64,000 bases of DNA from Prostheceraeus crozeri (lineage: Eukaryota; Platyhelminthes; Polycladida; Euryleptidae): the NCBI GenBank assembly GCA_907163375.1, contig CAJQUW010003044.1:62001-126000 (forward strand). The letters run 5' to 3'. A program made the translations under genes and the position numbers. Under the pieces are notes generated by a model. That model worked only from the letters and a program-made list of their open reading frames with translations. It did no database searches and had not been told where the DNA came from. This document shows, one piece after another, positions 1-64,000 of the stretch (positions within the stretch are counted from its first letter, which is position 1; each line of letters starts with the position of its first letter).

Positions 1-9
1 GATCATCTT

Positions 10-658
10 GTGAACAACGACGAAGCCATTGCAGCTACAAAATGGTTTGATAATCGTTCAGTGCATGTTATTTCGACGTTCTGCAGTACTGATTCTAACA
101 CAGGAATACGACGATACGACAGACGAACACAAGAGGACATCATGATTTCATGCCCAGAAGTCATATACGAGTACAACCGGTTCATGGTGTGGTATTGATC
201 TCATGGACTCATTAGTCGCCTTATACAAATATACTTTCAAGAGCAATCGATGGTATATGTACATTTGGCATCATATGCTGCATGTCGCTCTTGTGAATGC
301 CTGGCTTTTGTTTCGTCGCCATGCAAACATGTTGCATACAGATGACTCAATGTCACTAAAACAATTTCAACTGGAGGTTTCCGAATGTTTGATAAAAGTG
401 AGGGCTCCAGTTGGCCGACCATCCATGATGCGTGCACTCATTCCACAAAGGAGCGGGAAAGTATCGGCTTCTGGGCCTCCAGCATCCGAAATTCGGTTTG
501 ATAACCATGGACATTTCCCCATTCACTGTGAAAAACGCAGTCGCTGCGGGCGATGCGCCTCAAATTCGATTTTCACTCACTTCAAGTGTTGCAAGTGTGA
601 GGTGTATTCATGCTTGAATAACAGGAAAAATTGTTTCTATTCTTACCATCACAAGTAG
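10..658 (+). pseudogene. piggyBac-family transposase, C-terminal fragment, frameshifted
   Basis: The reading frame opens with the late part of a piggyBac (PGBD) DDE transposase core (WFDNR near residue 13, then YEYNRFM). It breaks near position 198 and resumes in another frame with MDSLVALYKYTFKSNRWY. The family carries the motif across this point, so I infer an indel of one or two bases. The end of the frame is the typical cysteine-rich zinc-binding tail (EKRSRCGRC, then CCKC and NCFYSYH). The catalytic N-terminal part lies to the left of the window or is lost. The gene is a broken transposon remnant, not a host gene. No terminal repeat was found downstream. Confidence 0.75.
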
Positions 659-660
659 AA

Positions 661-2148
661 AAAACTGTACAACTGCAAGCATTTAGGCCCTGCAATTTCA
701 TGTAGAATTTACCGTGAAATGAAAGTGTTGAGTGGGTCTATATCATGATATTTTTATCAGCATGAACACGAATGCATGTGCCGGTTTATATCTAATCTCT
801 GTTAGAATTTGTCAATTTTCTATTACTTGTATCCTTTACTAAAATGCCCATTGTAGCAAATTTGCTAGTCTCAAAAAACCCATTTTAGCAAATTTTCCAC
901 AGTCTCAAAAATCAATAAAATTAATACATTTTTAAAAACGCAGTTTTGAACATTGATTGTACATCTAAAATAGACCTGAACACATAATGAAAAAATTTTT
1001 CTGTGGAAGCTTTCATAGTGTGGGGATAATTAATAAAATCAGGTCTGTCAATTTACTTTTCACTCTTTGAATATTGATGCAGTCCGGTTTTCTGAATTCA
1101 TTATAGGCCTAATTGCACTAAATTATAGAGTGATCCTTTGCGGAGTATTTATTTGGACTTTTATTTGCGTAGACCCATCATAAACTTATGGGGTGCTGTA
1201 TGTGGACCTTATTTGAATTATCATTTAACAGCGTGCAGGTAATAAGTGCATGTACATTGCACTTGAATAGGAGGGTCCCTAACAAGTATTACATCTTGTC
1301 CCATCAATGCCTCAGCTATTTTCAAAAATTGCTGGCGGGCGTTCTGTGCGAGGCCGAGAATGATGCCACCATAATAATCAAATTGATCTCCTCTTTCTTC
1401 TGATCACAACTTTACCGGCTTTGGTTACAACTTTGACCAAAAACCGGTCAAAATCTGCGTTTAAACGAACATTTGGAGAAGATGGTTCAATTACCATATG
1501 ATTCCCCCATTCTGCTATTAAGTTCAAATCCAACGCTGGTTACAAGTCCTTGCCGAAAAACATTAGCAGTGACTTTTGGCCGCAGAAATGCAGGAAAGCG
1601 GAACAACTGAACAAAATGATCACAAATTTGGTTACGAATGTGTCACAGGACTCCCAATTTCGACAATTCCATATAAATAATTGCTTTGCCAAAGGCCATT
1701 GATGTCTAAGCAATCGATTTCAATACGAGTGGAAGTTGAGGTGAACTCTGTGATATCGCTATCAGTTCCAAGATCTTCATCAAAGGAGTGAATAATCAAC
1801 TGTCATGCAAGTTCCAAACAAGTTGTCAGTGCCTCGTCGAGCATCTCGTCTCGTAGCTTCAGGGCTTCAGGTTATGGACATCACGCCGACCGGCCGGTGA
1901 ATTTGCTGTAATTAGACCCACGTCGACCGTTGACGACATTCAGTTTAGAAGAAATTGCTTAGTCAATCATTACACCATTAAGAGCATGTAAATGCAACAT
2001 AATCTGACGGTATCTACGTGTATGCTTTGTGAAGTAGATAGTTCGAAATGGTCTTTAGACATCTAAAAAATGATTGCCAGCAACTTATACATGTAGTTCA
2101 AAACTTTAACCTCTGCCTTATCTCAAATGATATTTCCAGATTCATTAT
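661..2148. other. AT-rich non-coding stretch, no gene seen
   Basis: No open frame longer than about 70 codons with recognisable content. It holds the 3' flank of the piggyBac fragment, with an AATAAA near 914. A short direct repeat occurs around 845-895 (CCCATT followed by a GCAAATTT stretch). The segment ends at the target duplication of element A. Confidence 0.6.
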
Positions 2149-2154
2149 CTCCTT

Positions 2155-2999
2155 AGTAGTAAGTAAAACTCCACTTCTGGATAGCGCAAGATGGCCGCCG
2201 TCGCTGACGTCACCCCCCTCTGGAACGGTAGAGTGTCGTGGTCGGCCGCCGTGGTGCTTTGAGTCTGACGTCCCCCCCTCCCTCTGGATCGACAGAGTGT
2301 CGTGGTGTGCCGGCCAAGTGAGTCCGCAAGGTTCGCTGACGTCTCCCCCCCTCTGGCCGGCCGTCGTATAGCGCGCGGTGCCGTGCTGTCCAGGTTGGCG
2401 TGGTGTACCGGCCAGGTTGGCGTGGTGTGCCGGCCAGGTTGGGAGGGTGGACTGTTGTAGCTCACCTGAAAAAATCCTAAGTGTCAGAGTGGCTTTGTAT
2501 GGGTAAAATTTTGAAAATTTTCCAAAGTGTGTCATTTCGAACTGGGACCTTCACCAAAACATTTTTCATCAAATTTCACTGACCCCCCCCCCGACAGCAA
2601 TCTTATAACTTTGGTTCTAGTGAACGGATTTTGTCTTACAGCTACTCGTTTGAAAGAGGAGAAAAAACTGCTCGACGCCATTTTAGCCGCGAGTCAATCG
2701 GACTAGCCGTTCAAAAGTTAGAGCTGTTACAAGATTTTAGGTCGGAGCTCACCTGAAAAAATCCTAAGTGTCAGAGTGGCTTTGTATGGGTAAAATTTTG
2801 AAAATTTTCCAAAGTGTGTCATTTCGACCTGGGACCTTCACCAAAACATTTTTCATCAAATTTCACTGACCCCCCCTCGGGAGAGCTAGCTTCGATCTTG
2901 GCTTCTAGTGGACGGATTTTGTCGTGCAATAGCTCGTTTGAAAGCTAAGAGTGAGACAAATTCAGTGAAAGAAACGCCTTGTTCATATCTGTCTTCGTT
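2155..2999. repeat. Left terminal inverted repeat of element A
   Basis: Inverted complement of 24164-25580. The outer 300 bp is GC-rich and low in complexity (CCGGCC and CCCCCC runs). The inner part holds two copies of a roughly 290-bp unit that begins with a GAGCTCACCTGAAAAA-type sequence. The match with the right repeat ends at CTTCGTT (2993-2999). It is about 570 bp shorter than the right repeat because it has two fewer units. Confidence 0.9.
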
Positions 3000-3180
3000 T
3001 ATATGTGAGACGCCATTTAAGATTTTGGGAGATTGACGAAAAACGACAGAGTTAGAATTTCCCAAGAAACAGCTCCAGCGGGCGAATGAAGGCTCGGATT
3101 GGTAAACGGAGGCCAGATTTGGAATCAGCTTGATGTTATTGTCCAATGAGGATCATCACCCAATGAGAATCAAGCATTTC

Positions 3181-3190
3181 TATATAAATA
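3181..3190 (+). promoter_or_regulatory. TATA box of the first rightward gene
   Basis: TATATAAATA, the strongest core promoter match on this side of element A. It lies about 95 bp before the spliced start codon at 3285 and just inside the left terminal repeat. A start site near 3210-3215 is inferred from spacing. Confidence 0.7.
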
Positions 3191-3284
3191 GCGAGCCTTC
3201 CACAGTGAGAATCATTCCATCGTTGAATCACACGAGTGACGGACGCACATTTTCTCTCTCTCTCTATTCTATTATCCAACTAAA

Positions 3285-4059
3285 ATGGTAAGTCGCTACT
3301 TTCCTCCCTCTCCTCCCTTGAACGTAAACTTAATACAATCTTTTCCATTTTCAGGCATCTACTCCATCTGCTGCACTAGTAGGACAAAATGGTGGTCAAA
3401 CGCTACAAGGTTCGCTACGATCAGATCATCTACAACTGAGGCCAGTAGAAGAAACAACCAAGGTACATAATCCTACACCACTACAGCGTAAATTTAAACA
3501 AGTCTTGCGTTATGACGATCATGGCGTAGTACTCCAAACGGGAATGCTCCCTTCCACGGATGTCAAGATAATGCACAATCAGTATGGGGACTGGATACTG
3601 ATCCCCGTGAGTCCGTACATTCGCCACCAACTTGATATTATTGAGGAGTACGTGACATTAAATATGGACATTCCTACTCCTCTTGCTCAAGAGTGGAAGG
3701 CGAGAGATGACAAGGATACTCCCTATAGAAAGATTTGGGATGGTAATCAAATTTGCCTACCGGTATCACATTGGCGCACTTACTATAAGAAGGAGGGAGA
3801 TCATTCAATACCCATCAGATGTGATGAGCTCGGAGAAGGTACTTGGGATATCCTTTTCAAAGTGAATGGGCTATATTATGGTCGACACAAGGATAATAAA
3901 ATAGCCTCTCTCTCCATGTATATGGAATCCATCCTATATATTCCAAAACCACCCAACGTGGACGACATAATTGATCAAATCCTTAACAGCAGTGGTACGA
4001 AGCGCAAGTCGGAGAAGGATGCTGCATCAAAACGCAAATCAAAGAAGGAGAATTACTAG
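3285..4059 (+). CDS. Unknown viral protein with basic C-terminus, split by an intron right after the ATG
   Basis: Exon 1 contains only the start codon (3285-3287), followed directly by GTAAGT. A 67-nt intron (3288-3354) ends in TTTTCAG. Exon 2 (3355-4059) stays open in frame and gives a protein of about 235 residues. The long exon has no ATG near its start, which supports the spliced start. The C-terminus is rich in Lys/Arg (KRKSEKD, KRKSKKE) and could be a nuclear localisation signal. No family is recognised. It is the promoter-proximal gene of the rightward array and has its own TATA box. The unspliced frame would give only a 61-residue peptide. Confidence 0.7.
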
Positions 4060-4219
4060 TCCTTTCCTAACTCTACCCTATGACAATTCGCTTATGTGCT
4101 TTGAGTGTCGTAGACGTGGTCTTATTAGATACATTTTACTTCTTCGTTGCCATCATATCATTTGTGTATTTTGTCGTGAAAAGCATCGATGTAATTCTTC
4201 ATTTTGTAATATGTTATAG
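4019..4219 (+). CDS. Small RING-like zinc-finger protein
   Basis: The frame contains CFEC, a spacer of eleven residues, then CHHIICVFC and a further Cys pair (CNSSFC). This is the Cys/His spacing of a RING-type zinc finger, truncated at the last ligands. The first ATG in frame is at 4019, overlapping the preceding gene; a second ATG at 4094 lies directly before the zinc ligands and may be the true start. Small viral RING proteins often act as ubiquitin ligases, but that is inference. With only 41-66 residues this could also be an exon of a larger protein. A second RING-like gene lies 1.1 kb downstream. Confidence 0.45.
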   Translation: MLHQNANQRRRITSPFLTLPYDNSLMCFECRRRGLIRYILLLRCHHIICVFCREKHRCNSSFCNML

Positions 4220-4271
4220 AACGTTTCCTTAGATGTGTAAATTTCCGTTTTAGGCTTCTATCATCATTTTT

Positions 4272-4796
4272 ATGGATGGTGAACCTGTACAGGAGCTCAG
4301 TGCTGTTGCTATGGACAATTGGACATATCAGATTGTCAGTGTCTATCATCAACATGCCAACTGCAATCCCAATGTTGATCAATGGGCGAGAAAACACATT
4401 CATGGACTTAATCTGAAATATTTGCAAGACTATGGCTTTTCTTGTGAGAGTGCTCTTCTTATTGACTTTAAACGATGGTTAGCTGCTTTCAATGTTATAC
4501 GCATCTCTTGTAATAATCCTGGTAAGGAGAGGAAAGTATTTCCCAATCTAATCATTGATGATATTTTGCTCCCACCTTGGGATAGTAGAGTGAATCAACA
4601 TTATCATGAAGTCACGAAACGTTTTAAGGATTTGTGTGTTCCTATTTTGTCTATTCGTTGTAGTAGCTACGTTCATAACCAATGCTTCTTTCCTCCTTAC
4701 CTCAGCACTGCCAAAGTCCTGTATGGTTATCATTGCTCGCTGTATGATAGTTACCAGCTGTATCTATTTTATCTCTTTCAAACCATTGATTTATAA
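4272..4796 (+). CDS. Unknown protein of 174 residues
   Basis: Clean open frame from an ATG, with a TTTTAG/GC sequence shortly upstream that could be a splice acceptor. The protein is rich in Tyr, His and Cys. It has no clear signal peptide but a hydrophobic, Tyr-rich C-terminus (SYQLYLFYLFQTIDL). I recognise no domain. An AATAAA-like signal follows at 4819. It lies within the rightward structural array of element A. The matching region of element B lies outside the window, so conservation cannot be judged. Confidence 0.5.
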   Translation: MDGEPVQELSAVAMDNWTYQIVSVYHQHANCNPNVDQWARKHIHGLNLKYLQDYGFSCESALLIDFKRWLAAFNVIRISCNNPGKERKVFPNLIIDDILLPPWDSRVNQHYHEVTKRFKDLCVPILSIRCSSYVHNQCFFPPYLSTAKVLYGYHCSLYDSYQLYLFYLFQTIDL

Positions 4797-4883
4797 TACA
4801 TGCTTGTTACTATTATTCAATAAATGTTACTATGAGAAGAGTTGTTGTTTTCATGCAATGGATGGGTTAGATAAAGGGCGATC

Positions 4884-5294
4884 ATGTCTTTCTCAAACGA
4901 CTGCGGAACATTACATTTTCATAGGCAAAGTTTAAAAGGAGCTGTTCAAGATTATGTGATAAATTTTCATAAAGATGAGACCGACATCGAAGCAGTGGTC
5001 GATGATGCTAGCACTCTATTTCTAGAGTTAATGAATACATTCTCTGATAGCATTGTCATGGCGCGATTAGTTGCGAAAATTAAGTTTAGTCATTTTGGAA
5101 AGGAAGAGGTGGAAAGTCGCTCTTTCCATTTTGCTTCTTATTCAATGGAAGTGGTAGATCACCCCGAAGAATTTTTTAAAAGACATATGATAAAAATTGC
5201 TGAACGTCTTAACGCATTTAACCATCATGGTAGCAGTCTAGTGATTGAAGCGATTTCAGATATTCACATTCAACTTTCCATAAAGAAAAATTGA
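4884..5294 (+). CDS. Unknown viral protein, 136 residues, mostly alpha/beta
   Basis: Starts at an ATG 31 bp after a variant of the recurring octamer motif (ATGCAATGG at 4853). Content is balanced and soluble-looking, ending SDIHIQLSIKKN. The pattern (a helix, a short strand with FHFASYSMEV, then EEFFKRHMIKIAERL and a DIHI strand) recalls a small accessory domain often found next to polymerase genes in metazoan Polintons. I cannot confirm that by eye. The stop codon is three bases before the start of the next gene, so the two may share a transcript. Confidence 0.5.
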   Translation: MSFSNDCGTLHFHRQSLKGAVQDYVINFHKDETDIEAVVDDASTLFLELMNTFSDSIVMARLVAKIKFSHFGKEEVESRSFHFASYSMEVVDHPEEFFKRHMIKIAERLNAFNHHGSSLVIEAISDIHIQLSIKKN

Positions 5295-5296
5295 AA

Positions 5297-5620
5297 ATGC
5301 AGTGGTACTTGATTGTAGCACAACTGGTTTTCGAGCTATGTCTGCTCACTCTCGAAGTATATTCCTTCTGTACATGCGTCTATTATTTAGAAAAAGCTAG
5401 CAAATTCATATCTTCAAAAAGACTTGCTATAGACATCAGTAACGGTGAAACTATGTGTTGTGATGTATGTAAGCGAAAGGATGGAAATGAAAAGCGCATC
5501 TTCAAGAGATGTAAGCACGCTTTTTGTCAACGCTGTTTCATACGTAATTGCATTCAACTTTGCAAATGTAACCAGTGTGATATTGCTCATTTCGAGTGTC
5601 ACTTATGTCGCAATAGTTAG
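5297..5620 (+). CDS. RING-like protein with hydrophobic N-terminus
   Basis: The frame from ATG 5297 begins with a hydrophobic stretch (about residues 3-30, rich in Leu/Val/Phe/Cys) that could be a signal anchor. It is followed by a RING-like zinc finger: CCDVC, a spacer, CKHAFCQRC, then CKCNQC and a trailing CHLC. The cysteine/histidine order fits a RING/C3HC4-type fold. A membrane-anchored ubiquitin ligase is a reasonable inference. The start lies two bases after the stop of the previous gene. It is unrelated in sequence to the RING-like frame at 4019 apart from the zinc ligands. Confidence 0.6.
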   Translation: MQWYLIVAQLVFELCLLTLEVYSFCTCVYYLEKASKFISSKRLAIDISNGETMCCDVCKRKDGNEKRIFKRCKHAFCQRCFIRNCIQLCKCNQCDIAHFECHLCRNS

Positions 5621-5625
5621 TACCT

Positions 5626-5634
5626 ATGCAAATG
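5626..5634 (+). promoter_or_regulatory. Octamer-like motif before core gene 5672
   Basis: ATGCAAATG, 38 bp before the next ATG. The same core ATGCAAA recurs at 6025, 8632, 11791, 13217 and, on the minus strand, at 11433-11440, always just ahead of a viral gene. No TATA box is present at these sites. Confidence 0.5.
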
Positions 5635-5671
5635 TGGTAAAGATAGGTTTTAGCAAAGACTAACACGGAAA

Positions 5672-6022
5672 ATGGCGAAACGTAAAAGTCAAAAGTCTTC
5701 AAAGTTTTCTTCAGCCATTCAAGCTCTCCGACGAATGAAAGCAAATCAGCGATACAATGCTATACGACATGCTAACGATAAATTCATTCGTGAAATTATT
5801 TCTCATGTCAGAAAGTTGAGGACGAAGAAATTAGCGCCAAAACAACGAAAGTTACTTAAGCGATATGCTACGAAATTGCGTTTCATCTCCAATCCTAAAG
5901 TCACCCTTCAAAGAAAGTGGAAAACTCTAACACAAAAGGGCGGTTTCCTTTCAGCAATACTTCCAATGATAGCCCCTGCCGTGGGCAACCTATTGGGTAA
6001 TATCTTTGGCTCTAAGCGTTAA
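5672..6022 (+). CDS. Small basic protein with hydrophobic Gly-rich tail, virion core type
   Basis: 116 residues. Residues 1-90 are strongly basic (Lys/Arg clusters throughout). The tail holds a hydrophobic glycine-rich segment, GGFLSAILPMIAPAVGNLLG, near residues 91-110. Basic proteins with a GGFL-type hydrophobic tail are common in adintovirus/Polinton gene sets and are compared with adenovirus core or membrane-active proteins. DNA packing or membrane interaction is inferred, not shown. The gene follows an octamer motif and lies immediately upstream of the packaging ATPase. Confidence 0.6.
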   Translation: MAKRKSQKSSKFSSAIQALRRMKANQRYNAIRHANDKFIREIISHVRKLRTKKLAPKQRKLLKRYATKLRFISNPKVTLQRKWKTLTQKGGFLSAILPMIAPAVGNLLGNIFGSKR

Positions 6023-6024
6023 TT

Positions 6025-6033
6025 ATGCAAATG
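6025..6033 (+). promoter_or_regulatory. Octamer-like motif before the packaging ATPase
   Basis: ATGCAAATG, 21 bp before the ATPase start at 6054 and three bases after the stop of the preceding gene. Member of the recurring set described under findings. Confidence 0.5.
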
Positions 6034-6053
6034 TTGAATCTCAAAGTAATAAA

Positions 6054-6671
6054 ATGGATTTCAGACTTCAATGTGATAAAGTTCTGACTGTATCAGGTCC
6101 ATCTCATGCAGGTAAAACTGTTTTCACGCTGAATTTATTGGATAAAAGAAGGGAGTTGTTTAAGGAACCTATCAATCGAGTGATTTGGTGTTATGGTATT
6201 TATCAACCGTCGCTGTTTCAGGAATTGCAAAGTCGCAACTTTATTCGACATGAAGGAATTATTGCAGTGGATAAACTTCAGTCTAATGATGTTGTTGTAT
6301 TGGATGATTTATTAAAAGAAAGTAAGAATTCAAAAGATATTACAGATATGTTCACTCGTGCAGCACATCATAAAAGGTGTTTTATCATCTATATCGCACA
6401 AAATTTGTTTCCTGATGGAAAAGAAGCTCGTACACGAAACCTGAATACACACTATTATGCTATTTTCAAGAATCCGCGAGATAAAAGTCAATTTGAAATT
6501 TTAGCGCGACAAGTTGCAACCAGAGGATCAAAAGCCTTAATTGAAATTTTTCAAGCAGCTACTGAAAAACCATACGGTTACTTATTCATTGACTTTACGC
6601 AAGAGTGTCCGGAAGAATTTAGATTTCGAAGTGATATTTTGAAAACTCCCATGATTATCTACAAACTATGA
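6054..6671 (+). CDS. FtsK/HerA-type genome packaging ATPase
   Basis: 205 residues from ATG 6054; an upstream in-frame extension starts only with TTG. A Walker A loop (GPSHAGKT) sits near residue 15 and a Walker B (VVVLDDLL) near residue 82. This matches the compact A32-like DNA-packaging ATPases of Polintons, adintoviruses and virophages, which drive genome entry into the capsid. The frame is intact. Its stop codon overlaps the start codon of the next gene (ATGA), so the two are probably translated from the same transcript. An octamer motif precedes it. Confidence 0.9.
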   Translation: MDFRLQCDKVLTVSGPSHAGKTVFTLNLLDKRRELFKEPINRVIWCYGIYQPSLFQELQSRNFIRHEGIIAVDKLQSNDVVVLDDLLKESKNSKDITDMFTRAAHHKRCFIIYIAQNLFPDGKEARTRNLNTHYYAIFKNPRDKSQFEILARQVATRGSKALIEIFQAATEKPYGYLFIDFTQECPEEFRFRSDILKTPMIIYKL

Positions 6672-7360
6672 GTTCTTATTCTCGCATGATTGTTATTCCT
6701 CAAGATGAATATGTACAATTGACTGCCATGCAGCAAGTAAAGCAACCTCTTGCAAATCAAATGTATAGGAAAGAAATAGATTATCAGCAAAATGTTCACA
6801 TCAAAGATCCACATCGTGCTGTATTATTACAATCGGAAACTGTTGAGCAATTGAAAAACTTGAAGAATAAGATGCGTGACTCTGTATCGACTGCTACACC
6901 TTTAGCATCTCGCGCACATGCCATATCTCTTTTCAACAGTATTGAACCCCATCTCAATGTAAATGATAGAGGAGAAATCATTACAGATGAAAATAAAGTG
7001 ATTGATGCTTCACGTTATGAAGACTTGATTCAGTATGCGACACGTAGAAAGCGCCGTCAGGGCTATGTTCCACCTGGTTGGTCATACTTTCTTAAACTAT
7101 TGAAAAAGCATAATGTACCAAAATTTGCTTTGAATAATGAGACATTGAAAGAACTTGATTCAACAGTGGCTACTGCTCCAATGCTTCAGACGATGAAAAT
7201 GCCAACAAATTGGTTTAAGACGTCACCTGCTACATCCCCTCCCACACTCACTAAGCAAACAAGAGGAAGAACTCGACGTAGATCTACATCGCCACTAAAA
7301 CTAGTAAAAGGAAAACGTAAAACAGCTCCTCCCAAGAAATACATGTTCTCAGACTATTAA
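6668..7360 (+). CDS. Unknown structural-array protein with basic tail
   Basis: 230 residues, starting in a 4-nt overlap (ATGA) with the packaging ATPase. The first half is helical and Gln/Lys-rich (QVKQPLANQMYRKE). The centre holds a PPGWSYFLKLLKKHNVP stretch. The C-terminus is basic with Arg/Ser/Thr clusters (RGRTRRRSTS). Similar PPGW-plus-basic-tail proteins accompany the ATPase in other metazoan Polintons as I recall, but I cannot assign a function. The basic tail suggests nucleic-acid binding. Confidence 0.6.
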   Translation: MSSYSRMIVIPQDEYVQLTAMQQVKQPLANQMYRKEIDYQQNVHIKDPHRAVLLQSETVEQLKNLKNKMRDSVSTATPLASRAHAISLFNSIEPHLNVNDRGEIITDENKVIDASRYEDLIQYATRRKRRQGYVPPGWSYFLKLLKKHNVPKFALNNETLKELDSTVATAPMLQTMKMPTNWFKTSPATSPPTLTKQTRGRTRRRSTSPLKLVKGKRKTAPPKKYMFSDY

Positions 7361-7361
7361 T

Positions 7362-7535
7362 ATGAAGCAGATGTGTTGCTTGCCATGTAATGAGCCGCCA
7401 GAGGTGAATGTCGTTGTCACTTGCACTTGCTGCGCCAGCTCTCATAATGAAACCCCTAAGCAATGTGAACACGATCGCAAAACCGCTAAAGCTAAATGCT
7501 GCAGTTGTTGTAAATGTAGAAAGGCAAGAAAATAA
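7362..7535 (+). CDS. Small cysteine-rich protein, 57 residues
   Basis: An ATG two bases after the previous stop opens a frame of 58 codons including stop. It contains 12 cysteines, grouped as CC, CTCC and CCSCCKC with His between them, and a Lys/Arg-rich end. The spacing suggests a metal-binding cluster (zinc or metallothionein-like). It overlaps in another frame the N-terminal extension of the integrase frame, which has no early ATG. The gene ends 4 nt before the integrase ATG at 7540. Tight packing between two intact genes and the non-random cysteine pattern support coding. No homologue is visible in the window because the region is missing from B. Confidence 0.55.
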   Translation: MKQMCCLPCNEPPEVNVVVTCTCCASSHNETPKQCEHDRKTAKAKCCSCCKCRKARK

Positions 7536-7539
7536 AAAG

Positions 7540-8628
7540 ATGAGAAGGAGGAAAAAGAGTCAGTCGATCTCGACTGAACGTTTGAAGTCAATCTATTATG
7601 ATGTAAAACATCCGGCAGGATTTGCATCTATCAAGAAATTATCAAAAGCGAGTGGTCTTCCACAATCACAAGTGAAACGATGGTTAAAGGGTCAGGCTAC
7701 CTATACACTCCACAAACAAGCGAAAAAGAAATACCGCACCCGCCATTATATTGTTCATGACATCGATGAACAGTGGCAAGCAGATTTGTGTGATGTTGCC
7801 TCCATTTCAAAACATAACTCGGGCAATAATTTTATTTTAAACGTCATTGATATTTTCTCGCGTTATGCGTGGGCTCAACCTTTAAAAACTAAAGAAGGGA
7901 AAGGAGTAGCAAAAGCATTCCAAACAATTTTTCGAGAAGGTCGGATTCCAAAAAGAATTCAGAGTGATAAAGGAAAAGAGTTTGAAAATCAGCATGTGAG
8001 AAGATTATTTGAGAGGCATGACATTGAGTTGTTTAGTGTAAAGAGTGCTTATAAAGCTGCACTCGTTGAACGTTTTAATCGCAAATTAAAAAATCGCTTG
8101 TGGCGACATTTTACTGCCAACTTGACACAAAATTGGACAAAGGTTCTACAAGATACACTCCATGCCTACAATCACTCTATCCATCGTTCTATTGGACTCA
8201 GACCAGTAGATGTAAATGCTGACAATGTAGATAAAGTGCGCGAATCATTCCAACGTAAACGCACTCATGTGAAAAGTGATGTGAAAATTGGTGATAAAGT
8301 TCGTATCTCAAAAGTGAAAAGTGTTTTTGCTAAAGGGTACCTTCCGAATTGGACAGAGGAGGTATTTACAGTATCAAGGATTAATCAAAAAGACTCTCCG
8401 ACCACCTACAAGTTGAAAGGTTACGATAATGAAGAAATTGAGGGTAGCTTTTACCGCGATGAGATTGAGGTAGTCACTGAAAGTGAAACATATTTGGTAG
8501 AGAAAATCATTCGATGTAAAAAACGGCAAGGTGAAGAATGGTGTCTTGTTAAATGGACTGGTTATCCTTCAAGTATGAACTCTTGGATGCGTCGTGCCGA
8601 CAACTTTCATCTAAGTGATCGACAGTGA
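7540..8628 (+). CDS. Polinton retroviral-type integrase with chromodomain
   Basis: 362 residues from ATG 7540, chosen because the longer frame starts with TTG and would overlap the cysteine-rich gene. An N-terminal HTH-like region (GLPQSQVKRWLKG) is followed by a rve catalytic core with acidic residues in WQADLCD, QSDKGKEF and ALVERFNR (D,D,E). The C-terminus carries a chromodomain (YLVEKIIRCKK...WCLVKWTGY). This enzyme inserts the element and creates 6-bp duplications, as seen at both ends here. The frame is intact and all three catalytic residues are present. The chromodomain may guide insertion to particular chromatin. Confidence 0.92.
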   Translation: MRRRKKSQSISTERLKSIYYDVKHPAGFASIKKLSKASGLPQSQVKRWLKGQATYTLHKQAKKKYRTRHYIVHDIDEQWQADLCDVASISKHNSGNNFILNVIDIFSRYAWAQPLKTKEGKGVAKAFQTIFREGRIPKRIQSDKGKEFENQHVRRLFERHDIELFSVKSAYKAALVERFNRKLKNRLWRHFTANLTQNWTKVLQDTLHAYNHSIHRSIGLRPVDVNADNVDKVRESFQRKRTHVKSDVKIGDKVRISKVKSVFAKGYLPNWTEEVFTVSRINQKDSPTTYKLKGYDNEEIEGSFYRDEIEVVTESETYLVEKIIRCKKRQGEEWCLVKWTGYPSSMNSWMRRADNFHLSDRQ

Positions 8629-8631
8629 TTC

Positions 8632-8640
8632 ATGCAAAGT
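8632..8640 (+). promoter_or_regulatory. Octamer-like motif before core gene 8670
   Basis: ATGCAAAGT, 30 bp before the start of the next gene and 3 bp after the integrase stop. Same ATGCAAA core as at 5626 and 6025. Confidence 0.5.
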
Positions 8641-8669
8641 TGTAACTAACAATGTTTAGGGTTTGAGCT

Positions 8670-9125
8670 ATGAATCCCACTGCCTCATTTTATTCACGAC
8701 CCTCCTATGTAAGTGGTGGAGGACAAATTTACATCAGCGCTCGCCGCCAACGTGGAGGTAGCATACTTGGTGCACTGAAATCTGTTGTAGCACCTCTCAT
8801 ATCCAATGTCGGTAGATCTTTAAAACGAAATGTTTTAAGTAATGCCGTTGGCTTTACTGGTGATGTTGCTAGTGATCTTTCCAGAGGTAGAAGTTTTAAG
8901 AGCAGTTTGTTGAATCGTGGGAAGGAACGCGGTTTAAAAACATTGAAGCAGACCTTTGCTGGTGTTACTCAAGGAAAGAAATCACCTAAACGAATGAAAA
9001 AAGGAAGGAGGAAACATCGCGGAGCTGGTAAGGTGCGATCTTCAGTCAAAAGGCATTCACGCAAACGTCGCAGAGGCTCTAATCATTCATCAGGCGCTAA
9101 ACGACGACGCTGCTATAACTTCTAA
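8670..9125 (+). CDS. Basic virion core protein (adenovirus pVII/pVI-like position)
   Basis: 151 residues. An N-terminal Gly/Tyr segment (YSRPSYVSGGG, RRQRGGSILGALKS) is followed by an amphipathic region and a very Lys/Arg-rich C-terminus (KRMKKGRRKHRG, KRRRGSN, AKRRRCYNF). In Polintons a protein of this type sits just before the major capsid gene and is thought to be a DNA-binding or minor capsid component. Function is inferred from composition and position. A homologous C-terminal half is present at 63852-64000 (minus) in element B, in the same order relative to the capsid gene. Confidence 0.7.
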   Translation: MNPTASFYSRPSYVSGGGQIYISARRQRGGSILGALKSVVAPLISNVGRSLKRNVLSNAVGFTGDVASDLSRGRSFKSSLLNRGKERGLKTLKQTFAGVTQGKKSPKRMKKGRRKHRGAGKVRSSVKRHSRKRRRGSNHSSGAKRRRCYNF

Positions 9126-9127
9126 TC

Positions 9128-10280
9128 ATGGAGTGTAAAACTTCCGGTTTTTGTTTGTTTGATCAACAAGCCATACAGACAGATATTCTTAGTTCAAGTA
9201 TTGTAGATTATCATCCTCGAACAGCTGAGAATGCTGGCCTCATTGAATTTGTTATTCCTGGTGGTAGTGATGACTACATAGATTTGAGTTATGCGATGGT
9301 TGATTTGAGGTTTAGAATTCAGCAAGCAGATGGAACTGCTATTGACGATACACATAAAGTTGGACTGAACAATAACCATTGACTACATTACTTCGTGATG
9401 TTTCTCTAACGATTGGAGAGCAGCAGGTGGAAGGTGGTCAAAGCGATTATCCCTATAAATCATATTTCAATCATGTATCACAGTTTCATCCAGCAGCACA
9501 AAAAAGTCATATGGAAGCCATGGGATGGTACAGAGATGAAGCAGGAAAATTTGATGTTGAAACAAACAGTGGCTTTGTAAAGCGATCTGCTATGATTAAA
9601 GATAGTAGAGTATGTCAGCTATATGGTCCGCTGAATTTAGACTTCTTTAGACAGTCAAAGTTTTTACTCTAATACCAGCATGCGACTCAAGCTGACATTG
9701 AATAAGCCTGAATTTGCGCTGAATGCATTTGCTAAAGTTGACAATTTTAGAATTCATGTGGAAGATATTGCACTTTACATTCGTCGAGTAGTACCGAATC
9801 CAAGTGTCATTAGAGGACATGCTGAAGGTCTTAACCGCCAAAATGCCATTTACCCCGTTCAGCATACAAAGCTTCTCACCTTTACAATTCCTAAAGATCA
9901 AAAGAGTTTCATGAAAGATGGCCTCTTTCCATCGGAAGCACCGAAGCTCCTCATGGTGGCAATGGTTGAAAATGATGCATTTAATGGTAATATAAAGAAG
10001 AATCCTTTCAATTTTAAACACAATCAGTTATGTGAAATTGCTTTACGTGTAAATGGTGTGAGTCATCGTGGTCCACAATACAAACTAGATCTTGCTGCGG
10101 ATCAATTTATGCGCAGTTATGTTGATTTTATGGATGTCTTTGGCTTTTACAATACGGATGACACCAACGGACTCACTATGAAAGAGTTTAAGAGTGGATA
10201 TACTATTTATGCATTTGATTTGACTGCTGACAGCGATATTAGTGCCCCCTATCGTCAAGCGAACGTGCCTCATAATATTC
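9128..10280 (+). pseudogene. Major capsid protein (hexon-like), frameshifted and truncated
   Basis: Starts at ATG 9128 and matches the largely intact gene at 62653-63762 (minus) in element B. The family is the metazoan Polinton major capsid protein, with shared motifs such as SNYPYKA/SDYPYKS, NPFNFKH and FDLTADSD. Two frameshifts occur, near 9378 and near 9670. Downstream the frame runs to VPHNI near 10280, where a deletion of about 353 bp joins it to the protease gene, removing the last 45 or so capsid residues. No full-length capsid can be made from this copy. The gene follows the core protein by two bases. Confidence 0.85.
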
Positions 10281-10510
10281 AACCTCCAAATATACCAACA
10301 CAGCAGTGGTTGAGAAAACATACGCGTCAATATCAGCGAAATGAACGCATACTACAACATCCACTTTCATCAACGTGTTGTGCTTTTGTACTGTACTTCA
10401 TCTTAAAACGTTTACATGTATCTCGATTTGTATCTGTTATTCAAAACTTTTCATGTAATCCATCCTCTAATGAAAAAATGATTTGTAAGTTCTATCATGA
10501 TTTGAAATAA
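10281..10510 (+). pseudogene. Adenain-like cysteine protease, C-terminal remnant fused to the capsid frame
   Basis: After the deletion the capsid frame continues into residues equivalent to about 80 onward of the protease at 62222-62653 (IPTQQWLRKH onward). The remnant keeps the nucleophile region (SSTC) but has lost the catalytic His and Asp. The residue after the Cys is Cys instead of Gly. It ends with an AATAAA-containing stretch (10507). Adenain-type proteases mature capsid and core proteins, so this copy is inactive. Confidence 0.85.
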
Positions 10511-10537
10511 AAACATCATGTTGGAAAAAATTGTTTT

Positions 10538-11083
10538 TTATTTTACAATCCGCTGGGTACGTACATACTCGATGAGATAGTCTAGGATCACATTTGCTTG
10601 TTCATGAGATTTTAGTCCAGTAATGATCACTTTACTATTATGAAAGATTGCCACATGCACAGGTAACCAACAACTAATAAGAGCTGCAGGAAAAAGTTCG
10701 GGTTCATAACACAAATTGTAACTGCTGGTACGAATCTTCAAAAATGATACACTTTCACTCAATTGAGTAGAGATCACTATATTGTCCACAGTCAGATTCG
10801 ACATCACACACCTCTCCCTCTTCCATATCCGACGTAGTAGTCTTTGTAGCTCTAAGCGCATTGACTGCGCCGATGAATGAGAAAGGGCGCCGAGAATCTG
10901 TACAGTCCCATTTGGGAAGAGTTGAAGATTCCGTGAATTGTTCATCTTCACCACTAACATTTGAGGTCGGCCCGGGTAATACTTGCTGTTTGGAAGGTGT
11001 TGGTGTAATGTTGTGAGATCGATTTTGGTGTAGAGTCTGAAGCGACGGAGAATGTTGACGATGGTGTAGCGATGGCGCTTCAC
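10538..11083 (-). CDS. Virus-encoded TATA-binding-protein-like protein
   Basis: About 181 residues read leftward. Two imperfect repeats are visible. Repeat 1 has IVNILRRFRLYTKIDL, then NSKYYPGRPQMLVVKM and LQLFPNGTVQILGA. Repeat 2 has CVMSNLTVDNIVIS, then YEPELFPAALISCWLP and VAIFHNSKVIITGLK. The saddle-domain signature of TBP (YEPELFP, then IF.SGK...TGAK) is clear. Element B has the homologue at 61628, beginning with ATG; here the equivalent codon is GTG (11083), so this copy may have lost its start or use a non-ATG start. It overlaps the end of the adjacent PC4-like gene in another frame. It could nucleate host polymerase II on viral promoters. Confidence 0.8.
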   Translation of the reverse strand: MKRHRYTIVNILRRFRLYTKIDLTTLHQHLPNSKYYPGRPQMLVVKMNNSRNLQLFPNGTVQILGALSHSSAQSMRLELQRLLRRIWKRERCVMSNLTVDNIVISTQLSESVSFLKIRTSSYNLCYEPELFPAALISCWLPVHVAIFHNSKVIITGLKSHEQANVILDYLIEYVRTQRIVK

Positions 11084-11405
11084 GATGAAAAAATGAGTAA
11101 ATTGAGCGATGTACCTTCCTTTTATACTTTTCCCAACTACCTTGATGAAATGTGAAGTTAGTATGAAGTTGGGAATGATAGAGTTGAATTCGCCGATTGT
11201 TGACGCGCAGCCAGATGCGATTTCCAATACGTGAATGTCTTTTCATATAGAAGTATTTCAAATCCTTCATGATATGATGTAGAGATTGAAAATGACGATA
11301 AGATAAAGCAAACTCTCTTCTCACATTTCCAGTTGAATCTTTGAAATAGACGTTTCGATCATGATCCGTTTCAATGCGTTGTAGGGAATCTAATTTCCAA
11401 CTCAT
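10755..11405 (-). CDS. PC4-like protein with Ser/Thr-rich and acidic tail
   Basis: 216 residues from an ATG at 11405. Residues 1-110 repeat the layout of the neighbouring gene at 11428: a short beta-rich segment (RNVYFKDSTGNVRREFALSY) with a helix, then a second such unit (RIWLRVNNRRIQLYHS) with a helix (WEKYKRKVHRSI). This layout (strands, basic turn, helix) resembles the single-stranded-DNA-binding fold of transcription cofactor PC4, in tandem. The C-terminal 100 residues are Ser/Gln/His-rich and end in an acidic MEEGEVCDVESDCGQY segment. That tail is read over the start of the TBP-like frame yet is conserved in element B. A MATGCAAAT-type motif lies upstream (11433-11440). Confidence 0.65.
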   Translation of the reverse strand: MSWKLDSLQRIETDHDRNVYFKDSTGNVRREFALSYRHFQSLHHIMKDLKYFYMKRHSRIGNRIWLRVNNRRIQLYHSQLHTNFTFHQGSWEKYKRKVHRSIYSFFHREAPSLHHRQHSPSLQTLHQNRSHNITPTPSKQQVLPGPTSNVSGEDEQFTESSTLPKWDCTDSRRPFSFIGAVNALRATKTTTSDMEEGEVCDVESDCGQYSDLYSIE

Positions 11406-11427
11406 GGTGCGTGGTAATCATGTCTGA

Positions 11428-11784
11428 TTAAGATTTGCATAGTAGGGCGATGAACTCACGACGAATAAATGTCATGATGGAGCGATGTATGTATCTTCTA
11501 TACTTCTCCCAATTGTATTTGCGAAATGAGAAACAGTTTGCGGAATGAGAATGGCAGATTTGAATTTCATTGTTGCGAAGTTGAAGCCAAACTTGATCAC
11601 CCAAGGAGATGAATCTTAATGTTTCAAAATATTCCAAATCCCTCATGATATCATTGAGGTTGACAAATTGTCGCCATGTTAATGTAATACCTCTTGATGA
11701 ATGACCATGAGAATTTTTGAAATGTACGTTTCCATCACGATCAACTCTGATATATTGTAGAGAGTCCAAAATCCAAGTCTTCAT
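11428..11784 (-). CDS. PC4-like transcription-cofactor-type protein
   Basis: 118 residues from ATG 11784; the longer frame begins with TTG. It is a paralogue of the first half of the next leftward gene (LDSLQYIRVDRDGNVHFKN matches LDSLQRIETDHDRNVYFKD). Two beta-hairpin/helix units are seen, ending WEKYRRYIHRSIMTFIRRE. I infer a PC4/p15-like single-stranded-DNA-binding fold from the strand and helix pattern (GITLTWRQFVNLNDIMRDL), not from a database match. The element B homologue is at 60910-61266. The gene is divergent from the penton-like gene at 11820, with one octamer motif between them. Confidence 0.6.
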   Translation of the reverse strand: MKTWILDSLQYIRVDRDGNVHFKNSHGHSSRGITLTWRQFVNLNDIMRDLEYFETLRFISLGDQVWLQLRNNEIQICHSHSANCFSFRKYNWEKYRRYIHRSIMTFIRREFIALLCKS

Positions 11785-11790
11785 GATGTT

Positions 11791-11800
11791 ATGCAAAGTT
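11791..11800. promoter_or_regulatory. Shared octamer-like motif between divergent genes
   Basis: TTATGCAAAG on the plus strand, read as TTTGCATAA on the minus strand. It lies 6 bp before the minus-strand start at 11784 and 20 bp before the plus-strand start at 11820. The same arrangement is kept in element B (near 60890-60898), where the motif reads ATGCAAAT. Confidence 0.55.
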
Positions 11801-11819
11801 GCAGATCAGCAATATAAAA

Positions 11820-13217
11820 ATGTCGTTTTATCATATTTTGCTTAGCAATGCGGCTACAAAGAGATTTGCTAGTAATCGAGCCGCACTCTTTTCTACTCCC
11901 ATTGATCATACACAACAGCTAAATGGAAATTGGGAAGTGGGTGTCACTCAACTTGTTTATAGCAACTGTGTCTATACTTTTGATCATGAGGTGATGACTA
12001 TTAATATGAGACACACAGCTGCTTACCAATGTGAAAAGGGCTGCCGAGTATACATTCCACAGTGGCCAAAGAAAGATCTCTTATCATGTAAAAAGTTTAT
12101 ATATGATTTCTTGAATAAAGCGTGTAAACATATTGTCCAATTTACTCCGCACAATGATGATTATAATTATGTACATCATGTAGTTGAGAAAGATTGGATT
12201 GTTGGTTTAAGTCCAAGTTTAAGACATGATTTAGGTTACCTCGCTAGCGCCTTAACAAGCTATGATAATTTTAATGTTAATTACCACATAAGTGGTCATA
12301 AACAGTTAATATATCGAGAGGAAGCTTATTATGTAGATCTTATTCCAAGAAATGAGAAGACGTTGGTGAAGAAGATTGTGATTAAGCCAAGAAAGACAAA
12401 CATGACTCCTGAAACATTATTGAAGAAATTTAATTATCTCCTTCGAGTTGATGGTAAACAAGTGGCACCATTGACTTATATCAAATCGTCTAATCATATT
12501 GCAATAAGTAAATTAAATGATGATGATCTAGTATTATTTTGTTCAAAAGATTTTCATCAGTTCTTACGACATCGTTCTGCAGCTGTTCATGGAAAATTTG
12601 ATATGCAACATTTACCATGTGAAAGGTCAAATCAATTTGATACAGAATGGACCGTATCTTTATACAGAAAGTGTGTAGAGCGTTTCGGCGGTATCTTACA
12701 TGAAACAAGAGTGTTGATGCCTCGCATTATTGCGTCGGTTACATTGGTTGTAGATTATTTAAATGAAGTGATTAATGAGCAACATATTTCATTTTCTGAA
12801 AAAGAAGGTGTTTTGTCTCTCACTATAAGTGGAAAAGGTATTGAACTAATTATGGGTAAAACTCTAATGGACATTTTGGGTTTTGATCAAAATATCTTTA
12901 AAAGTGGTACTGTAACCAAAGCTAGCGCAGACATGTCGCTATCGCGTCGTATTAACTATTTTCAGATATATTCCAATATTGGTGAAGATGTACGTGTGGG
13001 AGATGTTGAAGCTCCATTGCTAGCAATGATACCATACCAGCCAAAAAGCTGCAGTATTTTATCTGAGCATACTTTCACGAAAGTGCATTATACAAAGCTG
13101 AAATCAAACTACATCCCACAAATTGATATTGCCATTTATGACGATGCTGGTGCGTTGATTCCTTTTCATAAAGATGCTGTGACAAGTATCACACTCCATT
13201 TCCGAATGAAGAGTTAA
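11820..13217 (+). CDS. Penton/minor-capsid-like protein 1
   Basis: 465 residues from ATG 11820 (the upstream extension begins with TTG). The N-terminus has the family pattern SNAATKRFASNRAALFSTPI, then LNGNWEVGVTQ. The C-terminus has YSNIGEDVRVGD, PLLAMIPY and an ending LHFRM. This matches the large metazoan Polinton protein family usually assigned as minor capsid/penton. The frame is intact. Element B carries a broken homologue at 59481-60873 (minus). It is a distant paralogue of the next gene. It would occupy the capsid vertices, on the basis of family assignment. Confidence 0.75.
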   Translation: MSFYHILLSNAATKRFASNRAALFSTPIDHTQQLNGNWEVGVTQLVYSNCVYTFDHEVMTINMRHTAAYQCEKGCRVYIPQWPKKDLLSCKKFIYDFLNKACKHIVQFTPHNDDYNYVHHVVEKDWIVGLSPSLRHDLGYLASALTSYDNFNVNYHISGHKQLIYREEAYYVDLIPRNEKTLVKKIVIKPRKTNMTPETLLKKFNYLLRVDGKQVAPLTYIKSSNHIAISKLNDDDLVLFCSKDFHQFLRHRSAAVHGKFDMQHLPCERSNQFDTEWTVSLYRKCVERFGGILHETRVLMPRIIASVTLVVDYLNEVINEQHISFSEKEGVLSLTISGKGIELIMGKTLMDILGFDQNIFKSGTVTKASADMSLSRRINYFQIYSNIGEDVRVGDVEAPLLAMIPYQPKSCSILSEHTFTKVHYTKLKSNYIPQIDIAIYDDAGALIPFHKDAVTSITLHFRMKS

Positions 13218-13225
13218 TGCAAAAG
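13217..13225 (+). promoter_or_regulatory. Octamer-like motif before penton-like gene 2
   Basis: ATGCAAAAG, right after the stop of the preceding gene. Element B has the same sequence at the equivalent place (TTTTGCATTAA on the plus strand near 59476). Confidence 0.5.
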
Positions 13226-13256
13226 TATGCTATTATATTTTTCCAATGTGAATAAT

Positions 13257-14777
13257 ATGGAAAGTGAAAATAAGGACTCGTTTCTAATCTACTTGCCCAG
13301 TAATGCTTCTATGAATAAATTTCCCAAAAATAAACCATCAGACTATCGAGTAGAATTAAATCGCCCACTACATTTAGAAGGTGAATGGGAGGTTGGCGTT
13401 TCTAGTATTTGCTATGATAGCAATATTCAGAATGTGAATGATTTGGAAGAAATGATATTGACTCCTCGCACCCATGATGGAATAACGATGAATAATGCAT
13501 TCCAGTTCCCATACAATTTAACGTCAGATGGAAAGTGGAACTATGAATGGATTCAGATAAAATCAGATTCTTATGAACCATGTGGGAATGAGAAAATTAT
13601 TAAGGCATTCAATAGTGGTAATACTTCCATCATGAAGAATAAAAATCAGAGAGCTTATGAGTTTACTATCTATCATTTGAGTGGGAGACAGTTCCGTCGC
13701 TTTCATTCTTTTACTAAAGGTCTTACACTGAGGTTGGATAATGAATTCTATCCACATCTTGGTTTTGGTCATGGACTACATCTAACGTCAATTGCTACTG
13801 CAAATGTTAAAAAAGTTTATTCAAATCGAATCAACAAATTTCATTATAAATTTAAAATATTTGATGAAGATGTTGTAGAATGCGAAGAACGCATCATTTT
13901 GAAAAAGCGTGGTGTTCAACCTTTATCACTTATTGAGTTAGTAAAACGATGGGATGAGACTGTGGGTAAGAAGTATGGAGAAAAAATTATGGCGGACAAA
14001 AATAAGTTGGTTATTCAGAAATATAATGACAAACTTACAGTTTATTTCTCTCCAACCTTGCGTCATTTTGTAAGACATCCAACACCTATTATTGGAAGCG
14101 GTCTGGTGTATGCTTCTCATGAATATCACACTAAAGCTGATTCAGTTAATGATGAATGGTGGGTTGACATCTATGGTGATCCCATCAAGAAAATTTACCA
14201 GTCTTATGAAGAATCTAAAGTTCCTATCAATATAATGCCGCGTCTATATCATACAGTTGAAAGCTTCATTCATGTAGTAAATCCTTATATACAACAGAAG
14301 TTGAAGCATGTGATGAAAAGTAAATATGATGTAAAGACACACCACATTTCGTTTTCAATTGAAAATCAACGCGTTGTTCTGAAACTGGGCGATGACATTC
14401 AATGTCAATTGAGTAAAAATTTGATAAAACTCTTTGGTTTTTCAATGCTACAAACTGTGTTTACTGCTGCGCATACGATTGGTATAGAAACACCAATGAC
14501 ACTTGATAAACATGAACAGAACCTTTACATTCAAAGTGATTTGATTCTACCTATTTCTGTTGGTGAGAAAAAAGAATACATTTTACGCGATTTCATTCAT
14601 GATAAAGACGCTTCATATGGAATAGTCGAGAAGATGTTTGAATCTATTTTCTATCATCCCGTCGTCAAACAAACTATACCCTCTATTGCTATCAAAATTA
14701 CCAATGGTTTACAAGAGTGCATCCATGTGAAAGATACTAAATCCCTCGTAACTTTAGTGTTTCGGAAAACAAAGTGA
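13257..14777 (+). CDS. Penton/minor-capsid-like protein 2
   Basis: 506 residues. I chose ATG 13257 over 13227 because the protein beginning MESENKDSF is conserved in element B, while the upstream ATG is not. The N-terminus shares the family pattern with the previous gene (LPSNASMNKFPKNKPSDYRVELN, then LEGEWEVGVSSICY). The C-terminal half differs (YIQSDLILPISVGEKKEYILRDF, ending LVTLVFRKTK). The frame is intact here; in B it is broken into four pieces. Two adjacent paralogues suggest the capsid vertex may use two related subunits. AATAAA at 14800 is a likely poly(A) signal. Confidence 0.75.
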   Translation: MESENKDSFLIYLPSNASMNKFPKNKPSDYRVELNRPLHLEGEWEVGVSSICYDSNIQNVNDLEEMILTPRTHDGITMNNAFQFPYNLTSDGKWNYEWIQIKSDSYEPCGNEKIIKAFNSGNTSIMKNKNQRAYEFTIYHLSGRQFRRFHSFTKGLTLRLDNEFYPHLGFGHGLHLTSIATANVKKVYSNRINKFHYKFKIFDEDVVECEERIILKKRGVQPLSLIELVKRWDETVGKKYGEKIMADKNKLVIQKYNDKLTVYFSPTLRHFVRHPTPIIGSGLVYASHEYHTKADSVNDEWWVDIYGDPIKKIYQSYEESKVPINIMPRLYHTVESFIHVVNPYIQQKLKHVMKSKYDVKTHHISFSIENQRVVLKLGDDIQCQLSKNLIKLFGFSMLQTVFTAAHTIGIETPMTLDKHEQNLYIQSDLILPISVGEKKEYILRDFIHDKDASYGIVEKMFESIFYHPVVKQTIPSIAIKITNGLQECIHVKDTKSLVTLVFRKTK

Positions 14778-14956
14778 AGTCATTGTGATATGTTTATTGA
14801 AATAAAAATATGTATATGAAAAAGTCTTTTCACAGATATAGGGGGAATGAGCTGACTGTAGGCATATATTCACAAGGAAGAAACGATCTCATGCGATACA
14901 TAAAACAACCATGTATATCTACAAAAAGCAACATCAAAATACTGAGTTAAAGTTGA

Positions 14957-17900
14957 TTATGTCAATACATCTCCTGAATGTGGTAGCGTGAGTTTTATTC
15001 TTTTGGGTGGAGGTATGTTTGTGTCAGGATGTTCATGTGGAAGAGATGTGTTATGTCCTATCCAACACCTCTTATCCTCCCATGCTGAAAGCGCTCGTTT
15101 CTTGAACGTGCGCGTTTTCACAGTATGAACTTGAGATTTTAAGATTGTCATATTGACAAACGTTATAGTTTTATTTTTATAGGCCTTCTTATAGGACCGA
15201 TGTTTCATTTTGTGAACAATGGATTTTGATATACCTTTAGCACGCTTAATACTATCTGCACATTCTTTTAATTTCATGGAATACATTTTAGGACGGAGGA
15301 GAATCATTTCATCTATTTCCTTTCCTGCTGTTTCATCCTTAAAACAACCAAGTTTGGCTTTATTCTGTATGGAATAGAGTGGATGAGTGGGATTCTAGTT
15401 AGATGTGTCGAAATATTTTTCTAATGACTTGCCTACTTCATTAAAATTTAAATCTTTTTGAGTGGTAATTCCTAAAAAGAAACTATCTGTATCACCACCC
15501 AGCAGGCGAACCTCTTTTACGAGAGGGCATGGTTTTAATATTTTGTAGAAGAGTTGATACATTTCAAGCTTGGAATAATCTAAAACGGCTTGCCCAATAT
15601 AGATGGGTTTGCACAACTCAACTTCTGATTTAATCATTTTAACACCTACAAGATCCTCATCGATGATGTCTCTATCAATGAAAAGAGGTGATGAGGTCAA
15701 TTTGTGATATTTTTGTTCATCAACGACTAGTTTGTAGTTCATACGCTTTCTAACATCCTCCATGGTCTTTCCGAAAAGACTGTTATTCTTATATTTATAA
15801 AAATCCTTTTCAAAATTATTTTGGGCGAGTGCACGTTTTTGACTGTTACTACCTATGTAGGGTTTCAGGAAGGCTTTCTGTCTAAATTTGATAATGCGGT
15901 GAACTGACTTTAGAAGCATGCCCATTTCTAAATAGAATTTTAGTATGCAGAAGTGTACGAGATAATTTTTCTTATCATATTGGGTGAGTAAAAGTTTGCG
16001 GCATGGTTTGTACCTTGGCTGTCCACACTCTGTTAAGTTATTATGAAATTGTGACATGAATGGTGAAAACATATCTTCAGTCACTTCACCAGATTCAGGT
16101 GCGAGTGGGAAATCAGCAGTTTTATTTTTAATGCTATTTGGATAAATCAAATCCACTTCAAAATAATATCCCCAATCACCTTCATCTGGAATCTTCAGTA
16201 TGTTTGAAGGGTTGGAGTAATACTCAAGCTCATCTTGATTTAACCAACTAAACTCGGAATGAGGTAGTGGTTTAGACAGTGAACTGCCATATAAATTATT
16301 TTGGTCATAGTACTTTAGGTGGATATGATCATCACCTACTGTTTCAGATTTTATATGATGTTTATTTACAAATGTGAGACCACCGCGTATTCCGCGCTCA
16401 AATATATTATACATCTCCGGGTCTTGTAAGAGATGAATGGTCTCACCAGTCATTTTAAAGGCTGATTTAAAGGACATGGCTGGTAGACTGACAAAGTGGA
16501 CAGGATCTAATTTGCCTTCTTCTAATGCCACACGTCGAAATTCCTGAAAGACATCAGCCAGCAAAATGACATCTAATTCTAAGTAAGCGATCATATAATC
16601 GCCAAACGTTTTACAATCAAATTTTAACCATGCCTCTTGAGCATGTTCATAATCTTCTACTGGACAATGTTGACCCGTCAAATCGTTTTGGAATTTGTCA
16701 ATGGAAGGAAGGGTTGTTTCATTTAGTTTAGACATTGAGCTAAAATCCGCATAGGGAAAGACTCCTTTGCGAGTGATTATTTCATCCGTTAAGTTTGGAT
16801 AGTGTTTCTTCAAAGTTTGACTATGGGGAAGAAACTTGAGATTACGAACGAGAGAAGCTAGTGACGCTGACATGAATTGGAATGAATCTAAAAACTTTAT
16901 TTCGAAGAAGACTGTCTTATTTTCTTTAGTTTTATCTACTGGTACTTTTGCTGTCAATGCCATGAATTTTTCTCTCGTTTGCGCTATTACATTAAACTGC
17001 CACGATTTCATCTGGCTCAACCCTCCTTTTATGAGCATATGACTGTCATAGCCCTTAAAGTTATGAAAAATGACGGGTAGTACACGACGTCTCAACCTAA
17101 GTGAAAAGTTACATTTGGAGCAGAGTGCGTTTCTAAATTTACCAGTGATGTGATCATGATCACGCACTTTCTTAATTTTATCGTCATCAAACGTTTTATG
17201 ACATTTAGGACAGGATGTGCAACTTTCAAATTTTTGTTTGTCTTCATCTGACATATGTAGTGACTTACGCTGCAATTGGGAATCATATGATTGTTGAAAT
17301 TTAGCAGCTTTATCGAGAAATTCTAGAAATTTTGAAATGCAATCTTCACCTTGCCAAGTATGCATTTTGTTTTGTCTATTCCTAAAGTGGTCATGCCATA
17401 CTTCATAGCAGGATATGGCTGCTGGCTTGTGGATGATATCATCAATGTAGCATTCTATGTCTGCGTAAATGACACGTAGGGGACTTAATTCGTCACCATT
17501 ATCCCTATGTGAAAATATTTTATCTTTGGGCATGCGTTCCATTTGTAATTTACCTCGCTTGCACCATTCATAGTGAGTTTCAAATTTATCTTTAATCCAA
17601 AAGGAGCGGATGCAGCGGTCGCATACAAAATGTTCACCTCTTTTAGAGTGCCCCAAGTGAGTGTACAAGCGAGAGATTTTGGGTATACCACAGTAGTGCC
17701 ATTCCTCGCTATCATCTTGTTTTACTAATAAGAGGTTGACTACACGTTCATGACAAGTTGAACGTGAATTATAGCGGGCACCCTTCAACCCCTTCTCCCA
17801 CACGTGAACGACAATTTTAATCTTATTATGTTTTTCGAACGTTTCTACATCTTTGATTTTCATGTTGTTACTATCACAACCTTCAAAGTCTAGTTCATCC

Positions 17901-18757
17901 TCCCACTGTCTATAGCTATAGGTATGATTTCGATTCGCGTTGATATCATTATAGTGAAGGATGGATAGGACTGCATATTTGAAACACTGTGATTTACAAT
18001 CGACATTGATGACAGCTTTCTTATTATACAACGTTTTTGGTAGTTTAAATGTGCCTCGAGCTGCATGACTTTCTAATAGGGAAATTTTGAATATGGCTGA
18101 GTCCACACCATCAAAAATGAGAGCGCTGTCGCGTTGATTGAATTTATCTACATTTGATTTTAAACATTGAATGTGAAAATTTAGCCAAGACTCGCAGTCT
18201 ACAACCTCAGTTGCGGAAGAGGAAGGAACATGAAACTGTATTCTCTCCGTCACTTGAACCGTTTGAAAATCTATCTTAATATATTTTAGTTTGAGGTAGA
18301 TGAGCGCCTTCATTCTAAAATTGTCTAAATTGTTGAAGAGCGCTTCGATAATGTTAGAATTATGATGGAGCCACTCAGGAAAATCTACTATTTGAGTATT
18401 GGACTCCATGCAGTAGTCGCGTACTAAATTATTATGTGAAACATTAATGAGGGAGATGGTAGAGGTACCGTTGGTGTAGTGATCATTTGCATGCGTGTGT
18501 TGAAGTCTGTGCGAAGATCGCTGAAAGTGACTATCAAAAGAAAGAGGGCACAAATCGCAAGGAAAGGAGATGTCATCGTCAGAATCAACTTCACCTCCGG
18601 AGATTGACGCCGCTTTGCGTTGACACACACGTTGTTTGATGTGTCGAAGGAGACTGTGCTTCCTTGTAAACATATGTCCGCAGTCGGCACATTCCCACTC
18701 GTTGCCTTGTCGCGAGAGTCCTGAGCTGGAACTCACATCACCTGAAAGAGAAATCAT
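14957..18757 (-). pseudogene. Protein-primed family B DNA polymerase with zinc fingers, one premature stop
   Basis: About 1,266 codons including the interruption. N-terminal C2H2-type fingers occur at about 18,600-18,690 and 18,470-18,560, and another Cys/His cluster at 17,560-17,630. Exonuclease motif I is YADIECYID (about 17,455). An endonuclease VII-like Cys/His segment (CPKCHKTF...DHDHITGKFRNALCSKC) lies at 17,100-17,230. Next come motif II (NFKGYDSHML), motif III (YLELDVILLADVF), polymerase A (YYDQNNLYGSS), B (KNNSLFGKT) and C (GGDTDSFF, about 15,490). A TAG at 15395-15397 interrupts the last 146 codons, where element B has Tyr. I chose ATG 18757; the longer frame starts with TTG, and B's earlier ATG is lost here. 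It would replicate the linear genome by protein priming. Confidence 0.9.
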
Positions 18758-19188
18758 TCTATCATCTCTGTTCAAGTCTCAGTGTATTGTTACAACCTAC
18801 TTTGACTCAACAACTCTAAACTTTCCTCGAGAAGGGAGGGCGTTGGTGATGAAGTTGATGCCTGAAATTGAGGAAGATGCTATTAGCCACACGTTTGAGG
18901 GAGATGAGTGAAGAAATTTTCAACTTACCATTTCAACGAAATCGAGTTTAAGGTCGATACTTCAACAAGATAGAGACTTCACGAGAGAGCAGTTCACTTG
19001 TACGCCTCAAATATAGAATTCGCCAGAGAACACTTCACTTATATGTCACAAAGACAGAGTGAAATGACACGAATGTCACTTTACATATATACTTTCGTAT
19101 TCATCATTCATTGGCTGTTCATTCTGATTGGTTGCTTGTTGATACTTAAGAATTAGAAAACATTTCAAAGTTATTATTCACAGTCAAC
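18758..19188. promoter_or_regulatory. Divergent promoter region between polymerase and gene 19189
   Basis: 431 bp between two divergent genes. It holds two ATTGG (inverted CCAAT) boxes near 19111 and 19127, a TATATATA-like stretch at 19085-19092 and short direct repeats around 18,975-19,075 (ACTTCAC/GTCACTT-type). No open frame is supported. Confidence 0.45.
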
Positions 19189-19638
19189 ATGACAAGCCCT
19201 CCGACAACACCAAACACAAAATTGTCTTCTCCATCCTCAACACCAAAGGCGCTCGTTGCACCAAACGCTCCAACGAAGGGGAAGGTAGAGAAGGTGTACC
19301 GACTGGACAATATCAGAAAGTTGTCATTACCAGCGGACGACGAAGAGGAGAGTGTATGTGAGAAGGAGTGTCCCGACTTAACAGGCGTGAGGTGGAAGTA
19401 TCTCCAGTACGATACTGACGATGTGATGGAGATCACCAGCACCAAATTCCTCCACCAATTATGGGAGTGGTACACCCCTAACTCCCAGCCACGATTTATG
19501 GCGGAGTGGGAGTATATCGACAAAGTGAGGCTCGCAGTGGAAGAACGATTAAAGCAAGTGAACTGTTTTTGTTATCTATGTGAAGCCAGACTCTGGGACG
19601 ATATTGACGATGAAGACCTTTTGAAATACATGCCATAA
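19189..19638 (+). CDS. Unknown early-type protein, conserved in both elements
   Basis: 149 residues from an ATG. The N-terminal 40 residues are Ser/Pro/Thr-rich (MTSPPTTPNTKLSS). The middle is acidic with KVEKVYRLDNIRKLSLP. A core VRWKYLQYDTDDV...LWEWY is followed by a C-terminal CFCYLC and acidic tail. A degenerate homologue lies at 52703-53091 (minus) in element B, keeping VRWKYL, RRWYSPSS and a CNCSGC motif. In both elements it diverges from the polymerase gene. AATAAA follows the stop (19639-19644). Function unknown; the short Cys cluster could bind metal. Confidence 0.65.
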   Translation: MTSPPTTPNTKLSSPSSTPKALVAPNAPTKGKVEKVYRLDNIRKLSLPADDEEESVCEKECPDLTGVRWKYLQYDTDDVMEITSTKFLHQLWEWYTPNSQPRFMAEWEYIDKVRLAVEERLKQVNCFCYLCEARLWDDIDDEDLLKYMP

Positions 19639-19688
19639 TAAATTTTTATTTCGTATTATCTTTGCTTTCATACTGACTTACTTGAACG

Positions 19689-20310
19689 GGGCTTCAGTGG
19701 ATGATTTAACCATGTATACTTTTCATTTGGAAATAGTAGCACGCTTAGTCTAACTTGTAAATCTTATAACATTTCATATGGGCGATGATGATAGCTGAAA
19801 TAGTGTTAAATAAAATTAAGATGGCTTATACTTCTGATACAGGGATAGCAATCGACTGCGATCCATGTGTAAAGAGCTTGTTAGACAACGGATGGGCTTA
19901 AGTGGATGATTTAACCATGTATGCTTTTTCAGTTGGAAATAGTAGCACGCTTAGTCTAACCTGTAAATCTTAAAATATTTCATATGGGCGATTATGATAG
20001 CTGAAATAGTGTCAAATAAAGTTAAGATAGCTTACACTTCTGATACAGGGATAGCAATCGACTGCGATCCATGTGTAAAGAGCTTGTTAGACTGCGGATG
20101 GGCTTAAGTGGATGATTTAACCATGTGTACTTTTTCATTTGGAAATAGTAGCACGCTTAGTCTAACTTGTAAATCTTAAAACATTTCATATGAACGATGA
20201 TGATAGATGAAATAGTGTCAAATAAAATTAAGATAGCTTACACTTCCTGATACAGGGATAGCAATCGACTGCGATCCATGTGTAAAGAGCTTGTTAGACT
20301 ACGGAAGAGA
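19689..20310. repeat. Three tandem copies of a ~207-bp repeat
   Basis: Units begin near 19689, 19900 and 20107 with AGTGGATGATTTAACCATGT and contain TAGTAGCACGCTTAGTCTAAC and GATAGCAATCGACTGCGATC. Each unit has complementary 8-mers AGTCTAAC and GTTAGACT about 140 nt apart, so transcripts could fold. The last 25 bp motif also appears alone near 21157. No coding frame. Confidence 0.8.
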
Positions 20311-20677
20311 GAAGTGTGTTATGTTGCGTGTGGCGCGTGAGTGTCCTCCCATTTCATTCCATTCATCAATTCGTCTCATTGATAGAGACAGGTAGAACTC
20401 ATGGTTCTCATAACGTATGCAATGGAAAGTTTTAGGCAACCTTCGACAGTTGGCTAAATGTCGCCCTGGCGCGAATGCATACTACGTTGAGACAGAGGCA
20501 ATCACTTGCAAACATGACGCAGATAGGTTAAACAAGATTGACCATTGCCGAATATCCCTTGCGGTATACATAGCTACGGGTTTCACCGCCGCCCTTTACA
20601 GGAACGCCCGTCGAAAGGAAGTATTACACCGAACTTCATTTGCAACGTTCAAGTTGACTGATAGCAGATTCAACTTA
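20311..20677 (-). other. Conserved non-coding block of the early region
   Basis: On the minus strand this region resembles plus-strand 51240-51600 of element B: AACGTAG, CCATTGC..ACGTTAT, CCATGAGTTCT and GAAATGGGAGG..CACTC..GCGCCACACG occur in the same order. No frame is conserved between the two. A plus-strand open frame (20417-20830) is probably chance because it runs antisense through the ribozyme and early gene. Confidence 0.45.
20651..20676 (-). other. Hairpin downstream of ribozyme A1
   Basis: AAGTTGA and TCAACTT pair around a loop that can form a further CTG/CAG pairing. The same hairpin follows ribozymes A2 and A3, and B2. B1 has an unrelated sequence with an 8-bp stem at the same place (50727-50750). 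Confidence 0.5.
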
Positions 20678-20746
20678 ATGATAGTATTCGCCAGTCCGAA
20701 GACTGCCCAGGGCAAACCGCGAGGAGGTTCTATCATGTCTTGCCCC
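20678..20746 (-). ncRNA. HDV-like self-cleaving ribozyme A1
   Basis: 69 nt on the minus strand; cleavage is predicted between 20747 and 20746. P1: GGGGCAA pairs with UUGCCCU (G.U wobble at the cleavage pair). P2: AUGAUAG with CUAUCAU. P3: ACC with GGU, loop UCCUCGC. P1.1: CC in the loop with GG after P1. P4: CAGUC-UUCG-GACUG. J4/2: GGCGAAUA, supplying the catalytic C. The strand order and the loop and J4/2 sequences match the HDV ribozyme family. It lies after the stop of gene 20802-21059. Confidence 0.85.
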
Positions 20747-20751
20747 ATGGT

Positions 20752-20767
20752 GGCCCTTAAGAGAGCC
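20752..20767 (-). promoter_or_regulatory. Histone-mRNA-type 3' stem-loop A1
   Basis: GGCUCU-CUUA-AGGGCC followed by ACCAU on the minus strand. Six-bp stem with two G-C pairs at the base, pyrimidine-rich 5' arm, purine-rich 3' arm, four-base loop and ACCA flank: the metazoan histone 3' stem-loop pattern. The ribozyme cleavage site lies exactly 5 nt past the stem. Confidence 0.8.
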
Positions 20768-20801
20768 GATGGTTCGTTCTCGGGGTGTGAATTTAAGTTG
20801 A

Positions 20802-21059
20802 CTATTGGCTGGAATAGTCAATGGGTATGACGGTTAGGTTGTCATAGACCCTATACCGCCTAGGTCGTGCTGGTGAATCTGGCACCTTTCGGATGCGAGT
20901 GCTATTTGGAGTCCACACCCCATCCGTCCAAACGATCTTCTCGATCTTCCCCTTCTTATCATCCTCTTCATCCCACTCGTCAAGGATGATGGACTCGGGA
21001 ATGGCGTTGTCTTCATCGATGAAGACGGGAATGCTGTTGGCAGGAGACGTTGCTTCCAT
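20802..21059 (-). CDS. Small early protein, conserved in both elements (early gene 3)
   Basis: 85 residues from an ATG. Acidic N-terminal half (DEDNAIPESIILDEWDEEDDKKG), then a conserved core IVWTDGVWTPNSTRIRKVPD, RPRRYRVYDNL and an end PIDYSSQ. Element B has an intact homologue at 52181-52420 and an inverted broken copy at 51766-52017. No family recognised. A weak TATA-like CCTATATC lies about 40 bp upstream. Its transcript would end in the histone-type stem-loop and ribozyme A1. Function unknown; the acidic half plus basic core would suit protein-protein contacts. Confidence 0.65.
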   Translation of the reverse strand: MEATSPANSIPVFIDEDNAIPESIILDEWDEEDDKKGKIEKIVWTDGVWTPNSTRIRKVPDSPARPRRYRVYDNLTVIPIDYSSQ

Positions 21060-21206
21060 CGTGACTTGAAATTGAATGAGAAGCGCTACACTCTTCTGGC
21101 TGATATAGGGTTTTCAACAATGAATTGCTCAACAGCGAATCAGAATGCTTCAGGGATAGCAATCGACTGCATAACGTTCAAATTGACTGATAGCAGATTC
21201 AACTTA

Positions 21207-21275
21207 ATGATAGTATTCGCCAGTCCGAAGACTGCCCAGGGCAAACTGCGTGGAGGTTCTATCATGTCTTGCCCC
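21207..21275 (-). ncRNA. HDV-like self-cleaving ribozyme A2
   Basis: Same layout as A1 with cleavage between 21276 and 21275. P1, P2, P4 and J4/2 are unchanged. P3 is weakened: the 3' arm is AGU instead of GGU, giving one C.A mismatch, and the loop is UCCACGC. It may be slower or inactive. It follows early gene 2 (21326-21592). Confidence 0.75.
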
Positions 21276-21280
21276 ATGGT

Positions 21281-21296
21281 GGCCCTTAAGAGAGCC
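21281..21296 (-). promoter_or_regulatory. Histone-mRNA-type 3' stem-loop A2
   Basis: Identical to A1 (GGCUCU-CUUA-AGGGCC, then ACCAU), ending exactly 5 nt before the predicted cleavage site of ribozyme A2. Confidence 0.8.
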
Positions 21297-21325
21297 GGTG
21301 GTTCGTTCTCGGGAGTAACGTCATC

Positions 21326-21592
21326 TTACACCGTACCAATTCTGCTGAGAGAGTCTTTGACTCTCTCTTTGGTAGCAGTGTCGACTTCCACACTAACTGG
21401 CACATGGCTAAAAAGTGGAATGTAGCGCCATTCTGTTGGATTGACAACAGTTGCTGTCATCGGATTGCCAATCCGAGCAAGATTATTGTGGACTCTGTCT
21501 TGCTCCTCTAGCCTGACAAACTCCTCAAATAAATTTCGCGGCCTTAACTGCGGTCCGCGAGGAGAGCTGACTTGACTGTTCGGCGTCTGCAT
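21326..21592 (-). CDS. Small early protein (early gene 2)
   Basis: 88 residues from ATG 21592. I rejected the 16-17 codon upstream extension because a TATA box lies inside it. The core LRPRNLFEEFVRLEEQDRVHNNLARIG is conserved with the gene at 50805-51071 in element B, as are WRYIPL and the ending SLSRIG. It is helical, charged and soluble-looking, without a recognised family. It is flanked upstream by a strong TATA box and downstream by a histone-type stem-loop and ribozyme A2. Confidence 0.65.
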   Translation of the reverse strand: MQTPNSQVSSPRGPQLRPRNLFEEFVRLEEQDRVHNNLARIGNPMTATVVNPTEWRYIPLFSHVPVSVEVDTATKERVKDSLSRIGTV

Positions 21593-21623
21593 GATTGAAA
21601 TGAAATGAAATGAGAGGCAGTGG

Positions 21624-21631
21624 TTTATATA
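21624..21631 (-). promoter_or_regulatory. TATA box of early gene 2
   Basis: TATATAAA on the minus strand, 32 bp before the ATG at 21592, so the leader would be only a few nucleotides. Element B has TATTAAA at 50761-50767 in the same position, 38 bp before its ATG. Confidence 0.65.
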
Positions 21632-21682
21632 CCCCTCTAACACGATGCAACGTTCAAGTTGACTGATAGCAGATTCAACTTA

Positions 21683-21751
21683 ATGATAGTATTCGCCAGT
21701 CCGAAGACTGCCCAGGGCAAACCGCGTGGAGGTTCTATCATGTCTTGCCCC
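21683..21751 (-). ncRNA. HDV-like self-cleaving ribozyme A3
   Basis: Cleavage predicted between 21752 and 21751. P1 GGGGCAA/UUGCCCU, P2 AUGAUAG/CUAUCAU, P3 ACC/GGU with loop UCCACGC, P4 CAGUC-UUCG-GACUG, J4/2 GGCGAAUA. All required elements are present. It lies in the 3' part of the coiled-coil gene transcript, after its last intron. Confidence 0.85.
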
Positions 21752-21756
21752 TAGGT

Positions 21757-21772
21757 GGCCCTTAAGAGAGCC
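21757..21772 (-). promoter_or_regulatory. Histone-mRNA-type 3' stem-loop A3
   Basis: GGCUCU-CUUA-AGGGCC followed by ACCUA (rather than ACCAU). Again 5 nt separate the stem from the ribozyme cleavage site. Confidence 0.75.
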
Positions 21773-21824
21773 GATGGTTCGTTCTCGGGAGTGAATTGAT
21801 GGGGTGGTGAAGGCGGGCAAAGAT

Positions 21825-21884
21825 CTGCAATGAAAATGATATGTATTAGAATAGGATATACTATCTTATTTACTTTTCACTTAC
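21825..21884 (-). other. 3'-UTR intron of the coiled-coil gene
   Basis: GTAAGTGAAA donor and TTTTCATTGCAG acceptor on the minus strand, 60 nt. It starts 4 nt after the stop codon. A 62-nt intron occupies the same place in element B (50520-50581), where it lies inside the coding frame. Confidence 0.7.
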
Positions 21885-21888
21885 CAAG

Positions 21889-23067
21889 TTAGCCATCCTT
21901 TGGCAGTCTCGCGCGCTTCCGAATAGAGAATTTGTGGAGATGGCCGCGCATTCTCAGGCTGGCATGTAGGCATTTTTTCGTCGGATGGCCGTTATAACAA
22001 ATGATGGACTCGTCTAGATTTTGATTCACGAGTACTTCGCTGGCCAAATGATTATCCCGAATAGGGATGTGAAACTCAAACAACCTATCCTCATTCACAC
22101 GATTCCACTCATCCCTCATGCGCTCCAACTTCTCATACGCCTGCCTCTCATTACCCCGCCGAGCCACAGTCCTCTCCAACTCAACATTCCTCGCTCTCAA
22201 CACACTCATCTCCTCCATCATCTCCTCAAACTTCGCTTCTGCATCTCTCATTCTTCTCTCCGCAGCACTCGCCCTCTTCTCACACTCATCATTCTTCTCT
22301 TCCAACTCTCGCGTCTTATTCTTGAAGTCAGTAACACTACGCCTCATTCAAATATTCTCATCCGCTACCTCCTTCAACTTCAGTTCCTTCTTTTTCAACT
22401 CATCCAACTCCTTCACAACTTCATCCTTCACCTCCTTCAAACTCTCATACTTATTCACCAACAAATCATGCGCCATCTGCTGCGATACATGCCTCTTCTC
22501 TTCATCCTTCAAGTACCTCGCCGACTGCTTACGTATCCCACCACTCTTCACTTTTGGGGAAGATGAGCTCTTCGGGGGGTCGGTGATGACAATGTTCGAC
22601 ACCTCCGACGACGAAGAGCTCAACTTCCTCACACGCTTCCTCACACGCTCCCTATCTAAATCCACATCATCCTCATCATCACTCTCAAGCACTCTCTTTC
22701 GTCCAATCTCAGCCTCCAACGACGCAACTGCTCTCGCCAACTCATCATTCTCAACAACATTCTCAACAACATTCTCAACCTTACCCTCTCGCTCTATCGC
22801 CAACATTCACTCCCTCTCTTCCACAATCAACTGCGTGAATCGCAAGTCATTCACCAAACCTCCATTACAGTCAGCATGCACTCTGTAAAAACGCGCCTCA
22901 TCCTCATCACCCTTTAACACTCTACACTTCACACACGCAACCCTATTCGGGATAATCATGTGGTCGGTGCCCGCCTTCTTGACATGAGGCTTGGCGTCCG
23001 CACTGCGATTTATTCGCCCACAGGTACACATTTTAATATGGAATTTACGGTTTTTATCGTTAGCCAT
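21889..23067 (-). CDS. Early coiled-coil protein with N-terminal Cys/His cluster, two in-frame TGA codons
   Basis: One frame of about 390 codons interrupted by TGA at 22807-22809 and 22348-22350, each immediately followed by ATG. Segment 1 (86 residues) has CTCGRI, CVKC and H..C, possibly a zinc site. Segment 2 (152) is acidic then a Lys/Glu-rich coiled coil. Segment 3 (152) continues the coiled coil and ends basic (HKFSIRKRARLPKDG). Element B's homologue (49455-50601) is continuous across the first position. The stops may be decay, readthrough or stop-restart translation. The transcript has a 5' intron and ends in stem-loop and ribozyme A3. Plus-strand frames here are shadows. Confidence 0.6.
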
Positions 23068-23086
23068 GCCTGAGATTTCTTGTCAA

Positions 23087-23648
23087 CTGTAAGATAATGA
23101 AATTTGTGTAAGTATGGAATCATGTAGTACAGTCATATTCCTAAAGCATAACACTTAGTGAGGAATGATAGATTTGAGTATAGTGAGTGGCACTCGATCC
23201 CGTCGACAGCCCGAAGGCCTTGTACTGATCACTAGGAAAGTGAGAGATCTTCCCCGATACCCGCTCTTTACAGCTGAAGACATCATTGTCACTGCCCCGA
23301 AGTGGTAACAGCAACGTTGAGTCAAAGGTAGTGATCAGTAGCTGGGATCTAACCCCTCAAAGCTGCCTTAGACTTAGTTAAATTTCAAATCTGATAGCAG
23401 ATTTGAACTCACCATACTTGAAAACCTTAGTCTACATGTTAAAACTTTGAAAAAACTGAAAATTAAGAATTTTTAAAAAATTCCGCATTTTACTACTCAT
23501 ACTACTTTAAAAAAATTTATCAGTAGTAAAGACACTATCAAACTCTATCACACAAACTCTGAAGTAAGAAGATAGCATGCCTACTTCAAAAGATAGAGTC
23601 CTTTGAAACACCCGATATCGGGAGCTCAGAGCGACGACCGTCGCTTAC
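23087..23648 (-). other. 5'-UTR intron of the coiled-coil gene
   Basis: Donor AG|GTAAGC (23648 downward), acceptor TTATCTTACAG ending at 23087, 20 nt before the ATG at 23067. The 562-nt intron parallels the 619-nt one in element B. Inside, ACTGATCACTA (23224-23234) and its complement TAGTGATCAGT (23329-23339) could form an 11-bp stem. A second donor, CGTAAGT near 23677, is possible. No coding content seen. Confidence 0.6.
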
Positions 23649-23690
23649 CTCGTCTTTCGATGAAGTGATCAGACTTACGTTGTCGGGGGT

Positions 23691-23697
23691 TTATATA
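23691..23697 (-). promoter_or_regulatory. TATA box of the early coiled-coil gene
   Basis: TATATAA on the minus strand, about 40 bp before the inferred first exon and its GTAAGC donor. Element B has TATATAAG at 48771-48778 in the same position. Confidence 0.65.
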
Positions 23698-23870
23698 TGC
23701 TCGGAAGAAAACTTAAGATGGCTCTATCTCCGAAAGTATTCATTGTAGCGACATGCGGTTTGTTGCAAACGATTCGTCTCATCATTCTCTATCATATGAC
23801 ACCTCAACCATTCTCATATGACCACGGGAAGTCGTTCCGTCAGCACATGTCCATGTAACATGCCACAAGT

Positions 23871-24125
23871 GAAAAAATTCCTAAGTGTGAGAGCTCAAGT
23901 GTGGTGAAAATTTTGAAAAATTCAAAACTTCCGAATTTCAACCTGGGACCTTTACCAAAACATTTTTCATCAAATTTCACGGACCCCCCCCGACCCACCC
24001 CTCGTTCAGAGAAATTTGATGAAAAATGTTTTGGTGACGGTCCCAGGTCGAAATGCCACACTTTGGAAAATTTTCAAAATTTTGTCCATACAAAGTCACT
24101 CTGACACTTAGGATTTTTTCAGGTG
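23871..24125. repeat. Imperfect palindrome at the inner edge of the right terminal repeat
   Basis: The left arm (from about 23871) and the right arm (ending about 24125) are inverted copies of the TIR unit segment containing CCAAAACATTTTTCATC. They meet at a C-rich centre near 23985-24005. The open frames found in both directions here (containing PKHFSSNF) come from this repeat and are not genes. Confidence 0.7.
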
Positions 24126-24163
24126 AGCTCCGACCTAAAATCTTGTAACAGCTCTAACTTTTG

Positions 24164-25580
24164 AACGAAGACAGATATGAACAAGGCGTTTCTTTCACTG
24201 AATTTGTCTCACTCTTAGCTTTCAAACGAGCTATTGCATGACAAAATCCGTCCACTAGAAGCTAAGATCGAAGCTAGCTCTCCCGAGGGGGGGGTCAGTG
24301 AAATTTGATGAAAAATGTTTTGGTGAAGGTCCCAGGTCGAAATGACACACTTTGGAAAATTTTCAAAATTTTACCCATACAAAGCCACTCTGACACTTAG
24401 GATTTTTTCAGGTGAGCGAGCTCCGACCTAAAATCTTGTAACAGCTCTAACTTTTGAACGGCTGGTCCGATTGACTCGCGGCAAAAATGGCGTCGAGCAG
24501 TTTTTTCTCCTCTTTCAAACGAGTAGCTGTAAGACAAAATCCGTTCACTAGAACCAAAGTTATAAGATTGCTGTCGGGGGGGGGGGTCAGTGAAATTTGA
24601 TGAAAAATGTTTTGGTGAAGGTCCCAGGTCGAAATGACACACTTTGGAAAATTTTCAAAATTTTACCCATACAAAGCCACTCTGACACTTAGGATTTTTT
24701 CAGGTGAGCGAGCTCCGACCTAAAATCTTGTCACAGCTCTAACTTTTGAACGGCTGGTCCGATTGACTCGCGGCAAAAATGGCGTCGAGCAGTTTTTTCT
24801 CCTCTTTCAAACGAGTAGCTGTAAGACAAAATCCGTTCACTAGAACCAAAGTTATAAGATTGCTGTCGGGGGGGGGGGGGGTCAGTGAAATTTGATGAAA
24901 AATGTTTTGGTGAAGGTCCCAGGTCGAAATGACACACTTTGGAAAATTTTCAAAATTTTACCCATACAAAGCCACTCTGACACTTAGGATTTTTTCAGGT
25001 GAGCGAGCTCCGACCTAAAATCTTGTAACAGCTCTAACTTTTGAACGGCTGGTCCGATTGACTCGCGGCTAAAATGGCGTCGAGCAGTTTTTTCTCCTCT
25101 TTCAAACGAGTAGCTGTAAGACAAAATCCGTTCACTAGAACCAAAGTTATAAGATTGCTGTCGGGGGGGGGGGGTCAGTGAAATTTGATGAAAAATGTTT
25201 TGGTGAAGGTCCCAGTTCGAAATGACACACTTTGGAAAATTTTCAAAATTTTACCCATACAAAGCCACTCTGACACTTAGGATTTTTTCAGGTGAGCTAC
25301 AACAGTCCACCCTCCCAACCTGGCCGGCACACCACGCCAACCTGGACAGCACGGCACCGCGCGCTATACGACGGCCGGCCAGAGGGGGGGGACGTCAGCG
25401 AACCTTGCGGACTCACTTGGCCGGCACACCACGACACTCTGTCGTTCCAGAGGGAGGGGGGGGGACGTCAGACTCAAAGCACCACGGCGGCCGACCACGA
25501 CACTCTACCGTTCCAGAGGGGGGGACGTCAGCGACGGCGGCCATCTTGCGCTATCCAGAAGTGGAGTTTTACTTACTACT
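24164..25580. repeat. Right terminal inverted repeat of element A, with tandem units
   Basis: Inverted complement of 2155-2999, but with roughly two extra ~292-bp units. Units start near 24419, 24711 and 25007 at GAGCTCCGACCTAAAATC. Each unit contains a homopolymer run of 8-12 G just before TCAGTGAAATTTGATG, of different length in each. The outer 290 bp is GC-rich. Open frames in this segment follow the repeat and are considered non-coding. Confidence 0.9.
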
Positions 25581-25586
25581 CTCCTT

Positions 25587-26569
25587 TATGAATTTTGAAA
25601 GCATTGTGTATTCCTCAACCAATCTTTTATAAAATTATTCCAGATCTCAAATAATTTCACTACATGGGATAGTTTATATAACACGTGGAGCTATGAGATG
25701 CAATGAGAAATGGATTTCAATGCAACCTAGGGTCTACTGCCCAAACATTTGATAGTGGATCGTGGATAATTGTTTGATAAGATAACTGCACGTGATACAT
25801 TTTGATTGACGTAGGCACAGCAGCTCGGTCTTGAGAGACTCACTGGATGAAAAATTGATGACAAGTTTGGCGAGCTCATTGTTCAAGACTCTTATAGATC
25901 AGCTCTCGGTCTTCAATGTAAACTCAAAAGATCTGAATTCAAACTGTAATGGAGAGAGCTCTCAATTGACGTTGCAAATCACTAGAATTCCCTCACAAGT
26001 GAAGAAGTAAGTGTCACATCAGTGAATCATTTTAAATCAAGATTGCAGGTCGCAGACAAAACATTTCGTAACATTAGAACAGTCAGTAATCAAATTGTTC
26101 GTCACTGAACTTTCATGGCTAGAAAAACTTTTATTATATTGGAACTTAGAATGGTGACCAACAATTCTTCTTTACGATATATTGGCCAAGGCGGGATATA
26201 GATATACGCACATATTATCATTGTGTCAATGTTATTATTGCATCACTGCCTGTTTAGGTCATTATTTTGATTATCGGTTTTAAACTTACTTGTGTTTGAT
26301 TGACTTTGAAAATGCAGTTATCATTATCATAAATCATAAAATAGGCCTATAGCTCGGTAGACTGTCACAACGAGTATTACTGCTCATCGCACAAAACATG
26401 ATATCAAAGTACGATAATTGCATTGCAATATTGTATCGTAATAGGAAACTCTCGATTTTACCGAGTACCGGTAAGCCTACCATTCATGCATTTTATGTAT
26501 GCTACGTGTTTAGTTTCATATAAGTAGTTAAACAACTCCGGACGACGGATCGATTGACGATGCTAATGA
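25587..26569. other. Intergenic DNA, no gene seen
   Basis: AT-rich sequence right of element A. No frame over 60 codons with a recognisable product, no RNA gene recognised. Confidence 0.6.
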
Positions 26570-27101
26570 TATAATTATATGATATTTGCGAGAACGTCGT
26601 AATAAGATCAAGTAGATGATATTATAAAATGTGTATTCTACCGGTTTCGGATAGGAGTGGAACAGCTGCTCTCATCCTTCATCAGGAATAGAAAGACATA
26701 CAAAAATATAAAAAATTCAAGTGGTACAAGCATTGAAAAACTTAGTGAGATGTCAGGATTGCATGTATAGAATCATAGACACAGAAGGGATAGAACATAG
26801 ACTTCTATGGATAGAATAATGCATAGATTCTTTAAGTCAATTAGCAGACATAATGGTCACAGAGATAGGAGATTTAGGGTCAAATATAGGTGACCGTTGT
26901 AAAGCGCGCTACAGAGTCAAACTAAAAGGATAGTCGGTCATAAATTGACTTCTGAATTTCATTTCTTTTTCATTCATTCCATTCCTGATGAAGGATGAGA
27001 ACAGCTGTTCCACTCCTATCCGAAACCGGTAGAATACACATTTTATAATATCATCTACTTGATCCTATTACGACGTTCTCGCAAATATCACATAATTATA
27101 T
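26570..27101. mobile_element. Foldback MITE-like element
   Basis: About 130-bp terminal inverted repeats beginning ATAATTATATGATATTTGCG on the left; the right end is its near-exact complement. They share the segments GATCAAGTAGATGATATTAT and ACCGGTTTCGG. The 270-bp interior has no open frame. A clear target duplication was not found because the flanks are AT-rich. Confidence 0.7.
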
Positions 27102-28389
27102 GTATGCTATGTGGAAATTGAATGATGTATAATGGCATGAGTTGATCAAAAGCCTTATACCAACCGGCATAGAGACGCCAGCCACCGTCCCATTCCCGGC
27201 CACCGATTGACCGGTTTTGAACACACTGGCCGCCGACTGGCCCCGGCTGACTTTTCTGAACACCAGCCCGACCGGTTTTGATGACGGCGGCCGTCAAAAC
27301 TCGGCCGGTTTCAACCTAGATGGTCGTAATGAAAATGATAATTAAGTCATGAGGAGAATGCGCATGTAGGCTAATTGTTTGCCGTGACAAAATATCATTC
27401 GTTGGCTTCGGATTTTGACAACACATGCACCAACAATTAAAACTTTTGTGCATAAAGAAGAATTATGCACGTTTTCTAATGTCACATGAGAGTTTGAATC
27501 GCTGACATATCGCAAGAATACTTAACAGGTGATGGTATCTATGTAGCGCTGAAAACTGCCGACTTCTTCACGCTTTACTCGGAAACGCTTGGAAAAGCTC
27601 GCATTGTGGCTGAGGCCTTACTTACTCATATCTAAAGTAGGAAGTTTTCTTTAATCTTTACAATCTCTGACTTTATATTCTCAGTTTGCGCAGGCAATTT
27701 TATAGGTCAAATAACTCAGTAAAGTTAGTCTCTTGCACACTGCAGCTATGGATACTGTTAGACCAACATGCAGTATTCGCTACTCTTGGAAGCAGAGGCG
27801 AAAGCGACCTGTCTGAAACCGGACTCAATTTCATAGAAGCGATAAGAAATTGATTACTTGCACACTGTAAATCGCTCAATACCAATCACATCCGAAGGAT
27901 GCATACCAAAATTTTTTTTGTTTTATCTCTGTATTCTCTTGGTATATATTTATATGCTTTTCGTATGTTATTTCAAATGTGGTATGCTTTACATGCTAAA
28001 GCCATACCACCACCATGTTAAAAGAAAGCATCAATCATGTCCAAAGTATGTTGATTTAAAGCCATTTGTCAATAAAGATTACACTAATGTTACTACTGTT
28101 TCGTAAATACTGAGATAATGACATTCAAGAGTCATAATTTCAATACTGAATTCCATTTTGATACACGTAAGTCTAAGGCATTTCATGACTAATCAATAAG
28201 TATTTAACCATCAACAATTATGCATTATGTAATTTTGAAGTTATGCATATTATCAATCCGAAATATAAACACATTATAATTCATGAACGCAAAAATAGTT
28301 ATGTTTGAGATATATAAAGCAACATGGCTGAACGAAAAATATCGCTTGAATGAATTGATGTTTATCTATTGGTTCATAAAGTAGAGATA
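27102..28389. other. Intergenic DNA, no gene seen
   Basis: Contains a GC-rich, CCGG-dense stretch at about 27165-27315 with repeated ACCGGTTTTGA and GGCCG motifs, and otherwise AT-rich DNA. The short open frames (27088-27297, 27858-28106) have no recognisable content. Confidence 0.55.
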
Positions 28390-28822
28390 CACTAGACGAA
28401 ATGACTTACTTAATCTTATTAAGGAAATCTTACAAGTTCTGACCAGAAAGTACCAGTCGTGCTAAGTCTTATTAGCAAATCTGATCAGATCTGATAAGAT
28501 CTAAATTGTGATTTTTAAAAAATCTTTTGAATAGAAAAAAGTCTTATATTTTGCGTTTGTCTACATATATCCAGTGCGCCAATGTTCCAGCAAGATCATC
28601 CATTGATATCGTCTGATCTTCGCACTGTAATCGGACTTCAAGTATTAAATTTCAGTTCACTTTTTTAATTTCAATTATCAGCTGGTAAGATTTGAAAAGA
28701 TCTTATTTTGCAAAATATAAGACTTAGTAAGTCTGGAACTTTCTGGTCAGGAAATGTAAGATCTTAAATAAAATATGTTCTGATCAGACTTAATAAGACT
28801 TAGCAAGTCATTTCGTCCAGTG
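28390..28822. mobile_element. Tc1/mariner-like MITE with TA target duplication
   Basis: Inverted termini CACTAGACGAAATGACTT and AAGTCATTTCGTCCAGTG, flanked by TA on each side (28388-28389 and 28823-28824). Further inside, CTGACCAGAAAGT occurs in both arms, so nearly the whole element can fold back. No open frame. Confidence 0.75.
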
Positions 28823-28981
28823 TAACTAAACGTCATATTAATGGTGCTAGACAAGTAGCAACGACGACAATCTCGCGGAGCATAAAATTAACAATATATC
28901 TAATCTAATTAAATATCACTCTATCAATCAAAAAATATTCACGACAAATATTACTGAAAAAAGCTAATTGACAGTAGTATG

Positions 28982-28982
<1 letters not shown>

Positions 28983-29056
<74 letters not shown>

Positions 29057-29058
29057 TT
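28983..29058. repeat. (TA)n microsatellite
   Basis: Uninterrupted TA dinucleotides for about 70 bp, ending in TACATATA. The open frame of Tyr-Ile repeats on the minus strand is a product of this repeat. Confidence 0.95.
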
Positions 29059-30015
29059 TGCTATGTGACTTAGAGATCTTCATACCAGAGGCATACGAAT
29101 GAGGATGAATTTGCATCGGGTCTCGTATATAAGACATACCAAACAACTCGTATTTCAGTGTAAAGCAGCCAATTACAGATATAATAGTTCGTATCGCTAC
29201 ATACCAATCACATGCGAAAGTAAGTGAGATATCGTATGAAAAACATACCAAATCTCTGTCAGCATACGAGAATCTCATATCAGATGTTAGTTTCAAATTA
29301 CGTGATTTTGGTATATGTTTGTATGAAATTTTCGTATCCACCGATTAACAGTGCACATCTCCTGGACCGTTTGCATCTGCCGTTGAGCCATTGTCGATCG
29401 ACTGACGGCTGCTGGTAACTGCCGCGGGGCAGTCGAAGCGACACTGTGGGCCGCATGCACAGCCAGTCGCGGCTGAAGTCCCGACTAGGAAAGCGGTACT
29501 ATGTAGTAGTTTTGTATGTAGTAATTAGTAAGGAGCTTCCAAGTCGCGACTTGTGCCAATTTTGGACAGCTTCATAGCGCAGATAGGATTGTGAATGACT
29601 CATAGCTAGTCGCGACTAGGATTTCCATGCACAGCATAGTCGAGACTAGATGGAATTCCGCTTTTTTTCATACACATCAAAAAATAGTTATAAAATGAAT
29701 TCCCTATAAGACAAATGGATGACACATTGAAATCTACTTGTTGCTTTGTTGGCAGTTATTTTGAAAAAGCTAAAACCTTTAGTGAGTTTTTAATGTAATT
29801 TCAGAACACGGGCAATGCAGTCTTATCCATCATCATTTTGAAAGTGTTTGTCCTAAAGAGAATCAGTCAACATAATTTGTGTTATTCATTCCGTCATGTC
29901 GGATGTTCATACTTCTTACAAAAGTGTGAAAACGTATAACAAAAATTATCGATGAACGCTTATTGCGTTCGTTGAGACCACTATATATCAGCGAACGATT
30001 TCCGTCGTAGTTTTC
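29059..30015. other. Intergenic DNA, no gene seen
   Basis: Contains GC-rich palindromic AGTCGCGACTAG-type motifs around 29465-29640 (similar ones occur near 41475). No coding frame supported. Confidence 0.5.
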
Positions 30016-30667
30016 TGCTATGTTGTAGAGATATCTAACAAGTTGTGTGTTGATATCTTCCCTGATTGACAGTCTATGACCTAGTGTTTCTCTTGACATA
30101 GCACTTCTTATATCTTAGATGTTGCTATACTATTAACTATGTTTGAATTTAAAAGACAGTGCATTACTTGTGATATGTCACTGCTTATGATAATACAAGG
30201 TGTTTCAAAAGTAGGCTAACAGTAGAAATTGGCCTTGAAAAGCTATGTCTTAATGCTATAGATTAATAAGCTATGTCATAATAATCTTTTTCACGATGCC
30301 ACAGATAGCTAATATGCCTTGTATTCGTAAGGGGCAAAAATTCAATACTCTTTGACATCGCGTAAATCATATTAAAATATCTCATGATCTCCAGTGTTTT
30401 CATGCCTACATATTTCACTACAACCCAATTTGAATCTATGCCGATCATGAGAAGTCGAATAACTATCCAACATCTATCAAAAAAAATTATTAGGAAACCA
30501 TGTAAACAAGATAGTAGTTGTTTCAGTGTTACTGCGGAGAAGGAAGAACAGCTGACATTCGAATGTCCTCCGCGCCCCTCAGCCTGGTGCACGAAGACGC
30601 TGTCGTCAACACAAGACAGGGAGGCGAAGAAGGAAGAACAGCTGACATCCAAATGTCCTTCACCTTT

Positions 30668-30737
30668 GTTAATTCCAGCCTCCTCTTAGACCATCGTCAG
30701 AAGCTTCTGACGATGGCCTAGAGGAGGCTGAAATTAA
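30668..30737. repeat. Long hairpin within the mariner-type element
   Basis: Near-perfect inverted repeat centred on AAGCTT (30701-30706): CCATCGTCAGAAGCTTCTGACGATGG core with AGCCTCCTC/GAGGAGGCT flanks. Beside it, the GAAGAACAGCTGACAT segment is present twice (about 30545 and 30633). Could be a terminator, a regulator or a small nested insertion. Confidence 0.75.
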
Positions 30738-30863
30738 TAAAGGTATTAACATTAAAACAACTACCATTTTGTTTGCTTGGTTTCCTAACAAAAAAATGAA
30801 CAAATGAATAACCAAGGCCTATTCAACATATCAAAAAATTAATCAACTTAAAGTTGCAAAAAT

Positions 30864-31928
30864 TCACGAACGCAAATGCTCAAAATGTCCACCATGGACA
30901 TCGGCACATTCTTGTAGTCTTTCGGCCACACTGTGGCACACAGTTCTGCATAAGTTCCTGTCATCACTGATCTCTTGACAGGCATCTGTGATGTAGGAGC
31001 GGAGTTGAGAAAGTGTGTGAGGTTTTCGTCCGTACACTTTCTCCTTTACAACGCCCCAAAAGAAAAAGTCCATCGGAGTTAGATCGGGAGAGCGAGGAGG
31101 CCAAAGGATGCTACCACATCTCCCGATCCACTTTCCTGGAAAAGTGTCATTCAGATAGCTTCTGACACTCACTGCAAAATGCGCTGGTGCACCATCCTGC
31201 TGAAAGTACAGCTCATTGAAGTTGTTCAATGACTGCATCTCAGGAATCGCAAAGGATTGGAGCATTTGAAGGTACACCTCAGCCGTCACAGTTCTTTCAA
31301 AAAATACTGGCCCAATCACACCGTTGCTTGACATACCGGCCCAGACGGTTAAGCCAGGCTGGTTCAGCTCATTTGTTGATACCATGTGCGGATTTTCAGG
31401 GAACCAGTAGACACAGTTATGTCTATTTACGTGACCTGATAGTTTGAAACTGGCTTCGTCAGACCAAACTATCTTGTCAAGCAAATCTGGGTTCTCCCGA
31501 ATTTCCGACAACATGAGCACAGCAAACTGCAAGCGTCGTTCAGCATCATCCGGTAGAAGGTGCTGCAACAGTCTGGGTCGGTATGGTTTCAACTCAACTT
31601 TCCTCATCAGTCTCCAAGTAGAGCTTAGAGAAATGTCCAACTCCAATGAGGCTCTTCTTGTTGACTTCTTCGGACTTTGAACAAATGTTTGGGCCACTAG
31701 CTCCTCGTTTGATGTTATTGAAACTGATCGAGGGCGTCCTGACTTCGGTGCATTCTCTACCGAACCGGTCTTTTCAAATTTATCTCGAATGCGATAAATA
31801 GCAAATCTTGATGGAGGATTGCTGTGAAAGGCATCTCTCCATTCCATTCGCACCTTTTCAGCATTCTTGTTTTTCCAAAAGGATTTCAAAATCCATTTTC
31901 TCTGATCATCTTTTAGATGACCTGACAT
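30864..31928 (-). CDS. Tc1/mariner superfamily transposase, intact
   Basis: 354 residues from an ATG, no interruption. The N-terminal HTH region (FAIYRIRDKFEKTGSVENAPKSGRPRS) resembles the DNA-binding domain common to insect and mollusc members. The DDE_3 core has VWSDEASF (first Asp), YFQQDGAPAH (second) and PPRSPDLTPMDFFFWG (third, 36 residues between second and third acidic residues). It cuts and joins the element at TA sites. All three acidic residues and both termini are intact, so the copy may still be active or recently so. Family subtype cannot be fixed without a tree. Confidence 0.9.
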   Translation of the reverse strand: MSGHLKDDQRKWILKSFWKNKNAEKVRMEWRDAFHSNPPSRFAIYRIRDKFEKTGSVENAPKSGRPRSVSITSNEELVAQTFVQSPKKSTRRASLELDISLSSTWRLMRKVELKPYRPRLLQHLLPDDAERRLQFAVLMLSEIRENPDLLDKIVWSDEASFKLSGHVNRHNCVYWFPENPHMVSTNELNQPGLTVWAGMSSNGVIGPVFFERTVTAEVYLQMLQSFAIPEMQSLNNFNELYFQQDGAPAHFAVSVRSYLNDTFPGKWIGRCGSILWPPRSPDLTPMDFFFWGVVKEKVYGRKPHTLSQLRSYITDACQEISDDRNLCRTVCHSVAERLQECADVHGGHFEHLRS

Positions 31929-32292
31929 GACAGAAGCAGCAAATTCAAAAAAGCTTCAAGCTTGTTTGATTCACTTCAAGTCAAACTAACAGTGTTTGAT
32001 TCAAATCAAATTAATTGAACATATCCATGTACGTAATGTCAGATTGGTGCTATATCTTGTCCATGATAGATTTCAAAATTCCTTTGCCAATGGAATGCTA
32101 CTGCATAGACTTATAAATGATAGTAGCAATTACTTCGAAGTCTATGGCTACTGTTGGACTGATCATGGATATCCATCGACTGATTCAGGTGTAAATCGCC
32201 AATAGAACGGTCAACATAGATTTCCTAGGGCAAAATCAACTGTTAGCCTACTTTTGAAACACCTTGTATATTGACGTTTGGTTGAATCTACC

Positions 32293-33606
32293 ATGCCTTC
32301 TGGGGATGCAACACTTGGCGTTAGCGAGCAGGATCAGCTATTGGAAAACTTACTGCAAAAGTTACTCCACAAAGACTCGATTACTGTTCCTCACCTATGT
32401 GACAAAAATGATGACATAAAAGCACATTTGGAAAAATTAAAACAATATTTCAAGATATATGGAATTACGAAGAACGAGACTAAAATCATTGTTCTCTTCA
32501 ATACATTGTCGGATGAAATGCGCTTCGAATTATGTGGGCAACTCGAATTCAAGGACAATGAAAACAATTTCGAGTGGATCGAAACCAAATAGATGGAACT
32601 ATTCCTACCCAAGGAATCTGAGTTAACTCCGCTGGTGAAATTATTTGCATGTAAGCAGAACAGTGATCAGCACTTACGAGAATTCTTGTCGGAAATCAGA
32701 ATCGAAGGGTTTAAACTTTTAAAAAGTATGAACTCAGAGCAAAGAGAGTAACACCTTATTGATGCGTTCATCAAAGGATTAAGAAATGAAGAACTGAAGC
32801 CGGCCCTAAACAGAGTGAAAGTTGATATTCTTGACCAGGCATACAATCTCGTGAAGAAAGAGAAGAAAACAAATGCATCGACGTATGTGAGAAAAGCTGA
32901 ATTGGAGGAAAGTGTGCAAAATGCTGCGATTGAAAAATTGCAAAACCAATTGACTATGGTACAGAAGCAGCTTAGTTACATCGTGACAATTTTACAAAAT
33001 ACAAGTGTCACTCCGAGACGATCTTATGCCGATATTACGCGGCAAAATAATGACGCTTGGCAAAGAGATGATGCCAACAAAGTGATGCAAAGTAAAGACA
33101 AGGACATACAATTCAATAGGTCCAGAACAAGACCTCAACGACAAGAAATAATTTGTTGGATGTGCGGAAATCAAGGGCATGTGGCTCGATTCTGTGAAAA
33201 CAATAAGTGTAAACATTGTGGACGATTCGGACATAATTCATCGAATTGCAGGTTACAAAATTCAACCAGACCGCGACGTTTTCGGAAGATACAAGTGCAG
33301 GAAAATACCGAATGGGACTCAGCTGATGTATCAGATGAGACTTCCGAATCACAAACGGAAAGTGAATGCAGTATTAAGGAAATGGATGTAATCGCAGAGA
33401 TCCATGCAATGACTATGTATGACGACAATATCTCAAAAGGTGAAGCTGAAGTCAAGACTAGAAGAAATCAAAGCGCAAAGGTCTATCCAGATGACATTAA
33501 TGATTTGTGCGAGTACATTCAAGGGAGTAAAAAGTGGAAAACGGTTCGAGCACATGTAACCAAGACAATTAAAAAAAATCAAAGAAGTCGAAAAATAAGC
33601 CATTGA
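32293..33606 (+). pseudogene. Ty3/gypsy Gag with two zinc knuckles, two in-frame stops
   Basis: One frame runs from ATG 32293 (inside the last 21 bp of the 5' LTR) to 33606, interrupted by TAG at 32590-32592 and TAA at 32749-32751. The N-terminal half is helical capsid-like (LKQYFKIYGITKNETK, FVSEI-type region). The C-terminus holds two CCHC knuckles: CWMCGNQGHVARFC and CKHCGRFGHNSSNC. The protein would package the element RNA. The two stops make this copy defective. Translation from within the LTR is inferred because no other ATG fits the start of the frame. Confidence 0.85.
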
Positions 33607-34004
33607 TCGAGGGTAAATGCGAGGGGCGCGATTCAATCTTGTTTTTGGACACTGGAGCAGACATCAATGTTATTGATAGAGAGTTCGTCAAGAGAACAGG
33701 AATTTCTGGAAGCAGAATAATAAAAGCAAATAAATTTATCAAATGTGCGAATGATTCACGAATGCATACCGACGGTTGGGTTAAGCTGAACGTTCAAATA
33801 CGTGATCAAGAGAGGTACTGTAAGTTCTGGATTGTTGACAAAATATATCCAAATCTGATTTTGGGATTTCAAGCCATGAAAAAGCTGAAAATAGCAGTAG
33901 ATCCTCCTGAGAATCGTGCTTGGGTAAACAATGTCGAGGTACCGTTGATACAACAACTGAAAAGTCGGAGTGTGAGTCGCAGTGGTTTGAAGTCGGAAAA
34001 CTAA
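33603..34004 (+). pseudogene. Retropepsin (aspartic protease) segment of pol
   Basis: Contains LDTGAD, the catalytic motif of retroviral-type aspartic proteases, then ILGFQAMKKL, the conserved glycine-containing region near the end of the domain. It overlaps the end of gag by 4 nt in a different frame, so a frameshift would be needed for Gag-Pol. The frame stops at 34004, 50 bp before an inserted DNA transposon, and the rest of pol lies beyond the insertion. Confidence 0.85.
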
Positions 34005-34053
34005 GCGTAGCCTGCTCTGAGAGTCGAGATCAGGCAGAAGATTTGATTTTTTC

Positions 34054-36745
34054 AGGGCAATTCCACGGTAAAAACGACACGGAGGGCAAATTTTAAAACG
34101 CATTATTTTCTCTCAGTGACTTGTGTTTTCTTGAAAGGATATCCGAAGCCATTAGGAATCACAAAATTTATCGCTTAGACACACCTCTTCTACTAATAAA
34201 TTCAATTTTTGAATATCTTGCTATTTTTAAGATATTAAAAATACAATTCCTTTGAATTTTTGAAACAATGTAGGCAGTGTTAGAAATGGAATTCCAAGTA
34301 GTCTATACTGCGTTATATTATTATTGATACTCCTTTGTCGAAGCTCAAACAATATTTTCTGTCAAGGATATAATTTCTTCCGATTTTTTGACACGAGTTT
34401 GAATCTTAGTATAAATGTTCGTTCGTGACCAGATATCTACTATTTTTCTATCTTCTACTGGATCAATTTTATCTAGCACAAATTTATGCATATGTAAATG
34501 ATGCCCTAGGCTACCGTGACCTTCGACTGAAATTTGATTATGAGGGGTTAATATTTACGACCGTCGGAAGAAAAGAGATGAGTGTTCGTTCGTGACTGTG
34601 CACTATGTTCGTTCGTGACTGTGGTATTATTTTCGTTCGCGACATGACCACAACTTCACAATTATCCCATCCCGCAAACTTGAACTAGAAATAAGCTATG
34701 AAAAGACCTTTCAGGTAACAAAGAGGACAATGTATCAATTCAGGAGAGCTTAAAAAATATTGAATAGGCCTATATGCAACAGGAAAATATAAAATGTTTC
34801 ATGGTCACTTCGGACGAGATGAAAAAATTTACCGATCACGACTGTCTATTGTGTAATCTACTTCCACTGGTCGAATGTCAGATTTCTGTACCCATGCAAC
34901 ATCACTTGTATCAGAAATCATGTACAGTGTAGATTGATTGCGAGCATTCCTTGAGAAACTGCACCTCATAATCATTATCAGCTAGAGATTGGATGATTCC
35001 GATGAAGTTCTTGGTGGTGCCACGACTTGTGCTGACACTAGCGATGATCATATCACCGACACGAACCTCGTTGATAATGGATGGAGGAGCACAATCTGCA
35101 TGGACGATTGAGAATGGACGTCGAACTAGTTGCTGATTGTCTTTGGCTATCCACTGATGATCCGTCTGAACACCGGTCATCTTTGGCGCGTTCTCAATAA
35201 TATTCTGTAACTGGTGATAAGTACAATCAATGTCACCGGACGACACGACCGTGCCTAAAATTTTACTGTTGCACTCGTTGAGACAGGTAACGAACTGTTC
35301 AGCACTCTGTACCTGGTAACGTCTCGAGCGAACACAGTCCCAAACCATCCGTTTTGCAGAACCTCCGACTCCGTCAACACACCCTTTACCATGAGCCGTC
35401 GCAAAGAAGTTCCAGCTAATCTGCAGACCATACTTCCTCGCAAAATGATTCAGCAGCATGGCAGTGTACCGGTTCTTGAATTGGGATGCAGGTCCGTCAC
35501 TCCAGAAGATCAGTTCTTGCACTTCCGATGTGACAATTGATTCAATGATTGTCTGCAGATAATAAGACACTGATCGTTTTGAGTGATCCAGATCGTCACT
35601 GACCATCACACGGCAGCTAGGGCAGTCGTTGAACTTGAATACGCAGACAACAAACAAAGACAACTGTTTCTGCTTCCAGTGGGCGCTCTGAACCTCATCC
35701 TGGAAGGGACATGTTGCATTTTCACTGAAGTCAAAGTGAACCAGTATGCGTTCTGAGGATGCCAGCTCTTTTTCCTTGCGGTACATTGCTTGTTGATTTC
35801 TTTTCAGTAGATGATGCAGCTGGAACTGTGGCAGTAAAGCTTGGAATGCATCACTCACTTCCATTGCTGACATAATTGTGTCGTGGCAAGCAATAGTCTC
35901 GCCAGAGAAGCCTTTCTGCCATCTCTTGACTGTAACAGTCAAATCCACATCCTGGTCGATCGCGTTCTCTGATATTCGTTGACCATTGGCACACTCGTCG
36001 CATGTGTTCTTCAGGCAATCTGGCTTAGCATCAGGACACAGTGCATCGTCAACAATCCAATTAGAATGATAACACGGTAATGTCGTCAATCCCGCAGATG
36101 AGGCTGCATTTAGCAAGCACATAAAGTTTTCATGAAGAACACAGCAGCAAACGTTCGTGAATGAACTTGTATGCCAAAAAAACGACGAATGCCAATAGAT
36201 ATTCGATGCCCAACACGAAGCAAATGTTCCGAAATGATTTATTAACTTTATCTTTATACAAAGGAATGCATGGAGCGCGTTTGTGACTGATTTCTTTTTC
36301 GAATATGTTTTCTGATGAAGTTGGACAAAATGTTCGTTCGTGACTGTTCATTCGTGACCGCACTTCTCGAAACTTATGAACTGCTAGTAATCAAACGTTT
36401 CTAGATTTCTTTTCAGCATTTAAGTTGATCAAATAGCATACTAGTCTATTCAATCAGAGCAACTTTCGTGATGAATAATCCAGAGCTTTGGAGGTTATTA
36501 ACGTTTACATTTTTTTCGAAAAAGTCGTGTCGTTCTGTGTTCGTTCGTGACCACTCAAACTATTGTATTTTAAACCATCAAATGCACATTTTTTTCATCG
36601 GTTTGGCTAGTGTTTCATAAACAGTGAATATTGCAGCCAATTCAAATAAAGAATGATTATCACCGGTTCAATAGGTTAGGAATGACTATCAGAAATGTAA
36701 CAATAAATCCTGCAAAGTTCGTTCGTGACTGCGTGGAATTGCCCT
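34054..36745 (-). mobile_element. Unclassified DNA transposon with AGGGCAATTCCACG termini
   Basis: 14-bp inverted termini AGGGCAATTCCACG at 34054 and its complement ending at 36745. The motif GTTCGTTCGTGACTG or GTTCGTTCGTGACC is repeated near both ends (34417, 34584, 34607, 36332, 36538, 36718), all in the same orientation. It interrupts pol of the gypsy element. I see no convincing target duplication, so the superfamily is open. It carries one long gene on the minus strand. Confidence 0.8.
34911..36122 (-). CDS. RNase H-fold (DDE/D-like) transposase candidate
   Basis: 403 residues, intact. Conserved-looking acidic motifs are HFDFSENATCPFQDEVQSAHW, FWSDGPASQFKNR and HGKGCVDGVGG. This protein type (DFSEN ... 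SDxxxxQFKNR ... GKGxxDxxGG) is widespread in invertebrate genomes as an unnamed open frame, and the spacing suits an RNase H-like nuclease. The N-terminal part holds several Cys (CDECANG, DCPSC), perhaps zinc ligands. As the only gene within the terminal inverted repeats it is the best transposase candidate. The true N-terminus may lie in an upstream exon. Confidence 0.6.
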   Translation of the reverse strand: MCLLNAASSAGLTTLPCYHSNWIVDDALCPDAKPDCLKNTCDECANGQRISENAIDQDVDLTVTVKRWQKGFSGETIACHDTIMSAMEVSDAFQALLPQFQLHHLLKRNQQAMYRKEKELASSERILVHFDFSENATCPFQDEVQSAHWKQKQLSLFVVCVFKFNDCPSCRVMVSDDLDHSKRSVSYYLQTIIESIVTSEVQELIFWSDGPASQFKNRYTAMLLNHFARKYGLQISWNFFATAHGKGCVDGVGGSAKRMVWDCVRSRRYQVQSAEQFVTCLNECNSKILGTVVSSGDIDCTYHQLQNIIENAPKMTGVQTDHQWIAKDNQQLVRRPFSIVHADCAPPSIINEVRVGDMIIASVSTSRGTTKNFIGIIQSLADNDYEVQFLKECSQSIYTVHDF

Positions 36746-36812
36746 ACAAAAGACTCGTGACATAAGTGATGATGTTCAAAATTTAGGCTTTGATGTTAAA
36801 TGTTTCGATACA

Positions 36813-38440
36813 GTGACACTACATGAAGCTGGAGAATATATGACACGTGGTCATGTTGATCTAAATGAGGGACTAGAGGGTCTCTATGAACCAAATGTGG
36901 CTGATTTGGGTGAGAGAAATTGGATAACAGCTACAGGAATGGTTAAAATTGACAACAGGAAACATGTCCCTGTGCGAATATGGACTTTTGAGGATGGTGT
37001 AAAATTCCATAAGGGTATGAAGTTAGGAAGTTTCATTGGAGTTACATCGAGTCAGAAAAACAACTCACGTGGTGGAAAGTGTGTTAACCAAATGAGTGAG
37101 ATGAATGCAGATAAACGTTGGAAAATTTTAGAATTGAAATTTAAAAAACAAATAGACGAAATTGGTGAAAAAGAAAAAGAACTGCTAATTCCTCTTTTAA
37201 AAGAATTTGTGGATATTTTCAGTGTGAGCAAGCATGATATTGGATTAGCTGATATGGTGAAACATGAAATTGATACCGGACATGAAAAACCTATTGCATG
37301 TGCTTACAGGCGTGGTCCTATTCCGTTAGAAGATAAAGTTGAAGAAATGATACATGACTTACAGAATAAAGGCATAATACGGGAAAGCGAATCTCCATGG
37401 AATGTACCGTTGGTAGTAGTACCGAAAAAGAATGGCGATATCAGACTTACAGTGGATTACCGGAAATTAAACGCAATAACTAAAAGACCAATATTTCCTA
37501 TACCAGAGACAAAACACTTATTAGATACGCTTCATGGATCAGCATATTTCACTACTCTTGACCTCTCCTCTGGATATTATAACGTGCCAATGCTCGAAAG
37601 TGATATTCAGAAGACGGCTTTCAACACGAAAACAAATCATTGGGAATTTGTTCGAATGCCGATGGGACTTTCCACTTCCCCAAGTACATTTCAAAAATTA
37701 ATGCACAAAGTATTCGATAAGGAGAATTGGCATCAGTGTCTAATATATCTGGATGACATTTTAGTATTCTCGAAAACTTTAGAAGAACAAGTGCAACGAT
37801 TACGAACAATTTTTCAAAGGGTACGTTCAGCGGGGTTGAAATTATCTCCAGAAAAATGCGAATTTCTTCAGACAGAGGTTTCATATTTGGGTTATACTAT
37901 TGGAAAGAATGGCACAAAGACAGATGAAAAGAAAATTGAGAAATTTTTGAATTTCAAAAAACCTTCGACAGCAGAAGAATTGCGATCTTGGCTAGGATTG
38001 TGCGGGTACTATAGACAGTTCATTAAAAATTACGCTCAGTTGGTGGCACCTCTGGAAAGTTTGTGTAAACAAATTTGGAACAACAAAAGCAAAAGGAAAA
38101 CTTCAATCGATTGGAATGATAAGTGCAACGAGTCATTCATTCAATTGAAAACTGCTATGACAACAGCACCCGTTTTGGCATATCCAACGAAAAGTGATAA
38201 ATTTGTTCTTGATACTGACGCTTCGCATGAGTGCATGGGAGCTGTTCTATTACAAATTCAAAGTGGAAAGGAAAAAGTTATTGCCTATGCATCCAAAAAA
38301 TTTACTCAAACGCGGAGACAATATTGCATTACAAGGAAAGAATTATTAGCAGTACACAATTTCGTATATCATTTTAAAAAATATTTGGTCGGACGAACAT
38401 TCATTGTGAGGACGGACCACAGAGCTTTGACGTGGATGTT
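36813..38440 (+). CDS. Ty3/gypsy reverse transcriptase-RNase H segment of pol
   Basis: The frame begins upstream of a Ty3/gypsy reverse transcriptase: LTVDYRKLNAIT, then FTTLDLSSGYYNVPM, KTAFNTKTNHWEFVRMPMGLSTSPSTFQ, and YLDD (catalytic). RNase H follows (VLDTDASHECMGAVL, then TRKELLAV and TDHRAL). The frame shifts near 38440: the next RNase H residues continue in the frame starting 38432 (LENPNTSQYCRWRQELDIFDMEV). Start codon not secure because the 5' part is separated from the protease by the inserted transposon. Confidence 0.85.
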
Positions 38441-40042
38441 GAATTGGAAAATCCTAATACGAGTCAATACTGTCGTTGGAGACAAGAGCTGGACATTTTC
38501 GATATGGAGGTACAATATCGACGTGGAATTGATCATGTCAACGCTGATGTTATGTCGCGTTTACCACAATGTCGACAATGTGAACTTAAACATGCGGACC
38601 CAAAGACAAACCTAAAGTGAGACACATTGCACATATAATCAGCGATGAATCATTCTGTAGAACTATCGTTCTACTAGAAGAGAATCTAAATCAATGTAGT
38701 GATAAAAACTTGGAGGAAGTAATTAAACTTTTGAAAGGTAAACGGATTGATGAAAGAGAACCAATGGAACTGCAAAGTTGTGGAGTGGAGGCAATTACCC
38801 TGTGGAAGAAGCGGTCACAATTACGATTCCGTGGTGGTTTGTTATATCTTCTGGATGGAAATGATAACTACAGATTGATAATTCCAGAAAATACCAGAAA
38901 AAAAACTCATAAAATCAACCCACGAAAGCTTTGCTCATATTGGTGTGAACAAGACATTGAAGCTACTTAGAGATAAGTATTATTCGTTTGAAATGGAATT
39001 GGATGTTAAACTCATAATAGGAAACTGTAGAAGTTGCCTGGTCAGAAAGAGTGCCCCAATCAAAAAGCATAGCGCAGAATCATTACAAGCAAGTTACCCT
39101 TTTCAAAAGATTTCCATAGATTTAACTGGACCATTACCAAGTGGTCGGCGTTGTGAAAGGTATATTTTGGGAATCATAGACAACCTTTCAAGATACGTGA
39201 CTTTGATACCGCTGAAAGAAGGTACGGCTATTGAAGTAGCTGACGCTCTTTATAAGAATTGGATCGCAGTTTTTGGAGTACCTGATACGATTCATTCAGA
39301 CAGGGGAACTTCATTTCCAAATAAAATTATATTTGAACTTTACGAAATTTTTGGAATCAAAAGAACAAAATCATCACCATACTATCCCCAGGTCAACTCT
39401 TTGATTGAGCGACTATTTCGGACTGTAAAAGATATGCTGTTTTCTACGTCCACCTCAAAGAAGAAAAATTGGACTGAGGTACTTCCAACTGTAGAAATGG
39501 CGCTAAGGTGCACTGAACATAGCCTTCTGAAGTTTACACCTTATGAAGTGGTATTTGGAAGAAAAATGACGACCCCTTGATGTGATAAAATTCAGGCAAA
39601 AAGCAGGAATTATACTCCATGCGAATACATAATTTCCATGCAGAATCATTTGAATAGCATTCATCAAAAGATCAGAGATTCTCAAATGCGGATGAAGCAA
39701 AAAGCGGATAATGTACGATGCCATCATATCGGAGATAAAGTTATGGCAAAAATCCTTCCTCGAGTCCGCGGAATAAATACAGCAAGGTATGACGGCCCAT
39801 ATGAAATAATAGGACAACGCGGTAAATGGTATTTTGTATTAAGACATTGTAAAACTTTAAAAATAATCGAGAGAAATTACTATCACTTAAAACGCTGCAT
39901 GATTGGACATTCCATTAATGACACTGACAATACGAGTATAGAATCGAGGTCTGCAGACAACGAGTATCGTCCCGGTGACAGACTAAGTGCAAGGTATCCT
40001 AAAAGGAATCGGAGTGAAACGGAACGTTATGGTTTCAATTAA
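38441..40042 (+). pseudogene. RNase H end, integrase and C-terminal region of gypsy pol, frameshifted
   Basis: Successive frames at 38432-38620, 38617-38970, 38945-39580 and 39638-40042 carry the end of RNase H, the integrase zinc region (HESF...H...CRSC) and a rve core with DLTGPLPSG, HSDRGTSF and LIERLF for the D,D,E residues. The pattern QVNS replaces the usual QGNG. A C-terminal domain follows (GDKVMAKILPRVRG, DGPYEIIGQRGKWYFV). At least three frame disruptions or stops separate the pieces. Non-functional in this copy. Confidence 0.85.
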
Positions 40043-40076
40043 TGTGTTTAATCTTTTATTTTTGGGAGGGGCGATA

Positions 40077-40298
40077 TGTTATGTTGTAGAGATATCTAAC
40101 AAGTTGTGTGTTGATATCTTGCCTGATTGACAGTCTATGACCTAGTGTTCCTCTTGACATAGCACTTCTTATATCTTAGATGTTGCTATACTAACTATGT
40201 TTGAATTTAAAAGACAGTGCATTACTTGTGATATGTCGCTGCTTATGATAATATATTGACGTTTGGTTGAATCTACCATGCCTTCTGGGGATGCAACA
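40077..40298 (+). repeat. 3' LTR of the gypsy element
   Basis: Begins TGTTATGTTGTAGAG right after the purine tract and ends GATGCAACA; near-identical to the 5' LTR. Intact here, so it shows the sequence before the mariner insertion. Confidence 0.92.
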
Positions 40299-41866
40299 CT
40301 TTCCTTTGTCTCTCAAAGCTCATGTTTCACTCTCGAAATCATCGGACTCGGATTTCTGCTCTTCTTCATTAGGTGATTTTTCTGCCCCCTAATCTATGAC
40401 CACATTGTTCAGAAACTAAATATGCCATGTTGTTTGGGCATACACGATCAAGAGGTATTCTCAAAATGTAATTTTATAAGGCAAAGTGAAGTTTTACTTC
40501 AATTCCACAACTATCGTTATTTTGATTTAACTAACATAATTCTTATAATTCAATTTGATAGGCCTACTTATGGGTGATTTCCCCCACATTTTCAAATATG
40601 TTTAAAATCCGCAGTCATTAATCAATCCTCTTAAAACTTTAAGGACACGTAAGTGAGAATATTTTCTACCCACACAACAAAATTAATACAAATCAGAAAA
40701 AAAGTTTGAAGTGTGGCGATGCCTGCAGCATGATCTGACTTCGTCTGACTTCATCGCCTGAGCAGAAAGCACTTGAGGTCAACAACGTCATTTTAGGACA
40801 ACTCGTGAAGTGATTATGTCCAGGCCATATCACTTGCAACAATATATTTAACTCAAAAAAGTGTGACAAGGTGGTGGTCGTGGGAAGATTTCAAATAGCA
40901 GTGGATGAGACGAAGATGGAGAGAGAACAATGTACACACGAATAGCAATAATACGTCGAACAGACGAAGTCAAATCAAGCTGCTGACATCGTTACTCTTC
41001 ACGCTATCGTCTCTAGTTCAAAAAGTACTTGTCGATTTGCATTAATTTTTGCAGTTGGGGCAGAAAATATGCACAAGTACGTCTACCTGGAATTTGGTGA
41101 AGATTGATTTATTTTTGCTGATTTTAGACAGTTTTGAAAACGTGGGAGAGATAACTCACAAATACCTTCAATTTATAATAAGCATTAGCAAATACCATAA
41201 TTGTTAGTCGAGGAAAAAATGTGGAAAAATGACTCTTCTATGAAAGGCAGTTATGAAACAATTTTCAAGATATTGCATATGCATACAGTCTCGATGGAAA
41301 CTAGATAACAGAAGATTATCATTAGATAAACATAATATTAATTTCAATTAATTTATTAATTTTTATTAATTCTTTTAATATCAATTAACAGAAGCAAGAA
41401 AAATGAAGAAATAATTTCCGAAGCAACATTTATTGTGCATACCAAATTAAGTTACGACTAGGAAATTGAGTCTCTAGTCGCGACTAGGCTGCGCATACGG
41501 GCCACCATGTGCGCCGTGTGTATGTGTATTGTGTATTGTGAACATGAAGCTACATGATGAAGAAATGAAGAATTATCATGGAACAACTGCTCGCTTCATT
41601 TTCCCACAATGACATTGATGAGGAGAACAGTTCCATTTTGAAAACTTCACCAATTTCAAACTGCATTGCCTGGAATTCATCTTGAAACAAACATTGTGTA
41701 TCATACTTCATTGAAGGCGTGTTGCAGGGAGTCATAACTAGATAAGTCCATGACCCTTTGTAACACGTAGCTGCCATTTGAACTTAAATTCAGTATCATC
41801 TTATCAATATGAAATAAGAACATTCCCTCCCTGACATTGTCAATAGCCCTATGTCTCATCCATAGA
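40299..41866. other. Intergenic DNA, no gene seen
   Basis: AT-rich. No reading frame with recognisable content; a GTCGCGACTAG-type motif near 41477 echoes 29,600. Confidence 0.55.
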
Positions 41867-43647
41867 CAGTGGCGGATCTCGAAATTTCCGGTGGCATTCA
41901 TATATGTAGCCCATAGTAAGTGAAATTTTCAGTTTAGACAATATCATTCACAGATATCGGATGGGCTGTTTATATTCCAATGCAAGAACGTCCTGGTATA
42001 ATCAAAACTCTATTAACACACAATGATCCCATTTCTCGTGTTTTGATTCGCACTATATCAGCGCCCTCTAAACTTCGCATGTAATGATATTTTTTCCTTT
42101 TCACTCCTTTTGAACACTTGTATTACATTTTAACTTCATCAACTTTGTACCTTTGTTGTACGTTAAATAAATAAATATTCATCAAATTTTCATATAATTA
42201 AGAAAGTAGATTCGAGCTCTGTGATATCAGTAGAATGAACATGAACTTTCAGGGTTTACATCGGTGCATATCTGACCGCATGTTTTAGAAAATGGGTTAT
42301 TATTAATTCATCTGTAGATGTACATTGTATATTTATAGACCTTACATTTTCTTGCAATGGGACCTCTGTATTACGTACTAAAAGCAAAGTAGCATAATAT
42401 TTCATGAAATGCTAGATTATAAGAAGATTACGTATGGAATCTTGTATTTCATTTTTCAGTAGAAAAATTTGTCTATTACCAATAGTGACCTGACATGATT
42501 AAAGCTTCAGTTTGAATTAAAGGTATGCATGCGTAAATTAGCATAATAAATAATTGGCTTTATTTGAAATTCATCTTCATTTTTTCTTCTATGGGAAGTG
42601 TCCGTCACTCGTTGGTAAGTTTTTCAAGAATTGATTTAATCTACATCAACGTCATTCCACAGAGAAGATCATCTAGATAAGCGTGCGTACTGAGACTTTA
42701 TGTTTGATAATATCTAACCAATCACCGTTGTGTTATGTAAGTGCATCACTATGTAATGTACATGTACCTACATATGCACATGATCAAAAACAAGAAAAAT
42801 AACACCGGTTTTTCAGTGTAGACAGATGTCGAAAGACTAAGAAGCTTTAAATTCCAATTATAGGATAAAAGGCGATTAAGCTAGCATGTAGAAAATTCGG
42901 AGTTCTAATGCACATGACCAAGGTCAAGTGGCTACATTAGGTCAAGTACTTACATTCCGTCAATGTAAGGGTTGGCTATAGTAATAGTAATGGTATATCA
43001 TTAATAGCCATGACAAGTCCCTTTGGTTTGTGAAAATATTCTTACGGTAAAGTATTATGGAAAAATCATGTCGATCTCAAAAATACGAGAGCTTATTTCC
43101 ATCAACGTTTACCAAAGTACGTAACTTTGGAATCTTCGCTTTTGCCAGAAATGAATTGCTTCGTAATTTTTACTGTTGAGATATTATCTGTAATGCCATG
43201 GTAATGTTTCAAAAGAAGGCAAATATTCAACCTGTTGAGAGTCATGCTTGATCTCGAGAATGTTTTAATATGCCTCAACAAAGAGACGGATCTTACTGGC
43301 GTGCAGGTGGTAATTGGAGTGGTCAAATATATTGATTGCTACCACCGTCGTGATTTCCGAACATATCCGCCTGGCCCCAGGTGATGTTTTCAAGATTTCT
43401 ACAACCATTTGCATGTTAGTGACTTTTTTTAAATGTTCTTTTTTTCACTTCATTGTACGTTTCCTTCGCACTATGAAACATTTTAAACTCCGTAAGAAGT
43501 ATGTTACCGTTGTTATCTCTTTCGCAAAATTCTTTTCTTAACATCAACCTCCATTATACATCATGGACAGTTTTAACTTTTCTCGGCATTGAATAACAGG
43601 AGGCCGCATCATTTTAAGTCCCTAAAGCCCCACCTTCCGCCACCGCT
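41867..43647. mobile_element. Possible old DNA transposon with CAG..GGCGGA termini
   Basis: The left end reads CAGTGGCGGATCTCG and the right end, in complement, CAGCGGTGGCGGAAGG, as in hAT-type CAGNGGCGG ends with a small insertion. No transposase frame and no 8-bp target duplication were found. Weakly supported. Confidence 0.25.
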
Positions 43648-46009
43648 GACGATTGATAGTCTCATGATAGAGCAAGCTTTCCAAAAAATATCACAGGATT
43701 TGGATTTTGTTTTGTGATATCAAATGATACTGAATCATCACTTTTAATTGCAAGGTAAATGCGCCAATTTTGTGGCAGCGCTTTGTGTGATTGTTCAATA
43801 TTTTGTGATGAACCCAGGATTGGGCGTCTCCATGCACAGCCAACATTTTTTATTCGTTCGTATATGGGCTCTCCTTCATTTCTTTCGAATTAAGTAAAGA
43901 AAATAAATGAATTAGTTGATAATAAATTATACAAACAAAAAGAATTATGGTATGATTCTGAGCTTTGAATGCATGCTCTCAGCTTTTGAATAAAGCTAGC
44001 ACTTTTCAAGAAAAAATCAAAGGCATTTTTAATGTGACTAGCATAGGGCGCATGACCAGATACGTGTATATTCTTATTGTCATGATAGGAACAAATGAAT
44101 TGGTAAACGATCACTACTAGAAATCGTTGATAGATATACTATCGGATGAGGAAGCTGAAATATGCCTATGTAAGAGCTGATTATCAACTAACAGTAAATA
44201 CGGCTTCCTTACTGACATTTAATTTGCTTTTTATGGTATTCAATTCACATAGATTAGATGAATTGAGATGAATGACCCTTACTTATGTCTTATGTGTAAG
44301 AGCTGTTACTCCGCAAACTACTACAGTAAGCAATGTAACTCAAAAACGCCAGGGCCTCTTAAAATTTGAATAAATATTCTTTCGAAATAACAATACATCT
44401 CTGTAATGATTTAAAATGAATACAGAGCAACTTGCGTTCACTGTGATTGCAACCTGCTTAGTTTTAGGTAAATCACAATAAGTCTTAATTTGTTGATAGC
44501 TTCAATTAGATGATAATAGGGTTTGAATTGAAAAATTACAGGTTTAAAACTGAACGTAACTGTTTTTAATGGAACACGTCATTTTTAATTTGATCGTGAA
44601 CATTTCTTGCTCGAATAAGAACACAAATGCATGTTCAGTTCATATAGATATGATCCCACTGCTTATGTGAGATTTTTTCAATTTCAGCTATATTTGATTT
44701 TTAATCCATAGCAAAAATAATACTATCGCTTAAAGCACGCTCTACTAAAGTATCGTAAGAGAAAGTCAAAAGAGTCAACAAAGTCTCCTCTTTACTCGGC
44801 GTTGCCCACCATGGTGCTTAAATGAGATCATCCATAAGCGATTTATCGCATTTCATTGGAATCTGATCATTTCCTGCCATTTCCACTTAACACTGAAGTC
44901 ATAAGGTTGGCAACCTTCCATTTAGTTTTTCTTTCCTAATAATACAAAATATATGGAAAATGTTTATGCATCACATTCGACTGTAAAACAGACTGAATAA
45001 ATATTGTACGTGCAGTGGATTATTATCATGAAAGAGGCTGGCAGTCCCTGACAACACATTCATAAAAGGAAAAAACACGGCTACTAAGCAAAGTATGGCC
45101 CTACCTGTTGATAATATCTTGATGATTTCATGATCGGTGGTAGATTCGGTTTTTATCTCCAGTTCACTAATGCTGCTCGTGATGTGTCCTTCTTCTCGCT
45201 TGATAACTCCAGAAAAAGCCATCAGTGTTACGTAAGAGAAATAATGGTTTCCTTTATTGACTAGCTATTCATGATGTTAAACAGTCACCGTTTACCTTTA
45301 ATGGCATTAGCTTTTGGTCTCACAACTCCTGAAGCATCCCATCGAATATTCTAATATTTGACTCATGGAAATCGAATGGTCTTCTTTGTCCTTGATTTCC
45401 ATGGCAAGATGAACTTTCATAGAAATATCGGCATGGTATCCTAGATATGTAACATCTGGGTAGGAAACAAAGATTTCCTTGTGCCATTGCAGGCTGAAAT
45501 GATCAAAACTTTACAACAAGATTGTATTCTGCGAGAGGTTTATTTCTTTTCTATCTATGAACAAGCTCCAATTCATCTGCAATAAACCGAATAATGCATT
45601 CACTTTGAAAACAAATTTCGATAATCTGGTATCAATTTGGATATTACTACGTTGCATGTCTGGTTTGAAACGAGCAGAAATAGAGAATCCAGTATCGAAC
45701 TTCAAAGTAAAGTCCTTGAAAAGATTTTAGGAAGAAGGCCCCTGGATTGACAAACTTTGCCTCCCCCATAGCGGGTGTTCTGAATAGCTAAACAATGGAA
45801 TAACCATTATGCACCACCTAACATTATGCATCAGCTTAAATTTGTTTCTTTAACATCGGTCTCCCATGGAGCATTAAATTGTCACAATGCTTCAGTATAT
45901 AATTTCAATACTCTTTTTTGACTGAAAGTCCAGGAATTCTGCGACATCTTCATCATGTTTTAATTGACAAAATACAACTTGTTTGTTTGATCCTTGATCA
46001 ATGCATTAC
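43648..46009. other. Intergenic DNA, no gene seen
   Basis: No coding frame recognised; short open frames have no conserved features. Confidence 0.55.
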
Positions 46010-47680
46010 CTAACAAATGCAGTGATTCATGATTTTGAATACTTCCGCGAGGTCCATTATACACGTCGACGACATTGGAGGGATGGTAGATTTAAATGTC
46101 TTAGTCGTTCTTCGCATGGAATGGAAGTAAAGACATAAATATTCCGAGTCAAGCGCCGTTGCACACGTTCGATCAGAACAATGTCTTTGGATATGGGTTC
46201 CAAACTGGAACGGCATATTCTAGGTGTGGCCGAACTAGAGAGGTGTAAAGCTTCATAAGAACGACAGGGTCTCTTGACATGAATGTGCGCAGGATGGCAG
46301 AAAAAGCGTTGTTGACTTTTTTTGACACAAAGGATGGTGTGCCGTGAGAGTTTGAGATCTTTCGAGATGTGGATTCCAAGGTATTTCACGCATTCAGATC
46401 GCTGGATTGTGTCTCATTCCATCTTGTAGTGAGAGCCAGGATTGCGATGTCCAAATGAGATAATTGAACATTTCTCTGGATTCAAATGCAGTTGCCATTC
46501 CCTTGACCAGATGGCCACCGCGTTAAAATCAGATTGCAGTAGCTGGGCAGATTTTCCCGGATCAGCGCGCTTAATTTCACTGTACATTTTGATGTCATCT
46601 GCGTAGTTAAGGACGGTGGAATTCACTGCTGTGTCATCGATGTCATTGAAGAAGTCGACAAAAAGATATGGTCTGATAACTGAACCTTGTGGGACGCCAG
46701 AAATCATAGCATATGGCGATGAGTGTATCCCGTCAACAACAACACTCCGATCTATCACTTAGAAAGTTCTTGAGAAAAGAGAGAAGATTACCTCTTATAC
46801 CTAAAGAGGACAGTCTAGAAATCAGTCAAACATGAGGAACAGAGTTGAAAGTTTTTTCAAAGTCAAGGTAAATTACATCACCCCATCAACAAAAGAAGTG
46901 ATGTCTTCTAGAAACTCTAAAAGTTGGTGTGTAGATGATGAGCATGAACGAAAACCAAATTGAGTGTTCTTGATGATGTTATGTCTGCCTCAGAAATTCC
47001 AAAGACAATCATGAACAACACACTCCATTAGTTTGGAAGCGGTAGGGACGATAATTCTTTGCATTCTTACAAATGCCTTTTTTATAAATCGGGGTTACAA
47101 GTGTATGCCTCCAGATTTGAGGAATATTCCCTAAAGCAAAAAATATTTTAAAGAGACGGGAAAGTTGAAGCAGAAAAATTGAAGCACCTTCTTTAAAACA
47201 GATATATTGAAGGCCATCTGGTCCGGGGTCGGAGAAGTTCTTTTTACGAGTTAAGTGAGAGAGAATTTTGTCAGGATGGAAAATTACTGATCAGAGGCAA
47301 TGGTAACTACTTGATGTAGTAGAAGGGATAGGGAAAGTTTCAGTTGTGAAAGCAGATTGGTAAAAGGTTCCCAAGATTTGAGACATGGGTTTGGAATCGT
47401 ATGTCATCTGGCTTGTAAAAGGGTCCATAAGGGGCCAATGGTGCCTCGAGTCTTTTGCTTGGACTTAACATAATTCCAGCAATTCTTGGGATTACCACTA
47501 CTACCCAAAGAGGATTCAAACGTGGGCACTGCTCTTACGAATGGCTTGCTTTAGCATATCGGAGAAATGGTTGCGTAATTCACGAGCATCCATCAGCTCG
47601 AGTCTCCAAATAGATGTGCTCTGCTCTTCTGCGTTGAGTTTTAATAGTACGAATATCACTAGTTTTCTATAGTGGTCTAT
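46010..47680 (-). pseudogene. Degenerate non-LTR (LINE) reverse transcriptase
   Basis: Minus-strand pieces at 46414-46758 and 46057-46389 contain GVPQGSVIRPYLFVDFFND, NYADDIKMY and YLGIHISKDL, the reverse transcriptase motifs of Jockey/CR1-like LINEs. Upstream (47516-47680) pieces have LINE-like content too. Many stops and frameshifts. No 3' tail or target duplication seen. Element B interrupts or abuts its 5' side. Confidence 0.75.
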
Positions 47681-47747
47681 TATTGTGACGAAACCTTTTG
47701 AGCGGGCCGCAGATACCAATGTTTCTCTAATGGCTGAATGGAACGAT

Positions 47748-48730
47748 AGTAGTAAGGAATCCTCCCAACTGCGCACAGCGCCCCCCCCCCTCTGGAGCGC
47801 GAGTTGGGTTGGTGTGGTTCTGGGTCGACCGGCCGGGCGTGTGTTGGTCGACCGTCGTGGTTGTTCTTGGGCGGCGGTCTTTGTTTTTGGTGTGTAGGAT
47901 TGGTTGTAGGGTTATTTTGTGTTTAGATTTGGTTTTCTGATGAAATTCTGGGTCGACATGTTGTGTTTCTTGGGTGTAGGTGTGGTTTAGGTGTGTTTTT
48001 GAGTGAGAAACTGGCTGTAGCAGCGAAACGAAGCCTCGTACTTGAAAATGGACGCCGGATTTGGACTTTTTGGCCAATTTTGGGTCTAGGAGAGTTGTTT
48101 CCAGCATCATAAGGCTAAAAACGAAGAACTTCGGCTCCCCTCGGCAACGATCTTCCAACTTTGGTTCTAGAAATGGTAGAGTCGTGCGATAGCTCGTTTG
48201 AAAGTTTAGAGTGCTACAAATTGATTGGAAAGCACAGTTTGGTCCTATCTTCCTTGGCTGAGGCTTGGGAGTGACATTGAGACTTCTGGTCATGTTAGAG
48301 CGCCGTCAGAGGGTATTTGAGTGAGAAAGTGTCTGTAGAGGCCAAACGAAGACTCGTACTTGAAAATGGACGGCGGATTTGGACTTTTTGGCCAATTTTC
48401 GGTATAGGAGAGTTGTTTCCAAAGTCGTAGCCCAAAAGAACGAAGAACTTCGATCCCCCCGCTCGGCAGCGTTCTTTCAACTTTGGTTCTAGAGATCGTA
48501 GAAAGTCGTGCAATAGCTCGTTTGAAAGCTAAGAGTGCCACAAATTCATTGGAAAGCACAGTTTGGCCCTATCTTCCTTTGCTGAGGCTTGAGAGTGACA
48601 TTGAGACTTTTGGTCATGTTAGAGAGCCGTCAGAGGTTGAGTTTTGTGTTTTTGGCTCCAACGGGCGAACGAAGCATCGGACGAGAAAACTGAGACCAGA
48701 TTTGGATTCAGCGTCAAATTTTGGATAACC
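47748..48730. repeat. Left terminal repeat region of element B with tandem units
   Basis: The outer 130 bp is GC-rich (C10 run at 47782). Two ~319-bp units start at about 48001 and 48319 (GAGTGAGAAA...), with a partial third after 48620. They share TAGCTCGTTTGAAAG with the A repeats. Inner boundary cannot be set because the right end is missing. Open frames across these units are repeat artefacts. Confidence 0.75.
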
Positions 48731-48770
48731 AATGTCTAACCTTCCTCTTATCGATTGCATATTCACAGGA

Positions 48771-48778
48771 TATATAAG
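48771..48778 (+). promoter_or_regulatory. TATA box of the element B early region
   Basis: TATATAAG, about 50 bp before a CAG|GTAAGT donor. It matches in layout the minus-strand box at 23691-23697 in element A. Confidence 0.65.
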
Positions 48779-48825
48779 TGCGAGTTCGGGAGAGGAATCT
48801 CACTAAGTTGAGAAAGTGAGTACAG

Positions 48826-49444
48826 GTAAGTCGTTTCTCTTGAGGTCCGATATTGGACTTCTGACTTTTCATTGCTGATATCAGCTAAGGAGTCAGACTT
48901 ATAAGTTAGTCAGTATAGCATGACTGACCATTTGATGATAGTAGGCCGAAATCTTCAAACGGCTATAACTTTGCTTCTAGAAGTCCTTTAGACTTGATTC
49001 AAAAAACGTTTGACAGCTCATGATGTGCTGTAGGTAACAAACTACTTATAAACGTTTTATGAGTAGTACTAAAATACTGAAAAATTTAAATTCGTATTTA
49101 ATGATGATGATTTCAGTTTTTGAATAATAAGCAGTCGTTTATGAGTCTCTGCGACTTGGGACGTTTCCTCTTGTAAATAACTCCACCGGTTTTCATGTCA
49201 AAATCGGGCCCGAATAACATTCAACACAGTGACATGACGCACGCTCTGTTAGCCCGAGGTTGGATTTGTGGGTCGAGGCCTTGGAGCTGGGATAACATCC
49301 CCTCTGAGTAATGCCTGTAGCGGATTCAAGAGCCTAACGCCTAGACGACTGCTATCAAATGTTTTTGGACTTAGTCTTTCAATGCATATCAGCAAGTAGT
49401 ATCCTATAAGCACTTGCTATCAAATTTTTACTCTATCTTTACAG
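48826..49444 (+). other. 5'-UTR intron of the element B coiled-coil gene
   Basis: GTAAGT donor at 48826 and CTATCTTTACAG ending at 49444, 10 nt before the ATG at 49455. Equivalent to the intron 23087-23648 in A. It contains AT-rich sequence and a GC-rich folded-looking part around 49195-49345; nothing coding seen. Confidence 0.65.
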
Positions 49445-49454
49445 AATCGTCACT

Positions 49455-50601
49455 ATGACTAAAATGATAAATGCGCGTATGCTCATCGGCAAGTGTAGCC
49501 TTGGCCGTATTGCCAGAGGCAGCGAGTTAAAGAAAGACATCAATGAGGGGACGGTGGGCGAGCATGTGAGGAAAGTGTTGCTGAGGGTGTGTGTGCATCA
49601 TAAGGTAGTATGTAAGGATGGGAGTGATGTGGAGTTCATTAGGAACCATAGCCAGTGCCCTAGTGGCAATATTAGTATGCAGGGGTTTAAGTCGTGGTTT
49701 GAGGGAGTTTTGTTAGATATGGAAGAGGTAAGAGTGGCAGTGGCGACGATTGAGGGTGCGGTGGGGAAGAAAGGTGTTACCAAGGCGACTGATGAGGGTT
49801 TGAGTGAGGAAGAAGTGGAGTTGAAAGGGGACATCAAGAAGCCTGATGTTGATGTTGATTTGGATGACGTGTTGGAGGAATTGTTTGGGAACATTGGTGA
49901 TCTTGAAGAGAAGGGGAAGGATGAGGGAAAGGAAGTGGGTAAGCCGTTGGCGGCATCATCACTTCGGAGGGAGGAAAGGAAAACGAGGGATGAATATGTA
50001 AGGATGAAGGATCGATTGAGGGCGGTTGAGGAGAAGAATAAAGTACTAGTGGTGCGGAATGAGAAGTTGACTGCGAAGGCTGAAGGGTATAAGGTGACGA
50101 CAGAAGAGTTGGAAAGTATGAGGCAGAAGGAGAAAGAGTGGATGGTGGAAAGGAGTGAGCTGATGAAGAAAGCAAGTTTGGTGAGCAATCTGCAGGCGAA
50201 TTTGTGAGAAAGGATGATGAAATGGATCGGATGCGAAGCGTGGTGAAGGAGACAGGGAAAGTGAAGGGTGTGAACAAGAGGTTGGTGGCTGCACTAGAGC
50301 GATTGCATGAGCGTGAGAAGTGTAGAAAAAGAAGAGTGTATGAAGTCCATCTTCCCCTCTTCGAAAATAATGTGTGCGACGCCCCAACAATCACAAGTGA
50401 CCGCAATCAGACGCAGCAATGCTACGAGGGCGACGGAGTCCGATGTCAGCACATGAACATGGACATTACCGGCGAGCTTGAGGACTTCGTCGTCCGAAAA
50501 GTCCGGAAGAAAGTTCCCAGTAAGTTACTTCAACATGATCATTTCCCTACCGCATCTAATCTCCTATTCTTTTTCTTTCAGAGTTTTTACATCACCAGTA
50601 G
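49455..50601 (+). pseudogene. Early coiled-coil protein, element B, spliced and frameshifted once
   Basis: Frame 1 (from ATG 49455) has an N-terminal Cys/His region (VCVHHKVVCKD, HSQCPSG), then an acidic part and a long Lys/Glu-rich coiled coil. It ends at 50207; the sequence continues in another frame from about 50204, so one frameshift is present. Coding then runs to 50519, where GTAAGT begins a 62-nt intron (50520-50581, acceptor TTTCTTTCAG), and stops at TAG 50599-50601. It matches the minus-strand gene 21889-23067. Function unknown. Confidence 0.6.
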
Positions 50602-50632
50602 GATCGCTTTTGATCCCGAGAACGCCCCAAAC

Positions 50633-50648
50633 GGCTCTTTTAAAAGCC
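50633..50648 (+). promoter_or_regulatory. Histone-mRNA-type 3' stem-loop B1
   Basis: GGCUCU-UUUA-AAAGCC followed by ACAC, then the predicted cleavage site 4 nt past the stem. One C.A mismatch in the stem; loop UUUA fits the histone consensus. Confidence 0.75.
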
Positions 50649-50652
50649 ACAC

Positions 50653-50720
50653 GGAGCAAGAGTGATAGTACCTCCTCGTGGTTTGCTCTGGACAGACTTC
50701 TGTCTGACTGAATCTATCAC
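50653..50720 (+). ncRNA. HDV-like self-cleaving ribozyme B1
   Basis: 68 nt, cleavage before G50653. P1 GGAGCAA/UUGCUCU, P2 GUGAUAG/CUAUCAC, P3 ACC/GGU with loop UCCUCGU, P1.1 CC/GG, P4 CAGAC-UUCU-GUCUG, J4/2 ACUGAAU. Compared with A1 and B2, P1 (G-C to A-U), P2 (A-U to G-C) and P4 (U-A to A-U) carry paired changes that keep the helices. It lies in the 3' UTR of the coiled-coil gene. Confidence 0.88.
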
Positions 50721-50726
50721 ATAATT

Positions 50727-50750
50727 AGAAAGACTGAGTCATGTCTTTCT
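50727..50750 (+). other. Hairpin downstream of ribozyme B1
   Basis: AGAAAGAC pairs with GTCTTTCT around an 8-base loop. Different sequence but same position as the AAGTTGA/TCAACTT hairpin downstream of the other ribozymes. Confidence 0.5.
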
Positions 50751-50760
50751 ATAAGAGGGG

Positions 50761-50767
50761 TATTAAA
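50761..50767 (+). promoter_or_regulatory. TATA-like box of early gene 2, element B
   Basis: TATTAAA preceded by GAGGGG, 38 bp before ATG 50805; the flanks (GGGGTAT..AAACCA.TGCCTCTC) match the element A promoter at 21616-21636. Confidence 0.55.
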
Positions 50768-50804
50768 CCATTGCCTCTCTTTCATTTTCATTCCATGCTC
50801 CATC

Positions 50805-51071
50805 ATGAAAACACCTAAGACGACAGTCAGCTCTCCTGACAAGCCTCGGCTTCGACCGAGAAAATTATTTATTGAGTTTCTAGAGATGGAAGAGCGAGAG
50901 CGAGTCTATAACAATCTTGCTCGAATTGGCTCATCAACAACTGACGATGATGCCAATTCAACAGGGTGGGGGTATATACCGCTCTCTAACAGTCAGCTTA
51001 TATTAGAGGAGGTCGATGCCGCTGACATAGAGAGATTACAAGTCTCTCTCAGCGAAATCGGCCAAACCTAA
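50805..51071 (+). CDS. Small early protein (early gene 2), element B
   Basis: 88 residues, intact, homologous to 21326-21592 with LRPRKLFIEFLEMEERERVYNNLARIG, YIPL and a LSEIG end. Charged and helical with no recognised family. The transcript has a TATA-like box upstream and the second histone-type stem-loop plus ribozyme (B2) downstream. Conservation of the frame in two diverged elements argues it is expressed and selected. Confidence 0.7.
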   Translation: MKTPKTTVSSPDKPRLRPRKLFIEFLEMEERERVYNNLARIGSSTTDDDANSTGWGYIPLSNSQLILEEVDAADIERLQVSLSEIGQT

Positions 51072-51100
51072 GTCTATTCATTTCCCGAGAACGAACCAAC

Positions 51101-51116
51101 GGTCTTTTTAAAGACC
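51101..51116 (+). promoter_or_regulatory. Histone-mRNA-type 3' stem-loop B2
   Basis: GGUCUU-UUUA-AAGACC followed by ACCAU: a fully paired six-bp stem with a canonical UUUA loop and ACCA flank. The ribozyme cleavage site is 5 nt past the stem. Compared with A, the third to fifth pairs differ in a compensated way. Confidence 0.88.
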
Positions 51117-51121
51117 ACCAT

Positions 51122-51190
51122 GGGGCAAAATATGATAGTACCTCCACGTGGTTTGCCCTGGACAGACTTCGGTCTGACTGAATCTATCAT
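51122..51190 (+). ncRNA. HDV-like self-cleaving ribozyme B2
   Basis: 69 nt, cleavage before G51122. P1 GGGGCAA/UUGCCCU, P2 AUGAUAG/CUAUCAU, P3 ACC/GGU with loop UCCACGU, P1.1 CC/GG, P4 CAGAC-UUCG-GUCUG, J4/2 ACUGAAU. All strands occur in HDV order. A run of AATAAA-like sequence follows at 51191-51208, and then the AAGTTG/CAACTT hairpin (51214-51239). Confidence 0.88.
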
Positions 51191-51239
51191 AAAAATAAAA
51201 AAATAAAATCACAAAGTTGTATCTGCTATCAGTCAACTT

Positions 51240-51690
51240 AAACGTTGCATGTTAAGGAGGATTTCGGTATAATTCTTCCTGTTGGTGGGCGATCTTTCTT
51301 GAGACAGGGGATGATATCGTAGTGATAAGTGTGGCAAGGTAGTGTGTCATATTTTAGACCGAAACCTCTGGGGCAACTCATGTGGGGCATTTGACACAGT
51401 TCTCAACGTAGCACTTTGAACGCCAATCGGTTGAGTCTTAGGAATCTGCCACAGGTTACTTTTTAAATTCTCCATTGCGAACGTTATCTGAGAATGAGCC
51501 ATGAGTTCTTTTAAGAACTGCCTCTATCACTGAGGCTAAATGATGAAGGGATGAAATGGGAGGCTACTCTTGCGCCACACGTATACAAAATCACTTTCTA
51601 TCTTCTCTAATGGTGCGATCTCTTTTGATAGAAAAGTAGACCGATAATAAATGTGTTAACTAACCCCATATCTAAATTCCTCCATTTATT
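51240..51690 (+). other. Conserved non-coding block, element B
   Basis: Counterpart of 20311-20640 (minus). It holds AACGTAG, CCATTGCGAACGTTAT and an AGTTCT-UUUA-AGAACT hairpin near 51512-51527. No ribozyme follows that hairpin. No open frame conserved. Confidence 0.4.
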
Positions 51691-51765
51691 TCCATTTCTA
51701 GATAAATACATTGCAAAACAAAGACATGTAGTATGTAGGTTTATTTACAATTGAAGCACATATAC

Positions 51766-52017
51766 TTATAGCGAGGAAAAGTCAAGTGGAAGAACCTTTA
51801 AGTCATTGTAGACTTTGTAGCACCTTGGTCGTTTTGGGGCATCTGGCGCTCTTCTCATCCGCGTTGTTTTTGGTGTAAAATCACCATTACTCCACACAAC
51901 TTGCACAATCTTGCCTTTATCACAAGTCTCCTTCTGATCGCACTCTTCATCTTACTCGTCGACCACTTCAAAGATTTTGTTGAAGATCTCTAAGGCGGGA
52001 GATGTACCTTCCATCAT
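51766..52017 (-). pseudogene. Early gene 3 copy, inverted arm, one stop
   Basis: Starts with ATG ATG at 52017 and has an in-frame TAA near codon 26, then continues to the end with FTPKTTRMRRAPDAPKRPRCYKVYNDLKVLPLDFSS. Nearly identical at the C-terminus to the gene at 52181, so the duplication is fairly recent. A CATATAAAAG box lies upstream on the minus strand (about 52055-52066). Confidence 0.65.
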
Positions 52018-52180
52018 GAGATAGATGAGAATGAGAAGTGTTTCAATTTTCTGACTTTTATATGTCTTTCAACAATGAATTCCTCAACAACCAATCAGAG
52101 TGATTCTAATTTAGATGAAGACTACATAAGTCGGAAGATTGTAGCACTCTTACTCACATTATACGAACTATCACGCCAAG

Positions 52181-52420
52181 ATGACAAACTCAGAAACACC
52201 ATGTAATTTTGTGATCGTCAATGAGTGGTGTGATGAAGACAAGTGTGATCAGAAAGAGACTTGCGAAAAAGGCAAGACTGTAAGAATTGTCTGGATAGAT
52301 GAAGAGTGGACACCAAAAACAACGCGCGTGAGAAGAGCGCCCGATGCCCCTAAACGTCCAGGGTGTTACAAAGTCTACAATGACTTAAAGGTTCTTCCGC
52401 TTGACTTTTCCTCGATATAA
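52181..52420 (+). CDS. Small early protein (early gene 3), element B
   Basis: 79 residues, intact, homologous to 20802-21059: IVWIDEEWTPKTTRVRRAPD, RPGCYKVYNDL and an end LPLDFSS are shared. The N-terminal half is acidic with three Cys (CDEDKCDQKETC) not present in A. No stem-loop or ribozyme follows in this copy. Function unknown. Confidence 0.65.
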   Translation: MTNSETPCNFVIVNEWCDEDKCDQKETCEKGKTVRIVWIDEEWTPKTTRVRRAPDAPKRPGCYKVYNDLKVLPLDFSSI

Positions 52421-52702
52421 AGCATATGTGCTTCAATTGTAGATAAATCTAAGGAACTACATGTCTCTGTTTTTGATATTCAATCCCTTTATCATTTATC
52501 CTCAGTGATAGAAGTAGTACTTATGAAAAATGATTGTATCTATCATCAACTGGTATGATCTATACTGAGCTGTCAAATGATCAGATTTTCACAATGATGT
52601 TAATGATTATGTATGCTACATTACCCAGAAATAAGTGAAAACAGACAGACGAAGCAAATAAACATTTATTAAGAAATTTACAAATAATTCAAAAGTCACT
52701 GG
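52421..52702. other. Early region spacer, no gene seen
   Basis: End of the palindrome arm, then AT-rich DNA; nothing recognised. Confidence 0.5.
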
Positions 52703-53091
52703 GAAGTCACATTGTCCCATACATTCTCACAACCACTGCAATTGCACTTCAACTGCCTTAAGCGTTCCTCTGCCCCGACCAACACACCATAGATGTAATT
52801 CCATTCCACAGTATTTCGGGGTTAGGATGATGGACTGTACCATCTCCGTATATCATGGAGAAGGTTAATGTCAGTTTCCGTTTTTACATCTTCCTGATTG
52901 TAAAGCAGGTATTTCCATCGCACATAAATCATTTCTAACTCTTCTTGCTCCGTTAGAGATGGTAATGCCAACTTTGGAATATCATCCAGCCTTCTCTGCT
53001 TCTCCACTGTTGCCTTTTTCGGACTGGGAGGGCAAGTTTGGCATGCTTGATGCAGACACTGGTGATTCATGCAAGAGAGTTGATGGCTCAT
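52703..53091 (-). pseudogene. Homologue of element A gene 19189, broken
   Basis: The frame from ATG 53091 keeps KQRRLDDIPKLALP, YVRWKYLLYNQEDV and RRWYSPSS, then stops at 52822. The remaining part (CNCSGC-type Cys cluster) continues in the same region after the stop. It is divergent to the polymerase, as in A, with about 84 bp between them. Confidence 0.65.
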
Positions 53092-53175
53092 CCATTACTT
53101 TGAAATGTATGCCATGGGCACGGAGCCTTTCTTCCATGTGGACTGTTGAGTGAAGGTAGGTTTTAAAAATACACT

Positions 53176-56100
53176 ATGACTTCAATAGAGATGACAATGA
53201 TTTCTCCTCCAGATGATGACAGTTCCAACTCAAGTGCGCAGTCGCGGGAAGCATCTAAAACATGTGCTGATTGTGGGCATATCTTTACGAGGAAGTCCGA
53301 TCTCACCCGACACATCAGACAACGTGTGTGCCAACCCAAACCATCATCAATCTCCCGAGGTGAGGATGATTCTATTCAACATGTCTCCTTTACTTGTGAC
53401 TTTTGTTTCCAATCTTTTGAAACAGGTTTTGAATTATCTTCACATAGACTTCACCACACACACACACACACAAATGATAGTTATAGCAACAGCACCTCCT
53501 CTATTCGACTAACTGAAGTATCAATAATGTAGTGAGAAATTACCATATGGAGTCCTCAGAAACTATTGCTGATTTTCCGGAGTGGTTCCATCAAAATTCA
53601 TTGACAGATGCGCTCTTTCGCAATTTAGAGCAGTTTAGAATAAAAGCGCTCATCTGCCTTAAAATAAAATATGTTAAAGTTGATTATCATACCGGTGAAA
53701 TAGTACAGAGGTTGGTGCTTTACATACCTCCTCTCCTGCTACAGAGGTAGTCGATAAAGAAGCTTGATTAAATTTTCACATCCAAGGACTAAAATCAAAT
53801 ATTCATAAATTTAACGAGCGCGATAGTGGTCTAATTTTTGATGGCATAGAATCTACCAAGTTTAAAATTACTCTATTAGAAAATTACCGTGGTCGAGGCT
53901 CCTTCAATCTTCCGAAAACGTTAAGTGCTAAAAATGCAGTCATTTCTGTTGATTGTGAATCACAGTGTTTTAAGTGTGCGGTATTATCTATTCTCCACTA
54001 TCATGATGTACAGAACAACCGTTTCCGTAGAAGCAAATATCATGAATGGGAGAATTAATTGAAGTTTGATGACTGCAATAGCGAAGACATGAAGTTTGAA
54101 GATATAGAGAAATTTGAAAAATGAAATGAAATTAAAAGTTGTTCACATCTGGCAAGAGGGGCTTAAGGGTGTGCGCTACAACAACCGTTCATCAACTTAT
54201 GATCGGGTAGTCAATCTCCTGCTAGTATATCAAAATGATAGTGAAAATTGGCATTACTGTGGTATTCCTAAAATGACTCGACTATATTCCCACTTAACAT
54301 CTAGAAGAAGAGAGTATTTCATATGTGACCGTTGTATGCGCCCCTTCTGGTCAAAAGATAAATTTGAAACACATTATGAATGGTGTAAGCGAGGTAAACT
54401 GCAAATAGAATGCATGCCCAAAGATAAAGAGTTTTCACATAGAGAGAAAGATGATGAATTTAGTCCTCTTCGTGTCATCTATGCTGACATCGAATGCTAT
54501 ATTGATGATAACACCCATAAAGCGGCAGCCATATCATGTTATGAGGTATGGCATGACTACTTCAAAAATAAAAATGATAAAATGCACGTCTGGGAAGGTG
54601 AGGATTGTATACATAAATTCCTACAATTCCTCGAAAGCGCTGTCAAATTTCAGCAAAAATATGATAGTGAACTCCAACGCAGATCATTGAATATGTCAGC
54701 AGATGATCAAGTAAAATTTGAAAGTTGTAAAGTCTGGCCAAAATGTAATAAAACGTTTGATGAAGATAAAATCAAGAAAGTGCGCGACCATGATCACATC
54801 ACTGGTAAATTTAGAAACGCGCTATGTACAAGATGAAAATTTTCAGTGAGACTGAAGTGGCGTACTCTACCCGTTATTTTTTATAACTTCAAAGGTTATG
54901 ACAGTCATATGATAATATAAGGGGGGGTTAGGAAAAATGAAAGAGTGGAAGTTAAGTGTAATAGCTCAAACAAGAGAAAAGCTCATGGCCATGACAGCAA
55001 AAGTAGCAGTTGACAAAACTGAAGAAAATAAGATAGTTTATTTTGATATAAAATTTTTAGATTCCTATCAATTCATGGCTTCATCACTAGCATCTCTCGT
55101 TCAAAATCTTAAGTCTCTTCCACTAACTCAAAATTTGAAGAAACAATATTCTAGCTTGACGGATGAAGTCATCACACGCAGAGGAGTGTTTCCATATGCA
55201 TACTTTGATAACATTTCTAAACTTAGTGAGACTTCTCTTCCATCAATAGACAAATTTAAAAATGATTTGACTGGTGTAGAATGCAAGGTAGAAGACTACA
55301 ATCATGTTCAAGTTGCATGGACAAAATTTAACTTTCAAACGTTTAGCGATTATATGATCGCCTATCTAAAATTAGATGTATTTTTGCTGGCTGATGTATT
55401 TCAGGAGTTTCGACGAGTGGCATTGGAAGAAGATAAATTAGATCCTGTTCACTTTGTCAGTCTTCCAGCCATGTCATTCCAGTCTGCCTTCAAAATGACT
55501 GGAGATACCATCCATCTTTTGCAAGATCCAGAGATGTATAATTTATTTGAATGAGAAATTCGCGGTGGTCTCACATTTGTAAATAGGCATCAAATAAAAT
55601 CAAAAATAGTAGATGATGATCAGATTCATCTTAAGTACTATGACCAGAATAGTTTATATGGTAGTTCACTGTCCAAACCTCTACCTCACTCTGAGTTTAG
55701 CTGGTTGGGTGATAATGAAATTCAGCATTTCTGCAACCCTTCAAACATACTAACTATTCCAGATAATGGTGATTGGGATATTATTTTGAGATAGATCTTA
55801 TCTATCCAAATAGTATTAAAAATAAAACTGTGGATTTTCCGCTTGCACCCGAATCAGGCGAAGTGACTGAAGATATGTTTTCGGACTTTATGAAACAATT
55901 TCATTAAGATTTAGAAGGGAGCGGACAGCCCAAGTATAGGCCTTGCCGTAAACTTTTCTTACTCAATTTGATAAAGAAAATTATTTAGTCCACTTCTCTA
56001 TCTTAAAATTTTATTTAGAGATGGGGATGATTTTAAAAACAGTTCACCGCATTATCAAATTTGGACAGAGAGCTTTTCTGAAACCTTATATTGATAGTAG

Positions 56101-57708
56101 CAGCCAGAAACGTGCACTAGCCCAAAATAATTTTGAAAAGGATTTCTATATAAATAAGAAATGTGCGCTCCTGCCCCACCGAGAATTGTACTCTCCTGCC
56201 CCACTTGTACATGAAGGGACCAGGGCCTACAGCAATCGTCGGACCAGGCATTTGGAGCTGCTCTGACTGTCATATATCTTCATTCATATCAGTACATATC
56301 ACAGCATAATTATATTCCGCAAAAGCTAACTCTAAATAAGAAAATTGAGGGCCTACAGCAATCGTCGGACCAGGCATTTGGGGGTGCTGTGACAGCTATA
56401 TGCACTTCTTTCACATCAGTACATATCAATGCACAATCATATTCCGCAAAAGCTAACTCTAAATACGAAAATTGAGGGCCTACAGCAATCGACGGACCAG
56501 GCATTGGAGGTTCTCTGACTGTCATATATCTTCATTCATATCAGTACATATCACAGCACGATCATATTCCGCAAAAGCTAACTCTAAATACGAAAATTGA
56601 AGGAACCAGGGCCTACAGCAATCGTCGGACCAGGCATAGGTCCTGTGACAGCCATAGAACTTCTTTCAGAACAGTACATATCAATGCACAATCATATTCC
56701 GCAAAAGCTCATACGTGGGGCAGGAGAGTCAGTGGGGCAGGCGTGCACATGGGGGCAGGAGCGTACAGTTGTGGGGCAGGGGCGTACATTTCATATTCGT
56801 CCGTGTGGCAGGAGAGTACAATTCGGTGGGGCAGGAGCACACATTTCTTATCTATAAATATAAGAATAATAGTCTTTTTGCTAAGACGATGGAGGACTTT
56901 AGAAAGCGTATTAACTATAAACTTGTGAATCATAATGATAAATTTCAAAAGTTAGCGACATCACCTCAACTTTGTTGATAGAGATATTATAGATGATGAG
57001 TTGGTTGGTGTTAAAATGATAAAATCAGAAGTAGAGTTGTGCAAGCCCATCTACATTAGACAAGCTGTGTTGGATTATTCCAAGCTTGAAGGTTATCAAC
57101 TCTTTATAGAATATTAACACCATGCCGTCTAATTAAAGACGTGCGTTTGCTGGGCGGTGATACTTCAAGCTTGTGGGTGATACTTCAGTTTCTTTTTAAG
57201 TATCGCTGCTCAGAAAGAGTTGAATTTCAATGAAGTAGGAAAATCTTTACAAAAATATTTTGATACATCAAATTATCCTACAGATCACCTACTATACTCT
57301 ACTAAAAATAAAGCAAAATTAGGATGCTTTAAAGATGAAATGGCAGGAAAGGAAATTAAGGAAATGATTCTTCTTCGTCCTAAAATGTATTCTATGAAAC
57401 CAAAACACTCCAGTGACAGTATTAAGCGCGCAAAAGGTATATCTAAATCCATTGTTGTAAATATGAAACATAGGGTCTATAAGATGGCCTACATAAATAA
57501 GAACATAACGTTTGTCAACATGACCATCTTAAAATCAAAGACACATGAGGTAAAAACTGATACATTTAGGAAGCGAGCACTTTCAGCGTGGGAGGAAAAG
57601 AGGTGTTGGATAGGACATAACATATCTCTTCCACATGGACATCCTGGCACAAACATATCACCACCCAAAAGAATTAAACTCACACTACCACATTCAGGAG
57701 ATGTGTAA
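53176..57708 (+). pseudogene. Protein-primed family B DNA polymerase, element B, heavily disrupted
   Basis: ATG 53176 opens with the same Ser/Glu-rich leader and two C2H2-type fingers (CADCGHIFTRKSDLTRHIRQ). The homology to the element A polymerase then runs through 53532-53750, 54114-54836 (exonuclease I, endonuclease VII-like segment with the first Cys pair altered to CKVWPKC), 54937-55554 (exonuclease III), about 56021-56150, 56865-57150 and 57205-57708. At least eight stops or frameshifts are visible, including TGA near 55552, and a repeat element is inserted in motif B. The GDTDS motif region at about 57155-57190 is scrambled. Not functional. Confidence 0.88.
56155..56858. mobile_element. 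MITE-like insertion in the element B polymerase, with internal tandem repeats
   Basis: The ends are inverted: AGAAATGTGCGCTCCTGCCC on the left and the complement on the right, extending about 50 bp (TTGTACTCTCCTGCC). Between them, four ~125-bp tandem units (CCTACAGCAATCGTCGGACC...CCGCAAAAGCTAAC) start near 56222, 56350, 56478 and 56608. A TATAAATA sequence flanks both sides and may be the target duplication. Element A has uninterrupted coding here. Confidence 0.8.
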
Positions 57709-57922
57709 ATAGATTCACTCTTAAATCAGTATTTTGATGATGTTTTTTGTTGATATTCATTGTTGCTTTATGTATCGCTTTAGATTGCACTTTCTTGTGA
57801 ATATATGCCTACAGTCAGTTCATTCCCACTATATCTGTGAAAAAACTTTCCCACTTTGTCAACACTTATTCAAAACACTTTTCCATACATATCTTTTATT
57901 TCAATAAAATTCTGCAATGATT
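57709..57922. other. Spacer between convergent genes
   Basis: 214 bp between the polymerase end and the minus-strand penton gene; AT-rich with TTTATT (AATAAA on the minus strand) near 57900. Confidence 0.5.
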
Positions 57923-59441
57923 TTACTTTGTTTTCCGAAACACTAAAGTTATGAGAGATTTAGTATCTTTCACATAGATGCACTCATGTAAACCATTTGT
58001 AATTTTGAGAGAAATAGACGTGATAGTTTGTTTGATAACATGATGGTAGAAAATAGGTTTAAACATCTTTTCAACGATTCCATAGGAAGCGTCTTTATCA
58101 TGAATGAAATTACGTAAAATGTATTCTTTTTTCTCACCAACAGAAATAGGTGAAATCAGATCAATTTGAATGTAGAGATGTTGTTCATGTTTATCAAGTG
58201 TCATTGGTTTTCCTACACCAATCGTCTATGAAGTAGCAAACTTATCATGTAGCAATGAAAAGCCAGAGTTTTTTCAAATTGTTAGTCAATTGACATTGAA
58301 TGTGATCACCCAGCTTCAGAACAGCACTTTGATTTTTAATTGAAAACAAAATGTGATGTGCCTTTGCATCATATCTACTTTTCAACACTTGCTTCAACTT
58401 ATGTTGTATATATGGATTTATGACAGGAATAAAGTTTTCAGCTGTATTGTATAGACGCGACATTGTATTGATACCAACTTTAGTTTCTTGATAAGATTGG
58501 TAAATTTTCTTGATGCGATCACCATAGATGTCCACCCACCATTCATCATTAACTGAATCAGCTTTAGTGTGACATTCATGAGAAGCATGAACCAAACCGC
58601 TTCCAATAATAGGCGATACATGTCTTACAAAATGACGCAAGGTTGGAGAGAAATAAACTGTAAGTTTGTCATTATATTTCTGAATAACCAACTAATCTTT
58701 CTCAGCCATGACTTTTTCTCCATACTTCTTACCCACAGTCTCATTCCATCGTTTTACTAACTCAATAAGTGTCGAAGGCTTGACGCCACGCTTTTTCAAA
58801 ATGATACGTTCTTCACATTCTACAACATCTTCATCAAATATTTTAAATTTATAATGAAATTTGTCTATTCGGTTTGAATAGATTTTTTTAACATTTGCAA
58901 TAGCCATTGATGTCAGATGTGGACTGTGTCCAATACCGAGATGTGGATAGAATTCATTATCCAACCTCAATGTAAGACCTTTAGTAAAAGAGTGAAAACG
59001 ATAGAAGTGTCTCCTGTGCCATTCATAGATAGTAAACTCATAAACTTTCTGACCCTTATTTTTCATAATAGAAGCATTGCCACTATTGAATGCCTTAATG
59101 ATTTTATCTTAGTCTGATGATCCATAATAATCTGATTCTAACTGATTCCATTCATAATTCCACTTTCCATCTGATGTTTAATTGTATGGAAACTTGAATG
59201 CATTATTCATCGTTATTCCATCATGGGTGCGAGGAGTCAATACCATTTCTTTCAATTCATTCACATTCTGAATATTACTATCATAACAAATGCTGGAAAC
59301 ACCTACTTCCCATTCACCTTCTAGAAGTAATGGACGATTTAATTCTGCTCGATAGTCTGATGGTTTATTATTGGGAAATTTATTCATAGATGCATTACTG
59401 GGTAAGAAAAATAGAAACGAATCCTTATTTTCACTTTCCAT
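57923..59441 (-). pseudogene. Penton/minor-capsid-like protein 2, element B
   Basis: Homologue of 13257-14777. Begins MESENKDSFLFFLPSNASMNKFPNNK at 59441. Broken into pieces 59178-59441, 58692-59066, 58245-58691 and 57923-58204 by frameshifts and stops. The conservation of the start supports the choice of ATG in A. The octamer motif lies upstream on the minus strand (59469-59480). Confidence 0.8.
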
Positions 59442-59480
59442 ATCATTCACATTGGAAACATATGTTTACACACTTTTGCA

Positions 59481-60873
59481 TTAATTCTTCATTCGAAAAT
59501 GGAGTGTGATACTTGTCATAGCATCCTTATGAAAAGGAATCAACGCACCAGCATCGTCATAAATTGCAATATCAATTTGTGGCATATAGTTTGATTTCAA
59601 GTTTGTATAATGCACTTTCTGAAAAGTATGCTCAGATAGAGTACTTTTGCGTTTTGACTGGTAGGGTATCATTGCTAAAAGTGGAGTTTCAACATCTCCC
59701 ACACGTCCATCTTCACCAATATTGGAATATATCTGAAAACAGTAAATACGACGCGATAACGATATGCTCGCGCTAGCTATTGCTACAGTGCCACTTTTAA
59801 AAGTATTTTGATCAAATCCCAAAATGTCCATTAGAGTATTGTCCATTATCAGCTCAATATTTTTCCCACTTACATTAAGAGACAGAACACCTTCTTTTTC
59901 AGAAAAAGAAATATGCTGTTCATTAATCACTTCATTCAAATAATTTATAGCCAATTTCACTGAAGTGATAATGCGAAGTGTCAACACTCTTGTTTTATGT
60001 AAGATACCATTTAAAGGATCTATACACTTTCTGTGTAAAGATACGGACCATTCTGTATCAATTTGATTTGAACTATTATGTCCCAGATAGCGCATATTAA
60101 ATTTTCCATGAAGAGCTGCAGACCGATGTCGCAAGAACTGATGAAAATCTTCTCAACAAACCAATACTAGATCATCATCCTTTAGTTTATTGATTACGAT
60201 ATGATTAGACTTTTTGTTGTAAGTCAATGTTGCCACTTGTTCACCATCTACTCGAAGGAGATAGTTAAATTTCTTCAATAATGCTTCAGGAGTCATGTTC
60301 GTCTTTCTTACCTTAATCACAATCTTCTTCACCAACGTCTTTTCATTTTTCGGAATAAGATCCACATAATAGGCTTTCTCTTTATAAATTAAATTTTTGC
60401 AACCTCTTGGATAGTAATTAGCTTTATAATTATCATAGCTTGTCAAGGCGCTAGCAAAGTAACCTAAATCATTTCTTAAACTCGAAGTCAAAGCAACAAT
60501 CCAATCTTTATCAACTGAATGATACAAATGATCATATTCACCATTGTGGGGAGTAAACTCGACAATGTGTCTACATGCTTTATTCAGGAAATCAAATACG
60601 AATTTTTTACATGTTGAGAAATCTCTCTTCGGCCATTTCGGAATGTAAACTTGACATCCCTCTTCACACTATACGTCTCATATTAATAGTCATCACTTCA
60701 TGATCAAAAGTATAGACATAGTTACTGTGAACAACTTGGGTGACGCCTACTTCCCACTTCCCATTCAGCTGTTGTGTATTATCAATGGGAGTAGAAAAGA
60801 TAGCAGCTCGATTGCCAACAAATCTATTTGTTGCCACATTGCTAAGCAAAACATGATAGAATGACATTTTCAT
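59481..60873 (-). pseudogene. Penton/minor-capsid-like protein 1, element B
   Basis: Homologue of 11820-13217, starting near 60867-60873 (MKMSFYH). Pieces 60664-60873, 60153-60527 and 59481-60134 are separated by stops and a frameshift. The C-terminal motifs SNIGEDGRVGD, PLLAMIPY and LHFRM are kept. Divergent from the PC4-like gene at 60910 across a shared octamer motif. Confidence 0.8.
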
Positions 60874-60888
60874 TTCGGTATTCCATAC

Positions 60889-60898
60889 ATTACCAATT
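60889..60898. promoter_or_regulatory. Shared octamer-like motif, element B
   Basis: CAATTTGCAT on the plus strand (ATGCAAATTG on the minus strand), between divergent genes. It is a perfect ATGCAAAT octamer in this copy. Confidence 0.55.
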
Positions 60899-60909
60899 TG
60901 CATAACATC

Positions 60910-61266
60910 ATGAAGACTTGGATTTTGGACTCTCTACAATATATTAAAGTTGATCGCGATGGAAGCGTTCATTTCAAGAATTATTATGGAAATACATCGA
61001 AAGGAATTACATTAACATGGCGACAATTTTTCAATCTTAAAGATATCATGAGGGATTTGGAATATTTCAAAAGGTTGAAATTCATCTCCTTGGGTAATCA
61101 AGTTTGGCTTCAACATCACAGAAATGAAATTCAAATCTATCATTCTCATCTCTCCATCTATTTCTCATTTCGCAAATGTAATTGGGAAAAATATAAAAGA
61201 TGTGTACAACGCTCCATTATGTCATTCATTCGACGGGAGTTCATCGGATTGCTACGCAAATCTTAA
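60910..61266 (+). CDS. PC4-like transcription-cofactor-type protein, element B
   Basis: 118 residues from ATG 60910, intact. Close homologue of 11428-11784 (MKTWILDSLQYI, GITLTWRQF, RRCVQRSIMSFIRREF). Two strand/helix units as in element A. A PC4-like single-stranded-DNA-binding role is inferred from the predicted layout only. Frame integrity in both elements, when neighbouring penton genes have decayed in B, hints at selection or chance. Confidence 0.6.
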   Translation: MKTWILDSLQYIKVDRDGSVHFKNYYGNTSKGITLTWRQFFNLKDIMRDLEYFKRLKFISLGNQVWLQHHRNEIQIYHSHLSIYFSFRKCNWEKYKRCVQRSIMSFIRREFIGLLRKS

Positions 61267-61302
61267 TCAGACACCATCTTCAACACAGTGTCACACTCCA
61301 TC

Positions 61303-61956
61303 ATGAAGACTTGGAAATTGGATTTCCTACAATATGTTGAGATTGATCATGAACGAAACGTATGTTTCAATGATTATACTGGAAATGTACGAAGAGTATT
61401 TGCTTTATCATATCGACATTTTCAATCTCTACATCATATCATGAAGGATTTGAAATACTTCTATATGAAGAAACACTCACGCATAGGAAATCGCATATGG
61501 TTGCGACTCAACAAACAGCGAATTCAAATCTATCATTCACACCTTTCTACCTACTTCACATTTCATCAAGGCAGTTGGGAAAATTATAAAAGGAAGATAC
61601 ATCGCTCTATTTACTCATTTCTTCATCATGAAACGTCATCGCTACACCATCGTCAACATTCTCCGACGCATCAGACTCTACACGAAAATCGATCTCGCAA
61701 CATTACATCAACAAATTCCAAACAGCAAGTATTATCCGGATCGACCGCAAATGTTAGTGGTGAAGATGAGCAATTTACGAAATCTTCAACTCTTCCCAAA
61801 TGGAACTGTTCAGATACTCGGCGCCCTTTCTCATTCATCAGCGCGGTTAATGCGCTTAGAGCTGCAGAAACTACTACGACGGATATGGAAGAGGGAGAAG
61901 TGTGTGATGTCGAATCTGACTGTGGACAATATGGTGATCTCTACTCAATTGAGTGA
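61303..61956 (+). CDS. PC4-like protein with acidic tail, element B
   Basis: 217 residues from ATG 61303; the longer frame starts with GTG. Homologous over the full length to 10755-11405, including the acidic end MEEGEVCDVESDCGQYGDLYSIE. The last 329 nt overlap the TBP-like frame. Intact in both elements. Confidence 0.65.
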   Translation: MKTWKLDFLQYVEIDHERNVCFNDYTGNVRRVFALSYRHFQSLHHIMKDLKYFYMKKHSRIGNRIWLRLNKQRIQIYHSHLSTYFTFHQGSWENYKRKIHRSIYSFLHHETSSLHHRQHSPTHQTLHENRSRNITSTNSKQQVLSGSTANVSGEDEQFTKSSTLPKWNCSDTRRPFSFISAVNALRAAETTTTDMEEGEVCDVESDCGQYGDLYSIE

Positions 61957-62128
61957 AGATGTATCGTTTTTAAAGATTCATACCAGCAGTTTCAATTTGT
62001 GTTATGAACCAGAACTTTTTCCCGCGGCTCTCATTAGTTGCTGGTTACCTGTACATGTTGCAATCTTTCATAATAGTAAAGTTATCGTTACTGGAATGAA
62101 ATCTGAATGCAAGCAGATACGATCCTAG
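61628..62128 (+). pseudogene. TATA-binding-protein-like protein, element B, frameshifted at the C-terminus
   Basis: Begins ATG (KRHRYTIVNIL) and shows the two TBP-like repeats: KIDLATLHQQIPNSKYYPDRP with LQLFPNGTVQILGA, then CYEPELFPAALISCWLP with VAIFHNSKVIVTG. A small deletion near 62100 changes the last 15-20 residues and ends the frame early, removing the end of repeat 2. Start and fold elements agree with 10538-11083, confirming it as a viral gene present before the two elements diverged. Confidence 0.8.
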
Positions 62129-62221
62129 ACTATCTATGTACATAACCAACGGATTGTAAAATAAAAACAATTTTTATTCCAACATGATGTTTTTATTTCA
62201 AATCATTATAGAACATACAAA

Positions 62222-62653
62222 TCATCTTTCATTAGAAGATGGATTACATGAAAACTTTTGAATAACAGATTTAAATTGGTGCACATGTAAACGTTTTAAA
62301 ATGAAGTACAATACGAAAGCACCACAAGTTGATGAAAGTGGATGTTGTAGTATGCGCTCATTTCGTTGATATTGACGAGTATGCTTTCTCAACCACTGCT
62401 GTGTTGGTATATTCCGGGGTTGAGCAAGAGAGTCAAATTGTTCACCACGTCTGTCTTTTCCAATAAAGATAGCTTTCCAATGCTTACCTTCTAAATTCTG
62501 TGAATGAGTGTTCAATACGATAAAGATGGGATACTGTTTTATAGTAGTCGGTAAGGTATCTAGCGAATAGACATTATTAAAAGCTTTCAACGTAGCTTCA
62601 TCTGCATTACGCTGCACTTTAGTCTTTATATCGTCAGCATTCAACCAACTCAC
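62222..62653 (-). CDS. Adenain-like cysteine protease
   Basis: 143 residues. Catalytic His (about residue 58, GKHW), Asp (about 74, FDSL) and Cys (about 110, STCGAF) are all present with adenain/Ulp1-like spacing. It starts with GTG directly after the capsid stop (TAGTGA) where ATG would be expected, so this copy may be poorly translated. The C-terminus is shortened by a frameshift compared with the tail in A. Adenain proteases cleave virion precursor proteins during maturation. A lacks the N-terminal half of this gene. Confidence 0.8.
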   Translation of the reverse strand: MSWLNADDIKTKVQRNADEATLKAFNNVYSLDTLPTTIKQYPIFIVLNTHSQNLEGKHWKAIFIGKDRRGEQFDSLAQPRNIPTQQWLRKHTRQYQRNERILQHPLSSTCGAFVLYFILKRLHVHQFKSVIQKFSCNPSSNER

Positions 62654-63762
62654 TAGCGATTATAGTGAAGAATCACGTCACGATACTTAGTTATTTCAAT
62701 ACTGGAATCAAAGACTGAATAAATTAATACATTGATCGTCTCTGTTAGCGTTGTTTCGAACTCCAGATCCAAGCGAATATTATGAGGAACGTTAGCTTGA
62801 CGATAAGGTGCACTAATATCGCTGTCGGCAGTCAAATCAAATGCATAAATAGTATATCCATTTTTAAACTCTTTCATTGTGAGTCCGTTGGTATCGTCTG
62901 TGTTGTGAAAGCCAAAGACATTCATGTAATCAACATGACTACGCAGAAATTGATAAGAAGTAAAATCTCGTTTATAGGGTGGACCAGGATGGCTAACACC
63001 ATTTACACGCAAAGCAATTTCACTTAACTGATTGTGTTTGAAGTTGAAAGGATTCTTCTTGACATTACCATTGAATGCATCATTTTCAACCATTGCTACC
63101 ATGAGGAGCTTTGACACTTCCGATGGAAAAAGACCATCTTTCATAAAACTCTTTTGATCTTTAAGAATAGTAAATGTGAGAAGCTTTGTATGTTGAATGG
63201 GATAAATGGCATTGTTGCGGTTAAGACCCTCAGCATGTCCTCTAATTACACTTGGATTAGCCACCACTCGACGAATGTATACTGTAATATCTTTCACATG
63301 AATTTTAAATTTCACAACTGAAGCAAATGCATTCAACAAAAATTCAGGCTTATTCAATGTAAGCTTGAGTCGCATACTCGTATTACAGAGTAAAAATTTT
63401 GATTGTCTGAAGAAGTCTAAATTAAGTGGACCATATAGCTGACATATTTTACTATCTTTAATCAAAGCAGATCGCTTTACAAAACCAGTGTTTGTCTCAC
63501 TATCAAATAGTGCTGCTTGATCTCTATACCATCCCATTGCTTCCATATGACTGTTTTGAGCTGCTGGATGAAACTGTGATAGAGCATTCAAAAATGCTTT
63601 ATAGGGATAATTGCTTTGACCACCTTCCACCTGTTGCTCTCCAATAGTTAGAGAAGCATCGGGAAATAATGTAGCCAGCGTTAAATTGTTCAGACCAACT
63701 TTATGTGCATCTTCGATTTCAGTTCCATCTTCTTGTTGAATTCTAAACTTCACATCAACCAT
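62653..63762 (-). CDS. Major capsid protein (hexon-like), N-terminally shortened
   Basis: 369 residues in a clean frame. Matches the metazoan Polinton capsid family throughout, with QSNYPYKA, YGPLNLDFFRQSKFLL, GHAEGLN, VENDAFNG..NPFNFKH and YAFDLTADSD. Relative to element A the first 58 or so codons lie upstream in frame, but the ATG itself is missing: a deletion has joined them to the core gene. The first Met left in frame is at 63762. Double jelly-roll fold is known for the family. Confidence 0.85.
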   Translation of the reverse strand: MVDVKFRIQQEDGTEIEDAHKVGLNNLTLATLFPDASLTIGEQQVEGGQSNYPYKAFLNALSQFHPAAQNSHMEAMGWYRDQAALFDSETNTGFVKRSALIKDSKICQLYGPLNLDFFRQSKFLLCNTSMRLKLTLNKPEFLLNAFASVVKFKIHVKDITVYIRRVVANPSVIRGHAEGLNRNNAIYPIQHTKLLTFTILKDQKSFMKDGLFPSEVSKLLMVAMVENDAFNGNVKKNPFNFKHNQLSEIALRVNGVSHPGPPYKRDFTSYQFLRSHVDYMNVFGFHNTDDTNGLTMKEFKNGYTIYAFDLTADSDISAPYRQANVPHNIRLDLEFETTLTETINVLIYSVFDSSIEITKYRDVILHYNR

Positions 63763-63851
63763 CGCATAACTGAAATCAATGTAATCATCGCTAGCGCCAG
63801 GAATAAAAAATTCAATAGGACCAGTATTCTCAGCAGTACGAGGATGATAAT

Positions 63852-64000
63852 CTACAATGATAATCTGTTTGAAATTCGGTTCTTACCACCTCCGCCCGGT
63901 TTTCTTTTTCTTCTAACATTCATTCGTTTATGTGCCTTCCTTTGAGTAGCATTAAAAGTTTGCTGTAATGTTCTTAAACCGCGTTCCTTCCCACGATTTA
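63852..64000 (-). pseudogene. Basic core protein, partial, deletion-joined end
   Basis: The frame entering from the right edge (NRGKERGLRTLQQTF) matches residues 91-105 of the core protein at 8670-9125. Its basic C-terminus is shortened and ends in sequence taken from the leader of the capsid gene, as a result of a deletion of over 100 bp relative to A. The N-terminal part lies beyond the window. Confidence 0.7.

Follow-up and report, generated by a model that had tools for sequence, protein, structure and literature searches.

Histone mRNAs end 4–5 nt past the stem of their 3′ stem-loop, HDV-type cleavage leaves a cyclic phosphate end, and one group of described HDV ribozymes processes viral RNA units. 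Described HDV-like ribozymes process the 5′ ends of retrotransposons, according to the retrieved text of PMC3774820. In laboratory RNAs an HDV ribozyme has been fused to a histone stem-loop end (PMC12775136, retrieved text); their parts follow one another as in the modules reported here, and the aim, an exactly defined stem-loop 3′ end, would be shared too, but they are engineered and made in vitro. A search of the open PMC literature for "HDV-like ribozyme" with "histone stem-loop" gave no paper. Judged by title or the opening of the abstract, none of the open PMC papers listed for ribozymes and Polintons deals with such a ribozyme, and PMC11071296, in its retrieved part, is unrelated. Among the open PMC matches listed, the precedents are laboratory constructs and none is natural; subscription papers lie outside this scope. 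The parts are of known kinds, and their natural union as an mRNA 3′-end system appears new.

The window analysed here is a 64,000-nt stretch of Prostheceraeus crozeri DNA, part of a 2.05-Gb assembly, and contains two Polinton elements, A and B, with B inverted relative to A. Element A encodes an integrase with rve and chromodomain Pfam domains at 7408–8628 (+) and, at 15395–18757 (−), an open reading frame with an endonuclease VII domain; its name, polymerase B, comes from its 1159 homologs, several of which carry DNA_pol_B_2. In element B, a fragment at 54937–55554 gives a DNA_pol_B_2 match with an E-value = 2.4e-4, below cutoff. The rve-chromo integrase, the polymerase B homolog and terminal inverted repeats, which are found near both ends (the element ends being approximate), place these elements with the Polintons/Mavericks. 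They differ from the published descriptions listed, none of which includes a ribozyme or a histone-type 3′ end. In a check for capsid, penton and protease sequences, the 465- and 516-aa frames matched neither Pfam nor, at E below 0.05, any PHROG, and an A32-like ATPase is a weak match (E-value = 0.005). A TATA-binding-protein-like gene is present on the same elements.

The minus strand of element A displays three 107-nt modules, one after each of three consecutive small genes. Each consists, 5′ to 3′, of a 10-nt upstream box (CCCGAGAACG), 7 nt, a histone-type stem-loop, a 5-nt tail and an HDV-like double pseudoknot. The stem-loop has the 6-bp stem GGCUCU/AGGGCC and the loop CUUA, and the tail is ACCAU in two modules and ACCUA in one. 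In the ribozyme segment P1 is GGGGCAA/UUGCCCU, with a G·U wobble as its first pair, J1/2 is GAC, P2 is AUGAUAG/CUAUCAU, P3 is ACC/GGU, L3 is UCC(A/U)CGC followed by GGG, P4 is CAGUC-UUCG-GACUG and J4/2 is GCGAAUA. Module A1 (21683–21789, −) has its box at positions 21780–21789, the stem-loop at 21757–21772, the tail ACCUA and the ribozyme at 21683–21751; the predicted cut falls between 21752 and 21751. Module A2 (21207–21313, −), which follows an 88-aa gene, has the stem-loop at 21281–21296 and the ribozyme at 21207–21275, with a C-A mismatch in P3. Module A3 (20678–20784, −) follows an 85-aa gene, with the stem-loop at 20752–20767 and the ribozyme at 20678–20746.

A sequence-only reading of the window had described three minus-strand units in element A that join a histone-type stem-loop to an HDV-like ribozyme. 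These are present, and the span it gave, 20678–21772, is exact. All three copies show what it reported, a 6-bp stem, a 4-nt loop and ACCAU/ACCUA, with P1 beginning exactly 5 nt after the stem, and its HDV strand order P1, P2, P3, P1, P4, P2 is borne out in them. The loop it read as UCCUCGC is that of the copy at 20678, but the other two copies have UCCACGC. It had also placed the units after three early genes. For two of the genes the stop codon precedes the stem by 29 and 34 nt; the open frame of the first gene ends 116 nt before it, and "early" is an inferred label. The upstream box, the modules of element B and the family across the genome, described below, go beyond that reading.

Element B carries two modules on the plus strand. 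B1 (50615–50720) has the stem-loop at 50633–50648, with one C-A mismatch, the tail ACAC and the ribozyme at 50653–50720. B2 (51084–51190) displays the full histone consensus in its stem-loop (51101–51116), and its ribozyme is at 51122–51190. A weak degenerate module-like stretch at 51487–51592 (+; module model 19.4 bits, E-value = 5e-4) shows a 6-bp hairpin by eye, without a clear ribozyme. The strand order P1-P2-P3-P1′-P4-P2′ is found in 5/5 window modules, with all helices present. A2 and B2 are 81% identical.

Among the adjacent genes, the 88-aa open reading frame (gene 2) at 21326–21592 (−), whose transcript would end in A2, has a homolog in element B at 50805–51071 (+). Comparison of the A and B copies shows purifying selection on gene 2 (dN 0.39, dS 1.12); even so, modules A2 and B2 share the 81% identity given above. 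The transcript of the 85-aa frame at 20802–21059 (−) would end in A3; its element B homolog at 52181–52420 (+), the third gene there, has no module behind it. Upstream of A1 is a coiled-coil-like open frame at 21889–22347 (−) with weak Pfam matches below cutoff, and the 116 nt between this frame and the A1 stem contain an intron-like stretch of ∼60 nt, seen by eye. Also seen by eye are TATA-like elements near the adjacent genes around the modules. AATAAA or ATTAAA occurs within 200 nt of 0/3 module-bearing A genes and of 10/17 other A frames examined, a weak point since only three genes are involved and 7/17 of the other frames lack the signal as well. In element B, AATAAA is found at 51194 and 51202, and because the first lies 4 nt past module B2, polyadenylation may occur there.

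With the HDV-like ribozymes (RF00094, RF02682 and those of R2/retrotransposons) the modules share the nested double pseudoknot, a P1 of 7 bp whose cut-site pair is G·U, a 3-bp P3, the 7-nt L3 UCCNCGY, P1.1 as CC/GG and the catalytic C in J4/2. The lengths of P1 and P2 fit the HDV-like range given in the retrieved text of PMC4908430. The modules differ in a J1.1/4 that lacks 3 nt relative to the Rfam HDV models, and in their location after stop codons of DNA transposon genes, where they would leave a histone-like 3′ end.

At Rfam gathering thresholds the window's modules give no match, for HDV as for the other families, and the covariance-model check proposed in the sequence-only reading, with HDV and histone stem-loop models, likewise yields nothing in the window at the curated cutoffs. 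With E-value thresholds and a 1.7 kb search space, HDV_ribozyme scores the A modules at 27.5, 24.8 and 19.7 bits (cutoff 50), HDV-F-prausnitzii scores two A copies at 26.8 and 26.5 bits (cutoff 44), and Histone3 scores the A modules at 18.9, 18.6 and 18.1 bits (cutoff 34). These below-cutoff HDV and histone matches fall exactly on the A modules. For element B, Histone3 gives 30.4 bits (B2) and 22.8 bits (B1), and no HDV family matches its modules at E-values up to 10, a point that weighs slightly against the self-cutting reading given below. With the full window searched for 4227 families, the HDV matches have E-values of 0.7 and 6.9. The stem-loops have histone-type sequence and structure, the window copies scoring 18–30 bits against the cutoff of 34.

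The bare HDV topology is frequent by chance, with 103 matches in 60 first-order Markov windows; the real window shows 6, one of which (51709, −) is without the L3 core. When the topology is combined with the L3 core, or with an upstream histone-consensus stem-loop, 0/60 randomised windows give a match and the real window gives 5, all of which have both features. In a MAFFT alignment of the 5 window modules, 148/150 cells of 30 named pairs are paired (98.7%). Five pairs are changed on both sides, two in the stem-loop and one each in P1, P2 and P4. In the shuffle control, 0/500 shuffles score as high for four of five measures; for the fifth, further pair types (7), 296/500 do. Slid registers give 0–2 pairs with both sides changed, a control that favours the structure because the structure was itself read from the same sequences. 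The stem-loop, P1, P2 and P4 carry compensatory changes, and both halves of the module are real.

Chance or simple hairpins as an explanation are ruled out by the covariation and the randomised-window controls. Whole-unit folding energy was dropped as support, the minimum-free-energy z-scores of four units folded without pseudoknots being unremarkable (−0.09 to −1.27). Opposite-strand coding was also considered. Two plus-strand frames cross A2 and A3, yet in B1 one nucleotide is inserted and two are missing; these, with the compensatory changes, mean that coding cannot account for the repeat.

A search of the genome with Histone3 gave at least 52 matches (75 of 295389 candidates scored), 9 of which exceed the cutoff, and modules are present in 6 of the first 8 loci (L029–L034). 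The 51 loci fetched cover all 52 matches. A covariance model of the module, run on the window and the loci, gave 135 matches at E ≤ 0.05; 95 of these (>70 bits) were kept as modules and the other 40 (15–27 bits) were left out. At least 90 modules are thus found beyond the window's five, in 47 of the 51 loci, all in the same genome; of the remainder, L072 is a histone H3 gene and L035, L036 and L079 are other sequences. The order module, 88-aa-gene homolog, module recurs in 43/47 loci.

Pairing is high across the family, to a degree inflated by the finding of loci via the stem-loop model and by the >70-bit module filter: 542/552 cells in the stem-loop (95 modules, 3 D modules left out) and, across the 95 modules, 611/659 in P1, 630/665 in P2, 268/280 in P3, 450/475 in P4 and 169/188 in P1.1, with the J4/2 catalytic cytosine kept in 92/95, the cut-site G·U (first P1 pair) in 90/95 and L3 UCCNCGY in 82/95. 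The catalytic C, P1.1, L3 core and G·U at the predicted cut that mark HDV-like ribozymes are all found, more weakly in subfamily C2. A 13-sequence MAFFT alignment, with one stem-loop a column off, was left out of the pair counts. Because the loci had been found by the stem-loop, the modules were divided into those matched by Histone3 and their neighbours. The 48 matched modules have 288/288 stem-loop cells paired. The 39 neighbours have 225/234, and 94.3% of their ribozyme pairs are kept; these neighbours had still passed the >70-bit module model, and a neighbour is absent in only 4/47 loci.

By subfamily, P1 is whole in 3/3 A, 23/37 B1, 24/33 B2, 0/8 C1, 2/11 C2 and 1/3 D modules. A P1 mismatch is found in 8/8 C1 and 9/11 C2 modules, full P1.1 is missing in 8/11 C2 modules (whole in 3/11), and the D modules show a shorter stem-loop of 15 nt, by eye. 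At least 21/22 ribozyme pairs and the core are present in 42/87 genomic modules; damage to the other 45/87 ribozymes may be expected of a transposon family with many dead copies. The same damage is open to another explanation, that the modules are relics, inherited inactive copies whose similarity is maintained by recombination among the element's repeats. The three A copies are 96–97% identical, and the inter-module frame is open over exactly 88 codons in only 16/43 cases, the rest being longer, shorter or broken. Between B and C the modules (0.78–0.88) are no better conserved than gene 2 (0.80–0.81) or the 120 nt downstream (0.86–0.87). Compensatory changes in four helices argue against relics, however, and so does the comparison of A with the other subfamilies, in which the modules (0.68–0.81) are conserved above gene 2 (0.62–0.67), the promoter (0.58–0.64) and the flanks (0.43–0.58); relics appear highly improbable.

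Searches of viral contigs gave 0 loci with polB alone, 0 with the integrase and 0 with a ribozyme-core pattern, and 1 distant locus with the polB alignment. Box plus stem-loop gave 4 viral loci, with a best model score of 10.4 bits, and of the 18 stretches that matched a stem-loop plus GGAGG pattern none shows a ribozyme by eye. Genome contigs gave 3 distant polB loci. The module model run on the first 22 loci gathered in these searches showed nothing above 11.2 bits.

One intact histone gene of the host was seen, the H3 gene in L072. Its 3′ signal reads GUGAACGCGAAAAC-GGCCCU-CUUA-AGGGCC-ACAAAC; counted from the stop codon, GUGAACG comes after 13 nt and the stem after 27 nt. The stem-loop is identical to that of element A at 15/16 letters, and the CUUA loop is common to both. 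Like the histone 3′ stem-loop (RF00032), the modules have a 6-bp GG..CC stem, a 4-nt loop and an ACC 3′ flank, together with the host-like CUUA loop and a similar upstream box, and the stop-to-stem distance is 29–34 nt in A2 and A3 against the 27 nt of host H3. They differ in that they are not on histone genes and are joined directly to a ribozyme.

GTGAACG is found within ∼40 nt after 4/9 histone stops examined (H3 in L072, H4 in L092 and L093, H2B in L096), against an expectation of 0.002 per 60 nt taken from the fetched loci themselves, a post hoc count since the motif was noticed in the same sequences. Letters 4–9 of the box, in the 95 modules, are GAGAAC in 74, ATGAAC in 8 and GTGAAC in 3, and most module boxes are one letter away from the host GTGAAC word. 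None of the seven H4 copies and the one H2B copy in L090–L096 is followed by an intact stem-loop, several of these copies looking degenerate, and the scan of L097 gave no histone frame; the sample is small, L090–L097 being 8 of 60 H4-family matches. The modules seem to resemble host histone 3′ UTRs beyond the hairpin, and from this small sample we infer that a host histone 3′ signal may have been captured or mimicked.

SLBP prefers adenines directly 5′ of the stem, in the retrieved text of PMC10388802; the element A modules have UC or CC there in place of them. The host SLBP_RNA_bind domain is found as two pieces on one contig, with 52.7 and 32.9 bits, the weaker piece having a TGA inside the matched frame. 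With such a domain at hand, and with a box and stem-loop that resemble those of a host histone gene, the ordinary host SLBP/U7/CPSF73 pathway might process the modules itself, the ribozyme being a fail-safe or cutting transcripts that escape. C subfamilies retain perfect stem-loops beside mismatched ribozymes, as this would allow, and a histone downstream element could be provided by the CAAGA that A and B1 have in P1/J1-2. B2, however, is without CAAGA (CAAAA, by eye), the ribozyme core covaries and is kept in most modules, and the predicted cut position is fixed 4–5 nt past the stem in the window's A and B modules. Processing by the host pathway is considered unlikely.

The preferred reading is that histone 3′ signal and ribozyme together probably produce a self-cut transcript with an SLBP-type, poly(A)-free end. 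It draws on the module sequence, the covariation, the recurrence across the genome, the host SLBP domain and the host histone match, from which catalysis, the cut site, SLBP binding and a benefit to the element are postulated. Under it the Polinton would carry a likeness of the host histone 3′-UTR signal, a GUGAAC-like box and SLBP-type stem-loop, followed by an HDV-like ribozyme. RNA polymerase II would transcribe the gene plus the module, and the folded ribozyme would cut 5′ of P1; this cut would fall 5 nt beyond the stem in A1–A3 and B2 and 4 nt beyond it in B1. The cut mRNA would then end on the stem-loop and a short tail like a histone mRNA, differing from it in having a cyclic phosphate, and the terminal stem-loop could be bound by host SLBP. 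The gene would gain an mRNA of S-phase type that can be exported and translated, with neither U7 cleavage nor poly(A) required. As a speculation, the cyclic phosphate might resist 3′hExo trimming and uridylation. The fuller claim, that mRNAs of this Polinton family mimic host histone mRNAs through a captured signal and an HDV-like ribozyme, with SLBP-bound, poly(A)-free, cyclic-phosphate ends that need no U7 and may be shielded from the trimming of histone mRNAs, is a real possibility that falls just short of probable.

In the retrieved text of PMC4744033 a hammerhead-ended reporter is untranslated until a templated poly(A) is added, so a ribozyme end would need a substitute tail, and the stem-loop can serve as one; a joint stem-loop and ribozyme design is not among the constructs in that text. 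If the preferred reading is true, the modules would represent a third natural route by which animal mRNAs acquire their 3′ ends, the other two being poly(A) cleavage and U7-dependent histone processing. They would also give HDV-like ribozymes a defined job beyond retrotransposon 5′ processing and satellite RNA replication. A mobile element would have copied a host histone 3′ signal including its unusual loop and perhaps the upstream box, which would suggest a tie between Polinton gene expression and S phase. Under the fuller claim, and given the TATA-binding-protein-like gene that these elements carry, the means for starting as well as ending transcription would come in part from the element itself and be geared to S phase.

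Unlike U7 cleavage, ribozyme cleavage would leave a downstream RNA with a 5′-OH that should not feed XRN2, so termination would have to come from elsewhere. Folding shows a hairpin with CUGCUAUCAG just 3′ of ribozyme A3 (20641–20680, −), and hairpins of the same CUGCUAUCAG type are found after other ribozymes at 21170–21209 (−), 21646–21685 (−) and 51205–51246 (+). The downstream hairpins of the five window ribozymes are of modest stability, with z-scores from −1.27 to −2.54. Their presence behind each ribozyme, and the location of the modules in the gaps between neighbouring genes that have TATA-like elements (by eye), would also fit a mainly insulating role. The ribozyme would then separate packed genes by cutting transcripts between TATA promoters, while the stem-loop would serve as a simple cap that protects the RNA from exonucleases, with no part for SLBP. 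A mere cap, however, needs no histone sequence, CUUA/UUUA loop or GUGAAC-like box, and insulation is regarded as distinctly unlikely. For a self-cut, SLBP-bound mRNA end, the second hairpin would be a candidate for termination; the one after B1 (50721–50766, +) has a different sequence.

A hairpin with CUGCUAUCAG comes after the ribozymes A1, A2 and A3 of Polinton element A and B2 of the inverted Polinton element B, and one further copy stands alone. The copies lie at 20658–20667, 21187–21196, 21663–21672 and 23391–23400 on the minus strand and at 51223–51232 on the plus strand. CUAUCA in this hairpin is a repeat of the 3′ strand of ribozyme helix P2, and because of this the hairpin could be a competitor for P2 or a terminator. 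Degenerate module-like stretches (a module being box, histone-type stem-loop and HDV-like ribozyme), each followed by a hairpin, were seen by eye at 20340–20410 (minus strand, element A) and 51487–51592 (plus strand, element B), and only the latter matched the module model. By eye, a compensatory pair distinguishes these two hairpins, the A one and the B one.

Histone-type stem-loops are also found elsewhere in the genome, at loci from a Histone3 search (locus coordinates). L079 carries one with a CUUA loop and a GTGAACG box (about 1950–2050, minus strand), where no ribozyme was seen; it adjoins non-histone frames. L079 is perhaps another element, with the histone 3′ signal used alone. L035 and L036 show minus-strand stem-loops at about 1250–1310 that score 38.2 and 36.6 bits respectively, above the 34 bits that Rfam requires for its histone family, with no module and no histone frame of at least 80 aa nearby.

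Each Polinton encodes a TATA-binding-protein-like protein (Pfam TBP), at 61628–62128 (plus strand, 8e-19) and 10538–10960 (minus strand, 4.9e-13). This protein has 60 homologs on public contigs of up to 20 kb.

The third gene of element B is surrounded by an inverted duplication (51766–51951/52235–52420), at the same place where the module is absent. Upstream of module A1, three consecutive open frames share one reading frame (21889–23067, minus strand), with boundaries of TGA and ATG directly after. The element B counterpart of their first part, matched by eye, is a single 250-aa frame (49455–50207, plus strand).
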